A DNA stretch of 35,646 nt, taken from assembly GCA_026415505.1 (NCBI GenBank), contig JAOAGY010000002.1, positions 1 through 35,646 on the forward strand, in the 5' to 3' direction. The notes beneath the pieces were generated by a model. It worked only from the letters and a program-made list of their open reading frames with translations. It ran no database searches and was not told the origin of the DNA. Source of the DNA: Chlorobiota bacterium (GTDB taxonomy: Bacteria; Bacteroidota; Ignavibacteria; Kapaibacteriales; NICIL-2). This document shows, piece by piece, positions 1 through 35,646 of this stretch. The position numbers and the translations under genes were made by a program. Position 1 is the first letter of the stretch. Each line of letters begins with the position of its first letter.

Positions 1-3000
1 CCGGAGACGTCGTAATTGTTGTAGTCGAGCGCTGATAGTGGAATTGTGCTCGGAGTGGTCGCCACATACAATGCATACGACTTCGAGCCGGACGCTCCGT
101 ACATGCGATTGGCGAAGACGTTGTTGCGAACGTCTATGTTCGCCGTCGAGGTATTCACCAGCAACGCAGCGCTCTGTCCTGCACCAGAGGAAGGCACAAA
201 GTAAGAGCCACGCAAGAATACTGAGTTGTGATAGACGCGAACATTGCCCGTCGAGGTTATGCGGATACCGTACGTGCTCCACGTCGTGCTTATGCCATAA
301 TCATGAGCGACGTTCGAAACCATGTTGTTGGCAATGAGGATATTGGCATTGGGGCTGACGGAATTTACATCGATCCCGTATGCCCACCAATTCCCACTTG
401 CTGTATAGTGAACGCGGTTGATGCGGTTGCCAGAAATTATTGCATTTGCTACTGCAGTCGAGCAAGCAATCGCGGTAACGTTAGTACTACTTGTTGTGTA
501 CCCCAAAATGCCATCGATTGTGTTGTTACGAATAAGCGAACCGCTTGCATTATCGAGCTGGATTCCCGCACCCGACGACGAAGCTGGAGAAACGTTGAGT
601 ATCGCATTGCGCTCGATGATGAGATTGTTCGACCAGCTCGCCATGATAGCGCGGTACTTGATCGAGTCGCTGCTTCCGTAGGAGGAGCCGCTGCCACCGA
701 TCGTGTTGCGCGCAATCGTGATCGTATCGTTGGGGAAACCTGTCAGCCCGATGATGCGGATGCCGTAGTACGTACCGGTGATGACGTTGTCGGAGAGCAC
801 AATGTAGCTGTTGCCGTATCCACTGCTACCGACCGTCGAGCCGCCAACGAAAATGCCGTATGCACCTGTGTTGGTGTTCAATCCTGTTTTGATCGTGCAG
901 AATCGAACAGTATCGCGCTGGCAGCCTGGCACAATGCTGAACGCCGTCGGACCCATGAACTGAATTGCAGCGATTGAGCCACTTGTTGCGTTGTTGACGA
1001 TCGTCAGGTTGCTTCCTGTTTGATCGCCCGGGCGGCGCCCATCAATGATGACTCGCTGTGCACTGTTGAAGCGGAGCAGACCACCGCTGGTGTTCGTGCC
1101 ACTGATCGTCGCCGTGACGCCCGTGGCGGGACGAATGGTGATGGTGTACGTTCCAGCACCAGTGCCTTCCTCTTGCATCGCATTGAGCGCGACTGCGCCG
1201 GTTTCGTTGGTCAAATCGCCCGTCACCAAAATTGTGATGTTCCCGGTGACGACGCGGCTATTGATGTACTCGAAGACGCCACCAGTATTGGTCAACGACG
1301 TGAACGACTGCGACGGTCCCACCTGAATTGTCCCACTGACGCTGCCGGCGATGGTGTACGAGTAGAAAGGCGTCGCCGGGAAATTCGCGTTCGTCAGTGC
1401 GACACTCGTCGGTGCAGTGGTCAGGGTCGCACCGCCGACGGCGACATTCGGCGTTGCTGCCAGGTCCTGTGCGACGAAGAAGTACTGAATGACATCGCCC
1501 GTGCTCAGCGCCGAGGTCAGCAGCGAATAATTGATCACGAAGGTAAACGGTGAGCTGGTATTCGATGCTTCTACCCACTTCCAACCGTTGTCCGTGCTGG
1601 TATTGCCGACGTATTGATTGGCTTCGGTGGATTTTTTGTAGTAGAGCCGCGGACGTGTGCCAGTAGCGGTGTTGACGCCGCTGCCACCGTCGATGATGAC
1701 GATGTTCGGTACAGTGCGCGTCGACGATGCCGTACCATTGCCGAGTGGTGTGAATTGAATCACCGGCGGCACAATGTCGTTGGTCGTGAAATTGCCAGCG
1801 TCTGCGCCGATATCGATCGGCGTCAACGACGACCGCGACTGACCATCGAAGTCCTCCGTCACCGCAGGACTGTACACGATCGGCGCACCGTTGCTTTCGA
1901 CTGGCGTCGAGCCTGTCGTCGAAATATGAAGATCGCCTGTTGTCGCGCTTCCGTTCGGATTGACAAAGTTCGCATCGCCGTAACCGGTCGAGGCATCCAT
2001 CCCCGAACCACTGCGCCACGCTGCCAGAGTTTGGTACAGTGTGACCGTCGAAGTGCCGATACCACCGACGAATCCGCCTGTTCCGGGGACGTAGTACAGG
2101 TTGTTATCCATCGCGAGCGTCGTCGTCGCACCAATGACGACACCGACGTGGTAGCCCGTTCCACTCGACGTCGTGCGATTGACCTGAACGATGTTGTTGC
2201 GGATTTCATCGGTCGAAGTTGCAGCACGGAACAAACCGATCGAATACAACACCGTTCCAGCTCCTGATGCAACGCTCCCGCCAATGTAAATGCTGTTGTG
2301 GTAGATCCCCGTCGGCTGCGAATTGTTTTTGTAGAGTCCATAAAAACTCACCTGACCAGTAACTGCATTCCCATTGGGATCGAGACCCAGCCGAATCATG
2401 TTGTTACGGATGTTCGTCTGACCGCCGAAGATGAGCATACCGGTACCGATGACAGCGACCGATGTGCTCGACGGTGTTGCCGACAATGCCAAAGAGTGAA
2501 TGGAGTTCCGCTCGACGAGCACGACCCCCGCTGAGGTGCTCGAATTAACACCCATCCCCAGTACCCAATGCGAGGCTGTCACCGTGGATGTGTTTGTGCT
2601 CAGTAAACTATGCACTACGTTCCCACGCACAATGTGTCCGCTCAAACCGCCCAGTGGTTGCGTCGTCGAGTTCACTGCAATACCCGTCAGCGCCATCGAG
2701 GGGAACGATGTGCTCGAATTCAGTGTCGTCGTAGTCAAATTTCGCACCGTATTGTTTTCGACTGTTACAATTCCAGAATTGATCAGGATGCCACGAATAA
2801 ACTGTGCCCCCGATGTGCTCGATGTACCGTTGTTGTTGAGATTGGCGACCGTATTGCCCGACACGATCGTGCGCACATAGCTCGAACCAGCGCTGATGCT
2901 GATACCGGTCAGTTGCTGAGTACCAGTCGCCGAGGTTGCAGCGTTGATGCTATTTGCTGTCGTTGTGCTGCCGATTACGTTGTTTGTGACGTAGGACTCA

Positions 3001-5246
3001 GCTCCAACCGTCGAAGCGAGATTGATGCCGATGAAAATCCACCCCGATGCCGTGTTCTCGGCGTTCATCGTGATCCCGCCGACAGTGTTGCCTGAAATCG
3101 TGGTACTAAAGCCCTGAGTACTCGATGAAAAGCCGTAGATGGCGTTGAACGTCGGAGGTGTGCTCGTTGTCGTGCTCTGGAGCGTAATCGAGTTGGTTGC
3201 AGTTGCACTGCCGATTGTGTTGTTTTGAATGAGCAGGTTCCCACCGGATGCAAAAATTCCGTTGGCAGCGGTCGTCGAAGTACTCGCCGTCCGGAAATAG
3301 AGATTGGTGATCGTATTACCGATGATGCGCGTCGTATCGAGCGTCGAGGTTACTAGCGAGCAGTAGATACCGTACAAAATGGGAGTCAGCGTGGTCGTAC
3401 TGATGTTGTACGTCATTTGGCTACCCCCGCCACCCGGTTGTGTTCCGCCAATAACATTGTTGGCGATGTAATGGCCGCCACTATTGGTCGAACCCGACAG
3501 AAACACGTGATAGAGCGTTACCGACGATGTAAACGTTCGCGAAGTTGTCTGGTAGAAGCTGTTCCCCGTGATAATCCACCGCGTGTAGCCGGTAGAGCCG
3601 TAAATACCGTAATTCGTGGTCGAAGCGATGAAGTAGTTATAAATGTTGCAATTGCTGATCGTGTTGCTGTCGCTCAACACTGTCGTGTTGCCGGATGCAT
3701 ACACTGCACAATAGGGTTGATTGGTCGAAAGTGTATCACCAATGTTGCAATTGGTGAGCGTGTTTTTGCGATTGCCAACCGATGTACCCGGCGCTCCAAA
3801 GTTCACAACGCCCGACGTTGTACTCGATGACGCACCGAGGATGCGGCAGTAGCGGAATGTGTTGTTGGTTGCACCATTATAAAGCCGAATCGTCCCGATC
3901 GATGCCGTGGTATTCATGTTCGCTATCGTGAGTTGCTGCGATGTTCCGGTTCCACCCGGACGCCCATCGAAGACGATCCAACTTGCGCCGTTGAAGTCGA
4001 GCAGTACCGTCGAGACAGATGCAGCAACGACCACATTCGACACACCGCTTGCCGGGCGGAATGTCACCGTGTTCGTGCTCGATGCTCCTGGTATGGCGCC
4101 ATTGAAGACAAGCGGGAATGCCGGTTCGCTGGTGCTTGTGTAGCTCGAGAGAAATTCGAACACGACTGGACCAGCAAGACCCAATGCGTAGATGCTATCA
4201 ATCGCTGTTTTGATGTTGGGATAGTTTGTCGTTGGAATTTGTCGTGTTCCCGAAAGAAGTGGACCGCTAGTTGCCTGCGTGCCCGATAGTGGCGTGCTCG
4301 CCCTGCCTTCAGTGACGGCATAGATGCGCCAGTAGTACGTCGTGCTCGGCGTCAGTCCTGTTACAGTGTATGAGGTTGCGTTCGCTGCGGTGAGGGTGAC
4401 GAAGCTGTAATTGCTTCCGTCGGTCGAGCGCACGATCAGGAATCCGACTTCGTTATTGGAATTGTCCTGCCAGTTGAGCGTCATTTGTCCAGGCAAGACA
4501 TTAGTAAATGTCAGATTCGTTGGCGCTGACGGCGTTGTTGTGGGAGGAGTAAAGGTCATCGTGTATCCAGACGGAGGACGGGAATTGATGGTTGTCGTCT
4601 CTGTTGTCGAGCTGACAGCATCGAACGTTGTATTGACAGAGAGAAAATTGCCGCTACCGGTTCCGGACCCTGTTATACCGATCGAGGCAGATTCACTCCC
4701 ACCGAGTGAACCTGATTCTTGGTTGTAAATGAACTGCACAACTCCGGTGCCTTCGTAGAGTTTGACTTGAAACGATATAGTTGGCGTCGTTTGGGAATAG
4801 TACCACCGCACATTATTCCATTCAATAGTGAAAACACGGTTCGGCGCATTCCCATCCGTACGGTAGTACACAGCACCATTTGCCATCTGGAGATCATCCC
4901 ACAACGGAGCAATGACAGGACGAGGCGTTCCAGAGGTCAAATTATTGCTGAGAGCTGTCGAGGCATATTGCCCCAGGGTCATCCACCCATTGGTCGAAGC
5001 AGATACTTGGTTGTAAAGCTGCCCCATGTACAGAAAATCGAACCCAATGGGAACGAGGTTGTAATAGCCGTCATCGGTGGTTCCCGAAAAGAGCGTTGCA
5101 GTTTGCGTGCCGGTTTGACCAGCAATGGATGTAAAGGTACCGGTCGAATAGCTGAATGTGTAATTGGTGATGCTCTGTGCACGCAGCACAGCGGGAAGCA
5201 TCGCTGCAACGAGCAGCAACCCGACAAAACAGGAAACGCGTTTCAT
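1..5246 (-). CDS. Giant secreted beta-helix surface protein with FN3 domain (3' end beyond window)
   Basis: The frame is open from the ATG at 5246 to the left edge, giving 1748 complete codons; the C-terminus is outside the window. Residues 1-24 are a signal peptide ([17 protein letters not shown], then a small-residue cleavage region). Residues about 25-230 form a beta-rich N-terminal domain with the NGWMTLG, APLWDDL and [10 protein letters not shown] motifs common in large FCB-group surface proteins. A fibronectin type III domain follows (about 234-318, with [14 protein letters not shown] and [15 protein letters not shown]). From about 335 to 1150 there are many short N/T/S-rich repeats such as ISGNTV, IRNNMI and YHNSIYIGG, typical of right-handed parallel beta-helices. 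A different beta domain (about 1150-1305) precedes a second helix starting near 1305, whose entry segment is homologous to the first. It is probably exported by T9SS and surface-attached, with a C-terminal sorting signal expected outside the window. Its ligand is unknown. Confidence 0.9.
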
Positions 5247-5300
5247 GGTACTGAACCTTGCAATGTGAAACAAAAAGACACTGTGCGTTTCAATCGTATT

Positions 5301-5327
5301 TCGCCCCTCCGCCGATGGCGTGGGCGA
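5301..5327. other. Two-tier hairpin in the intergenic region upstream of ftsH
   Basis: TCGCCC pairs with GGGCGA and encloses CGCC-GAT-GGCG. It lies in the 219-bp region between the divergent surface-protein and ftsH starts, so it is not a terminator for either. It could be a leader structure or chance in GC-rich DNA. I see no convincing promoter for ftsH in this region. Confidence 0.3.
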
Positions 5328-5465
5328 CAGTGTTCCTCCTCCACTGGCAAACTTACAACGCCGGTAGCAATTCTGCAAGAGCCTTCGTACAATGCACACT
5401 TTCGGCTATACGTCAATGGTCGCGACGGTTTATCAACACCTCGAAAACGCGTGAGCAATCGCCCC

Positions 5466-8400
5466 ATGCAACCTGGTCGCAACGACTCCCCCACCGGACG
5501 CATCGTTCGCTCGGTGCTCGTCTGGATGGGCATTTTTCTTTCGATCGTCGTCATGTACGTCCTGCTCCACAGCGGGCAGCGTCCCGAGTGGACCGTTCGG
5601 TACACCGACTACTTGAGTTTCCTCGACGAAAATTTGATCGCCTCGGCAACGATCACCAAAAGCAACCTCAACGACTACGAATTCCACGGCGAGCTCAAGC
5701 AGCCCGTTTCGATGATGATCGACGGGCGCATGCGGCAGGTCAAGTATTTCGTCACACGCTTGGGAACGATCGACAGCCGCACCGAAGAACTGTGGCGCTC
5801 GAAAGGTATCACGTGGACATACGAGCAAAGCGATTCGTCGTGGCTCGGCACTCTGCTGACCGTGCTGATGTGGGTCGGGCTGCTCGGAATTTTCCTCCTG
5901 ATGATGCGCCGCATGCAAGCGGGTAACTCGACGCGGACGATTTTTTCGTTCGGCAAAGCCCGCACCCGCACGCTCAGCGACACCGGCAAGCGTGTCACGT
6001 TCATGGACGTCGCCGGCGCCGAAGAAGCCAAATTCGAGCTTCAGGAGATCGTCGAGTTTTTGCGCGAGCCACAAAAATTCCAGCGGCTGGGCGGGAAGAT
6101 TCCCAAAGGCGTGCTGCTGCTGGGACCGCCGGGCACAGGGAAGTGCGTCGTCGGTGAAACACTCGTTCCGACCAACAAAGGTATCATTGCGATCCAGGAC
6201 ATCCCGAAACACTACTGGGTCGAACCGCTCACCGGACAGATCGCAGGCGCTGCCGTACCGAGCTTCGATAGCGACAGAACCGCTATCGCGATGCATCCCG
6301 TCTCGCACTGGTATTACCTTGGTCGTCAACGGACGATTCGCATCACACTGCGGCAGGGCATGTCGCTGGAAGGAACGCACGAGCATCCCGTTTTGGTGAT
6401 GGATACCAGCGGCAAACTCGTCTATCGTCGGCTCGACGATCTCCAACCGGGCGACTGGGTCGCAGTCAAGTTCAACATGCAGACATTCGGCTACCGCCGC
6501 GATGTGGACGTCGAGCAAGCATACACGATGGGCTTGCTCACGGGCGATGGCAACCTGACCATAAGCAACCGTGTAGAGCTGACAAGTGCCGATGCCGAGA
6601 TCGTCGAGCACTTCACCTCGTTCGTCCGGCAGCGGTACGGTACCGATGTCCACATCGGTCGTCGCCAGTACTCCTCGGTCGTGTCGTCGTGGCAGATCAA
6701 AAAAGACTTTCTCCAAAACGGGATGGCGATGCTGACTGCTCCACACAAGGCGATTCCGGATACGATTCTCCAAGCACCGAAAGAGATCGTCGTCGCATTT
6801 CTGCAGGGGCTTTTCGATGCCGATGGCTACTTCCAGCGATATGCGGTCGGCTATTCCACGGTCAGCCGTCACCTTGCCGAACAAGTGACGATGTTGTTGC
6901 TCGATCTGGGGATTGTCCCTCGCCTTCGTGTCAAAACCGAAGCAGGCGACACTCATCCGCATCGGGTGTGGGAAATTGTCATCTCCGGTACTTCACTTCC
7001 TCGTTTCGCAACAGAAGTCGGTTTCCGGCTTCCTCGCAAGCAGCAAGCCCTCGAGGAGTACTTGGCAACCCATACCGCTGGCGTCAACACGAACGTGGAC
7101 GTCATACCGCACGTTGCGCCGCTGATTCTCGAATGCTGGCAAGAGCTGCGCCAGCGCGGCAAAAGCACCAGTCGTCTTGCATCGCTGGCAGACAAGCTGC
7201 GCGATCGCGGTCGAGTTTCCCGTCAGACGCTCCGTGAGTTCGCCGAAGCCTTCGCCACTGCAGGTTGCACGCATCCGGCGTCGGAGTACTTGGCACAACT
7301 TGCCGACCTCGACGTTTTCTTTTCCCCCGTCTGGCACATCGAGCACGGCGAAGCCGATGTGTACGATGTGACCGTGCCGACGACGCACTCGTTCGTGACC
7401 AACGGCATGATCTCGCACAACACCCTCCTGGCACGCGCCGTCGCCGGTGAAGCCAATGTGCCGTTCTTTTCGATCTCCGGTGCCGACTTCGTCGAAATGT
7501 TCGTCGGTGTCGGCGCCAGTCGCGTGCGCGACCTGTTCGACCAAGCAAAACGCAACGCTCCCTGCATCGTGTTCATCGACGAAATAGATGCCGTCGGGCG
7601 CCAGCGCGGCGCCGGCTTGGGCGGCGGTCACGACGAGCGCGAACAAACGCTGAACGCACTGCTGGTCGAAATGGATGGCTTCGAGCAAAACAGCGGCGTC
7701 ATCGTCATCGCCGCCACAAACCGTGCCGACATTCTCGATCCTGCATTGCTCCGACCCGGACGGTTCGATCGGCATATCGTCGTCGATCGTCCCGACGTGC
7801 GCGGTCGCGAAGGCATCTTGAAGGTGCACACCCGCAACATTCCACTGGCGCCGGACGTGGACCTGAGCGTCATCGCACGTTCGACGCCCGGTGCATCGGG
7901 CGCCGATCTGGCGAACATCGTCAACGAAGCAGCGCTTTTTGCCGCACGACGCGGCAGCAACGTCGTCACGATGGCGGATTTCGAGCAAGCCAAAGACAAG
8001 GTCTTCATGGGCATCGAGCGGCGCAGCTTGGTGCTCTCCGAGCGCGAAAAACGCACGACCGCCTACCACGAAATGGGGCATGCACTGCTGGGCAAGCTGC
8101 TGCCCAACGCCGACCCGGTGCACAAGGTCACGATCATTCCCCGCGGACCAGCGTTGGGCGTGACATCGTACCTACCGCAGGAAGATCGGCACACGCTGTC
8201 GAAGGACTACATCGAAACGCAGATCATGTGCCTTCTCGGCGGGCGCTTGGCAGAAAAAATCGTCTTCGACCAGTACACCACCGGCGCAGCGAACGATTTG
8301 GAACGCGCCACCGCACTGGCACGCAAGATGGTCACCGAATGGGGCATGAGTGATCGCATCGGTCCGGTCAACTACAACTCGCCGCACAACGAGGTGTTCT

Positions 8401-8657
8401 TGGGTCGCGATTTCGGTCACGTGCGACCGTACAGCGAACAAACGGCTCAGCTCATCGATGCCGAAGTGACGCGCATCGTGCGCGAGCTGGAACACCGCGC
8501 CGAGGAATTGCTCCGCGCTCGCGAAGACCTGATGCACTTTTTGGTGGCTCACCTACTCGAAAAAGAAACGCTCGACGGCGCCGAACTCGATCGGCTCATC
8601 GAGCAGTTCGAGCGCGAACGGTCGCAGTCCGCACGACAAGAGAACATAGCGGTATAG
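5466..8657 (+). CDS. ftsH: ATP-dependent zinc metalloprotease FtsH, interrupted by an intein
   Basis: FtsH is a membrane-anchored AAA+ protease that degrades misassembled membrane proteins and selected cytosolic regulators. The 1063-aa precursor has a transmembrane segment at about 14-35, an extracytoplasmic domain, a second segment at about 126-149, and the AAA module. The Walker A motif GPPGTGK ends at residue 226 and its next residue, T, comes only at 653, because a 426-aa intein lies between. After it are Walker B ([11 protein letters not shown], near 700), the second region of homology ([10 protein letters not shown]) and the zinc site HEMGH at 868-872, with the third ligand expected in the downstream [11 protein letters not shown] segment. 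Removing the intein leaves 637 aa, normal for FtsH. The open frame extends upstream to 4719, but that part overlaps the surface-protein gene antisense. I chose ATG 5466 because it sits just before the first transmembrane segment; in-frame GTG 5451 is possible. It is divergent from the surface gene and convergent with dnaA. Confidence 0.95.
6144..7421 (+). mobile_element. Intein with LAGLIDADG homing endonuclease, in the FtsH Walker A motif
   Basis: This 426-residue insertion lies exactly between Lys and Thr of GPPGTGK/T. It starts with the nucleophile Cys1 ([10 protein letters not shown]) and ends [12 protein letters not shown], followed by Thr+1, so the residues expected of a class 1 intein are present: Cys1, penultimate His, terminal Asn and a hydroxyl +1 residue. 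Block B is GTHEHPVLV (T78, H81) and block F is [12 protein letters not shown]. Between the splicing blocks lie two LAGLIDADG helices, GLLTGDGN (Asp135) and GLFDADGY (Asp227), both keeping the acidic catalytic residue, so the endonuclease looks intact. The frame is maintained throughout. Splicing should restore an uninterrupted FtsH, while the unspliced precursor has a disrupted P-loop and should not bind ATP. Splicing and cleavage are inferred, not shown. Confidence 0.95.
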
Positions 8658-8659
8658 CC

Positions 8660-8700
8660 TGATCGGTCACCAGAATGGGCGGCTCGCCTCCGACGATCAC
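8660..8700. terminator. Possible bidirectional terminator between ftsH and dnaA
   Basis: TGATCG at 8660-8665 pairs with CGATCA at 8695-8700, and the stem extends by TC/GA past a one-base bulge. It begins 3 nt after the ftsH stop and 15 nt beyond the dnaA stop. There is no U-tract on either strand, so intrinsic termination is uncertain. Confidence 0.35.
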
Positions 8701-8714
8701 AGTGCGCCACGACG

Positions 8715-10181
8715 CTACATCTTCAGCTTGCGCTTGAGCTGCTCTACTGCTTGTGCGATAGTCGGATCGGTGGCGAGGTAGTTTTCGACCATCTGGATCG
8801 AATGCAGCACCGTCGTATGATCGCGACCGCCGAAGTGAAGCCCGATGGATTTGAGCGACAACGACGTCAGGTGCTTTGCAAGGTACATTGCCACTTGTCG
8901 CGGGAGGACAATTTCGTGTTTTCGAGTTTTACTTTCGAGCAACTCGACGGGAACTTTGTAGTAAGCGGCAACAGCGCTTTTGATGTCGTCCATCGTCACA
9001 GCGAGCGTATCGAGCGGTCCCAGTAAACCACGCAGCACTTCTTTGGCAAGCTCTATTGTCGGGATGCGTCCGTCGAGCGAGACTTTAGCGATCAAGCTGA
9101 TGAGACATCCTTCGAGCTCGCGGACACTGCTCGTCACATGACGCGCAATGTATTCGAGGACATCGCGCGGAACTTCTACCCCCTCATCGTTGCTCTTCCG
9201 CTGTAGGATCGCCAATCGCATTTCGTAATCGGGAGGTTGGATATCGGCGGTGAGTCCCCACTGGAAGCGTGAAATGAGCCTCTCGTCAACATCGCGAAGC
9301 TCTTTCGGCGGGCGATCGCTGGTCAAAATGATTTGTTTGCCGAGCTGATGAAGCGCGTTGAAGGTGTGAAAAAAATTGTCCTGCGTTTTTTCTTTTCCCT
9401 CGAAAAATTGAATGTCGTCAACTATCAGAACGTCCACGCTGCGGTAGAACGCGGTGAACTCGCTGGTCTTGTTGTTCTGAATGGCATTGATGTACTCGAT
9501 CGTGAAGCGTTCGCTGGTGGTGTACAGCACGCGCAGTGTGCGATTGCGCTCGAGAATTCGGTTGCCGATGGCTTGTACCAAGTGCGTTTTGCCCAAGCCT
9601 GTGGCGCCGTAGATAACCAGCGGATTGAAGCGTGTCTTGCCCGGCTGTTCGGCGACGGCTTGCGCCGCGGAATACGCGAGCTGGTTGCTGTCGCCGGCGA
9701 TGAAATTGGCGAACGTATAGCGACGGTTCAGATAGGCAGCAAAATCGGCGACGTCAGGCGCTGACGGCGCAAAGGGCAACTGCACCTGAACCGGAGCGGA
9801 GCCAGCTTGTCGGAAAGCCGGCAACCGTATCGTTCGTTGCTCGAGCGTTTCGGCGCTGTGCTCGACGACGACTTCGTATTTGAGCCGTGCGCCGGTGCCG
9901 AGTACCTGATAGAGTGTCTTCTGGAGCAAGCCGTAGTAGTGTTCTTCGAGCCATTCGTAGAAGAACTGGCTCGGTACTTGGAGCACAAGCTCGCGTCCGT
10001 CACAGCGGAGCGGTTTGATCGGCTCGAACCACGTGCGGTAATGCTGGGACGACACGTTGTCCTTGATGATCGCAAGGCATTGTTCCCAGATAGCACCGGG
10101 GTCTGCTGTCTGGCTCTGCACTGGACGTTCTTGTTCTGTTTTGACTGCCTGGAGCTCAGCGCTACCGAACAGACTGAGCAT
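8715..10181 (-). CDS. dnaA: Chromosomal replication initiator protein DnaA
   Basis: DnaA binds DnaA boxes at the origin, melts it and recruits the helicase. The 488-aa product has domain I at about 25-105 (IWEQCLAIIKDNVSSQHYRTW), a short linker, and AAA+ domain III with Walker A GATGLGKTH (192-200) and Walker B VLIVDDIQFF (251-260), followed by ERLISRFQWGL. Domain IV at the C-terminus has the DNA-binding signature GGRDHTTVLHS. The frame is open up to 10382, but the family start matches ATG 10181 (MLSLFGS), because domain I begins about 25 residues later; the extra 67 codons show no family resemblance. It lies downstream of rpsR after a 339-bp gap and is convergent with ftsH. I saw no DnaA-box cluster next to it, so the gene may not mark the origin here. 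Confidence 0.96.
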   Translation of the reverse strand: MLSLFGSAELQAVKTEQERPVQSQTADPGAIWEQCLAIIKDNVSSQHYRTWFEPIKPLRCDGRELVLQVPSQFFYEWLEEHYYGLLQKTLYQVLGTGARLKYEVVVEHSAETLEQRTIRLPAFRQAGSAPVQVQLPFAPSAPDVADFAAYLNRRYTFANFIAGDSNQLAYSAAQAVAEQPGKTRFNPLVIYGATGLGKTHLVQAIGNRILERNRTLRVLYTTSERFTIEYINAIQNNKTSEFTAFYRSVDVLIVDDIQFFEGKEKTQDNFFHTFNALHQLGKQIILTSDRPPKELRDVDERLISRFQWGLTADIQPPDYEMRLAILQRKSNDEGVEVPRDVLEYIARHVTSSVRELEGCLISLIAKVSLDGRIPTIELAKEVLRGLLGPLDTLAVTMDDIKSAVAAYYKVPVELLESKTRKHEIVLPRQVAMYLAKHLTSLSLKSIGLHFGGRDHTTVLHSIQMVENYLATDPTIAQAVEQLKRKLKM

Positions 10182-10350
10182 GGGTGAATGTTTTTTCGAC
10201 AAGGCTACCTCCCGGACAGGATAGAACGTACACCACACCGACTCTTCTCCTGATGCGATTGGCAGGCGATGCACTGTTCCGATCGTTGCCACTGTGACAC
10301 CAATCGGAGCGGCACATTCGTCGCTCGGACCATCGGAGAGCGAGCGGGCG

Positions 10351-10383
10351 CAAAATTCGGTTGCCCACCCCTCGATTTGCAAG
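10351..10383 (-). promoter_or_regulatory. Candidate dnaA promoter (Bacteroidota-like)
   Basis: On the minus strand the element GAATTTTG (10351-10358) matches TAnnTTTG at 7 of 8 specified or free positions. It is preceded after 21 nt by CTTG, one mismatch from TTTG. It would give a leader of about 160 nt before ATG 10181 and would place the upstream in-frame ATG at 10382 outside the transcript. Confidence 0.3.
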
Positions 10384-10470
10384 AGAAGTTGGATGGGCTG
10401 TAAAAATTTTTTTGTCGTCTGCGGCGAACGTCGCTCTATGCAAGCACTGATGCGGCGTACAAAGACAGCG

Positions 10471-10500
10471 ATGCTCTCCCGCCATTCGACGGAAGAGCAT
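10471..10500 (-). terminator. Hairpin 20 nt after the rpsR stop
   Basis: ATGCTCT pairs with AGAGCAT over 7 bp, with three further inner pairs (CCG/CGG) after a mismatch. It sits just beyond the end of the ribosomal-protein cluster. No U-tract follows, so it may be a weak terminator or an RNA 3'-end stabiliser. Confidence 0.4.
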
Positions 10501-10520
10501 CACTTACGGCTGAGGACGGA

Positions 10521-10817
10521 CTACTTCAAATCCTGTGCCACGAACGGAAGCAGTGCAAGATGTCGAGCGTACTTGATGGCGCGCGCAACTTGACGCTGTT
10601 GATAAGCGGTCAACCCCGTCACTCGGCGCGGCAGAATACGTCCCTGGTCGTTGATGAACTGCGACAGGAACTTCGGGTCGAGATAGTCAACCACCTTCGA
10701 TTCGCCGAGCGGCGAGCGGCGTTTGCGGAAGGCAGATTGCCGACCGCGAAACGGCGAGACGATCGCCGTCATACCGTCGGCGTTGGCATCGGGATCGAGT
10801 TGTCTGCGACGTCGCAT
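10521..10817 (-). CDS. rpsR: 30S ribosomal protein bS18
   Basis: bS18 is a small-subunit protein that binds with bS6 on the platform of the 30S subunit. The 98-aa product has the conserved core from about residue 42, with [20 protein letters not shown] followed by the [20 protein letters not shown] segment, and ends [11 protein letters not shown]. The N-terminal 40 residues are basic and variable, as is common. ATG 10817 is chosen because it lies only 2 nt from the rpmE stop codon; an internal ATG near residue 16 is less likely. It is the last gene of a tight minus-strand run with rpmE and the 59-aa gene. The usual partners rpsF, ssb and rplI are not next to it. Confidence 0.96.
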
Positions 10818-10819
10818 AG

Positions 10820-11062
10820 CTATGCTCCGTGTTGCTGTTGTTTACGTATTTGCTCGGTTTTCTGCAATCGCTTGTTGAAGCGATCGACGCGCCCGGTCGT
10901 ATCTACCAGCGTTTGCTTGCCAGTGTAGAATGGGTGCGACTTCGAATCGATTTCCAGAACGAGGCGATCCGATTTGGAGTAGCACGACCGCGTCTGGAAC
11001 GTCGTTCCATCGGTCATGACGACCGTTATCGGACGATACGCTGGATGAATGCCTTTCTTCAT
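10820..11062 (-). CDS. rpmE: 50S ribosomal protein bL31, form without the zinc motif
   Basis: bL31 bridges the central protuberance of the 50S subunit and the head of the 30S. The 80-aa product starts [19 protein letters not shown] and carries the conserved [21 protein letters not shown] segment in slightly altered form. In zinc-binding bL31 a CxxC pair precedes HPFYTG; here the sequence is [10 protein letters not shown], and only one Cys remains (in RSCYSKSD), so zinc is probably not bound. The gene is 9 nt downstream of the 59-aa gene stop and 2 nt upstream of the rpsR start, implying co-transcription. Organisms with a zinc-free bL31 often have a second paralogue, but none is visible here. 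Confidence 0.95.
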
Positions 11063-11071
11063 AACGTTCTC

Positions 11072-11251
11072 TCAGCGAGTGATGTCTATCTTGTCCAATT
11101 GAGCTTGATCGGCGACCTTGACGAATCGCTCGAAAAACTTCACCGTGCCATCGGGCGAGCGATACGCTTTGATGACACGAACATTGATCGCGTTCTCGTC
11201 GCGATGCAATTTCTTGACTTTGTCGGCAAACGACTGTTGCTTTTTCGCCAT
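11072..11251 (-). CDS. Small basic protein in ribosomal cluster, DUF4295-like
   Basis: This 59-aa lysine-rich protein begins MAKKQQSFADKVKKLHRDEN and continues with INVRVIKAYRSPDGTVKFFERFVK. The MAKK start, basic charge and IKAYRSPDG segment recall DUF4295 proteins, which in Bacteroidota lie next to ribosomal protein genes. I cannot confirm family membership by eye. It stands between tRNA-Val and rpmE with a 9-nt gap to rpmE, so a ribosome- or translation-related role is plausible by context only. The frame is open further upstream (to 11473), but that part runs through the tRNA gene, so ATG 11251 is the sensible start. Function unknown. Confidence 0.7.
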   Translation of the reverse strand: MAKKQQSFADKVKKLHRDENAINVRVIKAYRSPDGTVKFFERFVKVADQAQLDKIDITR

Positions 11252-11281
11252 CGTTCTATCGAAGACAGTGTTGAACACCTG

Positions 11282-11356
11282 TGGGTGGTGAGAGAGTCGA
11301 ACTCCCGGCCTTCTGCTTGTAAGGCAGACGCTCTGAACCACCTGAGCTAACCACCC
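11282..11356 (-). tRNA. tRNA-Val (anticodon TAC)
   Basis: Read on the minus strand, the 75-nt sequence folds as a cloverleaf. The acceptor GGGTGGT pairs with ACCACCC, the D-stem is GCTC/GAGC, the anticodon stem TCTGC/GCAGA encloses loop CTTACAA (anticodon TAC, reading GUA), and the T-stem is GGGAG/CTCTC with loop TTCGACT. The discriminator is A. The 3' CCA is not encoded (CAG follows) and must be added after transcription. It lies 30 nt upstream of the 59-aa gene and directly behind a good promoter, so the tRNA and the ribosomal-protein mRNA probably share one transcript. Confidence 0.96.
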
Positions 11357-11370
11357 GCCACTGCGGGTTG

Positions 11371-11402
11371 CAAAAATACGGCACGTGCATCGTTGGAGCA
11401 AA
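11371..11402 (-). promoter_or_regulatory. Bacteroidota-type promoter before tRNA-Val
   Basis: On the minus strand TTTG (11399-11402) and TATTTTTG (11371-11378) are separated by 20 nt. This is an exact match to the Bacteroidota primary sigma consensus TTTG / TAnnTTTG. The tRNA 5' end lies 15 nt past the -7 element, which fits a short trimmed leader. Confidence 0.65.
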
Positions 11403-11405
11403 TCG

Positions 11406-11690
11406 CTACGGAACCTGTTCGAGACGTCGTACTGCCGGCACCCGGAGCTGTACGAGCCGTTCGATGCCTGCACGCAATGTCATCAAAACCAGTGGGCACT
11501 GAGCGCACGCACCGACGAAGCGTACTTCGGCTGTCGCAGTTTCGACCTCGTAGCGAACGAACTCGACGTCGCCACCGTCTTGCTGGAGAAACGGGCGACA
11601 TTCCTCCAGCGCAGCGATGACCGCGCGTTCGACCGACTCATCACGCGGAGGCAATTCGATCGGTGGCGGTAGTGGTGGATGATGCGTCAT
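11406..11690 (-). CDS. NifU-like C-terminal domain Fe-S scaffold protein
   Basis: This 94-aa protein matches the NifU C-terminal (Nfu) domain, which holds a transient [4Fe-4S] cluster and passes it to apoproteins. It shows AVIAALEECRPFLQQDGGDV, then VETATAEVRFVGACAQCP, where the CxxC (CAQC) supplies the cluster ligands, and ends with LMTLRAGIERLV. ATG 11690 overlaps the mrp stop in an ATGA quadruplet, strongly suggesting translational coupling and fixing the start. The preceding gene encodes Mrp, a cluster-carrier ATPase, so the pair forms a small Fe-S assembly operon. The N-terminus is short and proline-rich (HHPPLPPPIELPP). The role is well supported by motif and context; the client proteins are unknown. 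Confidence 0.9.
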   Translation of the reverse strand: MTHHPPLPPPIELPPRDESVERAVIAALEECRPFLQQDGGDVEFVRYEVETATAEVRFVGACAQCPLVLMTLRAGIERLVQLRVPAVRRLEQVP

Positions 11691-12793
11691 ACACTGATCT
11701 CTACACGCGGAGTACGAGACCGCTGCCAATTGTAACGGCGGAGTTGCGCCAGCACAGCACGCGCAACCGTTCGGAACGAATGCAACACCTCAGGATCGCA
11801 TTCGGGATCGAGTACGACGGGCAATCCGACATCGGCTGAAGCGCGGACAGCATCGTGAAGCGGTATTTCGCCCAAGAACGGTACCCCGACTTCCGAGGCA
11901 AGTTGATTGCCTCCACCGTGTCCGAAAACAGCATAGCGTTTGCCGGGATCATCGGGGGGGATGTAATAGCTCATGTTCTCGACGATCCCGATGATTTCGA
12001 CATTGACCCGGCGGAACATCGCGATGCTACGCCGAACGTCTGCCAGCGCCAACTGCTGCGGCGTCGTGACAACGACGGTGCCGCTGAGCGGAACCTGCTG
12101 TGCAAGCGTCAACTGCACATCGCCTGTGCCGGGCGGAAGATCGAACAGCAGGACGTCGAGTTCGCCCCACTCGATTTGTTCGACGAGCGTGCGGAAATAT
12201 CCTGCCAACATCGGACCGCGAAAGATTGCCGCCTGGTCGCGCTGCATAATGAAGCCCATCGAGGCAACAGCGATGCCGTATTGCACAATCGGATAACCCA
12301 CGACACGCCCATCGTCCCGCTTTTCCGCTGGCAGCGAGGCACCCTCCAACCCGAAGAGCGTCGGCATACTCGGACCGTAGATGTCGGCATCGAGAACTCC
12401 GATACGCAATCCTTCCAAAAGCATGCTCGCTGCCAGATTCGCAGCAATGGTCGATTTGCCGACACCGCCTTTGCCCGATGCGACTGCGACTGTATCCTGC
12501 ACGTTCGGCAACAGGGACGACGGCACTGCCCGATCGACCACACGTGCACGCGCATGAACGACAGTTCGGAGCAGGGGATCGATCTCGGCGATACTGCTGC
12601 GGATCGCTGCATCGAGCTGCTGGGCAAGCTGACGATAAATCGGCGGCACAAGCTCGATGTAAACCACGATGCCATCACCCTCCGCTTCGATCGAGTGTAT
12701 CGCGCCGAGAGCATCGAGCGTTTCGTCGAGGTCAGGATCGGTCACTGCGCCGATGCGTTGACGAATCTGTTGCAGCGTCTCTTCTGGAATCAT
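11687..12793 (-). CDS. mrp: Mrp/NBP35-family Fe-S cluster carrier ATPase
   Basis: The protein (368 aa) is a P-loop ATPase that binds and transfers Fe-S clusters. The N-terminal 90 residues form a MIP18-like (DUF59) domain with the IGAVTDPDLDETLDALGAI segment. The ATPase follows, with the deviant Walker A VASGKGGVGKST, then VLDADIYGPSMPTLFG, LLFDLPPGTGDVQLTLAQ and IGIVENMSYYIPPD. In many Mrp proteins a CxxC follows the NMS motif; here the segment is YYIPPDDPGKRYAVFGHGGG, with no CxxC visible, so cluster binding may differ. ATG 12793 (MIPEETL) fits the family start; an in-frame ATG at 12838 would place the leader inside the terminator hairpin. It overlaps the NifU-like gene by 4 nt. A weak -7-like element TATCATTG lies at 12802-12809. 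Confidence 0.93.
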   Translation of the reverse strand: MIPEETLQQIRQRIGAVTDPDLDETLDALGAIHSIEAEGDGIVVYIELVPPIYRQLAQQLDAAIRSSIAEIDPLLRTVVHARARVVDRAVPSSLLPNVQDTVAVASGKGGVGKSTIAANLAASMLLEGLRIGVLDADIYGPSMPTLFGLEGASLPAEKRDDGRVVGYPIVQYGIAVASMGFIMQRDQAAIFRGPMLAGYFRTLVEQIEWGELDVLLFDLPPGTGDVQLTLAQQVPLSGTVVVTTPQQLALADVRRSIAMFRRVNVEIIGIVENMSYYIPPDDPGKRYAVFGHGGGNQLASEVGVPFLGEIPLHDAVRASADVGLPVVLDPECDPEVLHSFRTVARAVLAQLRRYNWQRSRTPRVEISV

Positions 12794-12817
12794 CGTCCGC
12801 TCAATGATAGTGCACCG

Positions 12818-12858
12818 AAAAAGGCGGGGCGGCAACACTAACCGGTCCGCCGCCCCGC
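12818..12858 (-). terminator. Rho-independent terminator after the Asp-box T9SS gene
   Basis: A perfect 10-bp GC stem (12824-12833 with 12849-12858) is followed on the minus strand by C then TTTTT (12818-12822). It begins 29 nt after the stop codon of the T9SS protein gene (12887) and ends 25 nt before the mrp start. Confidence 0.85.
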
Positions 12859-12886
12859 AAGGTACGGAAATTGTCTAACGTGCCGT

Positions 12887-14905
12887 TTACCGCACGATCG
12901 TCAAAGGAGCGGTCGCAACCACTCGGCCGTGCGTGTGCAAAAGTAGCCTGTATGCTCCTGCCGGCAGCGAGTGCACATCGAGCGTCATGCCACGAATACC
13001 ATCACTGGCACCGATGGACTCGGAGCGCACAACTTGACCGAGCGTATTGACGACGGTCAATTGACCACCATCGAGCAATCCACTGGCTGCGACTTCGATC
13101 TGGTCACTCGCCGGCGAAGGTGCCACCACGAGTTGAATCTGAGGCATTCGCACAACAGGCTCGACGCTGGAGATGTTCGCCCTGGCGAATCCGACATTGT
13201 TCGGGATGTTGATGATCCGATTGACAAAATCCTGCGGTGATTGACTCAAGACGCGACCGATATTGCTCTGAGTATTCCAGCTTGTCGGTGCCAAGTTTGT
13301 CATCAATGGTATCTGATCGAGCGAAGGCACGATCATCGGGATATGCGTTCCCTTGTGGTAATAGTTGTCGCCGGTCAGGTTCATCGGTGTGGTCCAACTA
13401 TTCGCCGACAGCGCACGCGATGCCATGAAGATGTTGAACACCGGCAGCGTGTCCACTTGAATTTCTTCTTGGAATTCGCCGGTCTGCTGATCATAGCGCA
13501 GAACAGCCTGTGGCGAGCTAAGGACGATCGGCTGTGCACTCGGCACAGCGTCAACCCACTTGACAACGATCGCAGAACCATCGGCAGTCCGGGCGACCTC
13601 GATCTCGTTGCCCAGCGGAGAAAGGATCTCGTCGCAGACCAACTGTTGATAGTTCCGCGCTTGCATCGCCGAATCGTTGTAGGCGTAGGTAACCATAATG
13701 TCGTTGATCGGCGCAATCGTGCGCATCGTCCAGTTGCCGTTGTCGTATTCAGTTTCGACGAGGTCGATCCCCGACAGTGTGGTCTGATCTGCGAACAAGG
13801 CGATCCGGCTGATGTACGAAAAACGGTTCGTTCCCGTGACGACCATCGCGCTTTGGTCATAGACACGGAACGGGACAGCCAGGGCGGCTCCACGATTGTT
13901 GGCATAGGCTTGAAGTACGCTCGCAGGCATCCGCTCGAACGAAGACCACGTTTGCCCCATGTCGTTGGAAGTGGACACAGCCAACACACGATTGTTTTCG
14001 TCGTCGGCGAAAAGTGCATTGACGACGGCATAGAGCTTACCGTCTGCATCGGCACCGACGTACATCGGTGAATTGTACGTCGAAGTTCTCGCCGGCGCCG
14101 CACGGAATTGGTTATTGTTCCATGCCGAGGGAATACTACCGACGAAATCGGTAACGTCACCGAAGCGTGCGTTGGCAACGAAGGAACCGTATTGCCCGTA
14201 TTGAACAGCATCACTCGGTGGAGACAAAATGCCGCAATACGCCATACCTGAGCGATCCGCACCGGCACTGAAACCGATCAACTTGCCTGCACCGAACAAG
14301 TAGCCATCGGGATTGTTTTCAGTCGGACCCGGTTGGTCGTACTCGTAGATTTGGCTCGGATCGATGCGCGCAAACAGCGCAGTGCCTCGGCGCATGTAGT
14401 TGTTGTCCTTCGGATAGCGATACGCAGCGAGCATCACTTTGAGATCGCTCGCATTGGTCGATCCGGACGGGTTTGCGATTCCGATCTGCGGCATGCCGTA
14501 GAAAATCGTCGCGTTGTTGACGAGTACTTGTCTGCTCCATGTCGAGCCGCGATTGGTCGAATAGCGGAAGACCAACTGTGAGCCGAGATCGTTGGTGGTT
14601 TGATTGGTTTGTGCCACCAACTCGACGATAGCCAGAACCCCCGAAATCGGATCATAGGCAATCGGAGATGTTCCTGGCCACGCATACGCGAACAGGGCAT
14701 TGATCGAGGGGCTGAACAACGTCGAAAAGGTCAACGCTTGTGGCGTTGGCTCGGCGTTCGACATAATGCCCACCGCTTCCGCAGAGGGTCGAACACGCTC
14801 TACCGCTGGTGGTAAAGTGTGCGGAATCGTGATGTGCTCCAGCTTTTGCTGTGCCATCGCACAGGAAATTGCCAGAGTTATCAGTGCGGCAGCACGAGAA
14901 ATCAT
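12887..14905 (-). CDS. Secreted Asp-box protein with T9SS sorting domain
   Basis: This 672-aa protein is predicted to be exported. Residues 1-18 are a signal peptide (MISRAAALITLAISCAMA, then QQ). The body contains Asp-box-like motifs, STNRGSTW and TSNDMGQTW, suggesting a sialidase-type beta-propeller; I see no catalytic residues that would make it a sialidase. The last 80 residues are a classic type A T9SS sorting domain, with SPASDQIEVAASG, LTVVNTLGQVV, LDVHSLPAGAYRLLLHTHG and a final VR. ATG 14905 was chosen because it begins the signal peptide; the frame is open to 14977. The gene follows another T9SS cargo gene by 75 nt, with a TATTTTG element at 14968-14974, and ends at a strong terminator. 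Substrate or ligand unknown. Confidence 0.9.
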   Translation of the reverse strand: MISRAAALITLAISCAMAQQKLEHITIPHTLPPAVERVRPSAEAVGIMSNAEPTPQALTFSTLFSPSINALFAYAWPGTSPIAYDPISGVLAIVELVAQTNQTTNDLGSQLVFRYSTNRGSTWSRQVLVNNATIFYGMPQIGIANPSGSTNASDLKVMLAAYRYPKDNNYMRRGTALFARIDPSQIYEYDQPGPTENNPDGYLFGAGKLIGFSAGADRSGMAYCGILSPPSDAVQYGQYGSFVANARFGDVTDFVGSIPSAWNNNQFRAAPARTSTYNSPMYVGADADGKLYAVVNALFADDENNRVLAVSTSNDMGQTWSSFERMPASVLQAYANNRGAALAVPFRVYDQSAMVVTGTNRFSYISRIALFADQTTLSGIDLVETEYDNGNWTMRTIAPINDIMVTYAYNDSAMQARNYQQLVCDEILSPLGNEIEVARTADGSAIVVKWVDAVPSAQPIVLSSPQAVLRYDQQTGEFQEEIQVDTLPVFNIFMASRALSANSWTTPMNLTGDNYYHKGTHIPMIVPSLDQIPLMTNLAPTSWNTQSNIGRVLSQSPQDFVNRIINIPNNVGFARANISSVEPVVRMPQIQLVVAPSPASDQIEVAASGLLDGGQLTVVNTLGQVVRSESIGASDGIRGMTLDVHSLPAGAYRLLLHTHGRVVATAPLTIVR

Positions 14906-14980
14906 CGGGGAAACTCCAAGTACGTGAAACATGCTGTTACGAATTGTTTGCATCATTTCAACACCGCCAAAATACAACGC

Positions 14981-17629
14981 TCAGTGGAGCACGACGACTC
15001 GATACGTAACGACTTCCGTTCCGACCCGAATTACGAGCGCGTATGCACCACTGTCGCTTTGAGACGTCGAACAACGAATTTCCACGTTGGCGCCAGCAGT
15101 TTTGACAACATTACAATCCGAGCGTCGCCCCGTCAACAGATGAACCAGCTCTGCACTGGCATCGAGCGCTCGAACAATTGCCCGAACCTCATCGCCAGCA
15201 GGATTCGGATACGGCGGAACGACCACCAGTCCCGCTGCTGTGAACTGACTGGTCTGCCCCTGGACATTGACGCCACAGCTCGACTGCGCATCGTAACGAT
15301 TGGCGCTGCAAACGCCGATCAGCTCGAGTTGTCGCCAGCAATAGTCGGCTGCATCACCGATGCGCAGTGTATCGCGCTGCTCGCCGAGTGCGCTCGGCAA
15401 AAAACACACCCGCAGCCACCGCTCCTCACCCGGACCGATCACCAGCGGCAACTGCGATAGCGGCACGGAAAACTCGATGTTTCGCTCCATGCGCGCTGAG
15501 GCGATCACGAGCGGATCGGTCCCCGTGTTGCGAACGAGCAAACTGTCGCAGCGCATCGCCAGTGCGGCAGTCGTATCGAACCGCCACTGGCTGCCACCGA
15601 TGCTGACGATTTCGATCGGGTTCGGATCGACCGCCACGCTGATCGTATCGGAGCGACCGAAGCAGTTGTACTCGTCGCTCACCTCGACCCAATACACCCC
15701 TGCCCGGCTGACTTCGATCGTCGGCGATTGCTCGCCAGTGGACCAACGATACTGCCGGTACTGGCGCTCGGTCCGCAGAACGATTCGATCGCCGTCGCAA
15801 AAACGGAAACCACGTTCGGAAAGAATCGAAGGCTTGACCGTATCGCCCGCGACGATCACGATCGGCGCACTGGTGCCGGGACAGAACTCGTCGGTTCGGT
15901 TCGATACCGTCACGGTGTACGTCCCCGGTCGAGCGACGACGATGGATTGCGTCGTTTCACCCGTGCTCCACTGATAGGCGTCGAAGCCATCCGATGCGCG
16001 AAGCTGAACCTGCGTGCCCGGACACAGCACCAAACTACCGTCGTCGCGTGCAACCAGCGGTGGTTCGATCGTGACCGTCGGCGAAAGGCGCGGACGAACA
16101 CCGACACTGAGCTGGCTCGAAACACCTTGGCAACCATTGACGCCGCGCGCGAATGCTTGGAACGTGTACGGCGTTGCACCTGCACGAGCGACGACAGCCA
16201 ATCGCAGCGTGCGATCTTGCCGTCCGACCCATCCGAATTCAGCGACTCCGACAGCCGACGAATCAATGACCGCTTCGACGACGATCGTATCGCCATCGCA
16301 TGCGACAGGCGGCGTCAGCAAACGAAGCTCCACTTTCGGCGACGGCGATTCGGTCACTTCGACTGCCGCAGATTTCCCGTAGCACGCATCGGGATCGCGC
16401 ACTTCCACCGCGTAGGTTCCTGCCTTCGAGACCGTAATCGTCGGTGTGCGGTCGCCCGTGGACCAGACGTACTCGGTGTAAGGTTGCCGAACGTTGTCGC
16501 CTTTGACGACGCTGAGCGTAATCGGCTGCCCATCGCAAGCGACAAATCCGCCAGTGCTCGAGACGATGATCGGCTGGAGCAAATCGCGCATTGTCGTTCG
16601 GTAGATGCCGTCGCCGACGAGGTAGCCGAGCGTGTCGTTGACGAACCAAATGTCGTCGTAGTTACTGCCCGGTTCCAAGCCACAGCGATACGGCGTGACG
16701 GTCACCTCACCACTTACGCGATCGCGCGCGATGCGATAGACGGCACGGTTCCATCCCGCAGCCCACCCGACGTCTTCATCGAGGAGAAAGGTACCGAAAA
16801 TCGAAGCACCCGTTTCGTAGCGCTCCCACGTGCGTCCGCCATCGTAGGACCAGCGAATGTCGCCGATATTTCCCGTTCCACCGGTGCACGTATTGCCAGC
16901 GGTCGCGACCAAAAAAGTGTTGTTTTTATTGGCGAGATTTTCCTGCCAAAACGCTGGACCGGTCACCGCGTACACTTGCCAGGTTCGTCCGCCGTCGAGC
17001 GAGCGCCAGATGCGCCCACTGCTCGATGCGTAGCACAATCCATCGGCATCGTACATGAGCACGTGCGACATGCCAGTTTGCGGTTCGTTCGCTGTAAAAA
17101 GCGACCAGGTCGCCCCTCCGTCGCTCGTGCGGAAAAACAGTTGTGCCCATCCGTCGCAGCCGCCACCGACGACCATCCCGACGTTCTCGTCGAGAAAGTA
17201 GCAGCCCCACACCGGCGCACGCTGCGGTACGCCATTGACCACGATGACGGGCGTGATTTCTCGCCACGATCGTCCGCCGTCGGTGCTTTTGTAGATGCCT
17301 CCCAAGTTCAGATTGCCGTTGTTCGTGCCGGAGCAATACCCGACACGTTCGTTGACGAAGATGATCGATTCGAGCTGGTCGGCATTGGGGATCGTCGTGC
17401 CTTCCCACGTGTTTCCGCCATCGGTGGTCCGCACGACGTAGCCGCGGAAACCGCACGCCCAGCCGTACTGCGGATTCGAGGGCAAGAACATGATGTCGAG
17501 ATAAAAACCGCCACTGTACGGCGGCGGCAAGGTGAGCTTTTCCCAATTCCACTGGCGCGGCTGTGCCAGAGCGACACTGGAGGCGCTCAGCACGATCGCT
17601 GCTATCCAAACCAATCGTGACGCACTCAT
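14981..17629 (-). CDS. Secreted Ycf48-like propeller protein with Ig-like, ASH and T9SS sorting domains
   Basis: This 882-aa product has a signal peptide at 1-22 (ending SASSVALA). Residues about 30-350 form a beta-propeller with five Asp-boxes (RTTDGGNTW, KSTDGGRSW, RTSDGGATW, RSLDGGRTW, WSYDGGRTW at about 67-268), like Ycf48/BNR proteins. Three Ig-like modules share the WSTG(D/E)...G(T/V)Y.VEV pattern (YVWSTGDRTP, YQWSTGETTQ, YRWSTGEQSP). An ASH-type domain follows (LLVRNTGTDPLVI, then RDTLRIGD). The C-terminus begins PPYPNPAGDEVRA, as in T9SS sorting domains, though its tail is less canonical. ATG 17629 starts the signal peptide, 22 nt after the hpnE-like stop, so the two may be co-transcribed. 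Probably surface-attached; the ligand is unknown. Confidence 0.9.
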   Translation of the reverse strand: MSASRLVWIAAIVLSASSVALAQPRQWNWEKLTLPPPYSGGFYLDIMFLPSNPQYGWACGFRGYVVRTTDGGNTWEGTTIPNADQLESIIFVNERVGYCSGTNNGNLNLGGIYKSTDGGRSWREITPVIVVNGVPQRAPVWGCYFLDENVGMVVGGGCDGWAQLFFRTSDGGATWSLFTANEPQTGMSHVLMYDADGLCYASSSGRIWRSLDGGRTWQVYAVTGPAFWQENLANKNNTFLVATAGNTCTGGTGNIGDIRWSYDGGRTWERYETGASIFGTFLLDEDVGWAAGWNRAVYRIARDRVSGEVTVTPYRCGLEPGSNYDDIWFVNDTLGYLVGDGIYRTTMRDLLQPIIVSSTGGFVACDGQPITLSVVKGDNVRQPYTEYVWSTGDRTPTITVSKAGTYAVEVRDPDACYGKSAAVEVTESPSPKVELRLLTPPVACDGDTIVVEAVIDSSAVGVAEFGWVGRQDRTLRLAVVARAGATPYTFQAFARGVNGCQGVSSQLSVGVRPRLSPTVTIEPPLVARDDGSLVLCPGTQVQLRASDGFDAYQWSTGETTQSIVVARPGTYTVTVSNRTDEFCPGTSAPIVIVAGDTVKPSILSERGFRFCDGDRIVLRTERQYRQYRWSTGEQSPTIEVSRAGVYWVEVSDEYNCFGRSDTISVAVDPNPIEIVSIGGSQWRFDTTAALAMRCDSLLVRNTGTDPLVIASARMERNIEFSVPLSQLPLVIGPGEERWLRVCFLPSALGEQRDTLRIGDAADYCWRQLELIGVCSANRYDAQSSCGVNVQGQTSQFTAAGLVVVPPYPNPAGDEVRAIVRALDASAELVHLLTGRRSDCNVVKTAGANVEIRCSTSQSDSGAYALVIRVGTEVVTYRVVVLH

Positions 17630-17651
17630 CGCAATCCAGGAAAAGTGAGCT

Positions 17652-19001
17652 CTACCGATGCAACCGGGCAGCCGCACGCGCTGCAGCGATACCGCTTGCA
17701 GCAGCGCTTTCGAGCGTCGCCGGTAGCCCCGTCGCTGTCCAATCGCCAGCGACGAACAAGCCTGCAATGCTGCCGTGCGGTGTTAGACGCAGCGAAATGG
17801 TTTTCGGTGTAAGCAACACCGTCGCCGCACGCTCTTTGATGACGCGCCAGCGAAGCAGTTGTGCAGGTTCGACCGACGGAAACACCGCGCGTAACTCTCG
17901 ATCGGCGAGCGCTGCGATCGTTTCCGCCGGCTGTGTCGCCACATGCCGCGCAGCACTGATGGTCACTTCGACGTGACCGGGAAATTGCCGGCGACTGTCG
18001 TCGCTGCGCTCGATCAACCGATCCCGATCGAACACCCATTGCGAGGTCGTTCCCCATAGCCCGACAACCGGCGGAATATCGAGCGGGCGATCGTACCACA
18101 AATACACCGACACGATCGGCATCGTCTCGAAAGCAGCGGCTGCACGTGCGGCGTCGCTTTCGGGACCGAGCAGTCGCAGAAGCGCTTTCGGCGGCACCGC
18201 TGCGATCACCGCATTGCCGCGAATCTCCTCGCCGTCGTCGGTGGCGACACCGATGACGCGGTCGCCGACGCGAAGCAGTTCGACCGCCTGCAATCCCAAC
18301 TGCACCTGACCGCCACGACCGGCAAGCCACGCTGGCAATGGCTCCCACAGCTCCGACAGCCCCACACGCGGCACGAGCAGGTAATGACTTTTGCCGCCAC
18401 CGAAAAAGGCGCGCCGCAACACTGCTCGCAAGAGCGTTGCATCGGCGCTCTCGATGGGTGCATTGAGCGTCGCCAGCACGAGCGGCTCCCAGAATCGCTC
18501 GATGACTGTCTGCGGCTGCTTCCAACGTTCCAGAAGCGCTGCGACGGTTTTCCCCTCCGGTCGGGGTCCAAACGCAGCGAGAACGCCGCGCTGCAACAAG
18601 CGCAGTCGCTCGGCAAGCGAAAAGCTTCGCAGTCGAAGCACTCCCGCGATGACGCCAGCAGCACCGGGCAATCGGTACGGATCGAACCTGTCACGCTCGT
18701 TGCCGGCGGAAGCGAACACGATCGGCACCGGATCGTCGGGTCCGAGCAGGTGTTCTGTTCCGAGCTGGCGGAGAACGTACCGCAACGCCGCATAGCACCC
18801 CATCGCCACATGCTGACCGTTGTCGAGCACGTCGCCGCTCGTGTCGTCACGAAACGAGCGTGCGCGTCCGCCGAGATACCGCCGAGCTTCGATCAGCACG
18901 ACTTCCATCCCTTGCAGTGTCGCTTCGACTGCTGCGGCGATACCGGCGACGCCGCCACCGACGACGATGCAGCGTTGTTTTCTTGTTTTCACAGTGTGCA
19001 T
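17652..19001 (-). CDS. hpnE: HpnE-like FAD-dependent desaturase/dehydroxylase
   Basis: The 449-aa protein belongs to the flavin amine-oxidase/phytoene-desaturase superfamily. It has the N-terminal dinucleotide-binding motif VVGGGVAGIAAA, an acidic strand end plus the GGRARSF signature (EARRYLGGRARSF), and a C-terminal FAD motif GLFVAGDWTATGLPATLES. The ending is characteristic of squalene-associated HpnE, which converts hydroxysqualene to squalene in hopanoid synthesis. A carotenoid desaturase remains possible. The usual partners hpnC and hpnD (squalene synthase-like) are not next to it. The start at 19001 (MHTVKTRKQRC) places the dinucleotide-binding motif near the N-terminus as expected. 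It is divergent from the ABC transporter genes and followed after 22 nt by a T9SS cargo gene. Confidence 0.8.
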   Translation of the reverse strand: MHTVKTRKQRCIVVGGGVAGIAAAVEATLQGMEVVLIEARRYLGGRARSFRDDTSGDVLDNGQHVAMGCYAALRYVLRQLGTEHLLGPDDPVPIVFASAGNERDRFDPYRLPGAAGVIAGVLRLRSFSLAERLRLLQRGVLAAFGPRPEGKTVAALLERWKQPQTVIERFWEPLVLATLNAPIESADATLLRAVLRRAFFGGGKSHYLLVPRVGLSELWEPLPAWLAGRGGQVQLGLQAVELLRVGDRVIGVATDDGEEIRGNAVIAAVPPKALLRLLGPESDAARAAAAFETMPIVSVYLWYDRPLDIPPVVGLWGTTSQWVFDRDRLIERSDDSRRQFPGHVEVTISAARHVATQPAETIAALADRELRAVFPSVEPAQLLRWRVIKERAATVLLTPKTISLRLTPHGSIAGLFVAGDWTATGLPATLESAAASGIAAARAAARLHR

Positions 19002-19084
19002 GCACAAAAATCGTGCTGCCACTGCAACCACGCAGCATGACCGCACGTATTTTGCGCCGATCGCAACTGTGCCCAAGACAGCCT

Positions 19085-20005
19085 ATGGCATTTCTCGAAC
19101 TGGAGGGCGTTACCAAACGCTACGGCACGTACTGCGCCAACGACGGCATCAGCTTCAGCGTCGAGCGTGGCAGACTTTTCGGCGTGCTCGGTCCGAACGG
19201 CGCCGGCAAGACGACGCTGCTGCGGATGATCACACGGATACTCCTTCCCGACGAAGGCACAATTCGATTCGACGGCGAGCCGCTGCGTATCGAGCATCAA
19301 CAACGCATCGGCTACGTGCCGGAAGAACGCGGTCTCTACAAAAACCTCACCGTGCTCGACAACTTGCGATACTTCGGGCAGCTCAAAGGTCTTTCGTATG
19401 CCGACGCGACAGCGCGCACGCTGCGATGGCTCGATCGTATGGAAGCACACGGCTGGGAGAAAAAGAAAGTTCGCGAGCTATCGAAAGGCATGAGCCAGAA
19501 GGTGCAATTCATCGCCTCCGTGCTGCACGATCCGCCCCTATTGGTGCTCGACGAGCCGTTCAGCGGTCTCGATCCGATCAACGTGGAAGTGTTTCTCGAC
19601 GTCATCGCCGAGTTGCGTGCCGGCGGAACGACGATCCTTTTTTCGACGCACGTCATGGAGCAAGTCGAACAACTCTGCGACGACATCGTACTCATCAACC
19701 GGGGGCGAATCGTCGAGAGCGGCTCGCTTCGCCAGGTGAAAGCACGGTACGGCATCCGTCGGCTGGAACTCGAATTCGAAGGCAGCGGCGATTTTCTCGA
19801 CCGTCTACCGCAGCTTTCCATTGTCGAACGGCGCGATCACAGCGTGGCGATCGCTCTCGATGGCGGCATCGAACAGGCACAACGTATCATCGCTGCCGCG
19901 CTCGAACACACCATGCTGCGACGTGCCGAGTGCGTCGAACCGACGCTCCGCGAAATCTTCATCGAAACCGTCCGTCGCACACAATCGGAAGAGGTGACAG
20001 CATGA
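19085..20005 (+). CDS. ABC transporter ATP-binding protein (NatA/CcmA-like)
   Basis: The 306-aa ATPase drives an ABC-2 type exporter. It has Walker A GPNGAGKTT (36-44), a Q-loop near IGYVPEERGLYKNLT, the ABC signature LSKGMSQKVQF (LSGGQ variant), Walker B LLVLDEPFSGLDP, and a switch His in FSTHVMEQVEQL. A C-terminal extension of about 80 residues resembles the DUF4162 domain of Na+ or drug exporters. ATG 19085 (MAFLELEGVTKRYG) matches the family start; the longer frame overlaps hpnE. The start of the permease gene overlaps its stop as ATGA. A TATTTTG element at 19048-19054 may be the -7 promoter element. The substrate cannot be read from sequence. Confidence 0.93.
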   Translation: MAFLELEGVTKRYGTYCANDGISFSVERGRLFGVLGPNGAGKTTLLRMITRILLPDEGTIRFDGEPLRIEHQQRIGYVPEERGLYKNLTVLDNLRYFGQLKGLSYADATARTLRWLDRMEAHGWEKKKVRELSKGMSQKVQFIASVLHDPPLLVLDEPFSGLDPINVEVFLDVIAELRAGGTTILFSTHVMEQVEQLCDDIVLINRGRIVESGSLRQVKARYGIRRLELEFEGSGDFLDRLPQLSIVERRDHSVAIALDGGIEQAQRIIAAALEHTMLRRAECVEPTLREIFIETVRRTQSEEVTA

Positions 20006-21291
20006 GCACTGCATGGATCATCGCGCGCCACGAATTCCTCTCGCGCGTTCGGACCAAGGGCTTCATCGTCTCGACACTTCTGGCGCCGCTCGGCATCGTG
20101 CTATTGGTTGCCGTACCGATTCTGCTGACGCAGGTGGAAACGCCCATCCAGCACCGCATTGCAGTGCTCGATCGTAGCGGTCGAGATATTGCATTGAAGC
20201 TCGCCAGCGCCGATTCGTCGCTGTTCGTTCCGACCGATGAGCCGCTCGACACTCTCCGCGCACGAGTGCTCGCCAAAGAGCTGACCGGCTATCTGCTCGT
20301 TCCGCCCGATGCGATCGAACAAGATAGCGTCGTTCTCTTCAGTCGGGGTGGCGGCGGTTTCGGTATGCACGAAGCAGTCACCAACACCGTGCGTGAAGTG
20401 TTTCGCCGCGAGCGATTGCTCGCACGCGGCGCCGATACCGCGCTCATCCGTTTGGCAGAACAACGCACGAAAATCGAGCGCGTCAAAGTCACTGCCGAGC
20501 GCACCGAACGCGACCAGACAGCGCTGCTGACGGGCATCGGCTATTTCCTGAGCATGGTCGTGTACATGCTGCTGTTCATTTACGGCGGGATCGTCATGCG
20601 CTCGGTGCTCGAAGAGAAGACCAACCGCATCGTCGAGATTCTCGCCTCGTCTGCGCGCCCGTTCGACATCATGCTCGGCAAGATCACCGGTGTCGGCGCA
20701 GTGGGATTGTTTCAGCTCGCGTTGTGGCTCGTACTCACCGCCGCTGCTTTTGCCCTGGCTGGTTCGATGCTCGTCTCGATGAGCGGTGCTGCCACGCAAA
20801 TGGAAGCGCTTGCCTACTATCGCTCGCACGACAACGACATCGCCACGCTCGTGCTGCAAGCTCCGAGCATATCGCTGGGACTTGTCGTTGCATTCGTGTT
20901 TTTCTTCCTGACAGGCTACGTGTTCTATTCGACGCTGTTCGCCGGCATCGCCGCAGCCGCCGACACCGAGCAGGACATTCAAACGCTCCAAGCGCCGGTG
21001 AGCATCTTCATCGTACTGCCGATTCTGACGATCCCGATGATCATGAACGCCCCCGACAGCACGCTGGCAGTCGTTCTATCGCTCGTGCCGATGTTCAGCC
21101 CGATACTGATGGTCATGCGCCTGTTTGCGACCGAGGTGCCGTGGTGGCAGATCGCAGCATCGGTCGTTCTGATGCTCGGCTCAATCGTCGGTGCGGTGTG
21201 GCTCGCCGGACGCATCTATCGCATCGGCATTCTCCGCTACGGTCAACGACCGTCGTTCCGACAATTGGCACGCTGGATCGTCGAGGGATAA
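20002..21291 (+). CDS. ABC-2 type permease (NatB-like)
   Basis: The 429-aa membrane partner of the preceding ATPase. It starts MSTAWIIARHEFLSRVRTKG, the conserved cytoplasmic entry of ABC-2 permeases, followed by a first transmembrane helix (about 22-45), a large extracytoplasmic domain (about 45-180), then five or six helices including GIGYFLSMVVYMLLFIYGGI, LVVAFVFFFLTGYVFYSTLF and a late helix before AGRIYRIGILRYG. The cytoplasmic motif VLEEKTNRIVEILASSARP is typical of NatB-like sodium or drug exporters. Translation is coupled to the ATPase by the 4-nt ATGA overlap. The gene ends 7 nt before a hairpin. Na+ efflux is a possible role, but substrate is not determined. Confidence 0.92.
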   Translation: MSTAWIIARHEFLSRVRTKGFIVSTLLAPLGIVLLVAVPILLTQVETPIQHRIAVLDRSGRDIALKLASADSSLFVPTDEPLDTLRARVLAKELTGYLLVPPDAIEQDSVVLFSRGGGGFGMHEAVTNTVREVFRRERLLARGADTALIRLAEQRTKIERVKVTAERTERDQTALLTGIGYFLSMVVYMLLFIYGGIVMRSVLEEKTNRIVEILASSARPFDIMLGKITGVGAVGLFQLALWLVLTAAAFALAGSMLVSMSGAATQMEALAYYRSHDNDIATLVLQAPSISLGLVVAFVFFFLTGYVFYSTLFAGIAAAADTEQDIQTLQAPVSIFIVLPILTIPMIMNAPDSTLAVVLSLVPMFSPILMVMRLFATEVPWWQIAASVVLMLGSIVGAVWLAGRIYRIGILRYGQRPSFRQLARWIVEG

Positions 21292-21325
21292 AAAACAGGG
21301 GCGGTCCCCCAATGAAAACCGCCCC
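21291..21325 (-). terminator. Terminator between convergent permease and paaA genes
   Basis: GGGGCGGT at 21298-21305 pairs with ACCGCCCC at 21318-21325. On the minus strand the stem is followed by TG and a T-run (21291-21295 and beyond), making a good intrinsic terminator for the paaA transcript. On the plus strand the same hairpin lacks a U-tract, so it may stop the permease transcript only weakly. Confidence 0.8.
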
Positions 21326-21358
21326 CACTATAGAGGTACTCCATGAAGCGTGTAAAAG

Positions 21359-22342
21359 TCAACACAGCGGCGCGACGTACTGCGCATCGGGTTTCATCAA
21401 CGCGCGACGCACCCACGCACCACTTTCTTCGACCCACCGGCGGACAGCCAGACGCTCCTTGTTGCACGGACCGTTGCCGTTGATGACGCGCCAGAACTCG
21501 TCCCAATCGGGATCGCTGTATTCCCACATGCCGGTATCGGGATTCTTGCGCAGGTTCGGATCGGGAACGGTCAAGCCCAGCTCCCAAATTTTCGGCACGT
21601 AGCTATCGAGGAACTGTTGGCGCATTTGGTCGTTCGAGGCGATTTTGACTTTCCATCGCATCAGAATCTCGGTGTGCTGCGACATCTTGTCCGGCGGACC
21701 GAAAAAGTGCATGATCGGCTTCCACCAGCGATTGAGCGCTTCTTGGACCATCTGCTTTTGCTGTTTCGTCCCCGTCGCGAGCGTGACGACGTTGTCGTAG
21801 CCGTACTTGAGATGGAACGATTCTTCCATGCAGATGCGCTCCAATGCGCGGCTGTAGGGACCGTACGAACCTTTGGCGTTGGTGACCTGGTTGATGATCG
21901 CCGCCGCATCGATGAGCCAGGCGATGACCGCCGTATCAGCCCACGTCACCGCCGGGTAGTTGAACACGTTCGAGTATTTCGCTTTGCCCGTCAACAGATC
22001 GGTCAGCATCTGCTCGCGCGATTTGCCGAGCGTTTCGGCAGCGGCGTAGAGGAGCTGTCCGTGACCGATCTCGTCCTGCACTTTCGCCATCAGCGCCATC
22101 TTTCGCTTGAAGCCGGGCGCGCGCGTGATCCACGTGCCTTCGGGCAATGCGCCGATGATCTCCGAGTGCGCATGCTGTTCGATCATGCGCAGAAGCTGAC
22201 GCCGATATTCGCGCGGCATCCAATCGCTCGGCTCGATCTTTTCGCCGCGAGCGATTTTCGCCTCGAACTCGGCGAGCTTTTCCGGGTCCTCGGCGAAGCG
22301 ATCGTCGCCGATGCGCTCGGTTATGCTCAAATTGCCGTACAT
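21359..22342 (-). CDS. paaA: Phenylacetyl-CoA epoxidase subunit A-like diiron protein (orphan)
   Basis: The 327-aa protein resembles PaaA, the diiron catalytic subunit of ring-1,2-phenylacetyl-CoA epoxidase, which converts phenylacetyl-CoA to its epoxide with O2. Diiron ligand motifs are visible: Glu in [13 protein letters not shown], the first ExxH in [10 protein letters not shown], and the second in [11 protein letters not shown]. The N-terminal [21 protein letters not shown] and the [20 protein letters not shown] segment also fit PaaA. ATG 22342 ([12 protein letters not shown]) is the family start. The partner subunits PaaB, PaaC, PaaD and PaaE, normally in the same operon, are absent from the window. 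Instead the gene follows a HmuY-like lipoprotein gene by 57 nt and ends at a terminator. Either the rest of the complex is elsewhere, or this is a divergent diiron oxygenase. Confidence 0.88.
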
Positions 22343-22399
22343 TGTCGCCTCCGGTTCGTTGGTTGAACGCTCAGCTCGCGCCTGCAAAGATAACACCGA

Positions 22400-23059
22400 T
22401 CATCGCAGCCGCGTTCCGTCACCTTTGACGTAGCGAATCGTGTAATAGTTTGTCACCGAGCGATAGTCGGGCGAAGCCGGCGCGTCTTTGTAAATGCTCA
22501 GCAACTGGAACTTGACGTAACGATTGCTCTTGGTGCGCACCAGAAACGTCATGTTCGGATTGATCGTCACTGCATGGCGCGGCGGTCCGGTGTAACCGAA
22601 CAAGTCTCCACCGCCGAGCACGGGCACGATGCGACCAGTGCGACTGGTGTCGTCGTTGCGCAATTGCGACAGATACGGCGTTGCATTGGCGAGCGAATCG
22701 AACGGCACACTGAGCAACGCCGCTTGTGTTTGACCGTTGGGGTTGACCGTGCCCGAATTGAAAAACATCGGACCGAGCTGCGTATAGACGGCAACAAAGT
22801 AGCCGATGCCTGCTTGCGATGTATCGTACGGCACAAAGCGGAACTTGACGTCCCAATCGGCACCGCTGGCGGACGCAGCATTGACCGCTGTGTCCTTGTC
22901 GAACGAGTAGTAGAGCCAGCCATCTTGAGGCGATGGCGACAGGTTCGACTTGACGACCACTTGGAGCGACGTCGGTGTCGGCTCGTTGGTCGAATTGTCC
23001 TTGCAGCCGACCAATCCAGCCACTGCTGCAACGACCAAAAGTGCAACGAAACGCTTCAT
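22400..23059 (-). CDS. HmuY-like heme-binding lipoprotein
   Basis: This 219-aa lipoprotein has a signal sequence and lipobox (MKRFVALLVVAAVAGLVGC, Cys19). The remaining sequence resembles the HmuY family, outer-membrane hemophores of Bacteroidota that bind heme and hand it to a TonB receptor. Matching features are WLYYSFDKDTAV, GADWDVKFRF, NSGTVNPNGQTQAA, the FDSLANATPY segment, VRTKSNRYVKFQLLSIYKD and the terminal NYYTIRYVKGDG. Length is close to Porphyromonas HmuY. Heme ligands of known HmuY (His or Met) cannot be placed by eye, so heme binding itself is inferred. The gene lies 31 nt downstream of a TolB-like propeller gene and upstream of paaA, likely one transcript. ATG 23059 is set by the signal peptide; the longer frame overlaps the upstream gene. 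Confidence 0.82.
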   Translation of the reverse strand: MKRFVALLVVAAVAGLVGCKDNSTNEPTPTSLQVVVKSNLSPSPQDGWLYYSFDKDTAVNAASASGADWDVKFRFVPYDTSQAGIGYFVAVYTQLGPMFFNSGTVNPNGQTQAALLSVPFDSLANATPYLSQLRNDDTSRTGRIVPVLGGGDLFGYTGPPRHAVTINPNMTFLVRTKSNRYVKFQLLSIYKDAPASPDYRSVTNYYTIRYVKGDGTRLR

Positions 23060-23090
23060 TGTGGGAATGGTGAGATTGTGAGACAAACGA

Positions 23091-24146
23091 CTATTCGACC
23101 CAGTCGCAGATGAACACATTGGTTTCGCCGGGTCGTGATCCGTTTCGATTGGAACAGAAGATGAGTTTTTTGCCGTCGCGCGAAAACATCGGGAAGCCAT
23201 CGAAACCCTCGTAGTAGGTGATGCGTTCGAGCCCCGTTCCGTCGATGTTGACGATGTAGAGATCGAAGTTGCGCGAGCGCGGATCAGCCATGTTCGAGCT
23301 GAAGATGATCCGCTTGCCGTCGGGGTGGAAAAACGGCGCAAAATTGGCTGCACCGTTGGCGGTCACTTGCCGGATGTTCGAGCCGTCGGCGTCCATGACG
23401 TAGATTTCGAGCGCTCGCGGACGCACCAGATGCTGCGCCAGTAGCTCGGCGTACTCGACCGAATCTTTCCCTTTCGGACGCGAAGCGCGGAAAACGATCT
23501 TCGTGCCGTCGAAACTGAAAAAGGCTCCGCCGTCGTAGCCGAACGTATGCGTCAGACGGCGAACGTTCGAACCGTCCAGGTCGCACGAATACAGTTCGAT
23601 GTCGCCGTCGCGCGTCGAGGTGAAAACGATTTTGTCGCCCGTCGGTGAAACGGTTGCTTCGGCGTCGTATCCATCGCTGCGAAGGATACACCGCGGATTG
23701 GAGCCATCGGCTGCGGCACGGTAGATTTCGTACTGCGGATAGAGCGGCCACACATATCCCCGCGACCGATCCGGCACGGGCGGACAGTCGGGCGAGTGTT
23801 CGTGCGTGCTGGCGTAGATGATCTCGCCGTTGGGCAGAAAGTACGAGCACGTCGTGCGACCTTTGCCGGTGCTGACCAGGCGCTTGCCCGATCCGTCGAG
23901 ATTCATCGTGTAAATCTGGTCACAACCGCCGTCGCCGTGCGCTTGGTAGATGATTTTCTGTTCGTCGAACGAAAAGTATGCCTCGGCGTTTTCTCCGCCG
24001 AAGGTCAGTTGGACGATGTTCTTCAAATGCCGCTCGCGCGGGTCGTGCAGCTCGGGCGGCAGCGGTTTGCCACGATCGGTATCGGTTGCTCCGAGAGCGA
24101 TTGTCACGACCGCGGCGAACACTACGGCGAGTCTATCGGTACGCAT
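23091..24146 (-). CDS. TolB-like beta-propeller (PD40 repeat) periplasmic protein
   Basis: This 351-aa exported protein has a signal peptide (MRTDRLAVVFAAVVTIALGA) followed by repeated TolB/WD40-like PD40 units: IVQLTFGGENAEAYFSFD, YTMNLDGSGKRLVS, AEATVSPTGDKIVFTSTRDG, YSCDLDGSNVRRLTH, APFFHPDGKRIIFSSN and MFSRDGKKLIFCSNRNG. These repeats form a six-bladed propeller in TolB and related proteins. No enzymatic domain is present, so a binding or scaffold role is likely. Several Cys residues (GGCDQIY, TTCSYF, SPDCPPV, RCILR) are unusual and could form disulfides. ATG 24146 starts the signal peptide and is divergent from the MarR gene. It heads the run tolB-like, hmuY-like, paaA. Ligand unknown. 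Confidence 0.9.
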   Translation of the reverse strand: MRTDRLAVVFAAVVTIALGATDTDRGKPLPPELHDPRERHLKNIVQLTFGGENAEAYFSFDEQKIIYQAHGDGGCDQIYTMNLDGSGKRLVSTGKGRTTCSYFLPNGEIIYASTHEHSPDCPPVPDRSRGYVWPLYPQYEIYRAAADGSNPRCILRSDGYDAEATVSPTGDKIVFTSTRDGDIELYSCDLDGSNVRRLTHTFGYDGGAFFSFDGTKIVFRASRPKGKDSVEYAELLAQHLVRPRALEIYVMDADGSNIRQVTANGAANFAPFFHPDGKRIIFSSNMADPRSRNFDLYIVNIDGTGLERITYYEGFDGFPMFSRDGKKLIFCSNRNGSRPGETNVFICDWVE

Positions 24147-24181
24147 GGTCGTTTGCGATATTTGACAAGTGAATGCGGACG

Positions 24182-24189
24182 CAAAATTA
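24182..24189 (-). promoter_or_regulatory. -7 element (TAATTTTG) for the tolB-like operon
   Basis: On the minus strand TAATTTTG matches TAnnTTTG exactly and lies 35 nt upstream of the tolB-like ATG. No TTTG is seen at the expected -33 position. The 73-bp region is shared with the divergent marR gene. Confidence 0.4.
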
Positions 24190-24219
24190 GAGAATCCAAC
24201 ATTTGTTTTTACACACATC

Positions 24220-24708
24220 ATGCCGTCACAGCGAGCGACACCGAAACTGAAAGCCGCACTCGACGCCGTCTTGGGCGTCCGGCGTGCCGCTCGTGCCATC
24301 GACGACATCGTGGACATCGCCTGCCGTCCGCTCGGCATCACGGGTGTGCAGTACAACATTTTGCGCATCCTTTCGCGCGCACCGGTCGAGGGCTGCTCGC
24401 GCTCGCAGATCGTCGCACAACTGATCGAACAACACGCCGACGTCACACGCGCTATCGACGGGCTGGTGGCGGCTGGCTACGTCGAACGCGAACACGCCGC
24501 ACACGATCGGCGCGTCGTGCTCCACCGCATCACCGCTGCCGGACGGAGTGCCATCGAGCAGCTCGATCCGTTTTTGATGGCAGCGCTCCAGCGCATGGCG
24601 CGCCATTTCACCAGCGACGAACTCGAAACGCTCGCTCGCTTGAGCGCCCGCTTCCCCGATGCCGCTGCCGAAGCCCGACAGGCAGATGGCGATTCTACCG
24701 AGCGATAA
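24220..24708 (+). CDS. MarR-family transcriptional regulator
   Basis: The 162-aa protein is a winged-helix DNA-binding repressor or sensor. It shows the typical order LGITGVQYNILRIL, then SRSQIVAQLIEQHADVTRAIDGLVAAGYVER (recognition helix), then the wing HDRRVVLHRITAAGRSAIEQLD, and C-terminal dimerisation helices. ATG 24220 is favoured because it lies close to the first helix; ATG 24169 in the same frame is possible. It is divergent from the tolB-like operon with only 73 bp between, so it could control that operon and itself. Its 3' end overlaps the convergent IsdG-like gene by 14 nt. A short imperfect palindrome TTGACAAGTGAA (24162-24173) lies upstream. The inducer is unknown; heme or aromatic acids fit the neighbours but are guesses. 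Confidence 0.92.
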   Translation: MPSQRATPKLKAALDAVLGVRRAARAIDDIVDIACRPLGITGVQYNILRILSRAPVEGCSRSQIVAQLIEQHADVTRAIDGLVAAGYVEREHAAHDRRVVLHRITAAGRSAIEQLDPFLMAALQRMARHFTSDELETLARLSARFPDAAAEARQADGDSTER

Positions 24709-25024
24709 CCTCGTAGGTGACGAACTCGGACGTCATCGGCGACTCCTCTCCACGCTCGCGCGCAGCACGCATGTCCTCGAAGCCTCGCCGATGCCCTTCC
24801 AGAAATTCCGGCGAACCGACCCACGCGCGAAACGCTTCCTCGCTTTCCCAGAAGCTCACGACCAGATACGGTTCGTCCGGCTTCTGCGGGCGCAAGACCT
24901 GCATACCGCAAAAACCCGGCATACGGTCGATCGCATGCGCTCGCGTGCGGAAAAGCTCTTCGAAACGCTCGCGATACTCTTCACGGCAACGGATGTGATT
25001 GATCGCGACGAAACCGACCTCCAT
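24695..25024 (-). CDS. IsdG/HmoB-like antibiotic biosynthesis monooxygenase family protein
   Basis: This 109-aa protein has the ABM ferredoxin-like fold: VGFVAINHIRCREEYRERFE, then HAIDRMPGFCGMQVLRP, LVVSFWESEEAFRAWVGSPEF and EGHRRGFED. IsdG-type heme-degrading monooxygenases use an Asn, Trp and His triad; here Asn9, the Trp in SFWESEEAF and the His in LEGHR stand in those positions. This suggests heme binding and oxygen-dependent heme breakdown, though ABM proteins with other roles share the fold. The ATG at 25024 lies 19 nt past the TonB receptor stop, so both are probably one transcript, which supports iron release from imported heme. The gene overlaps the convergent marR end by 14 nt. Confidence 0.85.
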   Translation of the reverse strand: MEVGFVAINHIRCREEYRERFEELFRTRAHAIDRMPGFCGMQVLRPQKPDEPYLVVSFWESEEAFRAWVGSPEFLEGHRRGFEDMRAARERGEESPMTSEFVTYEVIAR

Positions 25025-25043
25025 CGCACGTCCTCGATGAGTG

Positions 25044-27302
25044 TTACAACAAAAACCGCAATCCACCGGCGACGATCCGACCGTCGGCAGGAATGATGCC
25101 CGGTCCGGGATAGCCACCGGCTCGACGCGTAAAGTAGCGCCGATCGAAAAGATTGTTCACGCTGAGTTCTGCGAAAAGCCACTCGGTCAAACGCACCTGT
25201 GCACTGAAGTCCCAAACCACATACGACGGAACGATCCCGACGACGCCATTTGCACTACTGGCGGTATTGCTCGCATCGGCATAGCATTCGGACGTATAGC
25301 TGCTCTGGAGCGAGAGTGTCAGCATTTGTCCCCACTGATACCGCATACCGGCACGCACGATCCACTCCGGAGCGTATTCGACGCGTTTGCCGGCCGTCGG
25401 TCCGCCCGTATAGCGCGCGTCGGTGTACGAGCCAGCGAGAAAAAGCGACGGACGATGCTCGCCGAGCGAGAACAACCGATCGCCGAACAGCTCGGCATAG
25501 AACTCCGCACCGCGATGTTCGCTCGTGCCGAGATTGCGACGCAATTGCGATGCACCCGGCGTCAGCAACACCGTGTCGCCGCCGAGTGCCGCACGCGCGA
25601 CGGTGCCGATGCGATCGCCGTAGAACAGGTAGAAGCCCGATACATCGAAGCTGAGCACATCGCCGATCGTGCCGCGCACGCCGACATCGCTGCTCGCACC
25701 GCGGGACGAATGCAACGCCGGATCGACAGCCACCGACGGATCGCTCGGAAAAAGCTCGCTGAACTGCGCCGGACGCCAGCTCTGATGCGCATTGGCATAC
25801 GCTTCGACCGTTTCGAACACGCGCCACTGCACACCGATCCCGACGAGCGGCAGCCGTTCGACCGCCGTTTTCTCGAAACGCTGCACGCTACCCAGCGTAT
25901 CGAAGGCGTCGGCACTGCTGGCGCTTTTCTCGCGCGAGTACGTTCCGCGCCCTTCCATCTGGAGCCACTCGATGCGCACGCCCGGTGTGACCGACAGCGT
26001 TGGCGCAAGACGAATATTCCACTCGGCGAATGCAGCGACGTTTTCGGTGACGAACTCCAGATCGCGCGTCAGCGGTCGCACGAATTCCGTGCTGAAGCCA
26101 TCGCCATCGGGACCACGACCTTGCTTGCGGAGCGTGGAACCGCGATAGAGCCGCACCCCGACTGCAAGCGGACTGTACATCGTGCCGATGCCGACATCGT
26201 AACGAGTGCGCAGCTCGATGCCAGCGTTGCGGTAATTGTCCGTATTGACCCGGCGCGGATTGCTGCCGGTATCGGCGATCGTCGGGCTGGTCGTCAAACC
26301 GATGCTTTCCCGATCGCCGACGACGCCGAACACTTTCGCATCGAGCAGCGCACGATCGCCGAGCTGATGCTGAATCGAAAGCGTCGGGACAAGCCAGCGC
26401 ACGCCGAACCAGTCGCGATACCGCATCGCTTGGCGGGAATCGGCGGCATACTGTGCCGAATCGAGTCCGCCCGGCTGTTGCAGGCGATACTGCATGAGCG
26501 TCGCTTCCGCTGCGATCGTCGTGCGGTCGCCGATGCGGTAGCGTAGCTTCGGCATCACCGAGTATTGCCAGAATGCGTCGCTTTCCCGCTGGCTTCCATC
26601 GGAACGCAATACCACTGGACGACGCCAGCCATCACCGCGACGGTAATTGACCCCGACGTAGTACGAAAGCCGATCGCTGGTGCCACCGAGCGCAGTGTAG
26701 GTCGAATAGAATCCGTTCTGCCCACCGATTTGCGACGATTCCACCCCGAGCGTCCGATCCGACGGCGCCGATTTGGTCACGTAGTTGAGCAAACCGCCGA
26801 ACTGCGGTCCGTACTGCAACGATGCCGCTCCGCGGATGATCTCGATCCGTTCGAGCGATTCGAATGCTGGCGTAAAATACGCCTCCGGGTAGCCGGCAAT
26901 GTCGGCAGCAATGTCGGCGCCGTCCATCCGCGTGTTGAACTCCCACGATCGATTCGGACTCAAGCCCCGAACTGCAACGCCAGCTTGGACGCCCGTTCCG
27001 TCGTTTTCCCAGACCATCACTCCCGCGACGCGCCCCAGTGCTTGCCGCGTGTTGTTGAGCGAAAGATTGGCATCGCTCGGCAAAAGGCGCACGATCTCGG
27101 CTTTCTTGCTCGCCACAATCAGAGTTCCCTCGACCGACGGCATCGCCACACGCACCGTCGGCGCCGAACCTTCGACCACGACTGGTTTCTTGACCACCTC
27201 GAGCGTGTCGCTGCGACCGAGCCGCGCACGCTCGCCACCAGCGTACATCACAGAAGCAACAGCGACACAACCGACAACGAGTGAACCGATACGCATAGAC
27301 AT
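25044..27302 (-). CDS. TonB-dependent receptor, FecA-like
   Basis: The 752-aa outer-membrane protein has a signal peptide (MSMRIGSLVVGCVAVASVMYAGG), a plug domain and a 22-strand type barrel. Plug motifs include GRVAGVMVWENDGTGVQAGV, AVRGLSPNRSWEFNTRMDG and FESLERIEIIRGAASLQYGP, then QFGGLLNYVTK. The end NLFDRRYFTRRAGGYPGPG followed by IIPADGR is typical of ferric dicitrate (FecA)-type receptors, though the true ligand cannot be read. No N-terminal FecA signalling domain is evident. ATG 27302 is chosen (ATG 27296 is also possible). Directly downstream lies the IsdG-like gene, pointing to heme or ferric-chelate uptake. A 21-bp imperfect palindrome at 27343-27363 lies 41 bp upstream, suggesting regulation by a metal- or ligand-responsive repressor. 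Confidence 0.92.
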   Translation of the reverse strand: MSMRIGSLVVGCVAVASVMYAGGERARLGRSDTLEVVKKPVVVEGSAPTVRVAMPSVEGTLIVASKKAEIVRLLPSDANLSLNNTRQALGRVAGVMVWENDGTGVQAGVAVRGLSPNRSWEFNTRMDGADIAADIAGYPEAYFTPAFESLERIEIIRGAASLQYGPQFGGLLNYVTKSAPSDRTLGVESSQIGGQNGFYSTYTALGGTSDRLSYYVGVNYRRGDGWRRPVVLRSDGSQRESDAFWQYSVMPKLRYRIGDRTTIAAEATLMQYRLQQPGGLDSAQYAADSRQAMRYRDWFGVRWLVPTLSIQHQLGDRALLDAKVFGVVGDRESIGLTTSPTIADTGSNPRRVNTDNYRNAGIELRTRYDVGIGTMYSPLAVGVRLYRGSTLRKQGRGPDGDGFSTEFVRPLTRDLEFVTENVAAFAEWNIRLAPTLSVTPGVRIEWLQMEGRGTYSREKSASSADAFDTLGSVQRFEKTAVERLPLVGIGVQWRVFETVEAYANAHQSWRPAQFSELFPSDPSVAVDPALHSSRGASSDVGVRGTIGDVLSFDVSGFYLFYGDRIGTVARAALGGDTVLLTPGASQLRRNLGTSEHRGAEFYAELFGDRLFSLGEHRPSLFLAGSYTDARYTGGPTAGKRVEYAPEWIVRAGMRYQWGQMLTLSLQSSYTSECYADASNTASSANGVVGIVPSYVVWDFSAQVRLTEWLFAELSVNNLFDRRYFTRRAGGYPGPGIIPADGRIVAGGLRFLL

Positions 27303-27342
27303 CGCAAAACGAAAGTGAAACATCGAAAAATCAAAGCAAGGA

Positions 27343-27363
27343 AATTTAGACCAAGTCCAAATT
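27343..27363. promoter_or_regulatory. Imperfect palindrome upstream of the TonB receptor (candidate operator)
   Basis: AATTTAGAC-CAA-GTCCAAATT has two 9-bp arms that match at 8 of 9 positions around a 3-bp spacer. It overlaps a TAATTTG -7-like element (27358-27364, minus strand) and lies 41 bp before the receptor ATG. Size and position fit a repressor site such as a Fur-family box. The regulator is not identified. Confidence 0.5.
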
Positions 27364-27438
27364 ACGGAAAACAGGACAAATTCAGTCGGATTTTCGAGAA
27401 TTCATGCGCTTGTGCGAGAAAAGCAGTTTCCGAAGCGA

Positions 27439-28230
27439 TCAATCGGCGGGAGGTCGGCGAAGGCTCACTGCAGGGGTGTTGCCGAACAGCGCTTGCGCGC
27501 TGCCGTTGCGGACGGCGATTTCGACGAAGCCGCTGCTGCCAACGTAAGCAAGCGGCTCGCCGAGCGGAACGTCGGAGTACGTGCGCACCAGCGGCACAGT
27601 CTCGCTGCCGATATCGCAGAGCCACCCCGCGTGTGGCTCGATATTCCATCGGACTGCTTCGACGTTCGTCACGAGATTGCCGAAACGATCCCGATGGAGA
27701 ATGCACCCGACGATCGAGCCATTGCGTTCGGCTGGCTGGAGATCGAGCCGCAGGAGCATCTCCCCTTCCACGCGGCGACCGAGACGCGCAGCAGCCGACC
27801 CGCCGGATGCCAGCAGTGCTGCCGCTGGCGCAAAAATGTCGCGTCCGTGAAATGTCGCACTCGGAGTCGGGCGTCCCAATCGTTCCCACTCGACCGTAAA
27901 CGCAGTACGCATCCGATAGCGATCGAGCACCAGCGTCGCCAAACCGTTGTCCGGAGCGATGACCCAGAAGCGCTCGAACTCCATCGCGACGATACGCCGA
28001 TCGCTGCCGACGCCTGGATCGACCACCGCGACGACGATGCTGCCCTCGGGCACATACGGCACCGCTGTCAGCAGCACGTATGCAGCCGAGACGACATCTT
28101 GCGGCTCGATGTTGTGGCACAGGTCCACGATGCGCACATCCGGCGCGATACCGAGCATGACCGCTTTCATCACGCCGACGTAGGCATCGCGGTCGCCGAA
28201 ATCGGTCAGCAGAAAAATCGCCGAAGCCAT
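27439..28230 (-). CDS. SAM hydroxide adenosyltransferase (DUF62 family)
   Basis: The 263-aa protein belongs to the SAM-dependent halogenase/hydrolase family. Most members use water to split S-adenosylmethionine into adenosine and methionine; a few are chlorinases or fluorinases. Visible motifs are LLTDFGDRDAYVGVMK, the VVDPGVGSDRR segment holding the hydrolase Asp and Arg, APDNGLATLVL, and FHGRDIFAP with the conserved His. The Asp-Arg-His set favours the hydrolase over a halogenase. The C-terminal barrel has HRDRFGNLVTNV and PLAYVGSSGFVEIAV. It lies alone on the minus strand, upstream of the TonB receptor gene and divergent from the helicase operon. Its role in this organism is unknown. By depleting SAM it could affect methylation, but I see no direct link to the neighbouring methyltransferase. 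Confidence 0.93.
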   Translation of the reverse strand: MASAIFLLTDFGDRDAYVGVMKAVMLGIAPDVRIVDLCHNIEPQDVVSAAYVLLTAVPYVPEGSIVVAVVDPGVGSDRRIVAMEFERFWVIAPDNGLATLVLDRYRMRTAFTVEWERLGRPTPSATFHGRDIFAPAAALLASGGSAAARLGRRVEGEMLLRLDLQPAERNGSIVGCILHRDRFGNLVTNVEAVRWNIEPHAGWLCDIGSETVPLVRTYSDVPLGEPLAYVGSSGFVEIAVRNGSAQALFGNTPAVSLRRPPAD

Positions 28231-28259
28231 CGAACACGTTGCGTCGAATCGGCAGCGAA

Positions 28260-28289
28260 TTTATCGCCACACGGCGCTGTGATATTTTG
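28260..28289 (+). promoter_or_regulatory. Candidate promoter of the helicase operon
   Basis: TTTA at 28260-28263 and TATTTTG at 28283-28289 are separated by 19 nt, close to the Bacteroidota TTTG / TAnnTTTG arrangement. The predicted short leader also contains a 6-bp stem, GCAGCC (28289-28294) with GGCTGC (28314-28319), ending 4 nt before the ATG. Confidence 0.35.
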
Positions 28290-28323
28290 CAGCCGAACCC
28301 CAACGAATCTCAGGGCTGCTGCA

Positions 28324-31300
28324 ATGCCGACAGTCATAGACAACCTCAGCACGACGCTGCTCGACGAGCTGCGCAAACACATCGGCTCTGCCCACCGCAT
28401 GAAAGCCTGCGTCGGTTTTCTCAACCTCAAAGGTTGGTCGGCGCTCGGCGAGTTGATCGAATCCTTCGAGCCGAATCCGAGCGATCCGCCGTGCCGCATT
28501 TTGGTAGGCATGGCGCTCGCCGACGAGGGCGCCGATCCGACGTTGTACGAAGCGCCGATCGTGGACGGCGAGTTCAAGCGCCAACGGCGCGCGCAGGCGA
28601 TCGAGTACTTTCGCCGGCAGATCACGCGCGGCATTCCGACCGCCGCTGCCGAAGCCGCACTCCGCCGGCTGGCGCGCCAACTCCGCAGCGGCAGCGTGCG
28701 CATTAGGTTGTTCGTTCGCCACCCGCTCCACGCCAAGCTCTACTTGCTCGAGCGCCGCGATCCCATCACGCCGCTTGTCGGCTACGTCGGCAGCAGCAAT
28801 CTGACGCTTGCCGGCTTGGCTGGTCAAGGCGAACTCGATGTGGACGTGGTCGAACAAGACGCCGCACGCAAGCTCGAAGCGTGGTTCGACGCGCGCTGGA
28901 ACGACTCGACGCTCGACATCTCCGACGAGCTTGCCGCCATGATTGACGCATCCTGGGCGGGCGAGCCGATCGAACGCATCGAGAACTTACCGTACCTGAT
29001 CTACCTGAAGGTCGCCTACCACTTGTCGGAAAACGCTCGGCTCGGTGCTGCCGAATTTCCTCTGCCGAAAGAACTCCGCAGCACCTTGCTCGATTTTCAG
29101 GTGTCTGCTGTGCAACTGGCTGCCAAGCTCGTCCAGCGCTACGGTGGTGTGCTTTTGGGCGACGTGGTCGGCTTGGGCAAAACGCTGATGGCAACGGCAC
29201 TGGCGCGGCTGCTCTACGAAGCCGATCGCAGCTCGACGCTCGTCATTTGCCCGCCGCGCTTGACCTCGATGTGGGGGCGATACCTCAGCCAGTATCTCCA
29301 CAGCGCCGGCGCGCACGCCCGGGCACTCTCCTCCGGCATGGTGCAAAAAGAACTTCCCACGTTGCCGCGCTTTGCCACGGTGATCCTCGACGAAAGCCAC
29401 AACTTCCGCAACCGCGAGTCGAAGCGCTACAAAGCCATCGCCGAGTACATCGAGCAAAACGATCCCCGCGTGATTTTGCTTTCGGCGACGCCGTTCAACA
29501 AACACTACACGGACCTGGCAAATCAGCTTCGGCTGTTTCTCGACGACAAACAACTGCTCCCCGCCGCGCCGGATCGTTTGCTGGCAAGCTGGCGCGCCAG
29601 TGGACTCGACGTGCGCAAGAAAATCGCCGAGATTGGCGCCGCGCCCGAGACGCTGCACTGCTTCGAGCTGAGCGACTTTCCCGACGATTGGCGCGATCTG
29701 ATGCGGCATTTCATGGTGCGTCGCACGCGAAGCTTCATCATCGCCCACTATGCCAAATACGACGACGCCAAACAGCGCCACTACGTCATGCTCGGCGGCA
29801 AGCCGCACTACTTCCCAAAACGCCAGCCACGCACGATCGCAGTGCCCACCGCCGGCACGCTCTACGAGCAGCTCTACAGCGAGCGCGTCGTCTCGGCAAT
29901 CGAACGGTTGCAGCTTCCGCGCTACGGCTTGGCGCAGTATCTCGACTCGCACGCGCTTGCTGGCGCCAGCGAGGAACACACAAAGATCGCCCAAAACCTG
30001 ACGCGCGCCGGCAAGCGATTGATCGGCTTTGCGCGGACGAATCTCTTCAAGCGGCTCGAATCGAGCGGCACGGCGTTCCTCGAATCGGTGCGCCGGCAGA
30101 TGCTGCGCAATCGCGTGGTGCTCTACGCAATCGAGAACGGACGCGACGTACCCATCGGCGGACAAGACGTCGCCCGCATCCCGCTCGATCCCGACGACGT
30201 CGCCACGTTCGATCCCGATGCAGTCTCTGCCGACGACGGCGACGACACCGAAGCGCAAAGCCTCGCGCTCTCGAGCGGCGACAATGGAAAGGCGCTCTAC
30301 GAAAAGCTCCGCACCGAGTTTGCCGACCGATTCGACTGGCTCCCCTCGCGCTATTTCACCGCCGAGCTTGCGCGCGCGCTCGAAAACGACAACGCCTTGC
30401 TCGGCAGCATTCTCAAGCTCGCCGGCGATTGGCGCGACGATGCCGACCCGAAACTTGTGCAGCTTTACCAGCTCGTCGCCGAACGCCATCGGTTCGACAA
30501 AGTGCTCGTGTTCACGCAATTTGCCGACACCGCCCGCACGATCGGCGACTTCCTTCGCAAAAAAGGCGTGCTCTCGTGCGAGGTGGTCACCGCCGACACA
30601 CCCGACCCCGATGCGATCGTGCGACGCTTCAGCCCGCATTCCAACGGCGGACTGCCCGCCGGCGAAGCACCTCTGCGCGTGCTCGTCGCCACCGACACGC
30701 TCAGCGAAGGGCAGAACTTGCAGGATTGCCACATCGTGGTCAACTTCGACTTGCCCTGGGCGATCGTGCGGCTGATTCAACGTGCCGGACGCGTGGACCG
30801 CATCGGGCAGCAGCACGACACGATCACGGTCTATTCGTTTCTTCCTGCCGACGGCATCGAAAAAATCATCGGGCTGCGGCGACGCTTGCGCCGGCGGCTG
30901 CAAGAAAACCAAGAAGTCATCGGCACCGACGAACGCTTCTTCGACGAAAAGGTGTACGAAGAACTACGCGACCTCTACACCGAAAAAGCGCACGTGCTCG
31001 ACGACAGCGACGACGGCGACGTGGACGTGACCAGCTACGCGCTCCAGGTCTGGAACAGCGCGTCCGAAGCCGACCGCAAACGTGCCCAGGAATTGCCCGA
31101 CCAAGTGTACACCTCGCGCACGAACGACACCGATACCCCCGATGGCGCCATCGTCTTTGCGCGCGTCCACGACGCCGCCGGACGGAGCGATCGTCTCCTT
31201 CGCCTCGACCGAAGCGGCGCACCGCTCGAACACTCGCTGGCGACGATCTTCGATCAGCTCCGCTGCGATCGGAACACGCCGAGCATCCACGATCCGCACG

Positions 31301-31659
31301 TGCTCGATCTGGTGAAAAACGCTGCCGAGACGATCCGAAACGAAACTACCCTGGGCGAAGGCATGCTCGGTTCGAAGAAAAGCCTGCGGCGGCGGTTGTA
31401 CGAGTGTTTGAGCGAAATCGCAAAAACGCACTCGACACTCGCCGCCCCTGCCACTTTCTATGCCGAGCTGGTCTATCGCTTCCCGCTGGTGTCGGCGAGC
31501 CAGTCACAACTGCACGCAGCGCTCAAAGCCTGTTCGGATGAACAACTCATCGAGCTGATCAGCGAGCTGCACAGCGACGGTAAATTCGTGGTCGAAACGG
31601 AACCCATCGAGCGACGCATCGAGATTCTCTGCACCGTGGGATTGAGATCGCAACGATGA
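28324..31659 (+). CDS. PLD-nuclease / SNF2-type helicase fusion
   Basis: This 1111-aa protein has two parts. Residues about 1-200 are a phospholipase D-like nuclease domain with HPLHAKLYLLE (His136, Lys138, Glu143 in place of the usual Asp) and GSSNLTLAGL (156-165). Residues about 260-870 are a superfamily 2 helicase of the SNF2 type: motif I VVGLGKT (281-287), motif II DESH (356-359), motif III SATPFNKH (near 387), motif V VATDTLSEGQNLQ and motif VI QRAGRVDRIGQ (819-829). A helical C-terminal region of about 240 residues follows. ATG 28324 was chosen because upstream frame overlaps the SAM hydrolase antisense. Its stop overlaps the next start as ATGA. With the downstream adenine methyltransferase this looks like a restriction or phage-defence module, perhaps moving along DNA and cleaving. 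The assignment of activity is inferred. Confidence 0.92.
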   Translation: MPTVIDNLSTTLLDELRKHIGSAHRMKACVGFLNLKGWSALGELIESFEPNPSDPPCRILVGMALADEGADPTLYEAPIVDGEFKRQRRAQAIEYFRRQITRGIPTAAAEAALRRLARQLRSGSVRIRLFVRHPLHAKLYLLERRDPITPLVGYVGSSNLTLAGLAGQGELDVDVVEQDAARKLEAWFDARWNDSTLDISDELAAMIDASWAGEPIERIENLPYLIYLKVAYHLSENARLGAAEFPLPKELRSTLLDFQVSAVQLAAKLVQRYGGVLLGDVVGLGKTLMATALARLLYEADRSSTLVICPPRLTSMWGRYLSQYLHSAGAHARALSSGMVQKELPTLPRFATVILDESHNFRNRESKRYKAIAEYIEQNDPRVILLSATPFNKHYTDLANQLRLFLDDKQLLPAAPDRLLASWRASGLDVRKKIAEIGAAPETLHCFELSDFPDDWRDLMRHFMVRRTRSFIIAHYAKYDDAKQRHYVMLGGKPHYFPKRQPRTIAVPTAGTLYEQLYSERVVSAIERLQLPRYGLAQYLDSHALAGASEEHTKIAQNLTRAGKRLIGFARTNLFKRLESSGTAFLESVRRQMLRNRVVLYAIENGRDVPIGGQDVARIPLDPDDVATFDPDAVSADDGDDTEAQSLALSSGDNGKALYEKLRTEFADRFDWLPSRYFTAELARALENDNALLGSILKLAGDWRDDADPKLVQLYQLVAERHRFDKVLVFTQFADTARTIGDFLRKKGVLSCEVVTADTPDPDAIVRRFSPHSNGGLPAGEAPLRVLVATDTLSEGQNLQDCHIVVNFDLPWAIVRLIQRAGRVDRIGQQHDTITVYSFLPADGIEKIIGLRRRLRRRLQENQEVIGTDERFFDEKVYEELRDLYTEKAHVLDDSDDGDVDVTSYALQVWNSASEADRKRAQELPDQVYTSRTNDTDTPDGAIVFARVHDAAGRSDRLLRLDRSGAPLEHSLATIFDQLRCDRNTPSIHDPHVLDLVKNAAETIRNETTLGEGMLGSKKSLRRRLYECLSEIAKTHSTLAAPATFYAELVYRFPLVSASQSQLHAALKACSDEQLIELISELHSDGKFVVETEPIERRIEILCTVGLRSQR

Positions 31660-32681
31660 ACGGCGACGCACTGCGACGCTACATGCTCGAAGCGCTGCAC
31701 TGGAACAGTGCAAAGGGCGCTGTGACGCTTTCGCTCGGCGCGATGGGCGAGACGACCGCACCTGCGATCGCCGCTGCACCGCCGGTCGTTGCATTTTTCG
31801 TCGCGTGCGAGGGCACCGGCATTCCACCGCTGTGGATGCAGAAGAAACTCGCCGCTCATGCCGCAAAAGAGTATCCCCATCCGCTGATCGTCTTTTCCGA
31901 CGGCAAGCGGCTGGCGTGGCATTTCGCCGGCTGCACGGTCGAAACGCCGCTGCCGCTACCATCGCCGGACGACTCGCCCTTTCTCGGCACGCTGCGCATC
32001 CCGCTCGATCACACGATCACACCCTTGGCGATACTCGAGCGCATCGAAGGCGCTTTTGTCGAATCACAGGAGAAACCCGATATGCAAGCATCCCACCCGC
32101 TGATCGAAGCCGGAGAGCAGTTCCTCCGCGCTATCGAAATCGCCATCGAGCAAACCAGCACACTCATCACCGATGCGATGCTCGGAAAAGGACCGCTCGG
32201 CAGAAACGACGCACTCGAGCTGCTCCAGCATCTGGCGCAACTGCGCGAAAAGGCATTGGTCGTCACCGGCGAAGCCCGCGATCTGCTCCAGCGCTATCCG
32301 CAGCTCCCGACGCCGAGCGCTTTGCACTCGATCGTCGCAAAAGCAAAGGCGGCACCGCACAAAAAGAAATACGTTGCCGGTCCCACCACGCCACAAGCTG
32401 CGTTCCGATGCCCCATCCTGCAAGCACTCATCGAGCGTGGCGGCAGCGGCAGTGCCTCCGACATCCTCGATCGCGTTTTCGAGCTGATGAAACACCGGCT
32501 AACGAAAGCAGACATAGAGCTAATAGTCAGCAACGAGCCAAAATGGCGAAACACCGCTCGTTGGGAGCGAAAAAAGATGATCGAAGAAGGTTTACTCCGC
32601 AACGATTCTCCTACTGGCATCTGGGAGATCACCGAAAGCGGTCGCCGCTACTACCACACCCACTGCAAAGGCACGCCATGA
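31656..32681 (+). CDS. Mrr_N-type winged-helix protein between helicase and methyltransferase
   Basis: The 341-aa protein lies between the helicase and methyltransferase genes, overlapping both by ATGA. Residues about 1-130 are of unknown fold, with segments WMQKKLAAHAAKEYPHPLIV and RLAWHFAGCTVETP. Residues about 140-220 are helical (IEAGEQFLRAIEIAIEQTST). Residues about 245-335 match the Mrr N-terminal winged-helix domain: FRCPILQALIERGGSGSASD, LTKADIELI, then PKWRNTARWERKKMIEEGLL and GIWEITESGRRYYHTH. This domain binds DNA in Mrr restriction enzymes. No nuclease motif (D-ExK) is visible, so I read it as a DNA-recognition or regulatory subunit. Function not established. Confidence 0.82.
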   Translation: MNGDALRRYMLEALHWNSAKGAVTLSLGAMGETTAPAIAAAPPVVAFFVACEGTGIPPLWMQKKLAAHAAKEYPHPLIVFSDGKRLAWHFAGCTVETPLPLPSPDDSPFLGTLRIPLDHTITPLAILERIEGAFVESQEKPDMQASHPLIEAGEQFLRAIEIAIEQTSTLITDAMLGKGPLGRNDALELLQHLAQLREKALVVTGEARDLLQRYPQLPTPSALHSIVAKAKAAPHKKKYVAGPTTPQAAFRCPILQALIERGGSGSASDILDRVFELMKHRLTKADIELIVSNEPKWRNTARWERKKMIEEGLLRNDSPTGIWEITESGRRYYHTHCKGTP

Positions 32682-35646
32682 CACCGCACGATCCACGCTT
32701 TATCCGGCGCATCGCCGAGCGACTCGACGACCCCACGGGCGACAATCTCCGCCGGCTGTTCGGCGAGGACTTGGGCTGGAAGAGCGACCGCGGCACACAG
32801 CAGCTCGACGTGTCGAAACCGATCGGCGCATCGCTTCCGCTCGAACGCATCGCGCGCGCCGGCGGGGTGCAGGTCTTCGCGCTGGCGATGGACCGGCTGC
32901 CGACGCTCACTGAACGCCGCGCCATCATGCGCGCGCTGCAACCGATCGCCTACCATCACGTGGTGATCTATCGCGCCGAGGGCGAACTGGCGCTCGTCTG
33001 GACCAACGCGGGCAGCCGGGACACCGCTATCGAGCTGCGGCTGCTGCCCTACACCATCGGCGCACCGGCGCGAACCACCCTCGAACGGCTTGCGCACTTG
33101 CACCTGCCGCTCGACCGCGACCCCTCGCTCGCCGACGTTCTGGCGCGACTCGACGATGCCTTCAGCGTCGAAGCCGTCACCGAGCAGTTTTTCGACGACT
33201 ACCGCCGCGTCTTCCACACGCTCGAAGATATGCTCGCCCGGCAAACCGGCGACGTCCGCTGGGCGCACGATTACGCGCTGCAACTTTTGAACCGCATCGT
33301 GTTCCTCTACTTCATCCAACGCAAGCGCTTCGCCGAAGGCGAATACTGGCTGGGCAACGACCCGCGCTTCATTCTCCACTTTTGGCAAGCGTACAAAACG
33401 TCGGCGCGACCGAAAGACACCTTTTTCGCCGAATGGCTCTCGGTGCTCTTTTTCGAAGCGTTCAACAATCGCTTCCAAGCCGGACGCAGCGACCGCCGCT
33501 ATTTGCCCGACGCAATCCGCGATGCTCTGGCTCAAGCGCCGTACCTCAACGGCGGACTGTTCAGCCGTAACCGGCTCGACGAGCAATACGCCGCCACCGT
33601 GACGGACGACTTTTTCGCGCTGCTCTTCGATGAATTCGACGGTTCGACGCCCGGCTTTCTCGAACGCTACAACTTCACCATTGCCGAATCCACACCGTTC
33701 GAAGTCGAGGTCGCCGTGGACCCTGAAATGATCGGCAAGGTCTATGAAAGCCTGGTCAACATCACCTCCGAGGGAATCGTCGAAGAAGACCAGCGCGGCT
33801 CAGCCGGCATTTTCTACACCTCGCGGGTCGAAATTGACCTGATGTGTCGCCTGGCGCTCGTGGACGCTCTCGCCAATCGGCTCGGCGCAGACAAAAAACC
33901 GCTCCTCTACGACGCCGTCTTCGCTTACGAACCAGCCGAGAAAGAGGCTGCCGACGCCGCACTCGCCGCGCACAATCTCTGGCCCGAGCTCGACCGGCAG
34001 CTCCGCGACATCACCATCTGCGATCCCGCCTGCGGCTCCGGCTCGTTCCTGGTCGGCATGTTGCTTGTGCTCGACGACCTCCAAGCCCGCGCCAATGCCC
34101 AGCTGGGCCGCGAGGAAACCCCCTACGAACGCCGGCGCCGCATCATCGGCGAGCAGCTCTACGGCGTGGACGTGATGGACTGGGCCGTCCACGTGGCTGA
34201 ACTGCGCCTCTGGCTCCAACTCGTCGTCGAAACCGACCTCGAACCCGCTGAGCTCAAATTCCGCCCTCTCCTGCCTAACCTCTCCTTCAAAATCCGCTGC
34301 GGCGATAGCCTGGTGCAGGAAATCGGCGGCATAGACTTCGGTCTCCACCGCGCGCATCTGGACATCTCGCCTCATCTCAAAGGCCGCCTCACCCAGCTCA
34401 AAGGCAAAAAACTCCGCTTTTACCAGGGCGAACAAGGCTTGCGCGAAACCGACATCAAAAAAGAAGAACTCGATCTTTTCCGCGACATCCTCGACCACAA
34501 ACGACACGCGCTGCAAAACCACATCGCCGCGTTCACCCGCCAGATCGAATCGCCGGCCGAGCAAGTCGCGCTGCCGGGAATGGACGCCCCCACCGATCGG
34601 GCTGCACATCAACGCCGCCTCGAGCAGCTCCGCGCCGAACGCGAGGAGAAGCAAGCCGAACTCGCCCGCATCACCAGCGCGCTCGGTGCGCTCCGTAGCG
34701 CGCAGCAGGTCCCCTTTGTCTGGGACATTGCCTTCGTGGAAATCTTCGAGGGGGACAAAGGCGGCTTCGACATCGTCATCGGCAATCCGCCCTATGTGCG
34801 CCAGGAAAAGATCGCCCCGCCCACGCTTGATCCCAACGACTTCGGTGGCGAAACGTCCGACCGCTGGAAAGAGCAGAAGAAAGCCTACAAAGCCAAACTC
34901 CAGCAGTCCGTTGCCGCCGCCTGGCCGCGCTTCTTCCGCTACAGACCCGGTAGAGCCGACTTCCGCAAGCTCGACGGCAAAAGCGACCTCTACATCTACT
35001 TCTACCTGCACGGGCTAGCGCTGCTCAACCCGCAAGGCAGCTTCTGCTTCATCACCTCCAACTCCTGGCTCGATGTTGGCTACGGCGCAGACCTGCAGGA
35101 GTTCCTCCTCAAACACAGCCATGTCAAGTTCATCCTCGACAACGAGCGCAAGCGCTCGTTTGCGCAGGCCGACGTCAACACGATCATCGCGCTGCTCGCC
35201 CCGCCCGACGACCGCCGCGAGCACGGGCTGGAGCACACCGCGCGCTTTGTGATGTTCACGGTGCCGTTCGAGGAGGTGCTCAGCGCCGAGACGTTCAAGG
35301 CGCTCGAGGCCGCCACCGAACGCCGGCGCACCGACCGCTGGCGCATCACCGTCGTGCCCCAACGCCAGCTCTTCGAGGAAGGCGTCGCCCGCGAGGAAGA
35401 CGAGGAAGCAACGCCCGGCAAACCCACAAAATCCCGCGGCCCGCTCATCAAGACCGCCCGCTACGAAGCCAACAAATGGGGCGGCAAATACCTGCGCGCC
35501 CCGGAAATCTTCTTCACCATTCTGGAGAAGGGCCGTAAGGGCGACCCGTCGGGTCGTCCCCTCCTCGTCCGTCTCGGCGACATCGCCGAAGTGCGTCGCG
35601 GCTTCACGACCGGTGCCAACGAGTTTTTCTACCTCGACGAGGAAAA
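32678..35646 (+). CDS. Eco57I-like N6-adenine DNA methyltransferase (3' end beyond window)
   Basis: Frame is open from ATG 32678 to the right edge, giving 989 complete codons; the C-terminus is missing. The SAM-binding motif I DPACGSGSF is at 449-457 and the catalytic motif IV NPPY at 703-706 (GNPPYVRQEK), typical of N6-adenine methyltransferases of the Eco57I and type I classes. The N-terminal 440 residues include a long helical domain (ALQLLNRIVFLYFIQRKRFA). A coiled-coil-like insert lies at about 605-675 (HQRRLEQLRAEREEKQAELA). Near the edge LGDIAEVRRGFTTGANEFFY begins a target-recognition domain. I see no obvious PD-ExK nuclease domain at the N-terminus, so methylation alone or methylation plus cleavage by the PLD-helicase is likely. 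ATG overlaps the preceding stop (ATGA). The partial protein is long compared with stand-alone methyltransferases and resembles those in type IIG and DISARM-like systems. Confidence 0.92.
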   Translation, partial: MTPHDPRFIRRIAERLDDPTGDNLRRLFGEDLGWKSDRGTQQLDVSKPIGASLPLERIARAGGVQVFALAMDRLPTLTERRAIMRALQPIAYHHVVIYRAEGELALVWTNAGSRDTAIELRLLPYTIGAPARTTLERLAHLHLPLDRDPSLADVLARLDDAFSVEAVTEQFFDDYRRVFHTLEDMLARQTGDVRWAHDYALQLLNRIVFLYFIQRKRFAEGEYWLGNDPRFILHFWQAYKTSARPKDTFFAEWLSVLFFEAFNNRFQAGRSDRRYLPDAIRDALAQAPYLNGGLFSRNRLDEQYAATVTDDFFALLFDEFDGSTPGFLERYNFTIAESTPFEVEVAVDPEMIGKVYESLVNITSEGIVEEDQRGSAGIFYTSRVEIDLMCRLALVDALANRLGADKKPLLYDAVFAYEPAEKEAADAALAAHNLWPELDRQLRDITICDPACGSGSFLVGMLLVLDDLQARANAQLGREETPYERRRRIIGEQLYGVDVMDWAVHVAELRLWLQLVVETDLEPAELKFRPLLPNLSFKIRCGDSLVQEIGGIDFGLHRAHLDISPHLKGRLTQLKGKKLRFYQGEQGLRETDIKKEELDLFRDILDHKRHALQNHIAAFTRQIESPAEQVALPGMDAPTDRAAHQRRLEQLRAEREEKQAELARITSALGALRSAQQVPFVWDIAFVEIFEGDKGGFDIVIGNPPYVRQEKIAPPTLDPNDFGGETSDRWKEQKKAYKAKLQQSVAAAWPRFFRYRPGRADFRKLDGKSDLYIYFYLHGLALLNPQGSFCFITSNSWLDVGYGADLQEFLLKHSHVKFILDNERKRSFAQADVNTIIALLAPPDDRREHGLEHTARFVMFTVPFEEVLSAETFKALEAATERRRTDRWRITVVPQRQLFEEGVAREEDEEATPGKPTKSRGPLIKTARYEANKWGGKYLRAPEIFFTILEKGRKGDPSGRPLLVRLGDIAEVRRGFTTGANEFFYLDEE

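What the first reader, a model, noticed from the sequence alone, without database searches (positions are those of the whole stretch)
28324..35646. Coupled PLD-helicase, Mrr_N winged-helix and adenine methyltransferase operon: candidate anti-phage system
Three genes joined by ATGA overlaps encode a PLD-nuclease/SNF2-helicase fusion, a protein with an Mrr-type DNA-binding domain, and a large Eco57I-like methyltransferase. The set resembles class 1 DISARM (SNF2 helicase plus methylase) and other helicase-methylase systems, but DISARM drmA and drmB are not seen and the nuclease is fused to the helicase with an unassigned middle protein. The full operon may continue past the edge.
Basis: partly seen in the sequence, partly recalled or inferred. 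Interest (0 to 1): 0.82.

Follow-up and report, generated by a model that had tools for sequence, protein, structure and literature searches.

The report
Three-gene ATP-driven restriction-modification operon
A hot-spring bacterium carries a compact three-gene operon that most likely marks its own DNA by adenine methylation and uses an ATP-driven motor fused to a nuclease to cut unmarked invading DNA; the motor-methylase core is widespread but barely described, and the middle gene, which reuses part of the methylase joined to a DNA-binding domain, is a new variation on it.

Summary
Three genes joined by two ATGA overlaps encode a PLD-nuclease/SNF2 translocase (1111 aa), a 341-aa protein ending in an Mrr_N winged helix, and an Eco57I/MmeI-type adenine methyltransferase cut off by the contig end. 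It is not DISARM: the DrmD model scores 139 bits against a cut-off of 610, and the drmB-type MZB domain is absent from the genome. The core is a recurrent two-gene ATP-dependent restriction-modification module: a methyltransferase lay beside the PLD-SNF2 gene in 10/10 relatives outside the genus, and in all 10 IMG/VR relatives with the PLD motif against 0 of 70 without it. Plasmids of many phyla, archaea included, carry it. Papers mention it only in passing (Lactococcus pLd8) or as 'Type IIG' (probably Prevotella Pin17FIII). What is new is the middle gene, found in two kapabacterial genomes only: its N-terminal half copies the methyltransferase's own N-terminal domain, which lacks nuclease motifs, fused to a winged helix. 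One IMG/VR locus has the same two modules beside the pair, as separate genes. New variant of a known kind; the middle gene's role and all activities are inferred.

The parts
28324..31659 (+). Gene 1: PLD nuclease fused to SNF2 translocase, 1111 aa
   Evidence: Pfam PLDc_2, SNF2-rel_dom, Helicase_C; 14-row alignment keeps H136, K138, G156-N159, E170, Walker A, DESH and motif VI
28648..28899 (+). PLD domain, residues 109-192, with HAKLYLLE = H(X)K(X)4E and GSSN
29158..29184 (+). Walker A motif GDVVGLGKT, residues 279-287
31656..31659 (+). ATGA start-stop overlap between genes 1 and 2
31656..32681 (+). Gene 2: accessory protein, methyltransferase-N-like domain plus helical linker plus winged helix, 341 aa
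   Evidence: conserved in place in G247
31656..32072 (+). Copy of the methyltransferase N-domain, residues 1-139
   Evidence: pairwise E 5e-6; profile E 7e-8; HMM without kapabacterial sequences E 6.5e-5
32403..32651 (+). Mrr_N winged helix, residues 250-332
   Evidence: Pfam E 3.5e-11; VIA Z 10.1, rmsd 2.4, 83 aligned with STIV F93
32678..32681 (+). ATGA start-stop overlap between genes 2 and 3
32678..35646 (+). Gene 3: Eco57I/MmeI-type adenine methyltransferase, truncated by the contig end
   Evidence: intact 1278-aa relative in L085
32678..33205 (+). Methyltransferase N-domain, residues 1-176, without a conserved PD-(D/E)XK triad
34019..34045 (+). SAM-binding motif DPACGSGSF, residues 448-457 region
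34784..34795 (+). Catalytic motif NPPY, residues 703-706

Best explanation
This is an ATP-dependent restriction-modification operon. The Eco57I/IIG-like protein recognises a DNA site and methylates adenine there to mark self DNA; its N-terminal domain, where Type IIG enzymes carry their nuclease, appears to have no active site. Cleavage is supplied in trans by the PLD-SNF2 protein, which would dimerise through its PLD domains, be loaded at unmethylated sites together with the methyltransferase, translocate on ATP and cut, much as SauUSI and CglI do. The middle protein is an accessory subunit: its methyltransferase-N-like half would dock onto the same partner as the methyltransferase N-domain (probably the helicase), and its winged helix adds a DNA contact or senses DNA state. 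Shown here: gene content, coupling, conserved linkage, intact catalytic motifs, homology of the two N-domains, partner swapping in trees. Inferred: methylation, cleavage, translocation, docking and anti-phage effect.
For: Methyltransferase directly downstream of the PLD-SNF2 gene in 10/10 relatives outside the genus, on plasmids of several phyla, and in reverse order with the closest methyltransferase relatives. IMG/VR: 10/10 with the PLD motif against 0/70 without it. PLD, motor and methyltransferase motifs intact; H(X)K(X)4E as in SauUSI. N-domain tracks helicase clade while the methyltransferase core belongs to the other clade. Precedents: CglI/NgoAVII (PMC4267653), SauUSI (PMC7913695), Pin17FIII m6A with an upstream SNF2-type helicase (PMC5608340).
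Against: No activity has been measured for these genes. The methyltransferase is truncated by the contig, so function of this copy and the genes downstream are unknown. The nuclease-like fold of the N-domain rests on weak matches (Z 5.8, with unrelated racemases close behind). The docking role is inferred from a small tree sample. Homology of Pin17FIII to gene 3 was not tested.
Confidence: 0.7

Rival explanations
1. The middle protein is a regulator of the operon, like a C protein, and is not part of the restriction complex.
For: Winged helix; related small Mrr_N proteins occur as orphans (L021, L022, L082, L083); in L089 the N-like domain is fused to sigma-70 regions 2 and 4.
Against: Gene 2 is in the middle of the operon with translational coupling on both sides and half of it copies the methyltransferase N-domain, which a plain regulator would not need.
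Confidence: 0.3
2. The set is a fragment of class 1 DISARM or of the ARMADA group whose other genes lie past the contig edge.
For: SNF2 helicase plus large adenine methyltransferase; the contig ends inside gene 3; DrmD and DrmMI profiles match.
Against: DrmD 139 of 610 bits; MZB absent from the genome while it rings in 8 of 14 control genomes; intact relatives L042-L049 and L085 show no drmA/drmB-like partner in the neighbouring ORFs listed, judged by eye.
Confidence: 0.04
3. It is a Type-2 BREX-related system (DUF499 ATPase, DUF1156 methyltransferase, DUF3780, HKD-SNF2 helicase).
For: Same HKD-SNF2 fusion effector (PMC12839542); a DUF499 gene exists in the genome on contig C28.
Against: NF042964 helicase model 138 of 1100 bits; no DUF1156 match in gene 3; DUF499 is on another contig, and its neighbours do not include these genes.
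Confidence: 0.04
4. The operon serves methylation-based gene regulation or is decaying, with no restriction activity.
For: No restriction has been shown for a close relative; L062 shows a decayed copy; gene position is shared with G247, so it is partly vertically inherited.
Against: Sporadic distribution (12 of 395 genomes), plasmid carriage and strict conservation of nuclease and ATPase residues.
Confidence: 0.12

Closest known systems
Lactococcus lactis FM03P plasmid pLd8 orf33-orf34 (PMC6098607)
   Same: PLD-SNF2-helicase protein next to a 'Type IIG' methyltransferase without a restriction domain; the authors already proposed that the PLD protein cuts
   Different: No N-domain/winged-helix middle gene is described; noted in passing only, not tested. 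Its sequence was not compared here; a related Lactococcus plasmid locus (L067) was
Prevotella intermedia Pin17FIII (PMC5608340)
   Same: IIG-like m6A methyltransferase (GGYGAB shown by SMRT) with an upstream SNF2/RAD54 helicase
   Different: Has an inverted second methyltransferase-like gene, no winged-helix middle gene; homology to gene 3 not tested directly
Type-2 BREX-related systems (PMC12839542)
   Same: HKD-SNF2 fusion as effector, N6 methyltransferase
   Different: Needs DUF499 ATPase and DUF3780; methyltransferase carries DUF1156; helicase model far below cut-off
Class 1 DISARM
   Same: SNF2 helicase and large adenine methyltransferase
   Different: drmA and drmB missing; nuclease fused to the helicase; DrmD cut-off not reached
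SauUSI (Type IV, PMC7913695)
   Same: PLD nuclease with H(X)K(X)4E fused to an SF2 motor
   Different: SauUSI is a single protein with its own domain for modified cytosine; here a methyltransferase partner is present
CglI / NgoAVII (PMC4267653)
   Same: PLD nuclease depending on an SF2 ATPase plus a methyltransferase
   Different: There nuclease and ATPase are separate proteins, with a B3 recognition domain on the nuclease; here they are fused

Membership tests
Two-gene PLD-SNF2 + IIG-like methyltransferase module (pLd8 type) | PLD domain with intact motif fused to an SNF2 motor | tested here: met
Two-gene PLD-SNF2 + IIG-like methyltransferase module (pLd8 type) | Eco57I/IIG-like methyltransferase in the same operon | tested here: met
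Two-gene PLD-SNF2 + IIG-like methyltransferase module (pLd8 type) | Restriction and m6A activity | not testable with these tools
   needs cloning and methylome
Class 1 DISARM | DrmD-family helicase above the curated cut-off | tested here: not met
   139 of 610 bits
Class 1 DISARM | drmB (MZB domain) | tested here: not met
   MZB absent from the genome, control genomes positive; assembly has gaps
Class 1 DISARM | drmA helicase in the locus | tested here: inconclusive
   not in the window stretch read; contig ends inside gene 3
Type IIG restriction enzyme | Active nuclease domain in the same chain as the methyltransferase | tested here: not met
   no conserved acid/lysine triad in the N-domain of 17 relatives; inference from sequence only
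Type IIG restriction enzyme | Eco57I/MmeI-type methyltransferase core | tested here: met
Type-2 BREX-related | DUF499 ATPase in the locus | tested here: not met
   only on contig C28; the right edge is open
Type-2 BREX-related | helicase above the NF042964 cut-off | tested here: not met
   138 of 1100 bits
Type ISP (LlaGI) | nuclease, motor and methyltransferase in one chain | tested here: not met
   separate chains
CglI/NgoAVII type | separate PLD nuclease and helicase genes | tested here: not met
   fused in gene 1
SauUSI (Type IV) | own recognition domain for modified bases, no methyltransferase partner | tested here: not met
   no such Pfam domain in gene 1; a methyltransferase is linked

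The most novel reading that the evidence does not exclude
The methyltransferase N-domain is a general docking module of these systems, a nuclease-like fold turned adaptor, and 'third subunits' made of that module plus a DNA-binding domain (winged helix here, sigma-70 regions 2 and 4 in IMG/VR locus L089) plug into the same motor to give it a second mode of target choice or infection sensing beside methylation status.
Probability: 0.25. Interest if true: 0.72.

Novelty: new variant of a known kind. Interest (0 to 1): 0.5.

Why it matters
A widespread restriction module is hidden in current databases as 'Type IIG' plus 'helicase-related protein': PADLOC scores the methyltransferase of a close two-gene relative as Type IIG at 1081 bits, although its N-terminal domain appears inert and the linked helicase carries the nuclease. 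Treating the pair as one system would correct many annotations. The middle gene suggests that a catalytically silent domain was reused as an assembly module, which a few pull-downs could test.

Tried and rejected
DISARM and BREX-related membership were tested and not met. P0002 full-length relatives: none on plasmids, only the known kapabacterial contig in 84,980 species genomes (few short patterns, so sensitivity is limited), none in viral contigs. Gene 1 relatives in phage records: none. Close gene 3 relatives in viral contigs: none. The missing C-terminus of the methyltransferase was sought twice in the own genome, nothing found. PDB sequence searches gave only generic SNF2/RapA matches for gene 1, a weak MmeI match for gene 3 and none for gene 2. 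Foldseek gave no match at E <= 0.001 for either model. A literature search for the Synechocystis pSYSX methylase found nothing in the held library; the gene name used was from memory. The G043 copy could not serve as an intact third example: its two versions carry conflicting frameshifts at the overlapping ends of an unclosed contig. One script stopped with an error after the N-domain HMM results were printed; the comparison of methyltransferase-core HMMs was therefore not done and the clade statement rests on the trees.

Full report
WHAT IS THERE. The three genes exist as described. Gene 1 (28324-31659) encodes a PLD domain followed by an SNF2 motor; gene 2 (31656-32681) ends in an Mrr_N winged helix; gene 3 (32678 to the contig end) is an Eco57I/MmeI-type methyltransferase. 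Both junctions are ATGA overlaps. The window is a complete contig of a 2.29-Mb genome, so the methyltransferase is truncated by the assembly. The nearest named relative is a Candidatus Kapaibacterium MAG, SKYG14, whose contig L070 has the same length and match as G247:C71. An intact relative (L085) has a 1278-aa methyltransferase, about 250 residues longer than what is seen here.

THE CORE IS A WIDESPREAD TWO-GENE MODULE. A search of 395 genomes of the phylum found strong gene 1 matches in 12 genomes. In the nine loci outside the genus (L041-L049) and in the later-found L085, an Eco57I-like methyltransferase follows on the same strand, usually overlapping or within a dozen bases; L047 has one KilA-N gene between. 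On plasmids, gene 1 relatives occur in Synechocystis PCC 6803, Pelobacter, Anabaena, Rhodococcus, Gordonia, Pseudarthrobacter and others, again with a methyltransferase; one (L062) has a degenerate PLD motif and only a methyltransferase-N remnant. Searching with gene 3 instead found plasmids of Thermus, Allomeiothermus, Halorussus, Thermococcus, Prevotella and Lactococcus, and the seven regions opened all have an SNF2 gene with a PLD motif nearby. In IMG/VR, of 80 SNF2 loci, all ten that keep the PLD motif have the methyltransferase and none of the other seventy do (for L089 and L090 the helicase was the tblastn match itself, since the simple ORF picker dropped it; L089's was then read in full). 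Fisher p is 6e-13, but sequences are related, so this is only a guide.

CATALYTIC STATE. Gene 1 keeps H136, K138, GSSN 156-159 and E170, the Walker A motif, DESH and the motif VI arginines; gene 3 keeps DPACGSGSF and NPPY. The PLD motif reads H(X)K(X)4E, the form described for the ATP-driven nuclease SauUSI (PMC7913695). The N-domain of the methyltransferase, where Type IIG enzymes carry a nuclease, shows no conserved acid/lysine triad in 17 sequences. Its AF2 model (pLDDT 85) has its best VIA match to the N-terminal region of the Type IIG enzyme DrdV (7lvv_C residues 2-143, Z 5.8, rmsd 3.8, 116 aligned), with BpuSI at Z 4.9; unrelated racemases score nearly as high, so this is a lead, not proof.

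THE MIDDLE GENE. Residues 1-139 are homologous to the methyltransferase N-domain: pairwise E 5e-6, profile E 7e-8 against the own genome, E 6.5e-5 with an HMM built without kapabacterial sequences. Residues 250-332 form a winged helix. The whole gene is found only here and in G247, where the order is the same, gene 2 is 37% identical and its neighbours are 64% and 69% identical. G247 also has the start of gene 1 at the end of another contig. G398 lacks the middle gene; in G043 it is not detectable, with the caveat of frameshifts. IMG/VR locus L089 gives a parallel: behind its helicase and methyltransferase lie a separate Mrr_N protein of the same family and a protein that joins a methyltransferase-N-like domain (E 3e-33) to sigma-70 regions 2 and 4.

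PARTNER SWAPPING. In trees of 29 loci, the window and L085 helicases group with clade A (split support 1.0), but their methyltransferases group with the archaeal members of clade B (support 1.0). A clade-A-only HMM still recognises the N-domain of the window methyltransferase (E 1.4e-16), while a clade-B HMM aligns only from residue 113 on. The simplest reading is that the N-domain stays with the helicase type while the methyltransferase core was exchanged, as expected of a docking domain. This is inference from a small sample.

MECHANISM. The best-supported model is an ATP-dependent restriction-modification system in which the methyltransferase recognises and marks, and the PLD-SNF2 protein translocates and cuts, with the middle protein as an extra docked DNA-contacting subunit. 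CglI/NgoAVII show that a nuclease can depend on a separate ATPase (PMC4267653) and have PLD nucleases; SauUSI shows the PLD-SF2 fusion working by translocation. Pin17FIII, a 'IIG' methyltransferase with an upstream SNF2-type helicase, was shown to methylate adenine in GGYGAB (PMC5608340). Nothing has been measured for the window genes.

WHAT IS KNOWN. The pair was described in passing for Lactococcus plasmid pLd8, where the authors already suggested that the PLD protein does the cutting and noted the likeness to class 1 DISARM (PMC6098607). PADLOC scores the methyltransferase as Type IIG, at 1081 bits for a two-gene relative. Similar HKD-SNF2 fusions serve Type-2 BREX-related systems (PMC12839542). 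The window helicase is far below the curated cut-offs of DrmD (139 of 610) and of the anti-phage PLD helicase NF042964 (138 of 1100); MZB is absent from the genome, and DUF499 is present only on another contig.

VERDICT. Observation confirmed; DISARM analogy superficial; the two-gene core is a known but poorly described kind; the three-gene form with a reused N-domain is a new variant.

Noticed in passing
L068 9015-9061 and 11706-11752 (Prevotella nigrescens plasmid NZ_CP082843): A 47-bp inverted repeat (96%) links the methyltransferase gene to an inverted Eco57I-like fragment, with an Mpi-family recombinase nearby: probable specificity switching by inversion. A similar arrangement could explain the unassigned motifs of P. 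intermedia 17F (PMC5608340).
   Followed up: partly
L089 13145-14335: Methyltransferase-N-like domain fused to sigma-70 regions 2 and 4, next to an Mrr_N protein and a DprA-like protein.
   Followed up: partly
L044, L047, L048, L088, L089, L090, L091, downstream of the methyltransferase: A DprA-like gene (PF02481; five of seven tested by Pfam, mostly below the cut-off) recurs behind the pair.
   Followed up: partly
L047 9422-10249 and L108 10155-10988: KilA-N proteins lie between helicase and methyltransferase in two distant clades; the gap between the two core genes seems to be a slot for accessory genes.
   Followed up: no
70 of the IMG/VR loci L095-L166, e.g. L117 6476-9706: About 1076-aa SNF2 helicases with a conserved N-terminal domain but no HKD motif and no methyltransferase partner, common in viral or proviral contigs. 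Role unknown.
   Followed up: no
G000:C28 32225-34072 (L167-L169): The genome holds a separate DUF499 ATPase gene near the end of contig C28, so a second defence system may be present.
   Followed up: no
L050 and L051 (G043 contig ends): A 'complete' contig whose ends overlap by about 10.7 kb at 98.9% identity with conflicting frameshifts: an unclosed circle with assembly errors.
   Followed up: yes
window 35646 and L020 position 1: Two independent MAG contigs both end inside the 3' part of the methyltransferase, where specificity is expected; strain variation there is one possible cause.
   Followed up: no
window 27439-28230 (-): The divergent neighbour of the operon looks by eye like an S-adenosylmethionine hydrolase (DUF62) family protein; not tested.
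   Followed up: no
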